From the NCBI GenBank assembly GCA_903955385.1, contig CAJBNH010000049.1, forward strand, positions 1 through 60,086: a stretch of DNA of 60,086 nucleotides. Reading direction: 5' to 3'. Each line of letters starts with the position of its first letter. Position 1 is the stretch's first letter. Below are positions 1 to 60,086 of the stretch, in pieces. This DNA is from an uncultured Myxococcales bacterium. Its GTDB lineage: Bacteria > Myxococcota_A > UBA9042. Made by a program: the position numbers and the translations under genes. The notes under the pieces were generated by a model. It had not been told where the DNA came from. It made no database searches and was given only the letters and a program-made list of their open reading frames with translations.

Positions 1-1167
1 CGTGCTGCAGCGCTCGTGCACGCTCGCCCGGCTGACGTTGCTGCGGATGGGGCCCAGGTAGCCGTGCGCCTTCAGCAATTCCACGGCCGCCAGTCGCGCC
101 TCGCTGTACTGCGAGCCCTTGGCCGGCACGTGCACGCGCTGTCCGTGCAGCGTCGGCAGGTTCGGCGTCACCATGCGGCCTTGCGGGTCGAGGATCAGCA
201 CCGTGTCCAGGCTGTGGGCGCGCCACTTCGCGATGTCCTCCGGGTCGCCGAACGTGCAGACCATCATCAGGCCGGTACCGAACTCGGGGTCCACGGCGGC
301 GTCGAACACCAGCGGGATGGTGCGCAGCGGGTCGGCGGGCAGCGGCTGGCCCTCGGCGTCGGCGCGCAGGTCGGTCAGCGGCACGGCAAACCGCAGCCCC
401 TTCAAGGCGTTGAAGCGGCCATCGTCGGGGTGGCAGGCCAGCGCAACGCACGCGGGCACCAGCTCGGGGCGGGTCGTCTCGATCAGGCCCGCGGCAGGCG
501 CCGACTGACCGGCAGGCACCGAAGCCTGCGCCACGTCGAAGCGCACGGTGTGCATCGGGCGGTCGATCTCGTCGCCGGTCTCGACGTCGGCCTGGGCCAG
601 CGCGGTCGCGCACGTGGGGCACCAGAGGATCGGGTCCTCGCGACGCTCGATGCGCCCCTTGCGCATCAGGTCCAGAAACGACGTCTGCGCGTGGCGCATG
701 GCGCGGGGCTGAATCGTCGAGTAGGTCATGCGCCAGTCGACGGAAAGCCCAAGCGCCATCCACAGATCCTGATAGACCTTGGCACCCGCGCGCGTCTCGG
801 CCAGGCAGAGTTCGATGAACTCCTTGCGCGTGATCTTGGCCTTGTTGACCTTGAACTTCTGCTCGACGTACCGCTCTGTGGGCAGGCCGTTGTCGTCGAA
901 GCCCATGGGATAGTAGATCTCGTGGCCGCGCATGCGCTTGAAACGCACCACGAATTCGGCCTGCGAGTAGCTCATGGCGTGGCCGACGTGCAAGTGCGCG
1001 GCAGAGACGTACGGCGGCGGCGTGTCGACCGAGTACACCTTGCCAGCCTTCGCAGCGGCGCTGTCGGCGTGGTACTCGAACAGGCCGCTGTCCTGCCACT
1101 TCTGAATCCAGGTGGGCTCGACGGCGGCGAAGTCGTAGTTCTTGGGAAAGTTCTCGTTTTCGGACAT
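1..1167 (-). CDS. valS: Valine--tRNA ligase, N-terminal part (cut by window edge)
   Basis: Cytoplasmic enzyme that charges tRNA-Val. The first 389 codons are present and the frame stays open to base 1. Residues about 50-60 carry the class I HIGH signature as HLHVGH, followed by the stretch YPMGFDDNGLPTE and a zinc-ribbon-like WCPTCATA. This wording (PPPYVSAAHLHVGH, MGFDDNGLPTE) is that of the short, archaeal-like ValRS rather than the usual bacterial form with PPNVTG. The start is the ATG at 1165-1167, with GGAG about 10 bases upstream. The KMSKS loop and anticodon domain lie outside the window. It is divergent from the lipoprotein gene at 1321. Identification as ValRS is firm; the archaeal-like class is judged from motif wording only. 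Confidence 0.93.
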   Translation of the reverse strand, partial: MSENENFPKNYDFAAVEPTWIQKWQDSGLFEYHADSAAAKAGKVYSVDTPPPYVSAAHLHVGHAMSYSQAEFVVRFKRMRGHEIYYPMGFDDNGLPTERYVEQKFKVNKAKITRKEFIELCLAETRAGAKVYQDLWMALGLSVDWRMTYSTIQPRAMRHAQTSFLDLMRKGRIERREDPILWCPTCATALAQADVETGDEIDRPMHTVRFDVAQASVPAGQSAPAAGLIETTRPELVPACVALACHPDDGRFNALKGLRFAVPLTDLRADAEGQPLPADPLRTIPLVFDAAVDPEFGTGLMMVCTFGDPEDIAKWRAHSLDTVLILDPQGRMVTPNLPTLHGQRVHVPAKGSQYSEARLAAVELLKAHGYLGPIRSNVSRASVHERCST

Positions 1168-1266
1168 CGACGTGGCTCCGGCAGGGTTCGTTTGAGGATC
1201 CCGCAAGTTCTGCGCGACGCAGGTTCGCCGGGGACCGCTCGAAGGCGCGGAAGGCTAGCACAAGCC

Positions 1267-1296
1267 GTGACCTTGGTCACCGTTCCACGCTATGCT
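1267..1296 (+). promoter_or_regulatory. Possible sigma70-type promoter for the lipoprotein at 1321
   Basis: GTGACC, an 18-base spacer and TATGCT lie 25 bases before the start codon. The -10 box is good and the -35 box is weak. Confidence 0.35.
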
Positions 1297-1320
1297 GGTC
1301 TGCCGTTACGGAGTCCCCGC

Positions 1321-2580
1321 ATGCCCTGCCCCACGCTACGTCTTGCCCTGACGGTCCTGCTGGTCGGGATGGCGTTGGCGTGTCGCCGCGAGCCGCCGGT
1401 CCTGGCGCCCAAGGCGGTCGTCGCGAAGGTGGCCGGCGTGGACCTGCCGGGCGCGGCGACGGCCACTGCCCTGCCGTCGTCGGGCACTGCAACCCAGCTT
1501 GCTGCAAGCGGAACATCGACCGACGAGCTGTTCCCGCCGCCTCCGCCGCCGCCCGATGTGCCGTTGTCGCTGGACGATGCGCCGAAGGTGTTCGCCAGGA
1601 TGGAGGCGGAGATGCGCAAGGCGGGGCTGCGCTTTCCGCCGGAGCCGGGTCGCCTTGCGTTCGTCAACGGGCTCTACAGGACGCGCGAGCTCCCGAATGC
1701 CCCGCCCGGTGGCGGACGCCACGAGCTTCTGCTGTTCGACGAGGACGGACGACTGCGCGTCTACGTGCTTCCGCTGCGCGTGGAATGGGTCAGGGAAGAC
1801 GGCGAGTGCCGGTTGGAAACCCCGTATGTAGACGACCACATGAACCATACGGCCGTGGCGGCATGCGACTCGGACGATGCCGCGCTCCTCGACTCACTCG
1901 CGGCTCTGGCGACGTTCAACCGGCGGCGGCCACCGGAAGATTTGCGTGCCGAGGTTCTGACGACGCACGGCGACTCCACGACGCTGCGCATGGTGAGCGA
2001 ACGTCACCGGCTGCGGTTCTTCGGCACGATCGGGGCCGACGGCTTGGCGTTGACGCCTGCGGGCGATGGCGTGCAGGTGACGCTCCTGCCCCGCGCGGAC
2101 GGCATTCTGGCGCGCCGCGACGGGCGTCCGGCATGGGTGTGGCACGAAGGGCCAACGGTGCGCACGTCGAACCATGGGGACCCCCAGCTGGACCCCGAGG
2201 AGCGGTTGCCCGCCTTGCGGCTGGCCCTACAAGGCGCCGATCTGCTGGCTGCGGGCCGCGCGGTCGATGCGGCGTTGGCCGAGCGCAAGCTGACGTCAGC
2301 AGGACCCGGTACGTTCGAAATCCTCTCGACCGAACGAGGAATCGAGTGGAAAGCCGTGTTCGTGCCGGTACTCGCCGCTCCCGAATCCGGCCCGCGGGCG
2401 GCGATCGTGCGGTGGCGGGTCGGCGATGCCAACCGACAGGTGGAAGCGAAGCCGGAGCAGCTTGCCCAAGCTGTCGAACGCGCGGGTCTTCCCCCCGGCT
2501 GCCACCTCGTCCAGATTCTGGGTCCCTCACTCGAGGACGCGGGCAAGGTCGTCGCCGTCCTGCGCGCCTGCGCCCCATGA
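1321..2580 (+). CDS. Putative lipoprotein of unknown function, 419 aa
   Basis: The protein begins with a signal peptide ending in a lipobox (GMALAC, Cys21), so it should be lipid-anchored after export. A low-complexity linker follows, with a run of seven prolines near residue 75, and then a mixed alpha/beta region of about 330 residues with no motif I recognise. The frame stays open far upstream to base 16, but that part lies antisense to valS. The ATG at 1321 has GGAG about 8 bases upstream and starts exactly at the signal peptide, so it was chosen. It may be followed by the membrane-protein gene at 2642 in one transcript (61-base gap). Function unknown. Confidence 0.8.
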   Translation: MPCPTLRLALTVLLVGMALACRREPPVLAPKAVVAKVAGVDLPGAATATALPSSGTATQLAASGTSTDELFPPPPPPPDVPLSLDDAPKVFARMEAEMRKAGLRFPPEPGRLAFVNGLYRTRELPNAPPGGGRHELLLFDEDGRLRVYVLPLRVEWVREDGECRLETPYVDDHMNHTAVAACDSDDAALLDSLAALATFNRRRPPEDLRAEVLTTHGDSTTLRMVSERHRLRFFGTIGADGLALTPAGDGVQVTLLPRADGILARRDGRPAWVWHEGPTVRTSNHGDPQLDPEERLPALRLALQGADLLAAGRAVDAALAERKLTSAGPGTFEILSTERGIEWKAVFVPVLAAPESGPRAAIVRWRVGDANRQVEAKPEQLAQAVERAGLPPGCHLVQILGPSLEDAGKVVAVLRACAP

Positions 2581-2641
2581 GCCTTCCCAACCCGCCCCAC
2601 GCAGGCCACAATCCCGGCCGTCTTCTGCTTGGAGTCTCTCG

Positions 2642-3310
2642 ATGAACGGCTACGAAGCCTTCCGCAACTGGCTGCCCGAGCCGCTGCTGCGGATGATCGC
2701 CGGCAACACCGAGAATTTGGACCTGTTCGGCCAGACGCTGACCGTTGCGCTGGTGGTCTTGCTGGTGGCGCTGGTGCTGCGGTTGCTCCTCAAAGTGCTG
2801 AGCGGCTTTTTGCATCTGGCCACGGGTCAATCGCTGGCGCAATCGACCAGCCGCCCGCGTCTCTTCTGGCGCAACATCAGCGGCTTGCTGGCAGTCGGCC
2901 TGCCTTGGGTCGCGCTGTGGCTGCTGTACGAGGACGGGACCTTCGACGACGCGCTGTATGTGTGGGCGGGCATCGCCGCGACGGTGTGGGTGGTGCTGCG
3001 GGCGGCCGACCACCACAAGGCGTGGCTGGACACCCGAAAGGCCACGGTGGTGCTGCGAAAAGGCTTTGGCATCAGCCGCATCCACGACCTGATGCTGCCG
3101 GTGGCCGAGCTGTTCGCCGACACGGCGGGCCAACCGCTGACCTTCCCCAACGCCGCGCTGCAGCGGGCCGAGGTGGTGCCGCGCCGGGCCGGATGGCTGG
3201 CGTTGGTGGCGCACCTCGGCAGCGAGCAGGAGGCCGAAGCCTTTGCCCGCCGAGTCGCGGTGCGCATGAAGCTGCGCCCGCGTCCTCGCTGGAAAGTGAT
3301 CGATACCTAA
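2642..3310 (+). CDS. Predicted inner-membrane protein, 222 aa
   Basis: No family recognised. Hydrophobic segments are visible at about residues 30-53 (VALVVLLVALVLRLLLKVL), 77-95 and 103-120. A basic C-terminal soluble part of about 90 residues follows and ends in an Arg/Pro-rich stretch. The start ATG at 2642 lies about 8 bases after a GGAG. The layout (three helices followed by a soluble C-terminal domain with 'RKGFGISRIHDL' and 'LTFPNAAL') is loosely like small mechanosensitive-channel-type proteins, but the similarity is too weak to use as a name. Convergent with the kinase gene that ends at 3326. Confidence 0.75.
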   Translation: MNGYEAFRNWLPEPLLRMIAGNTENLDLFGQTLTVALVVLLVALVLRLLLKVLSGFLHLATGQSLAQSTSRPRLFWRNISGLLAVGLPWVALWLLYEDGTFDDALYVWAGIAATVWVVLRAADHHKAWLDTRKATVVLRKGFGISRIHDLMLPVAELFADTAGQPLTFPNAALQRAEVVPRRAGWLALVAHLGSEQEAEAFARRVAVRMKLRPRPRWKVIDT

Positions 3311-3325
3311 GTCATTTTCCGGGGA

Positions 3326-5062
3326 TCAGGGCGTCGAGATCAGCCAGATCGCCAGCGCGATACCGGCGAGGCCCACCAGACCGATCGGGATGGCCAGCCA
3401 CAGCAGCGACCGCGCGTGCTTGGGCGGCTGGGCAGCCTCAGGCGCGATCGTGTCCTTGTCGCTGCCAGATCGTCGACTCTGCGGGCCCAGAGCTTCGCCC
3501 AATTCAGAGCGCGTCGGCTGTCGGTCACGCTCGTCTTCAGCTACCGCCCGCTGCGGCGGAGGCGGCGGCATCTTGCGCGGCGACGTGTGTTGCTCCAGCG
3601 CGCCCTGAGGCCGCGGCGCTGTCCGCTGCGAGACCGACCGATGCACCGCGCTGGGAGCCTCGATGCCCGTCAGAGGACTGGGCGCGCGCCGACCGGGCGG
3701 AGGCGGAGGCGGAGGCGCGGCCGCGGTGGGCGGCGGCGGAATGGGGGGCGCGGGCGGCGCGGCTGGCACCGCAGGCGCGGGCGGCGGCATGGCGGCCGAG
3801 CCGTGCGAAGGCACCGTCGCGCCTCGCGGATGCATCGACTGCGGACGTGCGGGCTTGTTCCCCTGCGGCATCGAAACTGCGGGAATCGACCCGGCCAGAG
3901 GCGCCTGACGGTGCACCGGACGCCCAGCGTCTGCCTGCGGTTCCGCGATGCCGGTGCCGACCATCGTGCGCTCATCGACTTCAGGCTCGCCAAAACTGAC
4001 GAACTGGCGCGGCGGTGCGTCCGGCAGGTCGGGCAGCTCGACTTGCGGCACGGTCGACTTCGGCTGCGCGGGCGGTCGTGCGGCAGGCGGAGTCCGGGAC
4101 GACAGCGCCGATCCCAGATCGGGCTCCGTCGAACTCACATCCAGAGCGCCCAGTTGCGGATGGCCGTGGCCACTTTCCCGCTCTGCGCGCAGGTCCGCGA
4201 GCATCTGGCCCAAGCGGTCGCGCAGCCAAGCAGCAGACTCCGGTCGGTCGCCGGGCTTCTTGGCCAGCAACGCATGGATCAGCTCCGGCAGGCCATTCGG
4301 CATCCGCACGCCTTCCTTGACCAGGGGCGGGGGCGGCGATTTGACGTGCTGCAGCAGGATGTCGATGACCGACCCACCGTCAAAGGGCGGGCGATCCATG
4401 ATCAATTCGTACATCACGGCGCCAAGCGCATACAGATCGGTCTGCGGACAGGCCTGCTTGCCCTCGATCTGCTCCGGGGCCATGTAGTGCGGCGTCCCGA
4501 AGACCGACCCCGCGCGCGTCAACGCCGCCGTCACCATCTGGTTCGGCAGCTTGGCGATCGAGAAGTCGAGCATCTTGATGAAGTCGGTCTTGCTGCCGTG
4601 ATCGATCAGGAAGAGGTTCTCGGGCTTGATGTCGCGGTGGATGATGCCGGCGCTGTGCGCGATGGACAGGGCCGAGGCAATCTGCTCGCCCATGTCCAGC
4701 GTTCGCTCGACAGCAACGGCACCCTCCGCCTCCATCATGTCCGAAAGCGGCCGTCCGACCAGCACTTCCATCACCAGGAACACCACGCCACCGGCCTCGC
4801 CAACGTCGTGGATCGTAATGATGTGCGGGTGGTGCAGCTGCGCGGCGGCTCGGGCCTCTCGGACCAGACGTTTGGCCGCCGAGGGATCCGGGGCCACGTC
4901 CGTGCGCAACACCTTCAGTGCCACGTCCCGGCCCAGGTTGCGATCCATCGCCTTGTAGACGATGGCCATGCCGCCCTTGCCGAGCCTGGACTGAACTTGA
5001 TAGCGATCGGCGAACAGTGTGCCGATCAGCGGATCGTGTTCGCGTCTTTCGGACGGAGTCAT
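3326..5062 (-). CDS. Serine/threonine protein kinase with Pro-rich tail and C-terminal membrane anchor
   Basis: Hanks-type kinase, 578 aa. The catalytic domain spans about residues 20-285: Gly-rich loop GKGGMAIVYKA (28-38), ATP-binding Lys50, HRDIKPEN (142-149) and APE-type HYMAPEQ. The metal-binding DFG is DFS (166-168). A long Pro/Ala-rich cytoplasmic linker follows (about 300-545), then one transmembrane helix in the last 30 residues, with no extracellular domain beyond it. It is therefore a tail-anchored cytoplasmic kinase. A frame-open extension upstream to 5272 runs through the rpoZ promoter region. The ATG at 5062 has GGAGG upstream and opens the normal kinase N-terminus. Divergent from rpoZ. 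Substrate unknown. Confidence 0.92.
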   Translation of the reverse strand: MTPSERREHDPLIGTLFADRYQVQSRLGKGGMAIVYKAMDRNLGRDVALKVLRTDVAPDPSAAKRLVREARAAAQLHHPHIITIHDVGEAGGVVFLVMEVLVGRPLSDMMEAEGAVAVERTLDMGEQIASALSIAHSAGIIHRDIKPENLFLIDHGSKTDFIKMLDFSIAKLPNQMVTAALTRAGSVFGTPHYMAPEQIEGKQACPQTDLYALGAVMYELIMDRPPFDGGSVIDILLQHVKSPPPPLVKEGVRMPNGLPELIHALLAKKPGDRPESAAWLRDRLGQMLADLRAERESGHGHPQLGALDVSSTEPDLGSALSSRTPPAARPPAQPKSTVPQVELPDLPDAPPRQFVSFGEPEVDERTMVGTGIAEPQADAGRPVHRQAPLAGSIPAVSMPQGNKPARPQSMHPRGATVPSHGSAAMPPPAPAVPAAPPAPPIPPPPTAAAPPPPPPPGRRAPSPLTGIEAPSAVHRSVSQRTAPRPQGALEQHTSPRKMPPPPPQRAVAEDERDRQPTRSELGEALGPQSRRSGSDKDTIAPEAAQPPKHARSLLWLAIPIGLVGLAGIALAIWLISTP

Positions 5063-5177
5063 CCCCGGTAGCCTCCGGGTGCGAGACTGTAGGGGAAAGG
5101 CCCCCTCAACGCAACGTGCGTGCGGTCGCTGGAGTCGATTTCCCCGGGCGGGGTCTAGCGGGCGCTGCTCCTTCTGG

Positions 5178-5206
5178 TTGACACCGAGGCGGGCTACCCC
5201 TACCCT
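5178..5206 (+). promoter_or_regulatory. Predicted sigma70-type promoter of rpoZ
   Basis: A perfect TTGACA -35 box, a 17-base spacer and TACCCT lie 60 bases upstream of the rpoZ start, in the divergent region between the kinase gene and rpoZ. Confidence 0.6.
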
Positions 5207-5265
5207 GCAGCGCCCGGTTTTCGGGTCGGAGTCCGGAGCCTCGCCGGACACCCAAGGAGCCCCGC

Positions 5266-5490
5266 ATGGCACGTATCACGATTGAAGATTGCCTCGACAC
5301 GGTCCCCAACCGCTTCGCTCTGGTCATCATGGCCGCCAAGCGGGCCCGCCAGATCGCTGACGGCGCCCCCCCGACCATCGAGACGAAGAACAAGGAGTGT
5401 GTGACCGCACTTCGCGAGGCCGCCGACGGTCGCGTCCGCTTCACCCGCCCCGTGATGCCGCTGATTGAGCGCCACCTGCGCAGCGAGTAG
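5266..5490 (+). CDS. rpoZ: DNA-directed RNA polymerase subunit omega
   Basis: Small cytoplasmic subunit (74 aa) that helps assemble RNA polymerase by holding the beta-prime C-terminus. The N-terminus [20 protein letters not shown] and the following AAKRARQI segment are the conserved omega core, including the Arg-rich helix. Length is normal for the family. The start ATG follows AAGGAG at good spacing. It is monocistronic as far as visible, since the next gene is convergent. Confidence 0.94.
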
Positions 5491-5504
5491 CCACCCGGGC
5501 GCGC

Positions 5505-6164
5505 TCAGCGACCGTCGCAGCCATGGCGGTCCAGCCGAGCCTTCGCCTCGAGCACCCTTTCCGCATAGTACAGGTTCGTCGGAAGCTTGCCCGCGCGGAA
5601 GTTGCGCATGGGCTGCGCTGAACCGGCATGGTACGCGCACAAGGCGTAGACCTCGTTGCCCTTGAATTGCTTCAACAACCGCTTGTAGTACGTCGCTGCG
5701 GCCACCACAGAGCAGCGCGGCTCCCAAGGCTCGTCACAGCCAAACGCCGCTGACGTGCGCGGCATCAGCTGCATCAAGCCCTGAGCGCCCGCGGGCGAAA
5801 TCGCCTGGCTGTTGAAGCCGCTTTCCACCCACGCCAAAGCGAGCATCAGCGTCGGCTCGAGGCCCGCTCGCTCTGCCACCGCCCGAACGACGGGCTGATA
5901 CTGGCGGCAGCGCGCCTGCATCTTTGCGTCAATGGTCAGGGGCTTGCCGGGTGCGTAGTGGAACTCGTCGGTGTCGTCGCGCTCATCCGGCACCGCCTCG
6001 TCGTCGATGACCGGTGGCGGTTCTTCCGGAGTATTGTCCGTAAGTCCGATGGGTTCCGGCTGCAAAGGCGTCGGCTCCAAGGTGGCGACCGGTGCCGAAC
6101 AGGCGGCCAGCCAGAGCGCGATGCCCGCCAGCAGTGCCGTTCTCGCGCCTACGCCGTCCCCCAC
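5505..6164 (-). CDS. Lytic transglycosylase lipoprotein (SLT domain)
   Basis: Envelope enzyme predicted to cleave the MurNAc-GlcNAc bond of peptidoglycan with 1,6-anhydro ring formation. The 219 aa begin with a lipobox (WLAAC, Cys22) and an acidic, Pro-rich linker. The SLT fold starts near residue 80: catalytic Glu114 in AWVESGFNSQAISP, the GAQGLMQLMP motif, and AYHAGS later. The start is GTG at 6164, backed by GGGAGG 7 bases upstream. The coding end is convergent with rpoZ, only 14 bases away. This is a minimal soluble-lytic-transglycosylase type with no LysM or substrate-binding repeats. Confidence 0.9.
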   Translation of the reverse strand: MGDGVGARTALLAGIALWLAACSAPVATLEPTPLQPEPIGLTDNTPEEPPPVIDDEAVPDERDDTDEFHYAPGKPLTIDAKMQARCRQYQPVVRAVAERAGLEPTLMLALAWVESGFNSQAISPAGAQGLMQLMPRTSAAFGCDEPWEPRCSVVAAATYYKRLLKQFKGNEVYALCAYHAGSAQPMRNFRAGKLPTNLYYAERVLEAKARLDRHGCDGR

Positions 6165-6379
6165 GCGCCAACCTCCCGGTGTCCAAGCTGTTCGTGAGTG
6201 TCTGCCACGATTGCCCGGTGAAGTCCAGCCGGGTCTCGCGGCGCATCTCGTTGACCCGCCTGCGTTTCGCCCCCTGACCGAGCCGCGGCGCCCGCCTGCG
6301 CCGGATAGACCCCTGCCGCAGCCTCTGCTACCGTGCGCGGCCGCCGGGCTTTGCCAGGCAACGGATCGGAGGCAGAGAG

Positions 6380-7117
6380 ATGGGACTGTTCGATTTCTTC
6401 AGCGGCAACAAGGACCCCCAAAAGGCGATCGACAAGATCCGTCGTCGGCTGGTCGACCAGTACCGTCAGACCCACGAACGCTATGAGTGCATGGACGATC
6501 TGGCCAAGATTGGCACGCCCGCCGCGCTGGAGGCCCTGCTCGAGCGCTTCACGATGCAGGCAACCGGGTCCACCGTGGACGAAGAGGAAAAGAACTACTG
6601 CGCCGAGAAGATCAACGCGTGGGGCGAGGCCGCCGTAGAGCCGCTGCGCAAGTTCATCGCCACGCATGAGGCCGTGTACTTTCCCCTGAAGGCGCTGCGG
6701 GAAGTCGCCGGGGACGAGGTCGCCGTCGAGACCCTGCTGGAAGCGATCCGCAGTTGCGACCCCGGTTACCACGAGGGTCTGGACCGCTTGCGCGAGATCG
6801 TTTCGAATCTTCGTGACTTTCAGCACGAGCGGGTGTTCGCCGCACTGGTCGGACTGCTGGCCAGCCGGTCGAACGAGATCCGGTTCTATGCGCTCGACGG
6901 TCTGGTCGGCTATCCGCCGGAACAGGTGGCGGAACACTTCGCTGCGCGTATCCTCGACCCGGACGAGAGCCAGCGGGTCAAGTCGCTGGCCTGGGAGCTG
7001 GGCGCCGAGCACAGCTTGCCGATGGCGCCATGGGCGGCGCAGCTGGGGCCCATCGTCCCGCGCGGCTATCGCCTGGATGAACAGGGCCACCTGACCCGCG
7101 GAGGCCCCGGCGCCTGA
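6380..7117 (+). CDS. HEAT-repeat-like cytoplasmic protein, 245 aa
   Basis: Starts MGLFDFFSGN with no signal peptide. The sequence is built of paired helices with the spacing of HEAT/PBS-lyase repeats (for example DLAKIGTPAALEALLERF and VFAALVGLLASRSNEIRFY), which suggests a protein-binding solenoid. No catalytic residues are apparent. The start has GGAGG 9 bases upstream. Followed in the same direction by greA after 67 bases. Partner unknown. Confidence 0.8.
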   Translation: MGLFDFFSGNKDPQKAIDKIRRRLVDQYRQTHERYECMDDLAKIGTPAALEALLERFTMQATGSTVDEEEKNYCAEKINAWGEAAVEPLRKFIATHEAVYFPLKALREVAGDEVAVETLLEAIRSCDPGYHEGLDRLREIVSNLRDFQHERVFAALVGLLASRSNEIRFYALDGLVGYPPEQVAEHFAARILDPDESQRVKSLAWELGAEHSLPMAPWAAQLGPIVPRGYRLDEQGHLTRGGPGA

Positions 7118-7184
7118 CGCCCGGAGCTCGTCCCGACTCGTCTTTCACCTGCAGCGGCCCCGCACTTGTCGAGGCCGCCTGCCC

Positions 7185-7685
7185 ATGCCGTCCGCCGCGT
7201 GTGTCGCCATGCCGAACCCCATTACCCCAAAGGGCCTTGTTCGACTGCACGAACAGCTCAAGCACCTGCGCGAGTTCGACCGGCCGAAGAACGTCCGCGA
7301 CATCGAAGAGGCGCGCGCCCACGGCGACCTGAAAGAGAACGCGGAGTACCACGCGGCCAAGGAACGGCAGAGCCACATCGTGGGGCAGATCCAAGCGCTG
7401 GAGACGCAAATCGCCACGGCCGAGATCATCGACCCGGCGACGCTGAAGGGTTCCCGAGTGATGTTCGGGGCCACAGTGACGCTGGTCGACCTGGACACCG
7501 CGGACTCGCCGCCCGTGCGCTATCAGATCGTCGGAGACCTGGAGGCAGACCTTGCCGCCGGCCTGATCTCGATCTCGTCGCCGCTGGCGCGCGGACTGAT
7601 CGGCAAGGAATGCGGTGACGAGGTGCCGGTGACGACGCCCAAGGGTCGACGGATGTTCCTGATCGACAACGTGGAGTTCCTGTGA
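7185..7685 (+). CDS. greA: Transcription elongation factor GreA/GreB family
   Basis: Binds RNA polymerase in the secondary channel and stimulates cleavage of backtracked RNA. The N-terminal coiled coil is clear, with EEARAHGDLKENAEYHAAKE holding the acidic tip residues. The C-terminal FKBP-like domain ends in KGRRMFLIDNVEFL. At about 166 aa it has the normal length. Two in-frame ATGs are possible, 7185 and 7209; the second (MPNPITPKGL) matches the usual GreA N-terminus, while the first has a GAGG upstream. The last bases overlap the tsaE start, so the two are probably translationally coupled. Confidence 0.92.
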   Translation: MPSAACVAMPNPITPKGLVRLHEQLKHLREFDRPKNVRDIEEARAHGDLKENAEYHAAKERQSHIVGQIQALETQIATAEIIDPATLKGSRVMFGATVTLVDLDTADSPPVRYQIVGDLEADLAAGLISISSPLARGLIGKECGDEVPVTTPKGRRMFLIDNVEFL

Positions 7686-8140
7686 CCCGCAGCACCGTCC
7701 CGGCACGGCGCTTGCGCCTTCCGCTCGGCACCGTCGAGTCCGCCGCGGCCATGGAAGCCCTGGGGGCAGGTCTGGCCGACCAACTGCAACCCGGCGACGT
7801 ACTTGCCCTTTCCGGCGACCTTGGGACCGGCAAGACCACCCTGGTGCGAGGTCTCGCGGCACGGCTGGGTGTCGAGCCCGAAGCGGTCGCCAGCCCAACG
7901 TTTGCGCTGGTTCACCTGTACCAAGGCGACGTTTTCTCCATTCTGCACGCAGACTTCTATCGCATCGACGCCCCCGGCGAGATTGAGGCCGCGGGCATCC
8001 TCGAGCAGCTGGAGGACCCCGAGCTCCTCTCGATCGTCGAGTGGCCCGGCATCGCCTGCGACCTTCTGCCCGCGCACACGATTTGGCTCGAGCTGAGCAT
8101 GGACGGGTTGGGACGGCGAGTGGTGCAGCCGCCCGCCTGA
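7682..8140 (+). CDS. tsaE: tRNA threonylcarbamoyladenosine biosynthesis ATPase TsaE
   Basis: P-loop ATPase that works with TsaB/TsaD to make t6A37 in ANN-decoding tRNAs. Visible are Walker A GDLGTGKTTLV (about residues 45-55), then SPTFALVHLY, HADFYRI and the VEWP segment typical of TsaE. The start is GTG at 7682, sharing four bases (GTGA) with the greA stop. Length (152 aa) is normal. tsaB and tsaD are not in the window. Confidence 0.93.
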   Translation: MTRSTVPARRLRLPLGTVESAAAMEALGAGLADQLQPGDVLALSGDLGTGKTTLVRGLAARLGVEPEAVASPTFALVHLYQGDVFSILHADFYRIDAPGEIEAAGILEQLEDPELLSIVEWPGIACDLLPAHTIWLELSMDGLGRRVVQPPA

Positions 8141-8223
8141 ACGCCGACGCTTGCCGTGACTGCCCAGCGGCCGCGAAATGCCCTACACTCCTGCCGTTCC
8201 ACACGTTGAACCGTGGAGGCCGC

Positions 8224-9057
8224 GTGCCGCTTCGACTCGTTCCCACTTTCCTTGTCGCCCTGACTCTGCTGACCGCCTCGGTGGCTCAGGCGCAGACGCC
8301 CGCCTCTGCCCGACCGCTGGTTTGTCCCATCGACGGCGCCGAGGTGCGCGAGACCGGAACCGATGGCCGTGCCTCGCCGCGCATGTACTCGGATCTCGAA
8401 GTGCCGACGGAGGCTTACCCGAACTACGTCGTGGCCTGCTCCAAGTGCGGATACGCCGCGTGGACCCAGGACTTCGAGCGTCCGGTGTCTGGCGAGCTGT
8501 CGGCATGGGTCAAGCAGTACCTCGCGGCGACGGCGCGACGAGCTGGCAGCGAGCCCCTGTATGCCTGGAAGCACATGCTGCAGATCCTGGACCATCGCCA
8601 AGTCTCGCTGCGCGAGCGGCTGGGGGCAACGCTGTTCTATACCTATGTGCTGAAGCGGCGGCGGCCCAACGGCGGCCAAGACCACGCTTTGGAGCGCGAG
8701 ATCCTCACGGGACGCAAGCAGGTGGTCGGCTATCTGACGCAATCGCTGCGCGACGAGCCCCCCAAGTCCGCCCGCGCACGACTGGAGTGGCGCTATCTGG
8801 TCGGCGAGCTGACGCGGCTGACCGGCGAACCCGCCAAGGGCCTGCCGATGCTGCAGGAAGTCTGCAAGTCGCGGGAAGAGGCCGGCTATACCGTGGGCAA
8901 GCTGGCGTGTGAGATGGCCGACCGCGCGGCCAAGGGCGACTGTTGGGAGAACTACCGCGACGGTATGTTCGACGCGACGGCCATCCCCAAGCCCGCCGAC
9001 CCTGCTGAGGCTCCCGCGGCCGCAGCTCCTGCGCCCGGGCCTGCTGCGGACAAGTAG
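8224..9057 (+). CDS. Secreted DUF2225-like protein
   Basis: The 277 aa begin with a signal peptide ending near AQAQ and no lipobox, so the mature protein should be periplasmic. The mature N-terminus has the DUF2225 layout: CP-x-x-G, then about 35 residues later YPNYVVACSKCGYAAWTQDF, followed by helical TPR-like repeats. In usual DUF2225 proteins the first knuckle is CPxC; here it is CPID, so one of the four zinc cysteines is missing. The GTG start at 8224 was chosen over upstream frame-open starts because GGAGG lies 7 bases before it and the signal peptide begins there. The C-terminus is an Ala/Pro-rich tail. Function unknown. Confidence 0.7.
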   Translation: MPLRLVPTFLVALTLLTASVAQAQTPASARPLVCPIDGAEVRETGTDGRASPRMYSDLEVPTEAYPNYVVACSKCGYAAWTQDFERPVSGELSAWVKQYLAATARRAGSEPLYAWKHMLQILDHRQVSLRERLGATLFYTYVLKRRRPNGGQDHALEREILTGRKQVVGYLTQSLRDEPPKSARARLEWRYLVGELTRLTGEPAKGLPMLQEVCKSREEAGYTVGKLACEMADRAAKGDCWENYRDGMFDATAIPKPADPAEAPAAAAPAPGPAADK

Positions 9058-9099
9058 TCCAACCCTTCCGATCCACCCACGATTCTTCTCAGGATCCCC

Positions 9100-9981
9100 A
9101 TGAAGCACATCCGCAAGGCCGTCATCCCAGCAGCCGGCATGGGCACCCGCTTCCTGCCCGCGACCAAGGCCATCCCGAAAGAGATGCTGCCGATCGTCAA
9201 CAAGCCCTCGATCCAGCTGATCATCGAGGAGGCGGCGGCCAGCGGCATCGAAGAAGTGATCCTGATCACGGGTCGCGGCAAGAACGAGATCGAGGACCAC
9301 TTCGACGTCCACCCGCAGCTGGAAGAGAGCCTGCGCCGGTCGGGCAAGGAGGCCCTGTTGCGGGAGGTGGTGACGCCCTCGCAGCTGGTGACGCTCTCGA
9401 CCGTGCGCCAGCAGCGGCCGCTGGGTCTGGGGCACGCGATCCTGTGCGCTCGCCACCTGATCGGCAACGAGCCGTTTGCCGTGTTTCTGCCCGACGATCT
9501 GGTCGACGCGCAGAAGCCCTGTGCCGCGCAGCTGATCGACGTGTTTCAGCGCACCGGCAAAAGCGTGATCGCGTTGATGGACGTGCCCCGCGAGGAGACG
9601 TCGCAGTACGGCATCGCGGCAGGCAAGTTTTCCCCTGAGGACCCGCGCTGCCTGAACATCGAGACGCTGATCGAAAAGCCCGCCTCACGCGACGCTCCTT
9701 CGACCATGGGCGTGGTCGGTCGGTACATCCTGGACCCACGCATCTTCGAGTACCTGACGCGCACCAACCCGGGACGCGGCGACGAGATTCAGCTGACCGA
9801 CGCGCTTGCCGCGATGGCTGAGGCCGACGGGCTGGTCGGCTATCTGTTCGAGGGCGAACGCTTCGACGCCGGCGACGTGGCCGGCTACCTGCTCGCGAAC
9901 TTGAACTGGGCCCGCAAGGTCCCGCGGCTGTGGCGCACCGTGCAGCAGTACGTACGCAGCCACCAGACCGACGCGGGCTAA
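9100..9981 (+). CDS. galU: UTP--glucose-1-phosphate uridylyltransferase
   Basis: Makes UDP-glucose from UTP and glucose-1-phosphate for envelope polysaccharides. The N-terminus shows the nucleotidyltransferase signature AAGMGTRFLPATKAIPKEML, followed by VNKPSIQLIIEEA and FLPDDL, and the sugar-binding EKP motif is present. The 293 aa match the bacterial GalU length. The start ATG at 9100 follows AGGATCC. It lies in the same direction as, and 42 bases after, the DUF2225-like gene. Confidence 0.95.
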   Translation: MKHIRKAVIPAAGMGTRFLPATKAIPKEMLPIVNKPSIQLIIEEAAASGIEEVILITGRGKNEIEDHFDVHPQLEESLRRSGKEALLREVVTPSQLVTLSTVRQQRPLGLGHAILCARHLIGNEPFAVFLPDDLVDAQKPCAAQLIDVFQRTGKSVIALMDVPREETSQYGIAAGKFSPEDPRCLNIETLIEKPASRDAPSTMGVVGRYILDPRIFEYLTRTNPGRGDEIQLTDALAAMAEADGLVGYLFEGERFDAGDVAGYLLANLNWARKVPRLWRTVQQYVRSHQTDAG

Positions 9982-9996
9982 GGCACTTGCACCGGC

Positions 9997-10025
9997 TTGC
10001 CTTTTCCCCCGCACGCCCCTAGCAT
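9997..10025 (+). promoter_or_regulatory. Predicted promoter of the beta-barrel gene pair
   Basis: TTGCCT, a 17-base spacer and TAGCAT lie 70 bases upstream of the gene at 10096. Confidence 0.45.
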
Positions 10026-10095
10026 CCGGCGACGCACGTTGCCGGTTTTTTGACCGGTCGTTGCCCCCCTGCCACGCGAGGCTCGCCTGCGCACG

Positions 10096-10896
10096 ATGCT
10101 TTTCCACCGCGCCCGCCTCTACGCTTTCGCAGCCTGCCTCGCGGTCTCCACTTGGGGATGGGTGGTGGTGGTGCAGGCCCAGCCGGCCGAGGCACCGAAG
10201 TCCCCCGCTGCGAAAGCCGCCGATGCTCCGGCCACTGCGGAACCCGCGCCGGACACCGCCGGTCGCTCTCGCGCTGGCGTGTCCCGTCAAGCAGCAGAGG
10301 AAAGTCAGGCCGAACTCTTCAAGTCCGTGCGGGTTTTCCAGCAACGCTACCTGCTCAAGGCGGGACGCGTCGAGGTGCTGGGCGGTGGCAGCGCGTACTT
10401 CGGCGACCCGCTGATTCGCCACTACTCGGTCGATGCGGGCGCCCTGTACCACTTGGACGAGACGTGGGCCTTCGGTCTCGACGGTGTGAAGTACTTCGGC
10501 GCCACCACCGACGCCTTCAGCGCCATCCAGACCGACTACGGCCTGTTCCCCGAGCGCTCCCTCATGCAGGCGGGCGGCTTCGCTGAGGTCCAGTTCAGCC
10601 CTGTGTTCGGCAAGTTCTCCAGCTTCGGCATCGCCGTGCTGCAGGTGGACGCGTACTTGTTGGCCGGCGGCGGTGTCGTGCGGACCACCCGCGGCGAAGA
10701 CCTGAAGCCGGCCGGCCACTTCGGCATCGGTGCGCGGGTCCACACCCTGCGCTGGCTGACCCTGTCCGCCGAAGCACGGGACGTGTTCTACGTCGAGAAT
10801 TTCGCCGCCCGAGACGAGTTCATCCAGCAGCTGTCCGTGGGTCTGCGCGTGGGCTTCTGGATTCCGCCGACCGTCACCTACAGGTACCAACGATGA
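10096..10896 (+). CDS. Outer-membrane beta-barrel domain protein (myxobacterial type), first of a pair
   Basis: 266 aa with a signal peptide (through VQAQ), an Ala/Pro/Lys-rich linker to about residue 70, and then alternating hydrophobic/aromatic beta strands ending in an aromatic residue (TYRYQR). The block VRVFQQRYLLKAGRVEVLGG with DPLIRHYSVDAGALYH a few residues later matches the pattern of the outer-membrane beta-barrel family common in Myxococcota. The role is structural or unknown. The stop overlaps the start of the next gene (ATGA), so the pair is co-translated. Confidence 0.78.
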   Translation: MLFHRARLYAFAACLAVSTWGWVVVVQAQPAEAPKSPAAKAADAPATAEPAPDTAGRSRAGVSRQAAEESQAELFKSVRVFQQRYLLKAGRVEVLGGGSAYFGDPLIRHYSVDAGALYHLDETWAFGLDGVKYFGATTDAFSAIQTDYGLFPERSLMQAGGFAEVQFSPVFGKFSSFGIAVLQVDAYLLAGGGVVRTTRGEDLKPAGHFGIGARVHTLRWLTLSAEARDVFYVENFAARDEFIQQLSVGLRVGFWIPPTVTYRYQR

Positions 10897-11591
10897 CCGG
10901 ACGCATGCTCCTCGCCGCCGTGCTGCTCGTGTGCGCGTTGCCTGCGCGCATGGCGTGGGCCGACGACGTGCTCGAGAACGCGCCGGTCGTGCGTCGCCAG
11001 CTCGAGTACCGTGCCAACCGTCATGAAATCACGGCGTTGTTCGGCGCAACTGTCGGAGACCCCTACAAGCGCAACCTGCTGCCGGGCGTGCGGTACAACC
11101 TGCACCTCTACGACTGGCTGGCGGTGGGCGCGGACCTGATGGTCGGCATCCCGATCTCGACTGGCATGGCCGACGAGATCGGCGAGAAGATGGTCAAGAC
11201 GAACGAGAACTTCGTGATGGAGGCGACGTCGCTGCGCTTCCTCTCCAGCGCCGCCGTCTCCGTGACGCCGCTGCAGGGCAAGTTCATGGCGTTCGGGTCG
11301 CTGCCCATGCAGTTCGACTTTCACCTGGACCTGTCGTGCGGCATCGCTGGCATCGCGGGCACCCCGAACATCCCGGATTCGTTCTCGGTCGCCCCGGGCG
11401 TCGGCGGCGGAGTGCGCGTGTTCGTGTCGCGGGTGCTGGCCATCACGGGCGGGCTGTCCAACGTGTTCATCGACCGCACGCTCGCCGTCAACCGCAACAA
11501 CAAGGCGGGCGACGGACAGTTCGGCAGCAACCTGATGATGTCGGCGGGCGTCTCGTTCTTCATGCCGCCAGAGCTTGGGCGGTCCGAGTAG
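10893..11591 (+). CDS. Outer-membrane beta-barrel domain protein, second of a pair
   Basis: 232 aa, signal peptide cleaved near AWADD. The mature part has repeated amphipathic strands (HEITALFGATVGDPYKRNLLP, LAITGGLSNVFIDRT) and a C-terminal strand ending VSFFMPPEL. It has the same general layout as the preceding gene but low direct similarity. The start ATG overlaps the upstream stop by four bases. The two proteins may form a complex or be divergent duplicates. Substrate unknown. Confidence 0.75.
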   Translation: MTGRMLLAAVLLVCALPARMAWADDVLENAPVVRRQLEYRANRHEITALFGATVGDPYKRNLLPGVRYNLHLYDWLAVGADLMVGIPISTGMADEIGEKMVKTNENFVMEATSLRFLSSAAVSVTPLQGKFMAFGSLPMQFDFHLDLSCGIAGIAGTPNIPDSFSVAPGVGGGVRVFVSRVLAITGGLSNVFIDRTLAVNRNNKAGDGQFGSNLMMSAGVSFFMPPELGRSE

Positions 11592-11630
11592 CCCGGCAAA
11601 GACCGCACGCTCGCTCGCCCTCGGGACGTC

Positions 11631-12335
11631 TCAGTACGTCTCAGGCGGCTCTGGCGCGGTGCCAATCAAACGCAGGAATTGCACGTACTTCGACTCGGTC
11701 GCGGGCTCATGCTCGACATCCAGTCGGTCCAGCCAGTCGCGGATGCGCTCGGTCAGGTCACCGGCGCGGGGATGCTCGACCTCCAGCTCCCAGCGCTCGA
11801 CTCCCGCCGAGTAACGCGCGTGGTCCAGCTCGAACCGCACCAGCTCGTCGCCCGCCGGATCGCCATCCAGATCGACCAGTTGCACGTCATAGGTGCGGCG
11901 CGTGTTGACCAGGGCGCCCAGGTTGTGCAGCCACGCGTCGGCAGCCAGCGGAACGGCCAGCACGCCACCTTGGTCCAGCGGGGCCAACAGCGCGTCCTGC
12001 AAACCCAATTCGACTACCGGCACCCGGGCAGGCGCGCCAACCTTCCACCGTTCAGCCAGTGCCGGCGGTACGTCGCGCTCGACCTCGGTCACGCGGTGCA
12101 CGCCGCGGTCGAACTGCCCGCCGACCTTGCAGGTGGCGACCACGCGCTCTCCCGCGACACGCACACGCACCATCGCCTGCTGCGCCCGCAGGTCCAGACG
12201 CGAGGTGTCCAGGTAGTCGTTGCGTTGCTCACGAATTCGGGCGGTTGCGAGACGATCCAGCGCACTGCGCAGGCGAAAGTGGTCGTCCGGCGTCGCCAGC
12301 AGCAGCTTCAGCTCAGTCTCGATCGGGTTCGTCAT
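11631..12335 (-). CDS. CYTH domain protein (triphosphate tunnel metalloenzyme-like)
   Basis: The N-terminal IETELKLLL contains the ExExK motif that defines CYTH proteins. It is followed by alternating Arg/Lys and Glu strands (MVRVRVAGE, TCKVGGQFD, VTEVERDV, RFELDHARY, WELEVEHP) expected to line the tunnel. At 234 aa it is long enough for the barrel plus a short helical end, but it lacks the C-terminal CHAD domain of larger relatives. Likely activity is hydrolysis of tripolyphosphate or a triphosphate nucleotide; adenylate cyclase activity cannot be excluded. It is the last gene of a minus-strand run, 8 bases after the exonuclease gene. Confidence 0.85.
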   Translation of the reverse strand: MTNPIETELKLLLATPDDHFRLRSALDRLATARIREQRNDYLDTSRLDLRAQQAMVRVRVAGERVVATCKVGGQFDRGVHRVTEVERDVPPALAERWKVGAPARVPVVELGLQDALLAPLDQGGVLAVPLAADAWLHNLGALVNTRRTYDVQLVDLDGDPAGDELVRFELDHARYSAGVERWELEVEHPRAGDLTERIRDWLDRLDVEHEPATESKYVQFLRLIGTAPEPPETY

Positions 12336-12343
12336 GGGTGGGT

Positions 12344-13111
12344 TCAGCCCCGACCGGCGGCGCGCAGGTACATGTAACGAACCGGGTCGAGCTCGTCGGA
12401 CAGCGGATACCCGGCGCCCAAGGCGTTGCGGGGGCCGTCCACCTCTCCCACCAGCGTCGCTCGACCGCCCTTCTGCTGCCGGGACTTCCAGCCGGCCCGC
12501 TCAGCCTCCTGACGCCCCTCCCACATCTCTTGCAAGTCCCAAGTCGCCTCGAACGTCGGCGGCAGGTCCTTGGCCAGCGCCAGCAGCACGCGCCCGGCAC
12601 ACTCGGCATCGGCGGTCGCCCGGTGCGCTTCCTCCAGCGGAATGCCCAAGCGCTTGGCCACGACGCCCAGCTTCATCGCGCCCTGCCCCTTCTGCAGCTC
12701 CTTGGCAAACACAAGTGGATCCAGCCACTTCAAGCCCTGCGGCATCGATGTGCCGGCGCGCGCCACCTCACGCATGACGAAGTTGCGGTCGAACGAAGCG
12801 TTGTAGGCGACGATCAGCCGCCCCTCGACCCGGGCGATCAGCTCGGCTGCCACATCGGTAAAGCGCGGCTGACCAGCGAGGTCCTCATCGCGAATGCCGG
12901 TGATGCGGGTCACGTCCGGATGCAGCGGCATGCCCGGATCGACCAAAACGGACCATCGGTCGGTGACCTCGCCGTTGTCGAAGTGCACGACGGCAAGCTC
13001 GATGACGCGGTCGCCCTGCTCAGGACTCAGGCCGGTCGTCTCGGTGTCGAGGGCGGCCAGCTTGCCCATGTACCAAGGCGCTGGGACGACGTTGGGACCG
13101 GTGGCATCCAT
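12344..13111 (-). CDS. DEDDh 3'-5' exonuclease (DnaQ/PolC epsilon-like)
   Basis: Exonuclease domain of about 170 residues: ExoI LDTETTG, ExoII NASFDRNFV and ExoIII H-x4-D (HRATADAE), so all DEDDh residues are present. A C-terminal extension of about 80 residues has no recognisable fold. The ATG at 13111 has GGAG 8 bases upstream; a longer form could begin at TTG 13126 but would lack a ribosome site. It could be a stand-alone proofreading or repair nuclease, or RNase T-like. The neighbourhood gives no hint about substrate. Confidence 0.88.
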   Translation of the reverse strand: MDATGPNVVPAPWYMGKLAALDTETTGLSPEQGDRVIELAVVHFDNGEVTDRWSVLVDPGMPLHPDVTRITGIRDEDLAGQPRFTDVAAELIARVEGRLIVAYNASFDRNFVMREVARAGTSMPQGLKWLDPLVFAKELQKGQGAMKLGVVAKRLGIPLEEAHRATADAECAGRVLLALAKDLPPTFEATWDLQEMWEGRQEAERAGWKSRQQKGGRATLVGEVDGPRNALGAGYPLSDELDPVRYMYLRAAGRG

Positions 13112-13177
13112 CTGAGCTGTCTCCAAGATCCCTGTTTCTGCGAGCGCACTTGCATGAGCCCAGCGAACACGCTGCAG

Positions 13178-14029
13178 CTAGGTTGGCCGCACCCGCAGCA
13201 GCGGCGCACCCCAACGCGCCTGGAACGGCAGCGCCGCCGTCGGCTCGAGGTCAGGACGGGCAAACACCAGCACCACCGTGGAACCCATCTCAAACACACC
13301 GAATTCGTCACCGCGCTGCTGGGGATAGCGGGGCTGGACTTCCAACAGGCCGGTACCGGGCTGTCCCTCGTTGGTGGCGCGCTGCGTGAAGCACACCCGC
13401 ATGTGGCCGACGCAGGTGGCGCCGACCATGACCATCGCCGCGGGACCCAGCTCAGTGTCGCAGTGGGCGACGATGCGCTCGTTGCGGGCGAACAGACCGT
13501 GGACGTGCTTGATCCCAATGGCATTGACCGGATACAGCGCACCGGGGATGTAGCGCCAACGCACGATGTCGCCGTCCCAAGGGCTGTGGACGCGGTGGTA
13601 GTTGTACGGAGCCAGATACACGACGGCGTAGGTGCCTCCGCGATACGGGTCCGCGTCGTCACTGCCGCCCAGCAGCGCGTCCAGGGTGTACTCGACACCC
13701 TTGGCCTGAATCAGCGCACCGCGCCCCAACGGACCGAACGCCGACAGCTTGCCGTCTGAGGGCGAGGGCAACACGCCAGAGTCCAAAGAGATTTCGCGCG
13801 ACCCGGGCTTCAGTCGCCGCGTGAAGAAGTCCTGAAACGTCGCGTAGTCGTCCAGCGCCCGGTCTGCCTCGGTCACATCGACGCGATAGGCCTTGCAGAA
13901 TGCTTGGATGGCGGCGTGGATGACGGGGCGGGGAGCGCGGGTGCGGACCAACACCCCCACGGCCTGCGAGACCTTGGGGTGCGACAGCAGCGTCAGCCAC
14001 TTGGGGGGAGGGGGAGTGGGCGGCGGCAT
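13178..14029 (-). CDS. psd: Phosphatidylserine decarboxylase proenzyme
   Basis: Makes phosphatidylethanolamine at the inner membrane. The proenzyme self-cleaves at a GST motif to form the pyruvoyl group. Visible are the substrate/catalytic Asp in PSDGKLS, the His pair in YNYHRVHSP, and FEMGSTVVL near residue 250, where the canonical LGST is MGST. Length (283 aa) is normal for the bacterial proenzyme. The start is supported by GGAGG 8 bases upstream. It lies in a minus-strand cluster between the lipoprotein and exonuclease genes. Other lipid genes in the window (glpD, acyltransferase, thioesterase) are on separate transcripts. Confidence 0.93.
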   Translation of the reverse strand: MPPPTPPPPKWLTLLSHPKVSQAVGVLVRTRAPRPVIHAAIQAFCKAYRVDVTEADRALDDYATFQDFFTRRLKPGSREISLDSGVLPSPSDGKLSAFGPLGRGALIQAKGVEYTLDALLGGSDDADPYRGGTYAVVYLAPYNYHRVHSPWDGDIVRWRYIPGALYPVNAIGIKHVHGLFARNERIVAHCDTELGPAAMVMVGATCVGHMRVCFTQRATNEGQPGTGLLEVQPRYPQQRGDEFGVFEMGSTVVLVFARPDLEPTAALPFQARWGAPLLRVRPT

Positions 14030-14070
14030 GGCGTTCCTCCGGACGGTCGGGCCCGGCGGGCCCCGGGAGC

Positions 14071-15063
14071 TCAGGGCCCTTCGCGGATGGCGTCGATCTT
14101 CTCTGCGCTAAAGGTGCCGGTGAAGTGCCAGGCGTCTGGCTGCACGCAGATCGTCTTGACAACGGCGTTGTCCTTGACGTCGACCGCGCACCGCTGGTCA
14201 TCGGCGTCGTCCTGCGGGGCGCCCTTGCTGCAGCCCAGCTTGACCGCGCAGTCCTTGTCCCAGAACGCCGTGTCCTTCTTGGGGATGCACCAGCCATCGG
14301 GGACCGCCGCGCCCTTGAGATCGGCGGTGAAGGGGCACGGCTCGGCGATGCCGGCGTTGTCCGGCAGCTTGGTGGTCTTGTCGGTGAAGACGTAGGCCAG
14401 TTCGAGGAAGTCGACGAGACCGATCTCGTTGACGGTGCCGGCGATCGGGAACTTCACCAGGATGGGCTTGGCATCCTCGCGCGTGATCGACCCCTGCAGC
14501 GCGCCGCCGTAGATGCCCGCGCCGTCGCACTCGAGCTGACCCTGAATCGCGAGATTGATGATGTGGATCGCGTTGTTGACCGACACCGGCTTGATGCTGA
14601 GCGTGCCCAGACCATAGCGGCCGGGCGTCTTGACGTTGGGGTTGTCCAGCTCGAGGTCGACGTTGGTCGGTGTCGCATCCCAGAAGTACTCGGCGGCCGC
14701 GGCATCCCACTGGCCGGTGCCGATCGCCAGGGTCAGCTTCTTCTCCGCCGGCTTCCATGCCTGAACGCGAAAGAAGAGATTCAGCGCGTTCGACTGGATG
14801 TCGGTGGCCCACAAGCCGTTGAGCTGCGTCTTGATGTAGCCGGTCTCGCTGTCCGGGTGCTCCATGCGCAGCTCAATGACGCGAAAGACGGATCCCGCCA
14901 GATCCAAGCTTGCGGGGATCGCGGACCCGGGCTCGCAGGTCGGTGCGATGGTGTCAGCTGCCGCCGTGTCCTTGGTCACCGTCGTGCCCGAGTCGTTCCC
15001 ACAGCCCGCAAGACCCAGCGACCAAAGGCCTGCAACGAGGATGCCCCAAACCAACTTGCGCAT
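14071..15063 (-). CDS. Putative lipoprotein, 330 aa
   Basis: Signal peptide with lipobox SLGLAGC (Cys21), then a Thr/Asp/Ala-rich linker and a beta-rich body with several Cys pairs (CEPG, LECDG, EPCPFT, GWCIPK, KDCAV, GCSKG, QRCAV, TICVQ). The Cys pairs suggest disulfide-stabilised folding outside the cytoplasm. The ATG at 15063 follows GGGGGA and was chosen over a frame-open extension upstream. No family recognised. A gap of 41 bases separates it from psd downstream, so they may share a transcript. Confidence 0.8.
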   Translation of the reverse strand: MRKLVWGILVAGLWSLGLAGCGNDSGTTVTKDTAAADTIAPTCEPGSAIPASLDLAGSVFRVIELRMEHPDSETGYIKTQLNGLWATDIQSNALNLFFRVQAWKPAEKKLTLAIGTGQWDAAAAEYFWDATPTNVDLELDNPNVKTPGRYGLGTLSIKPVSVNNAIHIINLAIQGQLECDGAGIYGGALQGSITREDAKPILVKFPIAGTVNEIGLVDFLELAYVFTDKTTKLPDNAGIAEPCPFTADLKGAAVPDGWCIPKKDTAFWDKDCAVKLGCSKGAPQDDADDQRCAVDVKDNAVVKTICVQPDAWHFTGTFSAEKIDAIREGP

Positions 15064-15204
15064 ACGGATGTCCCCCGATTTCGATAGGAATGACGTGAAC
15101 TTGCCGAAACGCCCGCACCGGGGACCCGCCGCCTGTTCGGCCAGCAGGGCTTCCCCCCCGGACGTGCCAAAGCTGGCACGCGGCGGCACTTTGCGCAACC
15201 CTTG

Positions 15205-16152
15205 CTAGCCGCGCGAGGTCGCCCGATCACGCGCGTGCGTCAGGTCCATGTCCAGGCTTGCCGTCGACGTGCGCAGCTGCTGGTGACGCTGTGCAAGCGC
15301 TGAGAGGTCCGCGCGCTCCAGCGCATCGATGCTGAAGCCCTCGACGCAGAACGAAGCCGCCACCGTCCCCGTGACCATCGCCCCCTGCAGGGCGCGGACG
15401 TCAATCACGGGCTGCGAGGCCAAGTAGCCCATGAAACCACCCGCAAAAGTGTCGCCCGCGCCGGTCGGATCGACTACGTGCTCGAGCATCACCGCCGGCA
15501 TCGCCAGCGCGTGGCCATCGTAGAACAGCACCGAACCGAACTCGCCACGCTTCACCACGAGGATCCTCGGCCCCATCGCCCGGATGCGCCGCGCTGCGGT
15601 GACGAGGTTGCCGCACTCGGACAGCGCAAAGGCCTCTTCGTCGTTCAGGAACAGCGCGTCGATCCGTTTCAACACCGTCAGCAGCTTCTCCCGCTCACCC
15701 GTGATCCAGAAGCCCATGGTGTCGAGCGCGACAAACCGCGGCCCCTTCATCTGGTTCAGCACGTCCAGCTGCAGTGCGGGGTGGATGTTGGCCAGAAACA
15801 CCAGCTCTGCGCCGGTCTGTTCCACGGGGATCTTGGGCTGGAAGTCCGAGAAAACGTTGAGCTCGGTGAACAGCGTGTCGCGCGTGGTGAAGTACGGTGA
15901 GTAGCGACCACCCCATCGGAACGTGGCACCGGGCACGCGCTCGATGCCGCGCACGTCCACGCCTCGCCGGCGCAGGCGGTCGAGCTCGCCCTCGCGAAAG
16001 TCCTCGCCGATGACCGCCACGACATAAGTTGGCGCAAACAAAGACGAAGCCATCGAGAAGAACGTGGCTGACCCTCCGAGCACCTCGACCACCTTGTCGG
16101 CGGACGTCTCGACCGAGTCATAGGCCACGGAGCCTACGACGAGCAGACCCAT
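15205..16152 (-). CDS. PfkB family carbohydrate/nucleoside kinase
   Basis: Ribokinase-fold kinase of 315 aa. The N-terminal GSVAYDSVET and GGSATFFSMA form the substrate side, and DPTGAGDTFAGGFMGYLA holds the anion hole and catalytic Asp. The start ATG at 16152 has GGAGGG 8 bases upstream. It directly follows mtnP (39-base gap, same strand), so the natural substrate may come from 5'-methylthioadenosine or a related nucleoside or pentose. That substrate is inference; an adenosine-type or sugar kinase is equally consistent with the motifs. Confidence 0.88.
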   Translation of the reverse strand: MGLLVVGSVAYDSVETSADKVVEVLGGSATFFSMASSLFAPTYVVAVIGEDFREGELDRLRRRGVDVRGIERVPGATFRWGGRYSPYFTTRDTLFTELNVFSDFQPKIPVEQTGAELVFLANIHPALQLDVLNQMKGPRFVALDTMGFWITGEREKLLTVLKRIDALFLNDEEAFALSECGNLVTAARRIRAMGPRILVVKRGEFGSVLFYDGHALAMPAVMLEHVVDPTGAGDTFAGGFMGYLASQPVIDVRALQGAMVTGTVAASFCVEGFSIDALERADLSALAQRHQQLRTSTASLDMDLTHARDRATSRG

Positions 16153-16191
16153 GGGAACCCTCCAAACGAGCAAAGCAGCGGGAAGTTGGAC

Positions 16192-17061
16192 CTAGGAGCG
16201 AGGGAACCAGCGGTCCAGGAACAGGGCCAGACGCTCCCGCACCGCGGTGGGCATGGCCGTCGGATGGGTCATCACCGCGAACTGCAAAGCGTCCTGCGAC
16301 GGACACGGACCCTGCGGCGGGTTCTTGGCCATCTCAGCGACGATACGGCGCGCCGTGTTGACGTTGGCGTGCAGCGTCGCGACGACCTGGTCCACCGTGA
16401 CGGCGTCGTGGTCGTCATGCCAGCAGTCGTAGTCGGTGGCGAGCGCGACGGTGGCGTACGGCAGCTCTGCCTCGCGGGCCAGACGCGCCTCGGGCAGGTT
16501 GGTCATGCCGACCACGGCGACGTCGTTCCACTTGCGGAATGTCAACGATTCCGCCTGCGTAGAGAACTGCGGCCCCTCAATGCAGACGTACGCGCCGCCG
16601 ACGTGGTGGCGGATGCCCAACTTCTCGCAGGCCGTCTTGAGCGCGCTGTGCACGCGCGGGCTGACGGGATGCGCAAGGCTGACGTGGGCGACGATACCGC
16701 CTTCGAAGAAGGTGCGCGGCCGGCTGACGGTGCGGTCGATGAACTGGTCGACCAGCACGATGTCACCCGGGTGGATGTCCTCTCGCATCGAGCCCACTGC
16801 GCTGACCGACAGCACGTCTGTGACGCCCACCTTCTTCAGCGCCCAGATGTTGGCGCGGTAGTTGATCTCCGAGGGCGAGATGCGGTGACCGCGGCCGTGG
16901 CGGGGCAGAAAGAACAGCTGGGTCTCGCCGAGCCAACCCTCGATCAGGGCGTCGGAAGGCGCGCCGAATGGGGTGTCGATGACGTGCTCGCGGACACGCT
17001 CCAGGCCGGGCAGCTCGTAGAGGCCGCTGCCGCCGATGATGCCGAGAACTGCACGCTCCAT
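16192..17061 (-). CDS. mtnP: S-methyl-5'-thioadenosine phosphorylase
   Basis: Phosphorolysis of methylthioadenosine to adenine and methylthioribose-1-phosphate, a byproduct route of polyamine and SAM metabolism. N-terminal IIGGSGLY, PRHGRGHRISPSEINYRAN, SVSAVGSM and YVCIEGPQFSTQAES are the family signatures. Length is 289 aa. The start ATG at 17061 has GGAG upstream. Probably cotranscribed with the PfkB kinase. No mtnA or other methionine-salvage gene is visible in the window. The trimeric MTAP class is likely rather than a purine nucleoside phosphorylase. Confidence 0.93.
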   Translation of the reverse strand: MERAVLGIIGGSGLYELPGLERVREHVIDTPFGAPSDALIEGWLGETQLFFLPRHGRGHRISPSEINYRANIWALKKVGVTDVLSVSAVGSMREDIHPGDIVLVDQFIDRTVSRPRTFFEGGIVAHVSLAHPVSPRVHSALKTACEKLGIRHHVGGAYVCIEGPQFSTQAESLTFRKWNDVAVVGMTNLPEARLAREAELPYATVALATDYDCWHDDHDAVTVDQVVATLHANVNTARRIVAEMAKNPPQGPCPSQDALQFAVMTHPTAMPTAVRERLALFLDRWFPRS

Positions 17062-17142
17062 GACGGACTCCGGTGGGACGGATCGCAATCAGGCGTGCGA
17101 TCTCGGGAAGAAGGGGGACGGCCCTGCGATGGTGGGGTTGAG

Positions 17143-17577
17143 CTAGGCGATGGGCGCGGCCTCGTACACGGGACCTTCGTCTGCACCCTCGGCGATGCGC
17201 CGCGCGACGAACGCGGAGAGCTGCTGGCGGTCGGTCTCGTCCAAGTCCAGAAAGCGCACGGCCAATCCGTGGCTGAAGCCTTGCACCCGACGCACGTCCA
17301 GAACCTCTCCCCGAACGGCGATGGGCCGCTGGGCATCGGGCAGCTGGAACTCGAGCTCGATGAAGCGGCGGTCGACTGCATTGCGCAGTGAATACGAGTA
17401 GCTTTCGATGAAGATGCCGGACTCGGACAGGTTGCTGGCGGGGTGGACGAACAGGCGATCGCCGTCGCGCTCCTGCACGAACAGATCGACCGTCACACGA
17501 CGTGCGGACCGACGGTCCACACGGTCTGCAAGGGCCTGTTGCGTCAACGGATTGTGCGCGGCGTCGGTGTGATTCAT
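17143..17577 (-). CDS. PilZ domain protein
   Basis: 144 aa with no signal peptide. The PilZ layout is present: RRSARRVTVDLFV (RxxxR type) followed about 25 residues later by NLSESGIFIES (N/DxSxxG), which together form the cyclic-di-GMP binding site. The C-terminal strand HGLAVRFLDLDE is also typical. It is a likely c-di-GMP effector. The target is unknown, and no diguanylate cyclase or motility gene is in the window. The frame stays open back through the tRNA region, but the ATG at 17577 begins at the real N-terminus. Confidence 0.87.
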   Translation of the reverse strand: MNHTDAAHNPLTQQALADRVDRRSARRVTVDLFVQERDGDRLFVHPASNLSESGIFIESYSYSLRNAVDRRFIELEFQLPDAQRPIAVRGEVLDVRRVQGFSHGLAVRFLDLDETDRQQLSAFVARRIAEGADEGPVYEAAPIA

Positions 17578-17682
17578 CGCTGCAGCCCCTCCCCTGTCGC
17601 GACCGATCGATCCCCCAAAGGGCGCATGAGGGTAAGCAAAGGGGCCCCGACCGTCAATCGCGGACAATTCGCAACGGGGGGC

Positions 17683-17711
17683 TTGCAGGGCAACAGGCCC
17701 GGTGCTAAAAA
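17683..17711 (+). promoter_or_regulatory. Predicted promoter of tRNA-Ala
   Basis: TTGCAG, a 17-base spacer and TAAAAA lie 55 bases upstream of the tRNA 5' end. Confidence 0.45.
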
Positions 17712-17766
17712 GCCGCGCGTTCCGAGTCGAAGGTGCGTCCTTCGACCACGCGGTCGGCAGCCCCCC

Positions 17767-17842
17767 GGGGGTATAGCTCAGTTGGGAGAGTACTTGACTG
17801 GCAGTCAAGGGGTCGTGGGTTCGATTCCCTCTACCTCCACCA
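17767..17842 (+). tRNA. tRNA-Ala (anticodon GGC)
   Basis: 76 bases fold into a full cloverleaf. The acceptor GGGGGTA pairs with TACCTCC, including the G3:U70 wobble that identifies alanine tRNAs. The anticodon stem CTTGA/TCAAG encloses loop CTGGCAG (anticodon GGC), and the T arm has TTCGATT. The discriminator A and the terminal CCA are encoded. It reads codon GCC. Confidence 0.97.
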
Positions 17843-17867
17843 GGCAAGGCCACCGAAACCAGCACGG

Positions 17868-17911
17868 AACGCAGCGGCAGGGGTCCCCACGGGGGCCCCT
17901 GTTGCGTTTTT
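17868..17911 (+). terminator. Rho-independent terminator after tRNA-Ala
   Basis: A long hairpin: outer stem AACGCA/TGCGTT, inner 11-base-pair stem CAGGGGTCCCC / GGGGGCCCCTG with a three-base loop, followed by a T run that begins inside the outer stem. Confidence 0.8.
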
Positions 17912-17974
17912 GGCGACCTTCCGGCCAGATGCCCGCTCGGCCCTTTCTGTTCGCCGCGCCTGCCGAGGTCTCCC

Positions 17975-19285
17975 GTGCCCAGCCCTGCCGCCCTTGCCGC
18001 GACGAACGGGCCCTCGCCTGAGTCCCGGCGCCTGCTGAAGTGGTGGCGCTGGCGCGTCTTCGCCGCGACGTGGCTGTGTTACGCCGGCTACTACTTCGCG
18101 CGAAAGCCGTTTTACATCGTCAAAGCGGACCTGGGCCAATCGCTGCAGCTGGATGCCACGCTGCTGGGCGTGTTGGGGTCGGCGTACCTGATCGCCTACA
18201 CCGTCGGACAGTTTACCGCGGGCGCGGTCGGTCCCCGACTCGGCGCGCGGCTGATGCTGCTGTTGGGCATGGGCGTGTCGATTGGCGCTGCGGTCGGATT
18301 CGGATTCGGCCACTCGTTTGCGTGGTTTCTGGTGCTGATGATCTTGAACGGTCTGGCGCAGGCCACCGGCTGGTCCAGCACCGTCGGCAACATGGCAGCA
18401 TGGTTCCACCGGGGCGAGCGCGGCACGGTCATGGGCGTCTGGGCGACCAACTTCCAGGTCGGTGGCGTGCTCGCCAGTGGGTTGGCGTCGTGGACGCTGG
18501 CCCGGTGGGGCTTTCGCTACGCGTTCTTCTCCGGCGCGCTGGTGTTGCTGGGCGTGCTGGTCTTCTTCTTCTTCAACCAAGCGAACAAGCCGGAAGACAA
18601 GGGGTTGCCGCCCGTGGTGGACCCTTCCGAGCAAGCGCCAGCGACCGACTCGGCCACAGGGTCTGGCGAAAGCGTGCGTTGGTCCAAGGACGTCTGGTGG
18701 ACGGTCTTGCTGATCGGCGGAACATATTTCGGTCTCAAATTCATCCGTTACGCGATTTGGAGCTGGGCGCCCTACGTCCTGTCCAACAACTTCGGTCTGG
18801 CCAAGGACGACGCGGGCTACGTGTCGACGATCTTCGACGTGGCGGGGGTTGCCGGCGTGATCATCACGGGTTGGCTCAGCGACCGCTTCTTTCACGGCCG
18901 ACGTGCGCTGGTGTCGTTTCTGATGGTGTTGGGGCTTGTCGCGGCCACGCTGGGCATGGTGACGATCGGTAGCGGGTCGGTCACGGCGTTTGCGATCTCG
19001 ATGGCGCTGACCGGATTCTGCCTGTACGGGCCCGACGCGCTGCTGACCGGCGCGGGCGCCCAGGACATCGGCAATCAGGCCAGCGCGATTCGTGCGGCGG
19101 GCATCATCAGCGGTCTGGGCTCTGCGGGATCGGTGGTGCAGGAGCTGGCGATCGGCAAGTCCTACACCGACTCGGGTGGCGACATGGGGCCGATTCTGGC
19201 GATGCTGTTCGGGTCGTCGCTGCTGGCGGCGGCATGTCTGGCCGTGATCCTCGTGCGCAACCGGCGTGGCAACAGCGACCTGTAG
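17975..19285 (+). CDS. MFS transporter of the organophosphate:phosphate antiporter family (GlpT/UhpT-like)
   Basis: Inner-membrane transporter of 436 aa with about 12 hydrophobic helices. The N-terminal segment YAGYYFARKPFYIVKADL is the OPA-family hallmark, containing the conserved Arg/Lys of helix 1. AWFHRGERGTVMGVW is the loop 4-5 motif and GPDALLTGAGAQDIG the GP-rich helix. A hydrophilic central loop of about 40 residues separates the halves. The start is GTG at 17975 with GAGG upstream. Glycerol-3-phosphate or a hexose-phosphate is a likely substrate. glpD lies 4 kb downstream but not in the same operon. Confidence 0.88.
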   Translation: MPSPAALAATNGPSPESRRLLKWWRWRVFAATWLCYAGYYFARKPFYIVKADLGQSLQLDATLLGVLGSAYLIAYTVGQFTAGAVGPRLGARLMLLLGMGVSIGAAVGFGFGHSFAWFLVLMILNGLAQATGWSSTVGNMAAWFHRGERGTVMGVWATNFQVGGVLASGLASWTLARWGFRYAFFSGALVLLGVLVFFFFNQANKPEDKGLPPVVDPSEQAPATDSATGSGESVRWSKDVWWTVLLIGGTYFGLKFIRYAIWSWAPYVLSNNFGLAKDDAGYVSTIFDVAGVAGVIITGWLSDRFFHGRRALVSFLMVLGLVAATLGMVTIGSGSVTAFAISMALTGFCLYGPDALLTGAGAQDIGNQASAIRAAGIISGLGSAGSVVQELAIGKSYTDSGGDMGPILAMLFGSSLLAAACLAVILVRNRRGNSDL

Positions 19286-19300
19286 CGCGTGCAACTCCGC

Positions 19301-20686
19301 TTACGGCTTGGTCATCAGCTCGGGGCGCATCACCTCGTCATAACGCTCTGCCGTCAGCAAGCCCAGCCCCAGCACCGCTTCACGCAGGGTCGTGCCGTGC
19401 TGGTGCGCGTGGTGGGCGGCTTTGGCAGCGGCGTCGTAGCCGATGTGGGGCGTCAGGGCGGTGACGGTCATCAGCGAGCGGTCGACGTTGCGCTGCAGGA
19501 CCTCCCGGTCGGGCTCGATGCCGCGTGCGCAGTGGACGTCGAAGCTGTCGCAAGCATCCGTCAGCAGGCGAATCTCTGTCAGCAGATCATGCGCGATCAC
19601 GGGCATGTAGACGTTCAGCTCGAAGTTACCCTGGCTGCCGGCGATGCCGATCGCGCTGTCGAGCCCCAAGACCTGCACGGCGACCATCGCCATCGCCTCG
19701 CTCTGGGTCGGGTTGACCTTGCCCGGCATGATCGACGACCCGGGTTCGTTGGCGGGGATGCGGATCTCGCCCAAGCCGCAGCGGGGACCACTGGCCAACC
19801 ACCTGATGTCGTTGGCGATCTTGATCAGGCTGACGGCCAGCCGCCGCAGGGCGCCGCTGCACTCGACCGCGGCGTCGCGGCTGGCCAAGGCCTCGAATTT
19901 GTTCGGCGCGGTCATGAAGCGGATGCCGGTGAACGAGGCGATCTGCCAAGCGACTCGCTCTGCGTACTCGGGGTGCGTGTTCAGCCCGGTGCCGACGGCC
20001 GACCCGCCCAGCGCCAGCTCGTACAAGTGCCCAAGGGTATTGCGGATCGCCTGCAGGCCGTGTTCCAGCTGGCTGGCGTGACCCGACAGCTCTTGCCCCA
20101 GCGTCAGGGGCGTGGCGTCCATCAGATGGGTGCGGCCGACCTTCAGCACGTCATGAAACGCCCCTGCCTTGCCGTGCAGCGTCGCGTGCAGCCTGCCAAC
20201 CGCGGGAATCAGGCGCAGCAGCAGGCCCTCGGCGGCGGCGATGTGCAGGGCGGTCGGAAAGGCGTCGTTGGTCGATTGGCACCGGTTCACGTCGTCATTC
20301 GGGTGGATCGGCTGCTGCCCGCCTAACGGCTGACCGGCCAGCTCGTTGGCCCGGTTGGCGATCACCTCGTTCATGTTCATGTTCGTCTGGGTGCCCGACC
20401 CCGTCTGCCAGACCACCAGCGGAAAGTGGTCGTCCCAGCGCCCGTCGATCACTTCGTCGGCCGCCGCCACGATCAGGTCGCGCTTCTCTGCCGGCAGTAA
20501 CTTCAGGTCCGCGTTCACGATCGCCGCAGAACGCTTGACGATGGCCAGCGCCCGGATGAACTCACGGGGAAAGCGGTCCTGCCCGATGCGAAAATGCTCG
20601 AGACTGCGCTGGGTTTGCGCGCCCCAATAGCGGTCGGCAGCAACCTGGATCGGGCCGAAGCTGTCGTGCTCCGTGCGGAAGGTCAT
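19301..20686 (-). CDS. fumC: Fumarate hydratase class II
   Basis: TCA-cycle enzyme (fumarate to malate), iron-independent tetrameric type. The signature [16 protein letters not shown] is intact, with [20 protein letters not shown] near residue 95 and the second-site His in [14 protein letters not shown]. The 461 aa match the family. AGGAG lies before the ATG at 20686. It follows the class II aldolase gene by 42 bases on the same strand. The SGTQTNMN and THLMDAT wording favours fumarase over aspartase. Confidence 0.94.
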
Positions 20687-20728
20687 GGCGGCTCCTGCGA
20701 AGGCGAATCGATGGTCGAGGCGACGGTG

Positions 20729-21499
20729 CTAGGCGCGGCCCAAGGACCGCAGCACGGCCTGCACGAGGTCGGCATCGGCCCCGCTGGGCGTGGACTGGGG
20801 CTCTGCGGCTGGACAAGCCGACCCGGGACGACGGTAGGGAGGCGAATTCGGGTGCGCGATCGCGAACAAGCGGTCGACTTCGGCGGACGGCAGCGGCTCT
20901 GCGCCCCCCATCATCTTCACGGCAGCGTAGATGTGGGCGGTGTGCTCCAGAGCGTCCAGACGGGCCATCGCGGTGTCCAGGTCCGGCCCCACCGTGACAG
21001 AGCCGTGTCGCTCCATCAGCACGACGTCGTAGCAGGCAAGAAAATCCCCCAACATGGCAGGCACTTGCATCGTTGTCGGAGTCGTGTACGGCGCGGTCGC
21101 CACCTGACCACAGGCGAACACGACCTCGGACACCAGCACCTCGCTCAGTCGCCCTCCCGCCAGCTGGTAGGCAATCGCCATCGGCGGGTGGGCGTGAACG
21201 ACCGCGTGGACGTCCGGGCGGCGTTCGTAAGCGACCAGATGCAAATCGATTTCACTGGACGGCCGCCCCGTATGGCGACCGACCGGCCGACCCGACAGGT
21301 CGACGACGATCAAGTCCTCGGGCTTCAGACGCCCCTTGTGGACGCCGCTGGGCGTCGTCAGGACGCGGTCGCGCCCCAGGCGGACGCTCAGGTTGCCGTC
21401 CATCGCCCCTGACAGGCGGCGGTCGTAGATCTCGCGCGCCGCCTCAGCGACCTGCTGGCGGGCGGACCGCTCGTCGATGCGTTCGGAGGTCGAGGACAC
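20729..21499 (-). CDS. Class II aldolase/adducin family protein
   Basis: Zn-dependent aldolase or dehydratase fold of the fuculose/ribulose-phosphate aldolase group. GNLSVRLG and TTPSGVHKG bind phosphate, HAHPPMA carries two zinc His, and ERHGSVTVG carries the third. The GTG at 21499 (256 aa) has GGAG 8 bases upstream; a TTG at 21526 would overlap the preceding stop but lacks a site. A roughly 40-residue Pro-rich tail follows the fold. The substrate cannot be read; one possibility is a methylthioribulose or deoxyribulose phosphate, given mtnP and a PfkB kinase 4 kb away. Confidence 0.85.
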   Translation of the reverse strand: MSSTSERIDERSARQQVAEAAREIYDRRLSGAMDGNLSVRLGRDRVLTTPSGVHKGRLKPEDLIVVDLSGRPVGRHTGRPSSEIDLHLVAYERRPDVHAVVHAHPPMAIAYQLAGGRLSEVLVSEVVFACGQVATAPYTTPTTMQVPAMLGDFLACYDVVLMERHGSVTVGPDLDTAMARLDALEHTAHIYAAVKMMGGAEPLPSAEVDRLFAIAHPNSPPYRRPGSACPAAEPQSTPSGADADLVQAVLRSLGRA

Positions 21500-21522
21500 G
21501 GGATTGGCTCCGACGGTGCGGG

Positions 21523-21957
21523 TCAACGGACGCGCTGAATCACGCGCTCCTTGGCGGTGAACTGCAAGGCGTCGATCTTCCAGGAGTTGCCGTCTCGCAC
21601 CAGCGGCACGTCGTACTTGGCCTGCGAGCCCTGGTCGCTGGCGCGCCGCAGCTTGACCCAGGCCTTGTCACCCTCGACCTCGACCGACTCGATGTTCTCG
21701 GTGACCAAGTAGTAGTACGGGTGACGGCTGGACTTTCGCGCATCGTCGCCGCGTGACAGAGCCAAGAGTCCGCCGACCAAGGGCTTGGATTCCTTGGTGA
21801 AGCCGTCCAGGAACGCTTCTTCGTCGCCCAGCATCGCCGCGGAAACGATCGACAGGTACACGTCGCGGGCGTCGCGGACGTAAAGGAAGCGGTAATAGGC
21901 GTAGGCGCCACCGGCCAACAGCGCGACCAACAACACGGCGATGATGATCTTCTTCAA
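21523..21957 (-). CDS. Small membrane-anchored protein with NTF2-like (DUF4878-type) layout
   Basis: 144 aa: one N-terminal membrane segment (MKKIIIAVLLVALLAGGAYA) and then a periplasmic domain with helix-helix-strands order and a C-terminal GNSWKIDALQF strand typical of NTF2-like lumazine-binding DUF4878 proteins. No catalytic residue seen. The next upstream gene encodes a protein of the same apparent layout, and the aldolase gene follows in the same direction. Function unknown. Confidence 0.7.
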   Translation of the reverse strand: MKKIIIAVLLVALLAGGAYAYYRFLYVRDARDVYLSIVSAAMLGDEEAFLDGFTKESKPLVGGLLALSRGDDARKSSRHPYYYLVTENIESVEVEGDKAWVKLRRASDQGSQAKYDVPLVRDGNSWKIDALQFTAKERVIQRVR

Positions 21958-21970
21958 GCGATCCCCCAGG

Positions 21971-22441
21971 TCATTCGCGCGGCTGCAGGGCCTGCAGGAA
22001 CAGATCGGACTCGAGCAGGTCGATGCGCCACTGGCCCTCGATCAACCGCAACGGCACGCGAGCGGTCTCTTGCCCCTGCTTGAACATCACCACGGCCAGC
22101 GTGCCCTGTTCCACGACCTCGACCGCTTCACCTTTGGGCAGCAGCGCCGTCGTGGGTCGGCCATCGCGCAGCACGCGGTATACCTTGCCGGACTTGTTCA
22201 CGACGTCGGGTGCAGCCTGCAGGAATGCGGCGGACTTGGGCTCCAGGAGCGTAAGGAAACCCGCGTCGTCCTTCGCAGCCAGGGTCTGGCGCGCCTGAGC
22301 GATCACGTCCTCGGGCGAGTCGCGGCAGCCTGCCAGCAGGGTCAGCGCAACCACCGCAATGCCCCAAGGAATGCGGTGCACAAGCGCGACCAGTGGCCTC
22401 GGCTCAGGTTGCGACGGGGTGTGGTGTGGGGTGTCGAACAT
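21971..22441 (-). CDS. Putative lipoprotein with NTF2-like layout
   Basis: 156 aa from the ATG at 22441; a TTG at 22477 in frame is possible but has no ribosome site. A lipobox LTLLAGC sits near residue 39, preceded by an unusually long, Pro-rich N-region. The body SPEDVIAQARQTLAAKDDAG, then strands and GQWRIDLLESDLF, mirrors the next gene (21523-21957), suggesting old duplication. Probably first gene of a minus-strand run continuing to fumC. Confidence 0.65.
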   Translation of the reverse strand: MFDTPHHTPSQPEPRPLVALVHRIPWGIAVVALTLLAGCRDSPEDVIAQARQTLAAKDDAGFLTLLEPKSAAFLQAAPDVVNKSGKVYRVLRDGRPTTALLPKGEAVEVVEQGTLAVVMFKQGQETARVPLRLIEGQWRIDLLESDLFLQALQPRE

Positions 22442-22596
22442 GGGCGGTGGGGTGACACGATTCGGGGGGGCCGTCAAGCCGAGTTGACCGGACGGACACC
22501 GGCATCCTTACCTAACATCTGGATGTTCCAAACGTTTCTACTGGCGCACGCGAGTCTGTCCATGGCCCTGCCTCGGCAAATTCAGCCCCGACGTGA

Positions 22597-22625
22597 TCGA
22601 CAGGCTCGGCACCTGTGGCTACAGT
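22597..22625 (+). promoter_or_regulatory. Predicted promoter of the deoxynucleoside kinase gene
   Basis: TCGACA, a 17-base spacer and TACAGT lie 35 bases upstream of the GTG start at 22661. The site lies inside the frame-open extension of that gene and so argues for the short start. Confidence 0.5.
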
Positions 22626-22660
22626 CGGGCCGTCCCCGCCTCCCCCCCGCCGGAGCCGTC

Positions 22661-23383
22661 GTGGTCCAGCCCTCCCGCCCGCAGTCGACGCCCCGCCTTG
22701 CCCTGGCCCCCGGTCCCGCCGGTGCGCCCAAGGGCCGGCAGGCGCGTTTCGTCGCTATCGCAGGCAACATCGGTGCGGGCAAGTCGACGCTGACCTCGTT
22801 TCTGGCTTCGCAATTCGCGATCCGGCCGTTCTACGAGCCCAACGACTCGAATCCGTACCTGACCGACTTCTACGCCGACATGATGAGGTACGCGTTTCAC
22901 AGTCAGATGTACTTTCTTTCCGCGAAGTTCCGTGCTCACTTGCAGTTGGCGCGCCTGCTGGACGAGGACCCCGCCACCGTCTACGTGCAGGACCGGACGA
23001 TCTACGAGGACGCTGAGATCTTCGCCCGCACGCTCTACACCCGCGGCGTGATGTCGGCGCGCGACTACGAGACGTACTCCAGCATGTACCGCGCCATCCG
23101 CGAGACCCTGCCCAAGCCCGATCTGCTGATCTACTTGCGGTGCAGCCTCAAGGGGATCCGTCGACGCATCAAGGTGCGCGGTCGCCCGGAGGAACAGGCG
23201 GTCGACCCGCGTTACCTGCGCGCCCTGCAGGACGCCTACGAAACGTGGTTTGCCGAGTACGACTTGGGGCCCATGCTCGTCATCGAGACCGAGAAGCTCG
23301 ACTACCTGGAGCACTGGATCGATCGGCAGGATCTCGTCACGGCGCTGGACGGCCTGCTCTGCCGCGCCCGAGCCGGTATTTGA
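22661..23383 (+). CDS. Deoxynucleoside kinase (dCK/dGK family)
   Basis: Phosphorylates deoxynucleosides in the salvage pathway. Walker A is AGNIGAGKST near residue 32. It is followed by FYEPNDSNPYL (EP motif binding the sugar/base), QMYFLSAKFRAH, and the DRT in VYVQDRTIYEDAEIFA. The LID is formed by IRRRIKVRGRPEEQ. At about 240 aa it has a normal kinase core plus a Pro/Ala-rich N-terminal tail of about 25 residues. The GTG at 22661 has GGAG five bases upstream. Base specificity cannot be assigned from the motifs. Confidence 0.88.
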   Translation: MVQPSRPQSTPRLALAPGPAGAPKGRQARFVAIAGNIGAGKSTLTSFLASQFAIRPFYEPNDSNPYLTDFYADMMRYAFHSQMYFLSAKFRAHLQLARLLDEDPATVYVQDRTIYEDAEIFARTLYTRGVMSARDYETYSSMYRAIRETLPKPDLLIYLRCSLKGIRRRIKVRGRPEEQAVDPRYLRALQDAYETWFAEYDLGPMLVIETEKLDYLEHWIDRQDLVTALDGLLCRARAGI

Positions 23384-23402
23384 CGCGTTGCGTCACCACC
23401 GG

Positions 23403-23432
23403 TTGCCACCGCTTCCCCGCTGAACCTACACT
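23403..23432 (+). promoter_or_regulatory. Predicted promoter of glpD
   Basis: TTGCCA, an 18-base spacer and TACACT lie about 70 bases upstream of glpD, directly after the kinase stop. Confidence 0.5.
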
Positions 23433-23503
23433 GGGACGACCGTCGTCGAAGGCTTCGCTTTGACGCACGGGCCCAGGCGGCAGCGACCCCGGCGGTGTCT
23501 CCC

Positions 23504-25204
23504 ATGGCCTTCTCCGTCCACCAGCGCCCCGACCTTCTGCAGCGCCTTCAAACTGAAGTCTTCGACCTGATCGTGGTCGGTGGCGGCATTACAGGTGCTG
23601 GAATTGCCCGCGATGCGTCCCTGCGAGGGCTGAAGGTAGCCCTGATCGAGCGGGGCGACTTCGCCTGTGGGACGTCGTCGCGGTCGTCCAAGCTGATCCA
23701 CGGCGGCCTGCGGTACCTCGAGATGGGCGACATCGCCTTGGTGTTCGAGGCGGTGCGCGAGCGCCAGCGACTGATCCAGCTGGCTCCGCATCTGGCGCGT
23801 CCCCAGTCGTTCCTGCTGCCGGTCTACGAAAAGGCCAAGCGGGGCGTGTTCATGCTGGACATCGGCCTGACGCTCTACGACCTGCTCGCGTCGTTTTCCG
23901 GCGTGCTGCGGCACCGGGCGCTGCGCAAGAAGGCGATGCAGCGCATGGAACCCCTGCTGCGTGGCAAGGGGCTGTCTGGTGGTGTGCGCTACTTCGACGC
24001 GATGACGGACGACGGCCGACTGGTCATGGCCAACCTGCGCGGCGCTGTGCAGGCGGGAGCTGTGGTGGTGCCTCGGGTGTCGTTCGAGGCGCCCGTGTTC
24101 AAGAACGGTCAGCTGACCAGCGTGCGGGTTCGCGACGAGTGGGACGGCCAAACGCTGACGGTGGCCACGCGCTGCGTCGTCTCGGCAACCGGCCCATGGA
24201 CGGACGAGCTGATGGGACTTTGGCAAGGCGAGCCGGTGCCGTCGATGCTGCGGCCGTCCAAGGGCTCGCACATCGTGCTGCCGCGCGAGCGCCTACCGCT
24301 GGCGCACGCGGTGATGATGTCGGCGGACGACGGCCGCATCGTCTTCGCCCTGCCCTGGCCGGATGCAACCGTCATCGGCACGACCGACACGGCCTATGAG
24401 GGAGACTTCACGGACCCGCGGGCCACTGTCGAAGACGCCGAGTACCTGCTGAAGACCGCCAACGCGCACTTCGAGGCCGTGGGTGGCAGCCTGACGCTGA
24501 ACGACGTCATCAGCGCGTGGGCGGGGATCCGACCGCTTGTCGCCGCAGAGGCCGATCAGGCCAGCTACCGCATCTCCCGAGAACACGTGATCTCTTCCGA
24601 CCCCCGAGGCATGGTGGCCGTCGCGGGTGGCAAGCTGACGACCTACCGGGTGATGGCCGCTGAGACCGTCGACGCTGCGTGCAAGCTGATGCCTCCGGCG
24701 CGGGCCGCAGACCTCAAGCCCGCCCTTACCCACCGCCTGCCGCTGCCGGGTGCCGACCGCATGACGTCGCGGGCGCGGCCGCTGGAAACGCTGACGCAAA
24801 GCCTTGTGGCCACTCACCATCTGCTGGAACCGTTTGCCCGACACTTGGCGTACCAGTACGGCTCGGACGCCGACGAGGTCGTCGCCGCTTGCCTCGCCAC
24901 CGACAAGGGTCTTGAGCCGGTGGTGCCCGGCCAGCCCGTCGCTTGGGGCGAACTTCGCTGGATCGTTCAAGAAGAGCTACCGATGACGCTGGTGGACCTG
25001 ACGGTGCGCCGCACGCCGCTGTACTACCTGTCGGGCGACCGCATGGCCCCGGCCATCGACGAGTTGGCGCGGCGAATGGGCGAGTGGTGCTGCTATTCGC
25101 CTGAGCGGACAGCACAATTGTCTGACGAGATGCGCAACTTCATGGCCCACCATCGCCTGGAGCGCCCTGTAGCCCAGGTATCGACGGAAGGGCCCAACGC
25201 CTGA
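23504..25204 (+). CDS. glpD: Glycerol-3-phosphate dehydrogenase (FAD-dependent)
   Basis: Membrane-associated flavoprotein that oxidises glycerol-3-phosphate to dihydroxyacetone phosphate and feeds electrons to quinone. FAD-binding GGGITGAGIARDAS sits at the N-terminus, then SSRSSKLIHGGLRYLE, the substrate segment IGTTDTAYEGD, WAGIRPLV and GGKLTTYR. About 566 aa with the C-terminal cap domain. ATG 23504 and GTG 23495 are both possible. Likely partners are the OPA transporter at 17975 and the respiratory chain; fba lies downstream on its own promoter. Confidence 0.95.
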   Translation: MAFSVHQRPDLLQRLQTEVFDLIVVGGGITGAGIARDASLRGLKVALIERGDFACGTSSRSSKLIHGGLRYLEMGDIALVFEAVRERQRLIQLAPHLARPQSFLLPVYEKAKRGVFMLDIGLTLYDLLASFSGVLRHRALRKKAMQRMEPLLRGKGLSGGVRYFDAMTDDGRLVMANLRGAVQAGAVVVPRVSFEAPVFKNGQLTSVRVRDEWDGQTLTVATRCVVSATGPWTDELMGLWQGEPVPSMLRPSKGSHIVLPRERLPLAHAVMMSADDGRIVFALPWPDATVIGTTDTAYEGDFTDPRATVEDAEYLLKTANAHFEAVGGSLTLNDVISAWAGIRPLVAAEADQASYRISREHVISSDPRGMVAVAGGKLTTYRVMAAETVDAACKLMPPARAADLKPALTHRLPLPGADRMTSRARPLETLTQSLVATHHLLEPFARHLAYQYGSDADEVVAACLATDKGLEPVVPGQPVAWGELRWIVQEELPMTLVDLTVRRTPLYYLSGDRMAPAIDELARRMGEWCCYSPERTAQLSDEMRNFMAHHRLERPVAQVSTEGPNA

Positions 25205-25281
25205 GCAAGACCACCCCTCCGCAGCGCGTGTGCAATGTGTTTCAATGCGACGCTTGCCACGCCCCTGACGGAGCCGTCCGC

Positions 25282-25518
25282 ATGAAGCTGTCTCGATTCG
25301 CCCGTGCCGCCCGCGCCGCCTCGCTAGGAGGAATCGCGGGAATCGTCCTGATCCTGACGGGTTGTGATCGCCCCTGTGATCAACTGGCGGACCGGCTTTG
25401 CCAGAGGGCCGGGGCAGACGACGCCGCGTGCGCCAAGTGGCAGGACCGCGTGAGTCGCGTCTCGACCAAGACCTGCGAGGTCGGGCTGCGCGCGCTCGAC
25501 CGCGACCGCCTGCGCTGA
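25282..25518 (+). CDS. Small Cys-containing lipoprotein, 78 aa
   Basis: Signal peptide with lipobox ILTGC (Cys28), then a 50-residue helical mature part with paired cysteines (DRPCDQLADRLC, AACAKW, TCEVG). These probably form two disulfides between helices. GGAG is upstream of the ATG. It ends 15 bases before the CPBP protease gene, so the two may be cotranscribed. Unknown function. Confidence 0.68.
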   Translation: MKLSRFARAARAASLGGIAGIVLILTGCDRPCDQLADRLCQRAGADDAACAKWQDRVSRVSTKTCEVGLRALDRDRLR

Positions 25519-25533
25519 GCCCCAGAGGTATCC

Positions 25534-27237
25534 GTGCCCGACATCGACCCCAACTACCCTACCGAGAGGCTGCGTTTGCCCGGCCCCCGCGCCCTGTGGT
25601 GGGTCGTGGGCATCCTTCCTGTCGTCGTCGTGGGTGCGGTCATCGCGTCCGCCAGCGTGAAGTCGACGCCGGATCTGGAGGTCGGACTCGAGCTGCGGTA
25701 CCGCACCCTGTTTTGGCGCGTCAGCGAGTACTACGGCGGTCCCAAGGCGACGCGAAGTAGTGAGATCCGCCCGGGGCAGGCGGCCGCATTGCCTGACGCA
25801 GCCACCGCAACGGCCGAAGCCGTGACCACCACGCCCACAGAAGTCGATGCCCCCGCCCCGCCGCCGCCAACCGCCGGTCGCGGGGCCGATGTCCGCCGCG
25901 CTGCAAGGGAAAAGGAAGCCGAAGACCTGATGCGGCGGCTGCAGCAGGAGAGCGAGCGCGCCAACGCCGAGACGCTGCGCGACCTGTTCCGGCGGGCGCA
26001 AGAGCTGCCGCCTGCCCGTGCCGGTCGCCACGCCCGCCCGGCGGCCGACTTTCCACAGGCCGTGGTCGCCCACATGCTTGCGGTGCATGAGGACGCCCTT
26101 GCGCTGGAGTTCGCTGCACGACTGCCCGCTCCCTCCCGCGACCTGCTGGCGGCCCTTGCCGCAGTACCTGCCGACGTGACCCCGACCGCTGCGACGGCCG
26201 GCCTGCCCCCTCGCGTGTCGCCCCTGCCCGTCGCCCAGGCCGTGCGCCAAGCCCGCGAGCGCAGCTTCGGGCGCGACTGGAGCCCCTACACCCGCCAGCT
26301 GATTCGCGCCCGGATTCTGGCTGCGTCCGGCGACTTCTCGGCCGCGCGCGCCGTGCACCGCGAGATCCGTGCGCAGGACGAGCGGATCGTGCCGCTGATG
26401 ATGGCGATCGGCGGCCTGATGGTCCTTGCGCTGTTCATGGCGATGGCGCTCGCGATCTACGCCTCGATCCGCGGGCAGCTGGCCAAGGTGAAGGGAGATC
26501 CGCCCTGGCGCTGGCTGCTGCAGCGGTACCCCGGGTTGCCTGACGACAAGCCCTATCTCTCGGATCCGCTTGTGATGTTGCTGGGTCTGGCGGGCTGGCT
26601 GACGGGCTATCTGGGCCTGGGCCTGTTGTCGGCGGCCCTGCCCGGCGAGCGGCCGGCCTACGGGCTGACGACGCTGATGCAGACGTTCGGCGGAATCCTG
26701 TTGGCGCAGGCCGTGATCCAGGCGTTTGGCCGCGCCCATCCCACGCTGCACACCGCCGCGCGCTTGGGGGGCCCTGACGCCCCGCCCTTCCTGCGAGCCA
26801 CGACCGCCGCCCTGCGCATGTACTGCCTGCTGCTGCCGGTGGTGTTTTTGGCGACCATCCTCAACGCCTTGATCTTTCAGGGAGGTCCGCCGCACGCCGT
26901 GGCAGGCTACCTGCTCGAAGAGCCGGACCCGCTGCAGCTGGGCACGCTGGCACTGGGCGCCGTGATCGCCGCGCCGCTGGGTGAAGAGCTGTTCTTCCGC
27001 GGCTTCCTCTACCGCGCCATGCGGCAACGCTGGGGTGTGCGGTGGGCGCTGCTGGCGACGTCGCTGCTGTTTGCCTTCATCCACTCGTCGCCGTCCGCGT
27101 TCCTGCCGTACGCCGCGCTGGGACTCGCCTTCGGTCTGGTGTACGAGTGGGTGGGGTCTCTGTGGGCCTCGATCACCTTGCACGCGTTGTGGAATCTGGT
27201 GGTGCTGTCCGTCGCGATTGCAGCTGCACTGTCATGA
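25534..27237 (+). CDS. CPBP family intramembrane glutamic protease with long N-terminal extension
   Basis: 567 aa starting at GTG 25534 with AGAGG upstream. The C-terminal 270 residues form the membrane core. The CPBP/Abi motifs are GEELFFRGFLYRAM (EExxxR), then FAFIHSS and TLHALWN, which provide the Glu-Glu-Arg and two His/Asn positions. One N-terminal helix (about 20-40) is followed by a roughly 240-residue soluble region that is Ala/Pro- and then Arg/Glu-rich, predicted outside the cytoplasm and not typical of plain CPBP proteins. The superfamily includes Rce1 prenyl-protein proteases and the bacterial myxosortases that trim MYXO-CTERM tails. Two such tails are encoded at 35051-40303, so this is a candidate sorting protease. 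Confidence 0.85.
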   Translation: MPDIDPNYPTERLRLPGPRALWWVVGILPVVVVGAVIASASVKSTPDLEVGLELRYRTLFWRVSEYYGGPKATRSSEIRPGQAAALPDAATATAEAVTTTPTEVDAPAPPPPTAGRGADVRRAAREKEAEDLMRRLQQESERANAETLRDLFRRAQELPPARAGRHARPAADFPQAVVAHMLAVHEDALALEFAARLPAPSRDLLAALAAVPADVTPTAATAGLPPRVSPLPVAQAVRQARERSFGRDWSPYTRQLIRARILAASGDFSAARAVHREIRAQDERIVPLMMAIGGLMVLALFMAMALAIYASIRGQLAKVKGDPPWRWLLQRYPGLPDDKPYLSDPLVMLLGLAGWLTGYLGLGLLSAALPGERPAYGLTTLMQTFGGILLAQAVIQAFGRAHPTLHTAARLGGPDAPPFLRATTAALRMYCLLLPVVFLATILNALIFQGGPPHAVAGYLLEEPDPLQLGTLALGAVIAAPLGEELFFRGFLYRAMRQRWGVRWALLATSLLFAFIHSSPSAFLPYAALGLAFGLVYEWVGSLWASITLHALWNLVVLSVAIAAALS

Positions 27238-27255
27238 CCTTACCAACGTGGAACC

Positions 27256-27284
27256 TTGCGCCGTCCGCCGTGCCCCTGTAGCGT
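27256..27284 (+). promoter_or_regulatory. Possible promoter of the fructose-bisphosphate aldolase gene
   Basis: TTGCGC, a 17-base spacer and TAGCGT lie about 40 bases upstream of the ATG at 27324. The boxes are only partial matches. Confidence 0.35.
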
Positions 27285-27323
27285 CATCTGTGTCGTCCGC
27301 CCCCCCGACGAAAGGAGCTCGAA

Positions 27324-28301
27324 ATGTCTGTCGATTACAAGTCCCTCGGTCTCGTGAATACCCGCGACCTGTTTGCCAAGGCGGTCAAGGGCGGCTATGC
27401 CATCCCCGCGTACAACTTCAACAATCTCGAGCAGATGCAGGCCATCGTGCAGGCGTGCACCGAGACGAAGTCCCCCGTGATCCTGCAGGTCTCGGCCGGA
27501 GCGAGGAAGTACGCGAACCAGACGCTGCTTCGCTTTCTGGCCCAAGGCGCGGTCGAGTACGCCAAGGAGCTGGGCGGCGGCAAGAACGTCCCGATCGTCC
27601 TGCACTTGGACCACGGTGACACGTTCGAGCTCTGCTGCGACTGCATCAACTCCGGCTTCTCGTCGGTGATGATCGATGGCTCGCACCTGCCCTACGAAGA
27701 GAACATCGCGCTGACCCGCAGAGTGGTCGAGTACGCGCACGCCCGCGACGTCTCGGTCGAGGGCGAGCTGGGCGTGCTGGCGGGCGTCGAGGACGAGGTC
27801 TCGGCCGAACACCACACGTACACGCAGCCCGAAGAGGTCGAGGACTTCGTCAAGCGCACCGGCGTCGACAGCCTCGCCATCTCGATCGGCACCTCGCACG
27901 GCGCCTACAAGTTCAAGCCCGGCCAGGTCCCCGACATCCGCATGGACATCTTGAGAGAGATCGAGCGCCGCATCCCCGGCTTCCCCATCGTCATGCACGG
28001 TTCCTCGTCGGTCCCCGCTGAGCTGGTCGACCAAATCAACCAGTACGGCGGCAAGATGTCCGACGCTGTGGGCATCCGCGAGGACCAGGTCCGCGACGCC
28101 TGCACCTCAGCCGTCTGCAAGGTCAACATCGACTCGGACGGCCGCCTGGCCATGACTGCCGCCATCCGCAAGGTCATGGTCGAGAAGCCCGACGAGTTCG
28201 ACCCGCGCAAGTACTTGGGACCAGCGCGAGACGCACTGAGGGCCGTCTACAAGCACAAGAATCTGAACGTGCTTGGCTCGGCCGGTCACGCGTTCGACTG
28301 A
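27324..28301 (+). CDS. fba: Fructose-bisphosphate aldolase class II
   Basis: Zn-dependent glycolytic/gluconeogenic aldolase, 325 aa. IPAYNFNNLEQMQAI opens the barrel. LHLDHGDT contains the Asp-His pair, SVEGELGVLAG follows, SIGTSHGAYKF carries another zinc His, and VMHGSSSVP the third. The sequence is of the class IIB (tagatose/ketose bisphosphate) kind; fructose-1,6-bisphosphate is the default call. AAAGGAGC is upstream of the ATG. The gene probably stands alone. Confidence 0.93.
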   Translation: MSVDYKSLGLVNTRDLFAKAVKGGYAIPAYNFNNLEQMQAIVQACTETKSPVILQVSAGARKYANQTLLRFLAQGAVEYAKELGGGKNVPIVLHLDHGDTFELCCDCINSGFSSVMIDGSHLPYEENIALTRRVVEYAHARDVSVEGELGVLAGVEDEVSAEHHTYTQPEEVEDFVKRTGVDSLAISIGTSHGAYKFKPGQVPDIRMDILREIERRIPGFPIVMHGSSSVPAELVDQINQYGGKMSDAVGIREDQVRDACTSAVCKVNIDSDGRLAMTAAIRKVMVEKPDEFDPRKYLGPARDALRAVYKHKNLNVLGSAGHAFD

Positions 28302-28474
28302 CCCCACGTGACCGCTCACTCGCACGCCTCTGCCCCATTGCCTTTGGGGTCCAACGACGTTGCGTTCCCTTGCCACCGCTGCGGCCCAAGACGGCTTGAC
28401 CGTCGCCCATCCGCGTGGTGCCATGTGCCTTGCCCGGCCTTCCCCCCCTAGCTTGGCCCAGGCAGGAATTCCCC

Positions 28475-29209
28475 ATGAAGATCAGATGGTCGCAACGGCT
28501 CGTGGTTGCCAAGCATCGGTGCGTCGCATTCACCGCGCTGGCGTGTGCTTGGGCGGTGACCGGCTGCGTCAACGTCTCGACCTTGCAGACCGCGCGAACC
28601 CTGCCGCCTGGCGACCAGCAGGTTGCGGTGGGCGGCGGCATGGCGACGTTTCCTGAGCTCACGAACCAGGGCGAAGTCGCCGCCCTCTTCGACACTATGT
28701 ACTTCGGCGAGGTCGATTGGCGCATCGGCCTGTACGACTTCCTGGACGCCGGCGTGCACGTGACCTTCCCAGGCACCAGCGGCGGCGACGTGAAGTACCA
28801 GTTTCTGGATGAGGGCGGCTTGGCCATGGCTACCGGCCTATCGCTCGGGGCCATCCAGATCTCGTCGACCACCAGCTCTGAGGACACGACGAACGGTGCC
28901 ACCGACGAGTCAGGAACCAGCGTAACTACTGAGACTTCTGACCCGAAGCTGACCATCATCGATGTGATCCTGCCCCTCTATGTCAGCTTCCACGTCGACG
29001 AGGCGCTGGCCCTGTACGCGTCGCCCAAATACCTGCTGCGCGCCTTCATCGGCGACTCGACCGCGGTGGCGCACTACGCCGGAGGGACGCTGGGCGTGCA
29101 GCTGGGCGACAGTGTGGGGCTGATGGCCGAGGCGTCCTACCTCAAGGGGCTCTCGGACAGCGCGACCGACACGCTGCAGTACAATGTCGCCTTCTTCTGG
29201 TCCCGCTGA
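28475..29209 (+). CDS. Putative outer-membrane lipoprotein, 244 aa
   Basis: Lipobox WAVTGC (Cys31) after a long basic N-region. The mature part shows repeated beta strands (QQVAVGGGMATF, VGVHVTF-like, YVSFHVDEALALYASP, GTLGVQLGDSVGLMAEASYL) and ends in an aromatic strand VAFFWSR, as in small beta-barrel or beta-sandwich proteins. A Thr/Ser-rich loop lies near residues 130-150. The start ATG at 28475 was chosen because of AGGA upstream and the signal peptide. The two large lipoprotein genes follow in the same direction. Unknown function. Confidence 0.72.
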   Translation: MKIRWSQRLVVAKHRCVAFTALACAWAVTGCVNVSTLQTARTLPPGDQQVAVGGGMATFPELTNQGEVAALFDTMYFGEVDWRIGLYDFLDAGVHVTFPGTSGGDVKYQFLDEGGLAMATGLSLGAIQISSTTSSEDTTNGATDESGTSVTTETSDPKLTIIDVILPLYVSFHVDEALALYASPKYLLRAFIGDSTAVAHYAGGTLGVQLGDSVGLMAEASYLKGLSDSATDTLQYNVAFFWSR

Positions 29210-29247
29210 TCGAGTTGGTGAGCCCGATGCCGGGCCAGGAGCCGACG

Positions 29248-31668
29248 ATGCGCGTCAACTTCGGTGTCACTGCCCTTCCGTGTGCGGTTCTGCTGTCGGT
29301 CCTCGCGGCCTGCAGCGGTGTGCGTTTCGATGCAGCCGATCCGTCCATGCGACTGCGGCCGATCTCGCGCAAGACCGTCGCGCGGGCCGTCGACGACCCC
29401 GCCCAGCTGGAGCAACCCGTTGTTCGTATGGGCGTTCTGCACACCCCGCCGGGCGAATTGCAGACATCTGAGGCGACCAAGGAGCTCTCAGAGCAGGCGT
29501 GGCGTTACGGCTGCGACGCGGTTGGTCCAGCCCGTCGCGAAGACACGCCCAAGGGCCCCGTGTGGTCCTGCGACTGCCTGCGGTCGGCAAAATTCGCGTG
29601 GAAGGGCCCAGCACCTGCCGGTTCACCGGTCGCAACACCACCGCCTGCCGTGGCTGAGACCGTTCCGCCGGTGACAGAGGCCCCAGCAGCGCCGGCGCCG
29701 GCACCCGGAAAGGGAGGCAAGCGCAAGGCAGAGGCCGCCGCCCGCAAGGCCGAACCAGCGCCCGAGCGCAAAGCTGAGCCTGCGGTCGAGGCCAAGGCCG
29801 ACCCCGTTGCTGAGCCCAAGGCCGAAGCCGCGGCTCCGGCACCGCGCCCCGACCCCGAAGAAAAGGCCAGACGCGCCGCGGCCTCTGCCGAGCTTGCCCG
29901 CAGGCAACGCATGGTCGATGAGGCGGAACGAGCTGCCGAGCGCAGCGACGCCGAGGCCCAGCGGATGGCCAAGCTGAACGATGCGGCCCGGGCGCGAGAA
30001 GAGGCCCGACAGGCCGCCGCTGAGCGGGCCAAGCAGAAGCGCGACGCCGACCGGGCAGAGAAAGCCCGGACTGCTGCGGAAACCGCCGAGCTGCAGCGCC
30101 AGCGCCGGGAAGCGGCGGCCGCGGAGAAGGCACAGACCGCAGAGCAGGCTGCCCAAGCCAAGCAGCAGCAGCGTGAGGCGGCGGCTGCGGAAAAGGCCCG
30201 TCTGGCGGAGGAAGCTGCGGAGAAGGACCGGGTGCGTCGCGAAGAAGCGCAGGCAGCGAAGGCACGCAAGATCGCAGAGGCCGCAGAGGTCGAGCGCCTC
30301 AAGGTCGAGGCCGTAGCGCAGGAAAAGGCCCGCAAGGTTGCCGAGGCGGCCGAAATCGAGCGCAAGCGCGCGGAGGCAGAGCGCGTGGCCCGCGACGAGG
30401 CCGAAGCGCAGCGCAAGGCTGCCGCAAGACAGGCCATCGAGGACGGCAACAGCCCGGCGCTGCTGGACTATCTGGCCCGCTGGCCGGACGGCGACGACGC
30501 CACCCGGGTCTTCGTCGCCCTGCAGCGCGCCGCGGCCAACGAGTCGGTGAACTGGCTGTCCGACGCGTCTGTGGCGGCCTCAGCCGAGTTTGTCGAGCGG
30601 CGGTTGCCCGCCCCGCCGACGCTGGCCGCAGATCTGGCAGAGGCGAAAGCCAAGCGCTGGCGCTGGCTTGTGCCCAAAGAAGTGAACGCAGCCTTTACCC
30701 TGCGCAATCCCACCCCACACCCAGTCGTTCTGGAGGTCGAGCTCGGCGGCACGCGTGTCTTCCGTCTGGTTCAGGGCAAGCAGACGCTGCCGATCAAGCA
30801 GACCCTGCCCTGCGTGTGCGAGGCCAATCCGGCGAAGTCCGTTCAGGAGGACCGCCTCGAGTACCGCGGCGCCTGCGCGACCTCTGCCGCGCCGCGGGTG
30901 GTCGGGATGCGTCCCGCGGATGCGGAACTCGCGGTCGACAAGCGGGCCTGCGACCCCGAGGTCCCCGCGAACGTCGTAGCCAAGGTCTGGAAGATCGTGA
31001 CGAATACGCGAATGGTGACGGCGCATCTGGATTGGCTGATGGACCAGCTCCGACGCCGTGCGGATGACATGAGCCAAGTTGACGGCAGCCTGACCGTCCT
31101 GCAGAAGCCGGTCGGAGGTCAGCCGACGCCGGTTCGGGTCCACTTCCGCAACCATGCCAACCGGGGCCTGACGGTGCTGTACGGCGTCGGCACCGGCCGT
31201 GACGAGCGGCTGTTGCTGCCAAAGGGAGGCGACCAGGAGGTGCTCCTCAAGGTTCTGCCCGATGTCGCTCCCGACCTGCGCATCGTGGGACTGCTGCCAG
31301 AGCTGCGCACGACCGACTGGTTGCTGGGCGGTTGGACGCTTGGACCCGCGCGCCTTGCCCTGCTTCCCGACGCGAGTGGCGAGCTGGTGGCCTTCGCGCT
31401 GGTCGCCGACGCGAGTGGTTTCCGCACCGCGATCTATGCCCCGGTGCGCATGACCGGAGGCGTGGCGACGTGGGTGGCTGCGGTGCCGGCAGAGTGGGCC
31501 GACGCCGTGTTGGGCAAGACGCCCACCTGCGCGCAGGGTTGCACGATGCAGCTGACGTTGCGCCTCTCGGATCAAGAGCGCTACGACATCGGCGGCGCGA
31601 GGCAGCTCGTTGTCGAAGCCAGCACCGGCGGCAAGCGGGCACAGGTGCGCTTCACCTCGCAGTGGTGA
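29248..31668 (+). CDS. Large lipoprotein with Ala/Lys/Glu-rich coiled coil
   Basis: 806 aa. Lipobox VLAAC at Cys22, then a roughly 100-residue N-terminal segment with two Cys. A low-complexity Pro/Ala/Glu stretch (about 130-215) and a long charged Ala/Glu/Arg/Lys-rich region (about 215-400) are predicted to be an extended helix or coiled coil. About 400 residues of beta-rich, Cys-containing C-terminal part follow, with ELGGTRVFRLVQGKQ and VHFRNHANRGLTVLYG. AGGAG lies before the ATG at 29248. The helical region resembles TolA- or PG-spanning linkers, suggesting a reach across the periplasm, but no TolA domain is seen. Unknown function. Confidence 0.78.
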   Translation: MRVNFGVTALPCAVLLSVLAACSGVRFDAADPSMRLRPISRKTVARAVDDPAQLEQPVVRMGVLHTPPGELQTSEATKELSEQAWRYGCDAVGPARREDTPKGPVWSCDCLRSAKFAWKGPAPAGSPVATPPPAVAETVPPVTEAPAAPAPAPGKGGKRKAEAAARKAEPAPERKAEPAVEAKADPVAEPKAEAAAPAPRPDPEEKARRAAASAELARRQRMVDEAERAAERSDAEAQRMAKLNDAARAREEARQAAAERAKQKRDADRAEKARTAAETAELQRQRREAAAAEKAQTAEQAAQAKQQQREAAAAEKARLAEEAAEKDRVRREEAQAAKARKIAEAAEVERLKVEAVAQEKARKVAEAAEIERKRAEAERVARDEAEAQRKAAARQAIEDGNSPALLDYLARWPDGDDATRVFVALQRAAANESVNWLSDASVAASAEFVERRLPAPPTLAADLAEAKAKRWRWLVPKEVNAAFTLRNPTPHPVVLEVELGGTRVFRLVQGKQTLPIKQTLPCVCEANPAKSVQEDRLEYRGACATSAAPRVVGMRPADAELAVDKRACDPEVPANVVAKVWKIVTNTRMVTAHLDWLMDQLRRRADDMSQVDGSLTVLQKPVGGQPTPVRVHFRNHANRGLTVLYGVGTGRDERLLLPKGGDQEVLLKVLPDVAPDLRIVGLLPELRTTDWLLGGWTLGPARLALLPDASGELVAFALVADASGFRTAIYAPVRMTGGVATWVAAVPAEWADAVLGKTPTCAQGCTMQLTLRLSDQERYDIGGARQLVVEASTGGKRAQVRFTSQW

Positions 31669-31906
31669 CGCTGGCACCGAACCTTGGACCCGACGAATCC
31701 CCTGCCACCTTGACCAAAACCGCGCCACGTCGAACCCAGACTGGTGGGGTCGCGGGACCGGCGGGATAATTCTCTCTGCCCCGCTCTGTTCGCGGTGATT
31801 CGCCCGATTGGGGACTCGCGGCGGTCGGCTGGTGCTGGTATCCTTCGATGTTTCGCCCACGCCGTCGGAAGAGGCACGGCAAGACCGCCCCAACAGGAGT
31901 TTCTCG

Positions 31907-34900
31907 ATGCACGCCGCCCCGTTCCGCCAGGACTGGATCCGCCGGGTACCGCTCGCCCTGACCTGCACGCTCGCCCTGTTGCTGGCCGCATGCAGCGGCT
32001 CCAACGAGGGCAGCGAGCCCGTCGACGCGGGCCTTGCGATCGGCCTGAAGCCCGGCCAGCTCTCCCAGCTGAAGAGCGTCGAGACCACGCTGTCGTCGCT
32101 CAAGGTCGGTGCCGGCACCGACGTCACCGTCACGTGCATCGGCCAGCCGGGCGACATCGCCATCCCCATGCCCGCGTTCCAGATCACGCCCAAGGAAGGT
32201 GCGCCGTTCGCGGGCGCCATCATCACCCCGACGACCGTGGGCGCCTACGCCGTCGCGTGCAAGGCCGGCACCGCCGTCGATGCAACGCCCGAGCTGCTGA
32301 CCGTGACGCCGGGACCCGCGGCCACCATCGAGACCGCCGTTGCCCCCACCCAGATCGCTGCCGGCGAAAAGGCTGTCACCACCTGCACGGGCAAGGACAA
32401 GTACGGCAACGCGATTGCCAGTTCCGACGCCGAGTGGAAGGTCACGATCGCGCCCGAAACCTCCGGCAAGGTCGAGGGCATGTCCGTCGAGGGGCAGAAG
32501 GTCGGCACCGTCTCTGTCAGCTGCGCTCGCGCGGACGCAGCCAAGGCGGCCGTGACCGCGGCAAGTCTGCAGATCGTCGCAGGCCCCGCCTTCCAGACCG
32601 TTGCGACGGTGACACCGCCCAGCTTCGTCGCCGGCGCGGGTTCGTCCGACGTCTCGTGCGCGACCGAAGACGCTTTCGGCAACGCCGTCCAAGCGGACGC
32701 GGCCAGCTACACGATCGACGCGCCCGCGGACCTGACGCTGACCGGCAAGAAGCTCGAGTCGACGAAGTCGGGCAAGTACGACGTGACGTGCAAGGCGGCA
32801 GGCGTGGGCAAGCAGAAGGCCGCCGTCCTGGAGGTCAAGCCCGGCGCGCCCCTGTCCATGACGCTGTACGCCAAGCCGGACCAGCCGAACTACAAGATGG
32901 AGGACACCATCAAGCTGTACGGCATGGGCAAGGATTCCTTCGGCAATCCGATTCCCGACATGGCCATCGAGCAGCCGGCGGCCGTCACCCCGACCGACGG
33001 CGTGCAGGTCAACGGCGGAGGCAAGAGCTACACGTTCAAGGAGGACGGCGTCTACGTGTTCTCGGGCAAGTCCAAGGACTTCCCGACGCTGTCGGCGGAG
33101 CTCGAGCTGAAATGCGACTCGAAGGGCCCGTTGGTCATGTTCACCGAGCCCAAGCGCGGCGCGACGCTGAACGGCAACCAAGTGGTCGTGGTCAAGGGCA
33201 TGGTCGTGGACGAGCTGAGTGCCTTCAAGTCGTTCTCGATCAACGACCAGACCATCCCCGTGGGTGAGGACGGCAGCTTCTCGATGACGCTGACGGCCAA
33301 GCAGGGCATGAATCCGATCATCTGGAAGGCCAAGGACGAGTGGAGCAACGAGTCGAACGGCGTGCAGACCTTCTACTACTCCAAGACCTGGTACCCGGCC
33401 GACAACACGCAACCCGCGACCAGCCACGTCAAGAACGGCATCGGCTTCTGGATGGCGCAAGAGATCATCGACTCGGGCAAGCACGACCACAAAAGCCCCA
33501 AGGATCTCGCGACGGTGATGGAGATTGTGCTCGGGACGATGGACTTCGGCTCGCTGCTGGGCGGCGGAGCGATGCCGGTCGATCAGGGCCTTGCCTTCAA
33601 GGGCACCATCCAGATTCAAAACGTCAAGTTGGGCGATCCTGCGTTCAATGACGGCTACCCCGGCGCCGTCCTGACCGTCATCGATGGCGGCCTGCACATG
33701 GTGTTGGAGATCTACAAATTCGAGGCCGAGGTGGTGATTCAGGGCACGACCGCAGGCTTCATCCCGGTCAATCAAGTGGGCAAGATCACTGCCGACAAGG
33801 TCATCGTCGAGGCCGACATCCTGATCACGCTGGACCCCGCCACCGGCAAGGTCACCAGCGAGGCCAAGAACACCAAGGTCAAGATGGACAACTTCGGCAT
33901 CGAGCTGTCGGGCATCACCGGCACCCTGCTGAATTGGCTGATCAACTTCCTGGAGGGCACGCTCGAGACGCTGATCGAGCAGGTCATGCAGCAGCAGCTG
34001 GGCACCATGATCGGCGACACGCTGGGCAAGGCGTTCGAGATGCTGGCACTCGACCAGGACCTGCCGCTCAGTCCCTTTATCGGTACGGGCGACCCGGTGA
34101 ACTTGAAGATCCACTCGGCGCTTGGCCTGTTGTGGTTCAAGAAGCCCTCGTCGGGCGCGCCGGGCATCGTCGTCGGTCTGGATGCGTCGGTGACGGCCCC
34201 CAAGAACGTCGAGCACGACGTGCTGGGCTCCATCGGCCGCGCGGGTTGCCTGCAGGCGGGCCAGACCGAGAACTTCGTGCCGGGCCTCGACTTCCCCTTG
34301 GTGGTCGGCCTGAACGACGACTTCATCAACCAGCTGCTGCACTCGGTGTGGAATGGCGGCCTGCTCAAGCTGAAGATCGGCTCGGACGCGCTGGGCAGCG
34401 TCGACCTGTCGACCTATGGCATCAAGGACTTGGCCGTCGACACCGACTTCTGGCTGCCGCCGATCCTCAACACCTGCATCGACAAGGACGGCAAGCTCAA
34501 ACTGCAGATTGGCGACATGGGCATGCACGCCACGCTGAAGATGGGCGACACGCCGGTCGACCTGAACATGTTTGCGACGATGCAGGCGACCGCCACGCTG
34601 AAGGCCGTGGACAACAAGGTGACGGGCGCCAAGGAGCTTGGTTTCGCTCTGGAAAGCATCGACTACGTCGAACTGGAGGTCGTCAGCATCAACAAGGAAG
34701 CGGCGAACCTGAAGGACGTCTTCGTTTCGATGATCAAGACCATGCTGCTGCCCAAGCTGGTCGAGAGCCTGGGCAGCGGTCTGGGCAGCTTCCCGTTGCC
34801 GGCCATCGACTTGTCGTCGTTCTCACCCTCGATTCCGGCAGGTACGCAGCTCGCCTTGGACATCACCGAGATCGTGAACGACCTGGGCTACACCTACCTG

Positions 34901-34918
34901 CGCGGCAAGGTGAAGTGA
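31907..34918 (+). CDS. Large lipoprotein: Ig-like repeats followed by BPI/TULIP-like region
   Basis: 1003 aa. Lipobox LLLAAC at Cys29. Residues about 40-390 hold Ig-like repeats, most with one Cys pair (VTCIGQPG / VACKAG pattern). Residues about 405-490 resemble a Big-type or glucodextranase-B-like domain (TEPKRGATLNGNQVVVVKG). The last 480 residues look like a BPI/LBP-type lipid-binding fold: an amphipathic helix LLNWLINFLEGTLETLIEQV, then LNDDFINQLLHSVWNGGLLK, which is the wording of BPI domain 2, and LPAIDLSSFSPSIPAG at the end. TULIP proteins bind lipids in a tube. If right, this is a surface or periplasmic lipid-binding protein. The fold call is by pattern only. AGGAG lies 8 bases before the start. 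Confidence 0.7.
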   Translation: MHAAPFRQDWIRRVPLALTCTLALLLAACSGSNEGSEPVDAGLAIGLKPGQLSQLKSVETTLSSLKVGAGTDVTVTCIGQPGDIAIPMPAFQITPKEGAPFAGAIITPTTVGAYAVACKAGTAVDATPELLTVTPGPAATIETAVAPTQIAAGEKAVTTCTGKDKYGNAIASSDAEWKVTIAPETSGKVEGMSVEGQKVGTVSVSCARADAAKAAVTAASLQIVAGPAFQTVATVTPPSFVAGAGSSDVSCATEDAFGNAVQADAASYTIDAPADLTLTGKKLESTKSGKYDVTCKAAGVGKQKAAVLEVKPGAPLSMTLYAKPDQPNYKMEDTIKLYGMGKDSFGNPIPDMAIEQPAAVTPTDGVQVNGGGKSYTFKEDGVYVFSGKSKDFPTLSAELELKCDSKGPLVMFTEPKRGATLNGNQVVVVKGMVVDELSAFKSFSINDQTIPVGEDGSFSMTLTAKQGMNPIIWKAKDEWSNESNGVQTFYYSKTWYPADNTQPATSHVKNGIGFWMAQEIIDSGKHDHKSPKDLATVMEIVLGTMDFGSLLGGGAMPVDQGLAFKGTIQIQNVKLGDPAFNDGYPGAVLTVIDGGLHMVLEIYKFEAEVVIQGTTAGFIPVNQVGKITADKVIVEADILITLDPATGKVTSEAKNTKVKMDNFGIELSGITGTLLNWLINFLEGTLETLIEQVMQQQLGTMIGDTLGKAFEMLALDQDLPLSPFIGTGDPVNLKIHSALGLLWFKKPSSGAPGIVVGLDASVTAPKNVEHDVLGSIGRAGCLQAGQTENFVPGLDFPLVVGLNDDFINQLLHSVWNGGLLKLKIGSDALGSVDLSTYGIKDLAVDTDFWLPPILNTCIDKDGKLKLQIGDMGMHATLKMGDTPVDLNMFATMQATATLKAVDNKVTGAKELGFALESIDYVELEVVSINKEAANLKDVFVSMIKTMLLPKLVESLGSGLGSFPLPAIDLSSFSPSIPAGTQLALDITEIVNDLGYTYLRGKVK

Positions 34919-35050
34919 CCCCAAGGCCTGGTCCCGCGTTGCGATCCGCAGCGGCATTGCAGTTGAACCGGCGGCCCAGACGTGGTAGCCGGAAACCCCT
35001 CTTGGCCTTTCGGGGCCTTCCCAGCCGTTCTCCGACTTTCAGGAGTCCCG

Positions 35051-37471
35051 ATGACCCGTTCGCTCCTCGCCCGCCGTCTCTGTCTGTACGGTGCCCTTAC
35101 CGGGTTGGTCGCCGCCTGCGCGTCGAATCCGCCGCCCGACGTCGCCCCCGTGTCCCAGGGCGGAAAGGTCACCGTGATCGAGGAGTCGGTGGTTGACCCC
35201 ACCCAGCCGCAGGTGCTGCTGCCGGCCTACCTGACGGCTGCCGAGCACGCCGCGTTCCTGAAGTCGGACGCCGCAGCAAACTACCGCATCGCGAACAAGC
35301 AGTGGTTTGCCAACACGGTTCCGCTGGAGCAGGGCCGCTTCCGCGCCTTTCAGGAGTGGGAGGAGATGAAGGACGTCTGGATGACCTACTCGTCCGGCAC
35401 CAGCAGCAACGGCCCCGTGCGCCGTTTGTTCGCCGAACAGACGATCGCCTTCTTGCGCTACTCGACCCCGAAGATGAATGCCAAGGTCATCATTCCGGCC
35501 AAGAGCAGCGAAACGGTGTTCAAGAAGGCGCTGGTCGATTTCGGTGCGACGCCTGACGAGCTGGCGCGCGTCGAGTACGTCGTGCTGCCCAACCAGACGA
35601 TCTGGCACATCGACTACGGTCCGTTCCCGCTGGTCGACAAGACGACCAACACGCTCGCGTTCTCGGAGTTCAACTACTATCCGGAGCGGTTCATCGACGA
35701 CGCCATCCCGACCCGGCTGGCTACGGAGTACTACAAGGACATCTCGACCTACCGCATGCCGTTCGACTTCGAGGGCGGCAACCTCCAGGCCGACGGCATG
35801 GGCAACTGCGCCACGACAGTCCGGGCGCTCTCGAACACCGGCTACTCGCAGGAGAAAGTCCGCTCGCTGCTGAAGCACTGGGCCGCGTGCGAAAACACCA
35901 TCATCGTCAAGGACATCGATGACGATGGGACCGGCCACATCGACATGTTCTTCAAGTGGATCGACGTCGACCACGTCATGTTCGGCCAATACGAAGACAA
36001 CATCACGCTGGACTACAACGGCGACGGCACCGACGAGACCATCCCGCTGCCCGGGTCAAAGAACGCCGGCTACAAGGTCGCCTTCGCGCGCAACAAGCAG
36101 CGCATGGAGGACAACGTCAAGCTGTTCGAGGGCCTGACCGCTCCCAACGGCAAGAAGTACACCGTGTCCCGTCTGACCATGATGACCTGGTACAAGGACA
36201 GCTGGGGCGACCTGCCGCGCACCTTCATCAACTCGACGTTTGCGAACGGCGTCAACGCGTATCCCAGCTATGCCCCGGGCTCATGTCAGGACCCCGACGG
36301 CGCGGTCTGCATGGACGACAGCGATTGCTGCGCAAATTTCGCCGACTGCGGCCAACACTGCGCTGCCGGCAAGTGCACCAAGGGCACGACGGCGGAGGGT
36401 TGCGAAGATCTGCTGCCGTGTGAGGGCAAGAACGCCGCCAAGAAGGCCTATGTATGCGTCGACGACCCGGTCAAGGTCGCGCTGATCGCCAAGGCGCAGA
36501 AGCAGTGGGAAGTGGCCATGCCGACCTGGAAGCACGTGGGCCTGCGCGCCGACGTCACCGCAACGTGGTCCGGCGCGATCCACTGCATCACCCGCACCAT
36601 CCCCAACAAGAAGGGCGGCAAGGTGTTCGACGACGGCCAGTGCCTGAACGGCCAGTGCGATTGCGTCGAAGGCGGTACCACCCAGAAGTGCGAGACCGGC
36701 GCCGACTGCGTCGGCCCCGCGTGGCGCTGCGACTGCAACGAGTGCATGGGCACCTGCCCCAACGGCAAGGTCTGCGCGGTGGACTGGGACTGCACTGGCG
36801 TCAAGCTGGCGGGCGACCCCACCCCGGTGGCCACAACCGACGGGGCCCCCAACTACGTCCCCGGTTCCTGCAAGATCGACCCGCGTCAGGCCTGTTACGG
36901 CGGCGTCGGCCCCTGCGGCGACGTGCCTTTCGAGGGCGCGTGCAGCGGCAGCTCGTACCGCTATTGCGACAAGGGCAGCCTGAAGACGGTGGCCTGCCCC
37001 GCGGCGACGAAGAACTGCGGTTGGATCCCCGCTCAGGGTACGTCGGGCTGCAAGGCTGATGCGGCCTGCGTCGACGAGTGCACCGAAGGCCAGACGGGCT
37101 GCTCGGTGACGGGCACGCACGCTTGGACCTGCGCCAAGAGCGGCACCTGCTTTGTGCGCAAGTGGTCCGAGTGCAGCACCGTCGAGTGGTGCGACCCGAC
37201 CGCAGCCAAGTGCGTGTCCAAGACCGACGTCCAGTATTGCCCGGGCGTCGTTCCGCCGGACACGACCGACACGTCGACGACCGACACCACCGCAGCCGAC
37301 ACCGCCATCGGCGACACCGGTGCGGACACTACGGTCAAGCCCGTGACCCCGGCCGCCAGCTCGGACAGTGGCGGCTGCACCGCCGGCCCGACCGGTGGCT
37401 CGACCGGCCTTGCGTGGCTCTTCTTCGCCGCGCTCGCTCTGGTCGCGGGTCGTCGGCGCTTCGCCCGCTAG
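35051..37471 (+). CDS. Secreted agmatine deiminase/PAD-family enzyme with MYXO-CTERM-like tail, paralogue A
   Basis: 806 aa. N-terminal lipobox GLVAAC. Guanidino-modifying enzyme core: HIDYGPF with Asp188, FEGGNLQADGMG with Glu241, GTGHIDMF with His296 and Asp298, and AIHCITRT with nucleophile Cys512. A Cys-rich insertion (about 410-462, with SDCCANFADCGQHC) sits between NGVNAYPSY and the Cys loop. Downstream are more Cys-rich modules (about 530-735), a Thr/Asp linker and a tail with Cys, GLAWLFFAALALVAG and RRRFAR, like MYXO-CTERM. Expected reaction is hydrolysis of a guanidino group (arginine, agmatine or peptidyl-arginine). AGGAG lies before the ATG. Duplicated by the next gene. Confidence 0.82.
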   Translation: MTRSLLARRLCLYGALTGLVAACASNPPPDVAPVSQGGKVTVIEESVVDPTQPQVLLPAYLTAAEHAAFLKSDAAANYRIANKQWFANTVPLEQGRFRAFQEWEEMKDVWMTYSSGTSSNGPVRRLFAEQTIAFLRYSTPKMNAKVIIPAKSSETVFKKALVDFGATPDELARVEYVVLPNQTIWHIDYGPFPLVDKTTNTLAFSEFNYYPERFIDDAIPTRLATEYYKDISTYRMPFDFEGGNLQADGMGNCATTVRALSNTGYSQEKVRSLLKHWAACENTIIVKDIDDDGTGHIDMFFKWIDVDHVMFGQYEDNITLDYNGDGTDETIPLPGSKNAGYKVAFARNKQRMEDNVKLFEGLTAPNGKKYTVSRLTMMTWYKDSWGDLPRTFINSTFANGVNAYPSYAPGSCQDPDGAVCMDDSDCCANFADCGQHCAAGKCTKGTTAEGCEDLLPCEGKNAAKKAYVCVDDPVKVALIAKAQKQWEVAMPTWKHVGLRADVTATWSGAIHCITRTIPNKKGGKVFDDGQCLNGQCDCVEGGTTQKCETGADCVGPAWRCDCNECMGTCPNGKVCAVDWDCTGVKLAGDPTPVATTDGAPNYVPGSCKIDPRQACYGGVGPCGDVPFEGACSGSSYRYCDKGSLKTVACPAATKNCGWIPAQGTSGCKADAACVDECTEGQTGCSVTGTHAWTCAKSGTCFVRKWSECSTVEWCDPTAAKCVSKTDVQYCPGVVPPDTTDTSTTDTTAADTAIGDTGADTTVKPVTPAASSDSGGCTAGPTGGSTGLAWLFFAALALVAGRRRFAR

Positions 37472-37519
37472 CCCAGGCCGCGCATCAGCAGCCGCCAGTC
37501 CCCCCTTCGGAGGCCCCAC

Positions 37520-40303
37520 ATGAAGCGGATCCCTTTGCGCGCGAGCGTGTTCGTCGCGGTGGTGGCGAGCCTCGCCCTGTGCTCGGCCTGTGAGCCGCCG
37601 GTCCCTCAGACGGTGTCTGTCGGCGTGCCGGGGGTCACCGTGATCCAGGAATCGGCGGTCGATCCGGTCAAGGCGCAGGTGATGTTGCCCGCCTATGAGA
37701 CCGCGGCTGAGCGGGCCCTGTCGGTCAAGTCCGACGCGGCCAGTGACTTCCGCAAGGCCAACAAGCAGTGGTTTGCCGCCACCCAACCGCCGGAGGCCGG
37801 CCGCTTCCGCGCCTTCCAGGAGTGGGAGACGATGAAAGAGGTCTGGATGACCTACGCGGCCGGGACCAGCAGCAATCCGCCGGTCCGCAGGCTGTTCGCA
37901 GAGCAGACCATCGCGTTTGTCCGCGACTCGAACCCCAAGATGAAGGCCAAGGTCATTGTCCCCGCGGCCAGCAGCGCCACCGCATTCCTGAGTGCGATGA
38001 AGGAGTTCGGGGCGTCGGACGCCGAGCTCGCGGCCGTGGAGTTCATCGCCGTGCCCAACCAGACCATCTGGCACATCGACTACTCGCCGTTCCCGTTGGT
38101 GGACAAGGCCGCAAATACACTTGCGTTCACCGATTTCGTCTACTACGGCGAGCGGTATCTGGACGACGCGATTCCGACCCGACTGGCCACGCAGTACTAC
38201 AAGGACATCACGACCTACCGGATGCCCTTCGAGTTCGAGGGAGGCAACATTCAGGCCGACGGCATGGGCAGCTGCGCCACGACCGAGCGCGCGCTGCAGA
38301 ACACGGGCTACTCGGCGCTGAAGGTCCGCAACCTGCTGAAGAAGTACATCGCCTGCGACAAGGCCTTCATCGTCAAGGACATTACCGATGATGGCACCGG
38401 CCACATCGACATGTTCTTCAAGTGGATCGACGTCGATCACGTCTTGTTCGGCGAGTACAACGACTCGATTGCTCTGGACTACAACGGCGACGGCACCGTC
38501 GACACCATTCCGATTCCCGGTGCCAAGAACGCGGCCTACAAGCTCACGTTTGCGAAGAACAAGCAGCGGATGGAGGACAACGTCGCCCTGTTCGCCGCAA
38601 CCACCGCACCCAACGGCAAGAAGTACACGGTCTCCCGGCTGACGATGATGACCTGGTACAAGGACTCGTACGGCGACCTGCCCCGCACCTTCATCAACTC
38701 GACCTTCGCCAATGGAGTCAACGCCTACCCCAGCTACGCCGAGGGCTCATGCCAGAGCCCGACCGGCACCACCTGCATGACCGACGGCGACTGCTGCACC
38801 AACTTCAGCGACTGCAACAAGCACTGCGCCTCGGGCAAGTGCACCACCGGGCCCACCGCTGAGGGCTGCGACGAGCTGCTGCCGTGCGGATCGGGCTTGA
38901 AGTGCGTCAAGGACCCGCTGAAGGTCGCCCTGCGCGCCAAGGCCCAGCAGCAGTGGCAGGCGGCGATGCCCACCTGGAAGCACGTGGGACTGCGCGCTGA
39001 CGTCACCGCCACGTGGTCAGGCGCGATCCACTGCATCACGCGCACGATCCCCAACCTCCCCGGCAGCAAGGCGATTGCCGACGGCTACTGCGTCCAGGGC
39101 AAGTGCGGCTGCGTCACCGAAGGCACCCAGCAAGCGTGCGCGACCTCGGCCGAGTGCAGCGGCCCGGCATGGCAGTGCGACTGCAACATCTGCTCGGGCA
39201 CCTGTGCGGGCGGCAAGGCGTGTACCGACGATGCCGACTGCTCCACCGACGGAACCACCGTCGTCAAGGGCAGTTGCAGCATCAATCCGGCGCAAGGCTG
39301 CTACGGCACCGCGGGGGCAGGCGGCGACCCGTGTCAGGGCGTCTCGTACGAGGGCGTCTGCAACGGCAAGCAGCTGCTGTACTGCGACCAGACGCTGCAG
39401 CAGCAGAACTGCGGCGCCACCGAGTGCTGCGGTTGGGATGCAGCCAGCGGCTTCTACAACTGCCTGCCGGCCGCGCAATGCAAGGCGTGCGTTGCCGAAT
39501 GCCAGGTGAACACGCTCGGCTGCAGCGCCGAAGCGACCCACACCTGGACCTGCGCCAGCGTCGGCGGTTGCCTGGTCCGCCAATACTCCCCGTGCGCGGC
39601 TGGCTGTGACACGAAGACCGGGAGCTGCAAGTCCAGCAGCGGCACCCAGTGGCTGGACAAGTGCCCGGCCGACCCCGGACCGGACGCCGGGCCAACCGAC
39701 ACCGCGGATGCTGCCGACACCTCCGACACCAATCCGCCGCAAGACGTGCCAGCCGATCTGCCGCCCGCCGACACCAATCCGCCGCTGGACGTGCAGCCCG
39801 ACCTGCCGCCCGCCGACACCAATCCGCCTCAAGACGTGCAACCGGATGTGCCGCCTCAGGATACTCAGGCTGACGTGCAACCGCCCGACACCCTGCCGCC
39901 CCAGGACACGGCGCCCGACGGCCCCTGCCAACCCAACTGCTTCGGACGCCAGTGCGGCCCCAACGGCTGCGGCGGCAACTGCGGCTATTGCCTGCCGGGC
40001 TTGGACTGCGACGACAGCATCGGCAAGTGCAAGATCGCTGAGCAGACGGACACGAATCCGACGCCGGACGACACCGCGACGCGCACGGACACTCGCTCGC
40101 CCACTGACTCGGACCCGCGCACCCAGGACGGCATCCAGTCCGATACCAATCAGGGCACGACGCCGGTCTACTCGGCGCAACCGTCCAACTCGTCAGGTTG
40201 CTCGACGTCGACGCGTCCCGGATCGGGCGCTTCTGGTGCCGCGTGGCTGGGGCTCGCGCTGGTTGCCGTGGTTGTCCAGTTGCGCCGCCGCCGCTCGTGC
40301 TGA
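37520..40303 (+). CDS. Secreted agmatine deiminase/PAD-family enzyme with MYXO-CTERM-like tail, paralogue B
   Basis: 927 aa, closely related to paralogue A through the whole enzyme core and first Cys-rich region. Catalytic residues are at Asp187 (HIDYSPF, Ser replacing the Gly of A), Glu240, His295 and Cys505. The Cys-rich insertion is kept (GDCCTNFSDCNKHC). Unlike A, the tail holds three 15-residue DTNPP repeats, an extra CQPNCFGRQCGPNGCGG domain, a Thr/Asp linker, SSGC, a hydrophobic helix and RRRRSC. Signal peptide LALCSAC has a lipobox-like Cys. It starts 48 bases after paralogue A and has GGAGG upstream. The two are presumably cotranscribed. Confidence 0.82.
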   Translation: MKRIPLRASVFVAVVASLALCSACEPPVPQTVSVGVPGVTVIQESAVDPVKAQVMLPAYETAAERALSVKSDAASDFRKANKQWFAATQPPEAGRFRAFQEWETMKEVWMTYAAGTSSNPPVRRLFAEQTIAFVRDSNPKMKAKVIVPAASSATAFLSAMKEFGASDAELAAVEFIAVPNQTIWHIDYSPFPLVDKAANTLAFTDFVYYGERYLDDAIPTRLATQYYKDITTYRMPFEFEGGNIQADGMGSCATTERALQNTGYSALKVRNLLKKYIACDKAFIVKDITDDGTGHIDMFFKWIDVDHVLFGEYNDSIALDYNGDGTVDTIPIPGAKNAAYKLTFAKNKQRMEDNVALFAATTAPNGKKYTVSRLTMMTWYKDSYGDLPRTFINSTFANGVNAYPSYAEGSCQSPTGTTCMTDGDCCTNFSDCNKHCASGKCTTGPTAEGCDELLPCGSGLKCVKDPLKVALRAKAQQQWQAAMPTWKHVGLRADVTATWSGAIHCITRTIPNLPGSKAIADGYCVQGKCGCVTEGTQQACATSAECSGPAWQCDCNICSGTCAGGKACTDDADCSTDGTTVVKGSCSINPAQGCYGTAGAGGDPCQGVSYEGVCNGKQLLYCDQTLQQQNCGATECCGWDAASGFYNCLPAAQCKACVAECQVNTLGCSAEATHTWTCASVGGCLVRQYSPCAAGCDTKTGSCKSSSGTQWLDKCPADPGPDAGPTDTADAADTSDTNPPQDVPADLPPADTNPPLDVQPDLPPADTNPPQDVQPDVPPQDTQADVQPPDTLPPQDTAPDGPCQPNCFGRQCGPNGCGGNCGYCLPGLDCDDSIGKCKIAEQTDTNPTPDDTATRTDTRSPTDSDPRTQDGIQSDTNQGTTPVYSAQPSNSSGCSTSTRPGSGASGAAWLGLALVAVVVQLRRRRSC
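39725..39859 (+). repeat. Three 45-bp tandem repeats in paralogue B
   Basis: Copies begin at 39725, 39770 and 39815. Each starts gacaccaatccgcc and encodes a DTNPP, Asp-rich, Pro-rich 15-residue unit of the linker. Confidence 0.85.
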
Positions 40304-40338
40304 CCGAAAACCACTGAAATCATCTGGACGTTGCCGCG

Positions 40339-41322
40339 TCAGCCGACGACCCCGTGAGAGGTCGCCTCCACGCCGCCGTCGAACACTTCGGTGCGCAGCG
40401 CGGCGCGGACCGCCTCAGCCACACCAAACCGCGGACGAAACTGCAGCTGGGAGCGGGCGCGACTTCCGTCCAGCGTCGCCGCATAGCGCAGATAGTCGGT
40501 TTCGGCCGCAGGAAAGTCTGCGAAACGAAAACGGAATAGGCGGTCAGCCACCCCTGGCGCCAGAAAGTGCGGCAGCTCGATGCGTGGCCGCCCCGTCAGC
40601 CCGACCAGCGTGCGCAGCGGCAGCGCCTCAGGGCCGACCACGTTGAACACACCGCGAACGCCGGGCCGCGCCGCGGCAAGAATCGCCGTGACCGCGTCCT
40701 CCTCGTGCAACACCTGAAGCAGCGGGTCGAAGCCCATCAGCACGGGAATCCGCTGCAGCCGCAGGTAGTTCGAGATCGCGTTGTTCACGCCGCCCAAGAT
40801 GTGCGCCGGCCGCAGCACCACGGTCTCGATCTCCGGGTACTTCCAGAAGTACGACTGCGCAAACATGTCGACGGCAATCAGATCCCGCAGCGCCGCGAAC
40901 CGCTGGGCGCCCAGCAGCGGGGCGTCCTCCGTGATGAAGGCCGGGTTGTCGGCCATCGCTCCGTACACGTCGGCGGTCGACAGGATCACGACCTTGGGCA
41001 CACCGTAACGTTGGGCGAACTCCAGGATCTGCTGGGTTCCCAAGAGGTTCCACGAGTGGTGCTCGCCCGAACCCTTGCGCGGGTCGTGCATCAGTCCCAG
41101 GTGGTAGATGACGTCGACCTTGCGGGTGCGGAACAGGTCCTCGCAAGCCTTGCGCCGGATGTCGATGCGCAGGTGCTCGATGTCCGCGGGCCGTCGCGTA
41201 AACGCCCGGCGGTCGATGCCGATGACCCGCGTGCCCTCGCGCCGGTGCAGACGTCGCGCCAGCAGCTGCCCCAGCCGCCCGCTGATGCCTGTCACCACCG
41301 CCAAGGTCTTCTTGCGTGCCAT
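40339..41322 (-). CDS. Extended SDR-family protein (NAD-dependent epimerase/dehydratase-like)
   Basis: 327 aa. Rossmann N-terminus with GISGRLGQL (GxxGxxG), ID after the second strand, and STADVYG near residue 115. The catalytic YxxxK is replaced by FAALR (Phe142-Arg146), so the usual proton relay is absent and the protein may bind rather than reduce its ligand. It follows the acyltransferase gene by 18 bases on the same strand. Downstream of it is the convergent end of paralogue B. Substrate unknown; a lipid or sugar-lipid is suggested only by the neighbour. Confidence 0.85.
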   Translation of the reverse strand: MARKKTLAVVTGISGRLGQLLARRLHRREGTRVIGIDRRAFTRRPADIEHLRIDIRRKACEDLFRTRKVDVIYHLGLMHDPRKGSGEHHSWNLLGTQQILEFAQRYGVPKVVILSTADVYGAMADNPAFITEDAPLLGAQRFAALRDLIAVDMFAQSYFWKYPEIETVVLRPAHILGGVNNAISNYLRLQRIPVLMGFDPLLQVLHEEDAVTAILAAARPGVRGVFNVVGPEALPLRTLVGLTGRPRIELPHFLAPGVADRLFRFRFADFPAAETDYLRYAATLDGSRARSQLQFRPRFGVAEAVRAALRTEVFDGGVEATSHGVVG

Positions 41323-41340
41323 CGGGTCCTTCTCGCCGTC

Positions 41341-42348
41341 CTAAATGAACCAGCCCTTCCGCTCAGCCAGCCCTCGGTCGAGCATACGCTGGATCGAGCC
41401 GCGAACCTCTGCGACCTTGCTCGCAATCACCGCCTCGTCGTCGTCCGGGTCGCCCTCGAACCGAAGCGGCTCGCCGTAGTAGATGCGGTACTTCACCGGA
41501 CTCGGGACCAGCGACAACGGCCCCAGCAGAGGCGTCAGCGGCGTGATCGGCATCGCGGGGGAGCGCAACGCCTTGGCCAACCAGTGGAAATCGAACAGCT
41601 GTAGCGTCTGTTCCTCCGCACCGACGACGGCCACGGGCACGATCGGCGTGTCGGTGCGCAGCGCCAGACGCATGAACCCGTGGCCAAATGGCGTCATGCG
41701 ATAGCGGTCGCGAAACGGCTTGGACACGCCGCGCGCACCCTCCGGGAACACGACCACGCACTCCTCAGCCTCCAGCAGCCGGCGCGCGTTGTCCGGCAGC
41801 CCCGTCACCTGGCCGCAGCGCAAGATGAACTCGCCAAAGAACGGCAGCGAGGTCGCGAACTTCTCGACCATCGACCGCATCATGCGCGGCGGATCGCGGT
41901 CCAGGAACAGCCCTGCGCCGATCATCGCTCCGTCGAACGGCAGCTGACCGCTGTGGTTACCGACGATCAGGCAGCGCCCCGACGGCACCCGGTGGATGTC
42001 GTGCGCCTCGACCCGAAACCACACGCGGTACATGAACTCGAGGATCGGAACGATGCCCCGCATCCGCTCTGGCGCAAAGCCGAAGGGGTCCGTGCCGAAT
42101 TCACTGAGGTTCTCGTTGGACAGCAGGTGGGCAATGCGCCTGTCCAGCTCCTCTCGAGGCAGCTGATACCCGCCGGGGGCCAGCAACAGGGTCGCAAGCT
42201 CCGACGCCATGCCCGACGCCTCGCGCGCCATCCGGTCCGTCAGGCTGCGCCGGTGGTGTGGCTCAGTCCAGTCGACAAGCTGCTGCGAAAGCGCCATGCC
42301 AATGCGCTGCAACTTCTCGATATTCTGTAGGAACTCGCTGCGTGGCAT
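41341..42348 (-). CDS. 1-acyl-glycerol-3-phosphate acyltransferase family protein (PlsC-like)
   Basis: 335 aa. Acyltransferase motifs: NHSGQLPFD (NHx5D type, block I), FPEGARG (block III) and IVPVAVVGAEE (block IV). An N-terminal helical region of about 90 residues precedes the fold, so it is longer than plain PlsC and may act on another lysolipid. The ATG at 42348 fits the folded start; the frame-open extension to 42648 lies in the gyrB promoter region and is ruled out. First gene of a two-gene minus-strand unit. Confidence 0.88.
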   Translation of the reverse strand: MPRSEFLQNIEKLQRIGMALSQQLVDWTEPHHRRSLTDRMAREASGMASELATLLLAPGGYQLPREELDRRIAHLLSNENLSEFGTDPFGFAPERMRGIVPILEFMYRVWFRVEAHDIHRVPSGRCLIVGNHSGQLPFDGAMIGAGLFLDRDPPRMMRSMVEKFATSLPFFGEFILRCGQVTGLPDNARRLLEAEECVVVFPEGARGVSKPFRDRYRMTPFGHGFMRLALRTDTPIVPVAVVGAEEQTLQLFDFHWLAKALRSPAMPITPLTPLLGPLSLVPSPVKYRIYYGEPLRFEGDPDDDEAVIASKVAEVRGSIQRMLDRGLAERKGWFI

Positions 42349-42453
42349 GGGCGGTTGGCGCAACTCCTGCTGTGGCGGGGGAAGGTGCCGACAGTGGCGC
42401 AGAACGGGAGCGGATTCAAGCCCCTTGGCAGCCGAACACAGGCCTCGCGAAGC

Positions 42454-42482
42454 TTGTCGAAACGGGCGATTTGTGCTAGGAT
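42454..42482 (+). promoter_or_regulatory. Predicted sigma70-type promoter of gyrB
   Basis: TTGTCG, a 17-base spacer and TAGGAT lie about 155 bases upstream of the gyrB start. The long 5' leader that would result (about 150 bases) shows no clear structure by eye. Confidence 0.5.
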
Positions 42483-42634
42483 TCACGCCCTTGAGTCGCG
42501 CACCAATCCCTCGGAATCGTGCGACTTTTCGACCCCTCCCCAGAGGGCCGGGGCCGACCGACAGGCCCCCTGCACCCCGGCAACCCCGGTTGCCCGCACC
42601 GACGCCCCTTGTGGCGGTGCCCTTGGAGACGTGA

Positions 42635-45121
<2,487 letters not shown>

Positions 45122-45128
45122 CCGACAA

Positions 45129-45176
45129 CCGAACGGGCCCTGCCTCGCGCTGGAGTGCAGGGCCCGCCCGGTTCGG
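45129..45176. terminator. Hairpin between convergent gyrB and the GRPG-repeat gene
   Basis: The stems CCGAAC/GTTCGG and GGGCCCTGC/GCAGGGCCC form a long perfect arm. No T run follows on either side, so it may stop transcription poorly or act as an mRNA 3'-end structure for both genes. Confidence 0.55.
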
Positions 45177-45204
45177 CAAACTCGCGTAAACTCTCAAGAA
45201 TGAA

Positions 45205-46017
45205 CTACTTTCCGGGACGACCACCGGCGTTGCCGGGCGCTGCTGCGCCGGGACGACCGCCTGCCTTGCCGGGGGCCGCTGCGCCGGGACGACCGCCGGG
45301 GGCCGGAGCGGCGTCGGCACCGGGACGGCCGCCCTTCTTCACGTCCTCACACTTCTGCTTGATTTGCAGCTTCTTCTTCCAAATCACCTTGGCCTTGGGC
45401 GCGTCCTCCTTCGCCTCGGCTTGGACGGCAAAGGACTCGCATGACTTGTAGTCGATGTTCGGCTCGAACTTGACCTCCACCGTGGCTCGGTCGCCGGGCT
45501 GGGCGATGACGTCGGAGACGCGACCGGTGACCTTGCCAACCACAGCGGCGACCTTGACGCGGTAGAGGCCGGCGCCGGTGCCGGGTCCCAGATCCACCTT
45601 GCAGACGATGGTCTTGTCCAAGCGCTGCGGCTTCTTGCCGGGAAGGGTGACCCCGTTGCTGGTGCAGGCCAGCGTGGGCTTGGGCTTGACCTTCTTCGCG
45701 TTGAGAGCGGGGGCATCCTGATTGACCGCGTTCTTCGCGTCACGGCCGGGTCGCGTTCCCGGCGCATACCCGCCAGGACCACGGTCGGCGCCGTCGCCGG
45801 GCCGATGGGCGCCGGGCTGGCCGCTTCCCGGGCGTCCAGCTGCGGGCTGGGCCGGCTGGGCTGCACCGGGGCGACCTGCCGCAGGCTGCGCGGGCGCGGT
45901 CACTTGAGCTGGCTTGGCGGGCTGGGCCGGCGCAGCTGCGGCGCCAGGCCGCCCCTGAGCGAGCGCCACACCGGGAATCAGCAGGAACATCAAGGCAAAG
46001 CGAGCGGTCGAGGTCAT
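45205..46017 (-). CDS. Secreted GRPG-repeat protein, 270 aa
   Basis: Signal peptide to VALAQ. The mature protein has a Pro/Ala/Gly-rich N-terminal region with repeated GRPG and AAGRPG units. A small folded core of about 110 residues follows, with two Cys pairs (TLACTSNG, TIVCKVD, YKSCESF, KQKCEDV). The C-terminal tail is built of 12-residue GGRPG units. The core is beta-rich and looks like a disulfide-bonded domain; no family recognised. The convergent end is close to gyrB. The repeats suggest a flexible extracellular or envelope spacer. Confidence 0.7.
   Translation of the reverse strand: MTSTARFALMFLLIPGVALAQGRPGAAAAPAQPAKPAQVTAPAQPAAGRPGAAQPAQPAAGRPGSGQPGAHRPGDGADRGPGGYAPGTRPGRDAKNAVNQDAPALNAKKVKPKPTLACTSNGVTLPGKKPQRLDKTIVCKVDLGPGTGAGLYRVKVAAVVGKVTGRVSDVIAQPGDRATVEVKFEPNIDYKSCESFAVQAEAKEDAPKAKVIWKKKLQIKQKCEDVKKGGRPGADAAPAPGGRPGAAAPGKAGGRPGAAAPGNAGGRPGK
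45212..45294 (-). repeat. 36-bp tandem repeats encoding GGRPG units
   Basis: Copies begin at 45212, 45248 and 45284 (last partial), each ccgggacgacc-led on the plus strand, so the unit is 12 codons (APGxAGGRPG type). The copies are near-identical, so copy number may vary between strains. Confidence 0.85.
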
Positions 46018-46155
46018 CGCGGTACTCCGTGGTCGAGGTCTGTCGACGGGCAAGACTCTACGCCGCTTGGTCGTCGAGTGCACCCATGGACGACAAACAG
46101 CGGACAGGTCCAATTCATGCCAGCTGCGACGCACATGGCCGCGGTGGCTGCCCGG

Positions 46156-46617
46156 CTACGCAACCTCATCCGGCTGCGTGGGGACGGTCCGGCGCATCTG
46201 GTTCTGCTGAACATCGGCTCGGTCGCGGGGCCACGAAGTCCATACGCGCTCCACGCCGACCCCAAGAACATTCGCAATGACGGCAAGTTCCCAAATACCG
46301 ACCATGGGCGTCGGCAGGCTGGCGATGCGTCCAAAGCCGATCATGGTCGCGACGATGCCAAACGACAGCAGCGTGTCGAAAGCGAGCAGCAGCGACTCGA
46401 AGGTGGCCACTGGGCGGCGTCGGTCCAGCGCTCGGCCAATGTTCGACAACGTGCAATAGGAAAAGACGCCCGGCAGCACTGCCGCTGCGACATTCCACAG
46501 GATGTCGAGAACGCCCCAAACGATGAAGAGCCACCCGGCGGCCGGGTGAACGTCCTCAGCAAGGGCAAAGCCACCGCAGATCTTGAAGAGGCCATAGGGG
46601 ATACCGGTCAGGGTCAT
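46156..46617 (-). CDS. Small multi-pass membrane protein, 153 aa
   Basis: Starts MTLTGIPYGLFKICGGFA with hydrophobic stretches at about residues 25-45, 48-60, 75-95 and 105-120, and a basic polar C-terminus. No family recognised. The ATG at 46617 was chosen because the longer frame-open form adds a polar, non-membrane N-terminus. Last gene in a minus-strand run from the MacB permease (gap of 135 bases), probably separate. Confidence 0.6.
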   Translation of the reverse strand: MTLTGIPYGLFKICGGFALAEDVHPAAGWLFIVWGVLDILWNVAAAVLPGVFSYCTLSNIGRALDRRRPVATFESLLLAFDTLLSFGIVATMIGFGRIASLPTPMVGIWELAVIANVLGVGVERVWTSWPRDRADVQQNQMRRTVPTQPDEVA

Positions 46618-46752
46618 GTCCCAAACCCGGCGACGTAGGGGGGAATGCACGGAAAATCTTGCTCCTGCCTGGTGAGAACAGCGCACCGGGCCGCGGCTGT
46701 GTACCAGAAGCCTTCCCTTCACGCGAGGCTTTCCGACCGCTTGCGCCTGACG

Positions 46753-47982
46753 TCACTCGTACCGCAAGGCATCGATCGGGTCGAGTTTCGAGGCCTTGCG
46801 GGCCGGATACAGGCCGAAGACCACGCCGACCGCGGCACTGAAGCCAACCGCCAGCAGGACGATGTCGGGACTCACCTGCATCGGCCACTGGAACTTCGCG
46901 GAAAGCCACTCGGCCGCCCAGAGTCCGAGCACGATGCCGATGGCGCCACCTCCCAGCGAAAGCGTGAACGCCTCGACCAGGAACTGCGCCAGAATGTCGC
47001 GCGGTCGGGCTCCCACGGCCATGCGCAGACCGATCTCGCGGGTGCGCTCCGTCACGCTGACCAACATGATGTTCATGATGCCGATGCCGCCGACCAGCAG
47101 GGACACGAACGCGATGCTGGCCAGCAAGGTCGTCAGCGTGCGGGTGCTCTCCTCACGGGCGCTGGCGAGCTCGGCGAGGTTGCGGATCGAGAAGTCGTCC
47201 TCAGCCGTCGGCGCCAGGCGGTGGCGGTCGCGCAGCAGCGCGCGCAGTTCAGCTTCGGCCTTGGTCGTTCCCGCTTGCGAAGTGGCGGCGACGTGGACCT
47301 GCCCGGCGATGAACTTCTGCAACCCGCCGCGGATGCGCCGCTGGAAGGTCGACTCGGGCACGAACGCCGCGTCGTCATAGTCCTGGCCCATCGGCGACTG
47401 GCCCTTCTTCGCAAGCACCCCGACCACCTGGAACGGCACGTTGTCGATGCGCACCATCTGACCGACCGGGTCACTGCCCACAGAGAACAGCCGCGCGGCG
47501 ACCGTCTGCCCGAGCACCACGACCTTGGAAGCGGCCTCCACATCGACTGCGGTGAACAGCGCGCCATCGGTCGTGGGCCAGTTGCGGATGTCGAAGAATT
47601 CCGGCGATGTTCCAGTGACTTGCGAGCTCCAATTCTGCTCGTCGCTGACGATTTGCGCGTTTCCTCTCAGGCCAGCTGCCGCCAGCCGCACGGACGGCAC
47701 CTCGGTGCGGATGGCCTCCAGATCCTCCCACGTCAAGGTGAGCTGGCTGCCCGAACCGCCCGAAGCACCGCCTGCCCGATGAGCCCCGGACATGATGACG
47801 AGCAGGTTGGAACCCATGGAGGCAAAGGACTTCTCGACCTCGGCCTTGGCGCCCTCGCCAATCGCGACCATGGCAATCACAGCGGCGACGCCGATCACCA
47901 CGCCCAGCGTGGTCAAGAACGAGCGGGTCTTGTTGCGCAGGATGGCCCGCAGCGCGACCCGAATGGTCTCGAACAGGTTCAT
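46753..47982 (-). CDS. MacB-like ABC transporter permease
   Basis: 409 aa: N-terminal helix SFLTTLGVVIGVAAVIAMVA, a long periplasmic MacB_PCD domain (about residues 50-280), and three C-terminal helices with LLVGGIGIMNIMLVSVTERTREIG, the FtsX/MacB signature. The start ATG overlaps the ATPase stop by four bases. The ATPase is a separate polypeptide, unlike E. coli MacB, where both are fused. Likely exports a lipoprotein, peptide or lipid with the MacA-like adaptor. Confidence 0.88.
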   Translation of the reverse strand: MNLFETIRVALRAILRNKTRSFLTTLGVVIGVAAVIAMVAIGEGAKAEVEKSFASMGSNLLVIMSGAHRAGGASGGSGSQLTLTWEDLEAIRTEVPSVRLAAAGLRGNAQIVSDEQNWSSQVTGTSPEFFDIRNWPTTDGALFTAVDVEAASKVVVLGQTVAARLFSVGSDPVGQMVRIDNVPFQVVGVLAKKGQSPMGQDYDDAAFVPESTFQRRIRGGLQKFIAGQVHVAATSQAGTTKAEAELRALLRDRHRLAPTAEDDFSIRNLAELASAREESTRTLTTLLASIAFVSLLVGGIGIMNIMLVSVTERTREIGLRMAVGARPRDILAQFLVEAFTLSLGGGAIGIVLGLWAAEWLSAKFQWPMQVSPDIVLLAVGFSAAVGVVFGLYPARKASKLDPIDALRYE

Positions 47983-48734
47983 GGGACCCCCAGCGACAGA
48001 CCAGGGTCGATCGGCGGCGGGTGCACCGGGCTGCCGGGCTCGTGCGGCTCGTCCGACAGGACGTGGCCGTCGCGCATCCACACGATCCGTCGGGCCCAAG
48101 CGGCCACGTCGGACTCATGGGTGACCAGCACAATCGTCATGCCCGTGTCGCTCAGCTTCTGAAAGATCCCCATGATCTCATGAGAATTGCGGGTATCCAG
48201 ATTTCCTGTCGGCTCGTCCGCCAGCAGCAGCCCGGGCTCCGTGACGATGGCACGAGCGATCGCCACCCGCTGCTGCTGCCCGCCGGACATCTGGTTGGGA
48301 TGGTGGTCCATCCGGTCGCCCAACCCGACCAGCTCCAAGGCTTTTCGCGAACGCCGGTGGCGCTCCTTGCCCGAGACACCGGCGTACAGCAGCGGCAGCT
48401 CGACGTTCTCGAGGGCCGAGGTGCGGGCCAACAGGTGAAACCCCTGGAACACGAAGCCAATCAGACGGTTGCGCGCATTGGCCAGCTCGTCGCGGTTCAG
48501 GTCGGACACCCGCTCGCCCCGCAGGACGTAGTGACCCGACGTCGGCCGGTCAAGGCAACCCAGCAGATTCATCAACGTGGACTTGCCAGAGCCTGAGGAC
48601 CCCATCACGGCAATGAACTCGCCAGACTCCACGGAGAGCGAAACGCCATCCAGCGCGCGCACTTCCGTGTCGCCCATGGTGTAGATCTTGTGGAGGTCGA
48701 CGACCTCTAGCAGCGGCACAGCGGCCTCCGTCAC
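47979..48734 (-). CDS. ABC transporter ATPase (MacB/LolD type)
   Basis: 251 aa. Walker [12 protein letters not shown]-loop VFQGFHLL, signature [15 protein letters not shown] and Walker [13 protein letters not shown], followed by the THE switch His. A Pro-rich C-terminal tail is extra. The start is GTG at 48734, sharing four bases with the MacA stop; the stop shares four with the permease, so the three genes are translationally coupled. Confidence 0.93.
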
Positions 48735-50011
48735 AGCACTCGGAACGCGCCCGGAGGGGGGCCGCCGCTCGACTTCGGCATCGCCGAACCCGCGACGCCC
48801 GTGACGACCTTCTCGCCTTCCTTCAGCGGTCCCTGCACGACCTCGGTCTGGACGCCATCGGTCAGCCCGGCGCGAAACTGCACGGCAAACGGCTTGCCAG
48901 CGCGCAGGACATAGACCTGACGCGGGGTGTCGGCCGGAACGCCCGCTTCAGCACTTGCGCCACGGCGACCTTTTCTGGATGCGCGACCCACTGTCGGAAT
49001 CTCTGCCGATGCCGCGACCACGGGTCCCGCGGCGTCTGCTGCATCCGCAGGGCGGAAGCGCAGCGCTGCGTTCGGCACGCGCAGGATGCCCTCGCGCTCG
49101 GCGAGGACAAACGCCACGTTCGCGGTCATGCCGGGGCGCAGCTTCAACGCTTCGTTGGCCACATCGACGACCGCGTCGTAGGTCACGACGTTCTGCACGG
49201 TGGTGGCGGAGTTGCGGATCTGCCTGACCTTGCCGGCAAATTTTTCGCCCGGCCAAGCGTCTACGGTGAAGTTGGCGCGCATCCCCGGCTGCAGTCGCCC
49301 CACGTCGGCCTCGGCGACACTGGTGTGGACCTCCATCTTCCGCAGATCCTCTGCCAGCACGAACAGCGTCGGCGCCTGCAGCGAGGCAGCCACCGTCTGT
49401 CCCACGTCGACGCTGCGCGCCAGCACCACACCGTCGATTGGCGACACCACGGTCGTATAGCCAAGATTGACCTTGGCCTGGTGCAGCGACGCTTCCGCCT
49501 GACGCACCGCAGCTTGGGCGACCCCGATCTGTCCGCGGGCGACCTGAGCACCGGACTGCGCCGTCTCGGCATCGGCCACTGCCACCAGCTCGCGGGCGGC
49601 CAAGCCAGTCGTCCGCTTGGCCTGCCGGGAAGCCTGGGTCGCCTCTACACGGGCCCGAGTCAGCTGCGCGCGGGCCGCGTCGTAGTTCGCCTGAGCCTGG
49701 GCCAGCGACGCCTCGAACATCTGCGGATCCAGCTGCGCAAGAACCTGTCCCTTGGTCACGCGGTCGTTGAAGTCGACGTTCAGTTCCTTGATACGCCCGG
49801 AAACCTGGCTGCCGACCTGGACGGTGACCAGCGCCGAGAGTGTGCCCGTCGCGGTGATGCGGGCGACGACCGCGCCGCGGTCGATGGCGGCGGTGTCGTA
49901 GCGAACCGGTGCCACTTCAGGCGTCCTGCCGAACCAGTACCACGCCGCGGCACCGCCGACCGCAAGGACGGCCAACCACACGAGGAACCGACCTTTCTTC
50001 TTCGTCGCCAT
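48731..50011 (-). CDS. MacA-like periplasmic adaptor (HlyD/RND family)
   Basis: 426 aa. One N-terminal transmembrane helix (LVWLAVLAVGGAAAWYWF), a biotinyl-lipoyl domain VGSQVSGRIKELNVDFNDRV, a coiled-coil hairpin (about 100-190), the second lipoyl half SPIDGVVLARSVDVGQTV, and beta-barrel and membrane-proximal domains. Links the MacB-type pump to an outer-membrane channel. GAGG is upstream of the ATG. No TolC-like gene in the window. The kinase-WD40 gene lies 60 bases upstream on the same strand. Confidence 0.9.
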   Translation of the reverse strand: MATKKKGRFLVWLAVLAVGGAAAWYWFGRTPEVAPVRYDTAAIDRGAVVARITATGTLSALVTVQVGSQVSGRIKELNVDFNDRVTKGQVLAQLDPQMFEASLAQAQANYDAARAQLTRARVEATQASRQAKRTTGLAARELVAVADAETAQSGAQVARGQIGVAQAAVRQAEASLHQAKVNLGYTTVVSPIDGVVLARSVDVGQTVAASLQAPTLFVLAEDLRKMEVHTSVAEADVGRLQPGMRANFTVDAWPGEKFAGKVRQIRNSATTVQNVVTYDAVVDVANEALKLRPGMTANVAFVLAEREGILRVPNAALRFRPADAADAAGPVVAASAEIPTVGRASRKGRRGASAEAGVPADTPRQVYVLRAGKPFAVQFRAGLTDGVQTEVVQGPLKEGEKVVTGVAGSAMPKSSGGPPPGAFRVL

Positions 50012-50071
50012 CGCTTCACCCTCGCTGGGACGACCGATCCGACACCTGCGCGGGCCGAAAGGGAAATCGAC

Positions 50072-52474
50072 TCACAAGACCAGGCGCAGGAACGTCCCGT
50101 CCCAACAACCGACGAGCACGGATCTGCCGTCCTCTGCAAACCGGACCAGCTTGACTCCCGACGTAAAATCGCGACGTTCTGCCACCAACTGGCCTCCGTC
50201 CAACCGCCACACTCGCACAGACCGGTCATCGGAGGCCGTCGCGACCATCGTGCCAGAGCGGTCGATCGCGACGCCGGCGATCACGTCCTGATGCGCCTGA
50301 AGCTCCAGGGTCGACTCGCCAGTTCGACAGGACCACGCCAGCAGTCGTCCGTCCCAACCTCCTGAAATTACGGTCAGTGCGTTTGGGGTCAGGGCCACAG
50401 CGCCGACAGCTCCCTCGTGCCCACGCCACGTCAGCCGGGCGCCACCGCCGACCGGGTCCCAAGTGCGCACAGAGCCTTCTTCGCTTGCCGTCACCAGCAA
50501 CCGCCGCGAACCCGCTGCCGCCACCGCCGTGATCGCCTCGCGGTGCCCTCGCAAGACCCGACGCGTGGCCAGGTCCGGCAGATCCAGCAGGTACGCTGCG
50601 CCGTCCTGACCCCCGGCGATGACCAGCTTGCTGTCCGTCGACACCGCAAGCGCCGTCACGCCCGCCGGCAACACGACCTCGGCCAACCGATTGCCTTGGC
50701 TGGGGTCCCACAGCCGCACCACGCCGTCGATGCCTGCACTGACGACCCAGCGACCGTCCGGGGTTTGGGCCATCGCTCCGACCATCGACGCATGCGAGCC
50801 GACTTCGATGCGGTCGGGAAGGTCCAGCACCTGCACCGGCGTGTCGTCCACCTCGTCCAAGTCCACCAGACGAATGGCCCCCGACTGCTCGCCGATCAGT
50901 ACGTGCCGGCCGTTCTCGCTGGCCAGCGCCGACACCGCAGGCCGTGCTGGGGCGCGCTGCGGCCGGGTGGGCATGCCTCGCGACATTTCCTGCAACGTCT
51001 GCATCATGCGGTCGGCCAACGGGTTGTTGGCGCCCATCGTGCGCTCGAACGCCACACGTCCCGTCACGGGAGGACGCGAAGCCGGGACCAGCGGTGCGAC
51101 CACCTCGGAGATCGGAAAGTCGTCCTGCGTGGCGCCTGCGCCGATCTCCAGAAAGGCCTCGTCGTCGGGTTCTGGGCCACGCTTCGGCTCGGAATTCCCC
51201 TCCAAACGGTCGGGATAGCGGCGGGTCTCGGCACCGGGGCGCGACAGCGGCGGTTCACGCTCCGGCGGCAATTCCATCACCGCATTATTCCTTAATACTT
51301 GTGCAGACTTTGGGGTAACCCCAGGCAGCGGCAGCTCGTCATCCAAGTCTGCCGGCAGCGGCGGCATGTCCGAAAACGTCTGGACCGGCACGACAAACGC
51401 GGACACCGAGAGCGGCGTCGGCAGCGGCTCTTCGTCCGCAACGGTCGGCGGCGGGGTGCGGGCAGCGATGGCTGGCGGCCCTCCCGGCGAGCCGTAAATC
51501 CCTGTCTCGCCTATCAAACCGACCGCAGCCTGCAACGCCAGCCGCATGTCCAAGGCGTTGGGCCAGCGATCGTCGGCGCGCTTCGCCAGGGCCTTCTCCA
51601 CCACGGCGGCCAGCGCGGGGCGCACCTTTCCGGGGGCGCGGACAGCGATCGGCGGCACAGGCTCCGTCACGTGCTGCATGACCACGGCCAGCGGGTTCTC
51701 GCCGTCGAAGGGCAGCGTGCCCGTCAGGCACTCGTAGAGCACGACCCCCAGCGCATACAGGTCAGTCCGTGCATCCACCGCCCGCCCCATCGCCTGCTCG
51801 GGGCTCATGTGGGTGGGCGTTCCCAGCGCCTTGCCGACCTGCGTCATCGACGTGTCGGACTGCTTGACGATGCCGAAGTCCAACACCTTGACGATGGAGT
51901 CTCCTCCCGCCATCTGGTGCAGAAAGATGTTGGCGGGCTTCATGTCGCGATGAACCAAGCCGTGCGCGTGCGCCTCGCCCAAGCTGCGCAAGACCGCGCC
52001 GCCGATCTCGACCGTCTGCGCTTCGGACAGCACGCCGCCCTCACGCTGCACGCGCGTCAGCAATCCCAACAGCGTCTCGCCGTCCAGCCGTTCCATCGCG
52101 AGGAACAGGTCGCCCGCATCGGTCTGGCCAAAGTCGAACACGCGTACGGTGTTGGGATGCGACAGGCGCGAAGTGGCCGAGGCCTCTTGGAAGAACCGCC
52201 TCGCGAGCTCCTGACCGTCGTCGGCACCTGCTGGCGTCAGCACCTTGACCGCAACCGAGTGGCCGGTCGTCACGTGAACTGCGCCAAACACCACGCCGAA
52301 GCCACCGCGCCCCAGCTCGCCGACGATGCGGTAGCGACCGCCGATCACGTCCCCCGCCTGCAAGCCGCGCCGACCTGCCTGTGCGCGACGCACGGTGGGC
52401 GTGCCGTCTGCCGGGCAGTTGTCAGAGGCGGTCACCATGCCGCAGCGGGGGCAGTAGCGCATGGTGTACTTCAC
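50072..52474 (-). CDS. Zinc-ribbon Ser/Thr kinase with WD40 propeller
   Basis: 800 aa, cytoplasmic. N-terminal zinc-ribbon-like CPRCG and CPADG (three Cys). Kinase at about 45-320: GRGGFGVVF loop, Lys77, HRDMKPAN at 175, DFG at 199-201 and MSPEQ. A Pro/acidic linker to about 515 precedes a WD40 region of about six blades (VRLWDPSQ, VRTWDPVG, VRVWRLDG). No transmembrane segment, so the propeller is a cytosolic interaction platform. The start is GTG at 52474, overlapping the upstream Cys-rich gene by four bases; ATG 52462 is an alternative. Confidence 0.9.
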   Translation of the reverse strand: MKYTMRYCPRCGMVTASDNCPADGTPTVRRAQAGRRGLQAGDVIGGRYRIVGELGRGGFGVVFGAVHVTTGHSVAVKVLTPAGADDGQELARRFFQEASATSRLSHPNTVRVFDFGQTDAGDLFLAMERLDGETLLGLLTRVQREGGVLSEAQTVEIGGAVLRSLGEAHAHGLVHRDMKPANIFLHQMAGGDSIVKVLDFGIVKQSDTSMTQVGKALGTPTHMSPEQAMGRAVDARTDLYALGVVLYECLTGTLPFDGENPLAVVMQHVTEPVPPIAVRAPGKVRPALAAVVEKALAKRADDRWPNALDMRLALQAAVGLIGETGIYGSPGGPPAIAARTPPPTVADEEPLPTPLSVSAFVVPVQTFSDMPPLPADLDDELPLPGVTPKSAQVLRNNAVMELPPEREPPLSRPGAETRRYPDRLEGNSEPKRGPEPDDEAFLEIGAGATQDDFPISEVVAPLVPASRPPVTGRVAFERTMGANNPLADRMMQTLQEMSRGMPTRPQRAPARPAVSALASENGRHVLIGEQSGAIRLVDLDEVDDTPVQVLDLPDRIEVGSHASMVGAMAQTPDGRWVVSAGIDGVVRLWDPSQGNRLAEVVLPAGVTALAVSTDSKLVIAGGQDGAAYLLDLPDLATRRVLRGHREAITAVAAAGSRRLLVTASEEGSVRTWDPVGGGARLTWRGHEGAVGAVALTPNALTVISGGWDGRLLAWSCRTGESTLELQAHQDVIAGVAIDRSGTMVATASDDRSVRVWRLDGGQLVAERRDFTSGVKLVRFAEDGRSVLVGCWDGTFLRLVL

Positions 52475-55089
52475 AGTGCGGGGGTGCAGCTACGCGTGAC
52501 CGACACGTCGTCCAGATAGACGCCCTCGGTCTCATTGGCGACTTCGTCCATCGAATCGAACACGAACTGAATCGTCACGGTCTGTCCTGCCCACTTCGCC
52601 AGATCGATGGTCGCTTCAAACCACGATTTCATTGCGAAGCCGGGCGAGTTCTTGGCCCACACTTGGGTCGGAGGTCCACCGGAGCTGAGGACGCGGACCA
52701 GGAACGAGTCGTAGGAAGTGCCGCTCTCGGTGTCCATGTACAGCCAGAACGACAGGGTCAGCTTCTCGCCCTCGGGCAAGGTCAGGGGCGTGGTGGCGAC
52801 GGTTCCTGTCGTCGAGGCGCCCGAGTAGTTCCCTGCCTCTGGGTTGCCGTAATACAGTGCCCCGGTGCCGCCGTGGGAGCGCTTGCCCACAATGGGCTGC
52901 CACTTCACGGTGGGGTGCGAGTTTTCCAAAGTCAGCTGCGTGCCCAGACCTGCCTCGAAGTCGGCGACCAGAACCTCCGGTTCGCAGCACCCGGGCGCCT
53001 TGACCTTGGTCCACTGGCACATCAGGCCGCCCGGCACGTCTCCCGACACGCAGGTCTCGGTCGTGCACACTTCGTCGCCGTCGTTGCAGTCCGCGGCGGT
53101 CGCGCAGCACTGGTTCTTGTGCTTGCACTGGTTCTTGGTGCACGCGTCGATGGTGCACGCGTCCTGATCGTTGCAATCGCCTACGCCGACGCAGCAATTC
53201 GCGTCGGTCTGGGTGTGGGCGCACGGCAGCCCAACGGTGGGACACAGGTCGAGCGTGCACAGGTTGCCGTCATCGCAATCCGCCGCGGCGGCGCAGCACT
53301 GGGTCGCCGGCAGCTTGACGTTCTTGCACTTCTTGAAGGCGCAGTTGTCCAGCGTGCAGACGTTGCCGTCGTCGCAATCCTTGGCGCTCAGGCAGCAGTT
53401 CGCCAACTTGGGGTGCTGACACACGTTGCTGACGCACTGGTCGGTGGTGCAGGCGTTGGCGTCGTCGCAGGTGTCGGTCGACTCGCAGTATTCCGGTTGG
53501 GTCTGGAACACGCAGCGGCCCTGGCTGCACGTTTCGGTCGTGGCCGCCTGCTTGTCGTCGCAGTCGGCGGCGGTCACGCAGGTCAAGTCACTGCACGGGC
53601 TGGTGATCTTCACGTCGTCGAAGGCCAGCGAGCCGATGTTGCCGGCCCCGTTGGGCACGACCTCGAACGTCAGGCGCACTTCTCGGGTCGCTGCGCGCGC
53701 GGCGAAGCCGGTCAGGTCGAGGGTGACGGTCTGCCAATCGGCCGAGCTGGACAGCGTCCACAAGATCCAGGAGCCCATCGAGGTGACGGCCCGCACGCGG
53801 ATCTGGTCACCCTGCCCCGGTGAGCCCTTCCAAACGAATGAGAACGCCGCGCGCACGCCGGCCGGCAACGTCACCGGAGCCAACCGCGCCGTCGCCCACG
53901 AGCCACCGCCCGGCAGCGGACCGACCTTGCTGGACTCGTACACCAAGCCCGCGGAACCCAGTACGCCCTTGCCGACCACAGACGCCGTCCATGCCCCCAA
54001 CAGCGCCGGAGCGACGGTGACCGCCCACTTGTCGCCCGACTCGAAGCCCGTCGCCGCAACTTGGGGTGTGCAGCAGCCCGCGCCCGCCTTGGCCTGAACC
54101 GCGCAACCCGCCGTCGTGCAGACGGGAACCGCGCAGGCGGCCGGCTCACCGGCTCCGCAGTCCGCGCCGTTGGTGCAGCACTTCGTCTCGTGGGCGCAGG
54201 CGTTGCCGAAGCAACGGTCCAAGGTGCAGCTGTTGCCGTCGTCGCAGTCGGCATCGGCCGTACAGCAACCGGCACCCGGCGAGAACGTACTGCCACACAA
54301 GCCGCTGCCAGCGTTGCAGTTGTCGAGGGTGCAGGGGTTGGCGTCGTCGCAGTCGGCCGCGGTAGCGCAGCAACCCGCGACGCCTTGAGTGGTGCAGACG
54401 CCCGAGTTGCAGGTGTCGACGGTGCAAACGTTGCCGTCATCGCAATCGGCCACGGTCTCGCAACACTTGGCGCCCGGCGGCTTGTCGTGCTTGCAGCCGG
54501 TCACCTTGTCGCAAGAATCGACCGTGCAGGTCAGGCCGTCGTCGCACGACACGGCCGATGTCTGGCAGCCCACCGCCGGCGTGCAGCCGTCGGCCGTGCA
54601 GGCGTCGCCGTCATCGCAGTTTGCGGGATCGAAGGTGCAGCCGCCGTCCTGGGTGCAGGTCCCGACCGTGCACGCGTTGCCGTCCTCGCAGGTGTCCAGC
54701 GTGTACGTGCAGTTGCCGGTGGCCAAGTCGCAACCGTCGATCGTGCAGTTGTCGCCGTCGGGCGCGCAGAACTTCAGCGTCGAGCTGCAGCCGTGCACCG
54801 GGTCGCACTCGTCGACCGTGCAGGGGTTGCCGTCGTCACACACTGAGGGTCCGGCGGCGCACAAGCCGGTCGGCACATCCTTGGCCACGTCGGTAGTGAC
54901 GTCCTCAGGCGGCGTCTCCACGTCGGATCCCGCCACATCCGAACCCACCGCGTCGTCACCAGTGTCGGCAGCATCTGCCACCGCGGCCGGGTCAGACTCG
55001 CAGGCTGCGAGCCAGACCAGCGCCACTGCCGCCGCGAAGGTCGATCGCCGCAGTCTCTGAATCGCAAGGATCTCGCTGCCCTGGGCCAT
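52471..55089 (-). CDS. Cys-rich CDDGN-repeat lipoprotein with two MAM/jelly-roll-like domains
   Basis: 872 aa. Lipobox WLAAC (Cys30), then an Asp/Thr/Val linker. Two blocks of short CDDGNxCTxDxC repeats (about 75-345 and 510-700) alternate with two beta-sandwich segments (about 350-505 and 715-868). The latter contain FSFVWKGSPG and LSFWLYMDTESG, with carbohydrate- or MAM-like wording and ending in LDDVSVT or FDDVKIT. It is a large extracellular, probably adhesive, surface protein with many disulfides, typical of myxobacterial surface proteins. GGGGGA is upstream of the ATG. The stop is overlapped by the kinase start. Confidence 0.82.
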   Translation of the reverse strand: MAQGSEILAIQRLRRSTFAAAVALVWLAACESDPAAVADAADTGDDAVGSDVAGSDVETPPEDVTTDVAKDVPTGLCAAGPSVCDDGNPCTVDECDPVHGCSSTLKFCAPDGDNCTIDGCDLATGNCTYTLDTCEDGNACTVGTCTQDGGCTFDPANCDDGDACTADGCTPAVGCQTSAVSCDDGLTCTVDSCDKVTGCKHDKPPGAKCCETVADCDDGNVCTVDTCNSGVCTTQGVAGCCATAADCDDANPCTLDNCNAGSGLCGSTFSPGAGCCTADADCDDGNSCTLDRCFGNACAHETKCCTNGADCGAGEPAACAVPVCTTAGCAVQAKAGAGCCTPQVAATGFESGDKWAVTVAPALLGAWTASVVGKGVLGSAGLVYESSKVGPLPGGGSWATARLAPVTLPAGVRAAFSFVWKGSPGQGDQIRVRAVTSMGSWILWTLSSSADWQTVTLDLTGFAARAATREVRLTFEVVPNGAGNIGSLAFDDVKITSPCSDLTCVTAADCDDKQAATTETCSQGRCVFQTQPEYCESTDTCDDANACTTDQCVSNVCQHPKLANCCLSAKDCDDGNVCTLDNCAFKKCKNVKLPATQCCAAAADCDDGNLCTLDLCPTVGLPCAHTQTDANCCVGVGDCNDQDACTIDACTKNQCKHKNQCCATAADCNDGDEVCTTETCVSGDVPGGLMCQWTKVKAPGCCEPEVLVADFEAGLGTQLTLENSHPTVKWQPIVGKRSHGGTGALYYGNPEAGNYSGASTTGTVATTPLTLPEGEKLTLSFWLYMDTESGTSYDSFLVRVLSSGGPPTQVWAKNSPGFAMKSWFEATIDLAKWAGQTVTIQFVFDSMDEVANETEGVYLDDVSVTRSCTPAL

Positions 55090-55269
55090 ATGTCCCCCCG
55101 CCGCGGAACGGGGCCTCCAGGCACCGTCTCCCGTCGTTTCGCAAGTCGGTCATGGTACTGGCGACGAGAGCCGTGGCGCAAGCGCGCGGTGCCGGTAGAT
55201 GCAGTCGGCGAGACCTGTGAATCCGGTGCCGCGTACCGCCAATTTGCCCTTCGCGCTTCGGCCGCGTCG

Positions 55270-57444
55270 CTACTTGACGGACAACGTCATCACGCCCTCG
55301 TTGTAGAAGGCGACAGGCTGGACGTCCGTGACGCCCCAGCTCTTGCGGTCATAGTTGGTGCCGACGCCCAACCGGTACGTGTTGTGCTGGCAGCCGACCG
55401 GGTCCAGGTCGGAGCCTCGCGCGACTTCCCACGTCCAATTGTTGCTGCCGGCGTCGCCGATGTGACCGATCGAGCCGCCTTGGTTGCAGGCGCCGACGCC
55501 GACCAAGTTGTACCAGATGCGGGAGTAGTCGGTGTCGTTGCCAACGGTCTGGAACCTGAGCTCTGGCCCGAAGAATTGCGTGGCCAGCGCGGCGCTGGAC
55601 CAGGTTCGCGTCCAGACCGGATTGGCGTTGGACTGCGCGAGGTTCAGGTTCTTGCGCAAGTTGTTCGTGTTGGTCGCGCTGGCGTACGTCACGGCGATCG
55701 TGGCTGGCCCTTGGTACTTGTAGCTCAGGTTGATCTTGGTGAAGCCGAGCAGGTCATAGGCCTTGGACAGGTAGTCGCTGGTCCCTGCGATCGTGCCGAC
55801 CTCGTTTGCGCTGTTCCAGAAGGCGGTGTCGCCGAACACGCGGCTGGTGCCGTCGTTCGTGTTCAAGCGCGCCAGCACCGTCCACCCCCCACCGTCGGTC
55901 GTCATGTCGCACAGCACCGGGAACGGTGCCACCGGGCCCGTGCCATCGGGGTCGATCGTGTACGTGCCGCTGACCGACGACGGGTCGAGCGTCAGGGTCT
56001 CTGCGCAACTCTTGGGTGTCACGCCGCCCGACATGGCCACGAAGTTCTTGCCGTTGCAGCCATAGAAGTTACCGAGCACGGTGTCGAAGTACATGTAGCC
56101 GGCATTCGAGGCGTCGCAGGTGACCGGAGGCTTGTCGGAGCGCTGCAGTTGCAGGCCGCCGTCGGTCACCAAGCGGCCGTTGGCGACCACCCGCTGATTC
56201 GAGACCGTCGACACGACGATGCTCCAAGCGACGACCTTGCCGTCCTTGGTGTTGTTCAGGAAACCGGTGTCCATCACGGTCAGCGACCACTTGCCCTTGG
56301 GGTTCTTGCCCGCCCACGCCCCGAGGTCGCCGGACACCGTCTTGCTCGGCACGGGCCACGAGGTCTTCAGCGTGGTCCCGACGGCGCCCTTGTCGTAGAG
56401 GACGAACTGCGTGGACGCCGGGTCGAACAACACGACCTTGACCTTGCTCATGTCCGAATTCGTCAACTCCAGGTTCACGGTCAGGGACTTGGCGGTTCCG
56501 AAATCCGGGATGTCGAGGGTGTCTGAGACGCCGACCGGGTTGTTGTCGGGGATGTCGATCGGGACCTTCGAGCTGGCCACCTTCTCTTCGAATTCGTTCG
56601 TCAGCAGGTTGTTCGAGATCTCATTCAGCCCGTCGGCCGGCAACGCCGTCGGGTCCAGCGCCGCCACACAGTCCAACGAGCCGTCCGCCTTCAACCCCTT
56701 GACCACCAAGCCGGTTCCGCACGCGCTGTTCAGCTTGGGACCGCCCGTCACGTCTGCGTAGCTGCCCGAAGTGGCGACCTTGGCCAGGTCTGCTGTCTTG
56801 GCATAGGCGGTCAGATCCGGACCACCCTCGAGATCGGCAAACGCCCCGGAGAAAGCCACGGCTGAGAGCGAGCCCGCCTTGGCGTAGCCGGACAGATCGG
56901 GAATTCCAAGCAAGTCAGAGTAGTTCCCCGAACTCGCGACTGTCGACAGGTCCTTCTTCTGCGCCAACGCCGCCAGCAGCTCCGGGGCGAGCATCGCCTC
57001 CGTGACGCAACCGGTGCACGCCAGCCCCTCAGCGATGGCCGCACGCAGCGCTTGGAACGACGAGAGCAGCGGCTTGCGCGGCAGCTCCGGGTCCGCGCCC
57101 ACCTGCACGCCCAGCCACAGTCCTTGTCCAGCGCCCGTCAGCGTCGCCGGGATCGCCGTCTGACCGCCAAGCGTTGCCGTCAGCAGTCCCCCTGCGACCG
57201 GCACCTGAGCCGCGGCCTCCGACCACAGCGCCTCGCCGCCGGCCTGCTGGCCATAGATTCGGAACTGGATCGCATAGTTGCCATCCGCCACCGGACCACC
57301 GCCGCCAGCCGCCATCAGCAGGCCCTCGACCGTGACCTGCCCCGGAACCGCGGCCCCAGCAGTGCCCACCACGCCCGCAAGGACGCAACAAGCCACCGCC
57401 GAGCGCGCCAACCAAGTGCCCACCGAGCGCATCGCTCTCGCCAT
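55270..57444 (-). CDS. Secreted protein: tail-fibre repeats, P domain, fibrinogen-like C-terminus
   Basis: 724 aa. Signal peptide to GAA, no lipobox. Residues about 165-238 have three roughly 30-residue repeats LxxVAxSGxYxDLxGxP(D/K)L, as in phage tail fibres. About 300-412 fit the proprotein-convertase P domain (VGVSDTLDIPDFGTAKS, WAGKNPKGKWSLTVMDTG). About 478-724 fit the fibrinogen-like fold (SGTYTIDPDGTGP, CDMTTDGGGWTVLARL). It is a surface-binding, secreted protein with no protease domain seen. GGGAGG is upstream of the ATG at 57444. Same strand as the Cys-rich lipoprotein downstream. Confidence 0.82.
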   Translation of the reverse strand: MARAMRSVGTWLARSAVACCVLAGVVGTAGAAVPGQVTVEGLLMAAGGGGPVADGNYAIQFRIYGQQAGGEALWSEAAAQVPVAGGLLTATLGGQTAIPATLTGAGQGLWLGVQVGADPELPRKPLLSSFQALRAAIAEGLACTGCVTEAMLAPELLAALAQKKDLSTVASSGNYSDLLGIPDLSGYAKAGSLSAVAFSGAFADLEGGPDLTAYAKTADLAKVATSGSYADVTGGPKLNSACGTGLVVKGLKADGSLDCVAALDPTALPADGLNEISNNLLTNEFEEKVASSKVPIDIPDNNPVGVSDTLDIPDFGTAKSLTVNLELTNSDMSKVKVVLFDPASTQFVLYDKGAVGTTLKTSWPVPSKTVSGDLGAWAGKNPKGKWSLTVMDTGFLNNTKDGKVVAWSIVVSTVSNQRVVANGRLVTDGGLQLQRSDKPPVTCDASNAGYMYFDTVLGNFYGCNGKNFVAMSGGVTPKSCAETLTLDPSSVSGTYTIDPDGTGPVAPFPVLCDMTTDGGGWTVLARLNTNDGTSRVFGDTAFWNSANEVGTIAGTSDYLSKAYDLLGFTKINLSYKYQGPATIAVTYASATNTNNLRKNLNLAQSNANPVWTRTWSSAALATQFFGPELRFQTVGNDTDYSRIWYNLVGVGACNQGGSIGHIGDAGSNNWTWEVARGSDLDPVGCQHNTYRLGVGTNYDRKSWGVTDVQPVAFYNEGVMTLSVK

Positions 57445-57503
57445 GACGTCCTCCCGAAACTTCGCAGAGTTGCAGCGACCGTTGTACCGCGTCCGCAGGT
57501 GGC

Positions 57504-58178
57504 CTACCAGTCCCGACCGCCGCCCGCCAGCCCTTTCTCGCGGCGCAGGTAGCCCAGATAGGGGTTGGTCGCGAGCTCTGCCGCCAGCGTCGTGTCTGGC
57601 CCGTGGCCACTGTGCACGCGCAGGTGGCCCGGCAGCTCCAACAGCCTGCGCAGACTGGCCTGCATCACCACGGGGTCGCCCATGCGCAGGTCGGTGCGCC
57701 CGACGCTGCCGGCGAACAGCAGATCGCCGACGAACGCGTCCTGATCGTCGTAGAAGCATCCCTGTCCCGGGGTGTGTCCTGGCGCGGACAGAAAGCGCAG
57801 GCGGTGCGAGCCGATGACCACTTCCTCACCGTCGCGGATCTCGCGGTCGATGCGGCCGCAGGGGCGGTTGAGGGCGGGGGCGCCAAACCAGCCGCCTTGC
57901 TCCGGGAGCGACCGGAACATCGGCACTTCCAGCACCGGTAGCACCGTGATGGCCCGCGGGAACGCCGCCTGCAGCGGCAGCAGTGCCCCGGCGTGATCCA
58001 AGTGTCCGTGCGTCAACAGGATCGTCGACAGCTCCTGCCCCTGAAGATGCTCGCGCACCTCATCGACCACGTCCGCCGTCTCACTGGTGTCGACCATGGC
58101 CCAAGCACCGGTCGCCTCATCCTGCAGCAGGAAGACGTTCACTTGGAACAGGCCGACGGTCAGCGTCTCGATACGCAT
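57504..58178 (-). CDS. Metallo-beta-lactamase-fold hydrolase (glyoxalase II-like)
   Basis: 224 aa. HxHxDH in LLTHGHLDHAGAL, FLSAPGHTPGQ with the third zinc His, and VGDLLFAGSVGRTDL with the bridging Asp. HSGHGPDTTLAAE follows. AAGGAG is upstream of the ATG at 58178. The class includes hydroxyacylglutathione hydrolases; the substrate is not settled. Same strand as the fibrinogen-like gene but separated by 59 bases. Confidence 0.9.
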   Translation of the reverse strand: MRIETLTVGLFQVNVFLLQDEATGAWAMVDTSETADVVDEVREHLQGQELSTILLTHGHLDHAGALLPLQAAFPRAITVLPVLEVPMFRSLPEQGGWFGAPALNRPCGRIDREIRDGEEVVIGSHRLRFLSAPGHTPGQGCFYDDQDAFVGDLLFAGSVGRTDLRMGDPVVMQASLRRLLELPGHLRVHSGHGPDTTLAAELATNPYLGYLRREKGLAGGGRDW

Positions 58179-58238
58179 GGGGCTCCTTGGTGTCGCAGCG
58201 GCGGGCACTTGAGCGCTTTTGCCACGGAGCGCGCGGCA

Positions 58239-58268
58239 TGGACAGGCCTCCGTTGCGGGTTCTAGCAT
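58239..58268 (+). promoter_or_regulatory. Predicted promoter of the acyl thioesterase gene
   Basis: TGGACA, an 18-base spacer and TAGCAT lie about 48 bases upstream of the ATG at 58316, in the divergent region. Confidence 0.5.
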
Positions 58269-58315
58269 CTCGCGCCCTTCACCGGGGCCGACCGATCCCT
58301 TACAGGAGCCGCGAC

Positions 58316-59104
58316 ATGACCTTGCGACAGTGCACCCCCTCAGGCCTCACGGTCGTTGCCGACTGGGCTTCGCGCGGTGACGAGATCGGCCCGGACGGTT
58401 TCGTCTCGCCAGCCCGCATCCTGTCGTGGTTGGAACATGGCCGTTGGCAAGCGGTCCAACGCTCAGACGAGGCCGTGGCGTCCCTGTTCACCGACGGCCA
58501 CGTCGCTGTCATCCGGTCGCAACGCGTGGTCCTGCATCGCCCGGTCGGGTGGCCGCAGCTGCTGGTCACGGCCGTGGGCATCTCGGGACTCGGCCGCACC
58601 AGCGTCGAAATCGCTCAAGAGATTCGGAAGGATACGTCGGACGGTCCACTGGTCGCCGAGGCACGCATCACCGCCGTGCATCTGGCCCCGTCGCCTGAGG
58701 GCCGCCGTCCGACCCCGCTGCCGGAAGCCATCCGCAACAGCCAGCGCGACTTGCCGGAACCCGATGCTCTGGTTGGCTTCGACGCGCACTTGCACGACCT
58801 GACCGATGCGGCGTTCGTGTGGCAGCTGCAGGTTCGGCCCAGCGAGATCGACTTGTTCCAGCACGTGAACCACGCCCGCTACTGCGACTGGTTCGACGAC
58901 GCCCGCCGGGTCATGGAGCTGGCACCCTGGCCCAGCTGGACGGCCGGCCGACGCGTCACCGCCCTGGCGCTGGACTACGTTCGCGAGGTGCTTGCAGGTG
59001 AGGCGGTCGAGATTCGCCTGTGCCCTGTGGGCCCGAACGAGCTGATCGGCGAGGCGTGGGTGGGCGGGAGCCTGCGGGCGAGGTGCCGCCTTCGGGTGGG
59101 GTAG
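58316..59104 (+). CDS. Acyl-ACP/acyl-CoA thioesterase, double hotdog
   Basis: 262 aa. Two tandem hotdog folds; the second carries LFQHVNHARYCDWFDDARRV, the HVNxxxY-type motif of acyl-ACP thioesterases. The first has PARILSWLEHGRWQA and looks degenerate. AGGAG is upstream of the ATG at 58316. Hydrolyses acyl thioesters for membrane or storage lipids or turnover; chain length unknown. Confidence 0.8.
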   Translation: MTLRQCTPSGLTVVADWASRGDEIGPDGFVSPARILSWLEHGRWQAVQRSDEAVASLFTDGHVAVIRSQRVVLHRPVGWPQLLVTAVGISGLGRTSVEIAQEIRKDTSDGPLVAEARITAVHLAPSPEGRRPTPLPEAIRNSQRDLPEPDALVGFDAHLHDLTDAAFVWQLQVRPSEIDLFQHVNHARYCDWFDDARRVMELAPWPSWTAGRRVTALALDYVREVLAGEAVEIRLCPVGPNELIGEAWVGGSLRARCRLRVG

Positions 59105-59430
59105 CTTGGCGATGGGCCGCGCTCCCGCGAGTCCCTGAAACGGCTGAATCATCTTCAATCCCCACGGGCAGTTCCCCTATTCGCCGGTCTAACGCGGGCC
59201 AGACGGGACTGAGCCGATCACTCCGACGGTGCCTCTGGAAACGGTCAAACCCGTGCCAAGCAGGGGGGATCGGACCACGATCTCAACGATTGTGCGGGCT
59301 GAGGGGTGTACCGTCCCTTCACAGCGTGCTAAATGGCGCGCGGTCTTGCGGTCGTCGCTCCCCGGCACGGCTTCCCCCGATTGCCGGCAAGCGCAGACCG
59401 CCCCCCAAACGCAACGTAGGTGGAGCAGGC
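59105..59430 (+). other. Intergenic region upstream of nuoA (326 bp)
   Basis: No gene, repeat or clear promoter found by eye. It should hold the nuo operon promoter, but no TTGnnn-17-TAnnnT pair is convincing. GGAG lies 9 bases before the nuoA ATG. Confidence 0.6.
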
Positions 59431-59793
59431 ATGTCCGATTCTTGGATCGCCGCCGTCTTGTTCATGGCCGTCTCGGCCGCCATCGCTGGATTGATGGTCG
59501 GCCTGAACTGGGTGCTCGGTGCGAAGAGCAAAGCTGCTTCCGCCGTGCGCACCACGACTTACGAGTGCGGCGAGGAGCCGGACGGGGGCGCCTGGATCCG
59601 CTTCCATCCGCGCTACTACGTGGTCGCCCTTGTGTTTGTCGTGTTCGACGTCGAAGCCGCGTTCCTGCTGCCGTGGGCCTTGGGCCTGCGCGGTGGCGGC
59701 TGGATGACGATCCTCGAGATGGGGGCATTCCTGACGATCCTGATGCTGGGCTGGCTGTACGCCCTGCGCAAGGGAGCGCTGAGATGGCAGTAG
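59431..59793 (+). CDS. nuoA: NADH-quinone oxidoreductase subunit A
   Basis: 120 aa, three transmembrane helices. The loop TTYECGEEPDGGAWIRFHPRYY, with its conserved Cys and Glu, is the complex I NuoA/ND3 loop, and FVVFDVEAAFLLPWA is the second conserved helix. First gene of the nuo operon. It ends inside the start of nuoB (10-base overlap). Confidence 0.95.
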   Translation: MSDSWIAAVLFMAVSAAIAGLMVGLNWVLGAKSKAASAVRTTTYECGEEPDGGAWIRFHPRYYVVALVFVVFDVEAAFLLPWALGLRGGGWMTILEMGAFLTILMLGWLYALRKGALRWQ

Positions 59794-60086
59794 ACAACAA
59801 GGACGCCCGCGAGGGCCTGACCTACACGCAGCCGCTGTTCGACGTGATGGAGTCGGTGCCGGGTCTCGACATCGGCATCACCACCATCGAGAAGCTGCTG
59901 ACGTGGGCCAGCACCAACAGCCTGTGGGTCTTCCCGATGGCGACGTCGTGCTGCGGCATCGAATTGATGTCCGTCCAGGCGGGCCGCGTCGACATGGAGC
60001 GCATGGGCAGCTTCATGCGCGGTGCCCCCCGGCAGTGCGACGTCATGGTCGTGGCCGGCACCATCACCGTGAAGATGGCGCCTCGC
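59784..60086 (+). CDS. nuoB: NADH-quinone oxidoreductase subunit B, 5' part (cut by window edge)
   Basis: 101 codons are present. The N2 iron-sulfur residues are visible: TSCCGIE with adjacent cysteines and GAPRQCDVMVVAGTIT with the third; the fourth lies outside. The start ATG at 59784 overlaps nuoA, so the two are coupled. Peripheral-arm subunit of complex I. Confidence 0.95.
   Translation, partial: MAVDNKDAREGLTYTQPLFDVMESVPGLDIGITTIEKLLTWASTNSLWVFPMATSCCGIELMSVQAGRVDMERMGSFMRGAPRQCDVMVVAGTITVKMAPR

Follow-up and report, generated by a model that had tools for sequence, protein, structure and literature searches.

The PPAD, PADI and agmatine deiminase (AgDI) families are already known. 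PADIs have been reported in bacteria including Proteobacteria, and the PPAD and PADI types are phyletically distinct (PMC8826395). In PPAD from Porphyromonas gingivalis, the active site lies in a funnel at the entry base of the fold; the middle strand of each blade reaches that base, and a loop then joins it to the helix (PMC4487231). PPAD holds the C-terminal carboxylate of its substrate with R152 and Y233, and a longer chain, as in an endo substrate, would collide with them (PMC4487231). Removal of R152 abolishes PPAD activity on C-terminal Arg, while the contact between R154 and a peptide carbonyl is the main factor favouring peptidyl-arginine over free arginine (PMC4487231). Animal PADs retain both arginines (R372/R374), human PAD4 has a Ser at the Y233 position that leaves room for internal arginines, and the active sites of AgDI and arginine deiminase (ADI) are completely closed (PMC4487231). 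In Myxococcus, the MYXO-CTERM tag directs surface display that depends on the T2SS (PMC11980579). A literature search for Myxococcota peptidylarginine deiminases returned, among the papers it covered, nothing on the enzymes, the insertion or the locus analysed here.

We analysed a 60,086-nucleotide stretch of DNA (the window) from an uncultured Myxococcales bacterium, in which two tandem genes, P1 and P2, follow a lipoprotein gene. The relatives used for comparison were draft genomes or metagenome bins, and the family set comprised 22 genomes. The features of the locus are:

31808-34918, plus strand: partner lipoprotein, N-terminal Ig-like domains plus a predicted two-domain BPI/CETP (TULIP) fold (Glucodextran_B above cut-off; model matches BPI/CETP)
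35051-37471, plus strand: P1, first of the two tandem PPAD-like deiminases, exported and bearing the Cys-module insertion, 806 aa (PF04371 E 6.9e-25; nearest PDB entry PPAD)
35612-35614, plus strand: P1 Asp188 (WHID), PPAD D130 equivalent (motif scan; alignment to PPAD)
35771-35773, plus strand: P1 Glu241 (EGGN) (motif scan; family alignment)
35936-35938, plus strand: P1 His296 (GHIDM), PPAD H236 equivalent (motif scan; PPAD alignment/profile)
36269-36469, plus strand: P1 Cys-rich insertion of 67 aa, with two Cys in addition to the eight that are invariant in the family (module profile E 6.5e-20)
36584-36586, plus strand: P1 Cys512, catalytic nucleophile, PPAD C351 equivalent (motif scan; profile match to PPAD)
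36611-37255 (approximate limits), plus strand: P1 C-terminal Cys-rich modules (translation, family alignment)
37367-37459, plus strand: P1 MYXO-CTERM sorting tag, residues 773-803 (TIGR03901 26.3 bits, cut-off 20)
37520-40303, plus strand: P2, second of the two tandem PPAD-like deiminases, exported and bearing the Cys-module insertion, 927 aa (PF04371 E 1.1e-27)
38078-38080, plus strand: P2 Asp187 (WHID) (motif scan)
38237-38239, plus strand: P2 Glu240 (EGGN) (motif scan)
38402-38404, plus strand: P2 His295 (GHIDM) (motif scan)
38735-38917, plus strand: P2 Cys-rich insertion, 61 aa (module profile E 4.6e-22)
39032-39034, plus strand: P2 Cys505, catalytic nucleophile (motif scan)
40196-40297, plus strand: P2 MYXO-CTERM sorting tag (TIGR03901 24.0 bits, cut-off 20)
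40339-42648, minus strand: flanking NAD-dependent epimerase (40339-41322) and acyltransferase (41341-42648) (Pfam; same in PADI-only genomes G005, G055 and G045)
42638-45121, plus strand: flanking gyrB (Pfam; same position in G005, G088 and G181)

P1 begins with an ATG preceded by CAGGAG, and P1 and P2 start 132 and 48 bases, respectively, past the end of their upstream plus-strand neighbours. Each protein starts with an export signal, followed by a PF04371 domain and Cys-rich modules; an acidic linker rich in Thr, Asp and Pro then leads to a MYXO-CTERM tag with its Cys, transmembrane helix and basic end. The P1 signal contains a lipobox-like VAAC (Cys23); that of P2 is weaker. The secreted, surface location proposed for both enzymes in a preliminary description of this DNA is supported by these export signals and the above-cut-off tags, and the further Cys-rich modules that it noted behind the insertion are present in both translations. 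As in several family members, the combination of a lipobox-like N-terminal Cys (35051-35120) with MYXO-CTERM (37367-37459) in P1 predicts two lipid anchors.

Both proteins matched PF04371 (PAD_porph) far above its gathering cut-off of 25 (88.4 bits for P1, 97.6 for P2), in agreement with the guanidino-modifying class first assigned to them. The Pfam scan of P1 and P2 yielded this family only, and the animal-type PADI domain PF03068 was absent. The TIGR03380 agmatine deiminase equivalog gave 38.3 bits for P1 and 43.9 for P2 against a cut-off of 381.8, and the agmatine deiminase equivalog models together gave 38-44 bits against cut-offs of 382-483. An ordinary agmatine deiminase was rejected on this score and on the gene context. 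When searched against the PDB, the family profile matched PPAD at 2.6e-20 and the best other PF04371 structure, 1xkn, at 3.9e-13. An AlphaFold model of P2, built from 15 sequences and of only moderate confidence in the catalytic loops, superposed on agmatine deiminase and PPAD structures with Z 31-35, against Z 20-22 for human PADs; when ranked by whole-fold Z, agmatine deiminases equalled or outranked PPAD. Its mean pLDDT was 68, with 71-89 in the insertion blocks and 54-71 around the catalytic residues. The genome has a third PF04371 gene (G000:C172, L001:1498-2640), agmatine-deiminase-like, with a twin-arginine-like signal and a lipobox, which scored 300 bits as an agmatine deiminase, under the AguA equivalog cut-off.

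The motif scan placed the catalytic Asp188/187, Glu241/240, His296/295 and Cys512/505 at exactly the positions given in the preliminary description, and none of the four varies among the 15 aligned family sequences. The active-site set also includes the guanidinium-binding Asp of HID (Asp298/297, equivalent to PPAD D238). The Asn of FINS, matched by position, probably corresponds to PPAD N297; this Asn and the four residues above are invariant across all insertion-bearing sequences. P1 and P2 thereby resemble PPAD (4yt9, 5ak7), which shares their five-bladed fold, catalytic D130/H236/D238/N297/C351, R154 and a secreted, surface-associated state, but have the EGGN Glu where PPAD has Thr, and have Cys modules and MYXO-CTERM instead of the PPAD IgSF domain and T9SS signal. 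With agmatine deiminases (AguA, TIGR03380; 6nib, 2jer) they share the fold and the EGGN/HID/HCIT motifs. Unlike these enzymes, however, they have WHID rather than WxRDxGP, are exported, carry an insertion and lie in a PADI-linked context, besides falling far under the equivalog cut-off.

Residues that set the specificity of PPAD were mapped onto P1 and P2. PPAD D130, H236, D238, C351 and R154 are all retained, and the R154 position is Arg in 24 of 24 aligned sequences. The R152 and Y233 pair that marks PPAD proper is replaced in every insertion-bearing member, with a residue other than Arg at the first position and Gly at the second; in G011, a relative lacking the insertion, the R152 position is Arg. 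As R152 loss abolishes PPAD activity on C-terminal Arg, substrate binding in P1 and P2 must therefore differ. Since R154 is kept and both R152 and Y233 are lost, we predict from the aligned residues that P1 and P2 act endo, on internal arginines. They resemble animal-type PADI (PF03068) in superfamily chemistry, in the retained R374 equivalent and in the small residue at the Y233 position, but the fold similarity is remote (~10% identity, Z 20-22), the R372 equivalent is missing and there is no PAD_M.

The gene upstream of P1 encodes a lipoprotein whose true start is likely near the ATG at 31907, with an LLAAC lipobox. Its model (mean pLDDT 69) matched BPI (1ewf, E 7.5e-18) and aligned with CETP over 405 residues at Z 16.9 and rmsd 4.1, predicting a two-domain TULIP fold, and PF01273 (LBP_BPI_CETP) scored 26.4 bits, just below its gathering cut-off of 28.8. 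It differs from BPI, LBP and CETP in being a bacterial lipoprotein with Ig-like N-terminal domains, and its presence distinguishes the P1/P2 locus from that of PPAD. All 52 class genomes had homologues, frequently several each, and each family genome also has further, more distant ones. Neither a PADI nor a P2-like gene lay near the four class-level homologues that we inspected.

A close homologue of this lipoprotein, with the next gene readable, was present in 19 of the 22 family genomes. In all 19 the next gene belonged to a protein-arginine deiminase family: PADI (PF03068) in 12 and PPAD-like in seven. In G005, lipoprotein and PADI are followed by HEAT, epimerase, acyltransferase and gyrB; the window has P1 and P2 after the lipoprotein and then the same three flanking genes, from epimerase to gyrB. 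A PADI search that was positive in 15 of 22 family genomes gave no match in the window genome (95.6% complete; an unassembled PADI is possible). With the same lipoprotein, the same flank and no detectable PADI, P1 and P2 thus occupy the PADI slot. Family genomes without PADI usually have two PPAD-like copies, and the PADI catalytic motifs are intact in most loci. The locus exchange suggests that PADI and PPAD-like enzymes serve one and the same function on extracellular proteins. Five genomes (G070, G148, G114, G075 and G191) have the order lipoprotein, PADI, HEAT, PPAD-like, and as both enzymes stand side by side there, the two need not be equivalent. Two genomes carry PADI away from the lipoprotein slot. 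The lipoprotein tree, which omitted several PADI-only genomes, did not place the root and gave no direction for the exchange. Agmatine, free arginine and peptidyl-arginine had all been left open as substrates in the preliminary description; taken together, sequence, active site and gene order now point towards peptidyl-arginine.

Animal-type PADI lipoproteins with PF03068 and traces of PAD_M occur in Myxococcota (L040:2854-4902, L042:2669-4804, L035 and L039), with the motifs WTQD, GHIDE/GHVDE and HCGTN. A secreted HEAT-repeat protein (L081:6578-7552) follows PADI in 14 of 14 loci with downstream sequence, even where PADI sits apart from the lipoprotein (L091). This gene was not detected in the window genome (95.6% complete).

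The Cys-rich insertion lies after the blade-V strand (NGVNAYPSY) and before the helix that precedes the catalytic HCIT loop. Its presence inside the catalytic domain and its position were as first described; its size, put at about 50 residues, was measured at 56-67 aa. PPAD has no such eight-Cys insertion in blade V. The eight Cys are invariant in 15 of 15 family members, and P1 and P2 have two more. From TFINS to HCIT the distance is 130 aa in P1, 124 aa in P2, 119 aa for the majority of the family and ~65 aa in the class-level relatives L013 and L014, whose enzyme lacks the module. A comparison with and without the insertion is therefore available inside one clade. In a tandem copy from G181 (L037:2757-5153), the module is split by an extra Cys-rich stretch and the same distance is 176 aa, so the module can expand within its site.

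A profile search for the insertion in relatives, proposed in the preliminary description, found 17 full-length copies of the eight-Cys module, every one in PPAD-like genes of the same taxonomic family. We rejected a widespread domain, as the full profile matched strongly only these genes; partial, weak matches (E 1e-5 to 1e-3) occurred in other large Cys-rich proteins. A PDB search with the module gave chance-level Dickkopf matches and nothing better. The Dickkopf_N, DUF7107 and EB profiles matched 12-13 of 15 insertions weakly (best E 1e-4 to 6e-4), a similarity which suggests that the insertion may be a common type of extracellular disulfide module. By PPAD topology, it would emerge at the substrate-entry face, at the end of blade V; the loop that bears it is not listed among those framing the PPAD funnel (PMC4487231). 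The eight-Cys module and the C-terminal Cys modules most likely serve in substrate docking or active-site gating, which is the weakest step of our argument.

P1 and P2 were sisters in the tree (support 1.0) and 67% identical over the aligned part, and the tandem pairs of G050, G138, G189 and G181 branched separately from them. Between P1 and P2, dN/dS was lowest in the core (~0.29), higher in the insertion (~0.37) and highest in the C-terminal modules (~0.51). These data confirm a lineage-specific duplication under purifying selection. Thus, the tandem duplication in the preliminary description held, while the specialisation it proposed is only suggested, by the faster-evolving C-terminal modules.

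Our main reading, to which we give a probability of roughly 0.6, is that P1 and P2 are surface endo-type protein-arginine deiminases on a PPAD scaffold, in a citrullination unit with the BPI-like lipoprotein. It builds on the fold, motifs, export tags, locus exchange and duplication obtained by computation; we infer the activity, the endo-specificity and the functions of module and lipoprotein. P1 and P2 would be exported by Sec, processed at the MYXO-CTERM tag and displayed outside the cell. There they would convert arginine in polypeptides to citrulline through Cys-thiouronium chemistry, using Cys512/505, His296/295, Asp188/187, Asp298/297 and the FINS Asn. Deimination would be endo, functionally PADI-like on a PPAD scaffold that has kept R154 and lost R152 and Y233. 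The BPI/CETP-fold lipoprotein would be the operon partner in a surface citrullination unit whose enzyme is either PADI or PPAD-like; in the window lineage a PPAD-like gene would have come to occupy the PADI slot, with duplication afterwards. Possible substrates include surface proteins of the cell itself, proteins of prey or competitors, and cationic peptides.

Among characterised enzymes PPAD is closest in sequence, and R154 is retained, so P1 and P2 might instead be exo-type enzymes that citrullinate only C-terminal arginines left by surface proteases. We judge this improbable: R152, indispensable in PPAD, and Y233, which both take part in recognising the C-terminal carboxylate there (PMC4487231), are absent in all insertion-bearing members, the slot contains no protease gene, and the gene that alternates with the PPAD-like one is PADI, from a family of endodeiminases. 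An extracellular agmatine or free-arginine deiminase serving nitrogen or acid-stress physiology would fit the EGGN/HID/HCIT signature, including the Glu missing from PPAD, and the high fold Z of the P2 model to AgDI. Yet AgDI and ADI active sites are completely closed (PMC4487231), and a free-substrate role is disfavoured because of the failed equivalog test, the separate exported AgDI-like gene scoring 300 bits and the locus exchange with PADI; we consider it very improbable.

In an adhesin or scaffold, the deiminase fold would be kept, catalysis would be irrelevant and the Cys modules would be the working part. The modules are many and the C-terminal ones diverge fastest, but all catalytic residues are invariant across the family and the core is under stronger purifying selection, which makes this reading barely credible. 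A different question is whether one enzyme has functionally replaced the other, since PADI and PPAD-like genes might share the slot through separate ties to the BPI-like lipoprotein, for example with different substrates. The five genomes with PADI-HEAT and PPAD-like together and the two with PADI elsewhere speak for such separate ties. However, at least one arginine-deiminase family adjoins the lipoprotein in every readable genome, and PADI-less genomes usually have two PPAD-like copies; we regard separate ties as unlikely, if worth keeping in view. The surface endo-deiminase reading can be extended, tentatively and with slightly less than even confidence, to a Myxococcota surface citrullination unit made up of a BPI/CETP-like lipid-binding lipoprotein and a deiminase from either of two subfamilies. 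In the window lineage, a PPAD scaffold re-tuned from exo to endo and equipped with an eight-Cys docking module would have displaced the animal-type PADI.

Bacterial protein citrullination is known mainly from the enzyme of one oral pathogen. Free-living bacteria with a fixed locus where PADI and PPAD-like enzymes alternate next to a BPI/CETP-fold lipoprotein offer a concrete, testable setting for finding out which substrates bacteria citrullinate and to what end, and P1 and P2 provide a second possible endo-deiminase scaffold to compare with PADI and PPAD.
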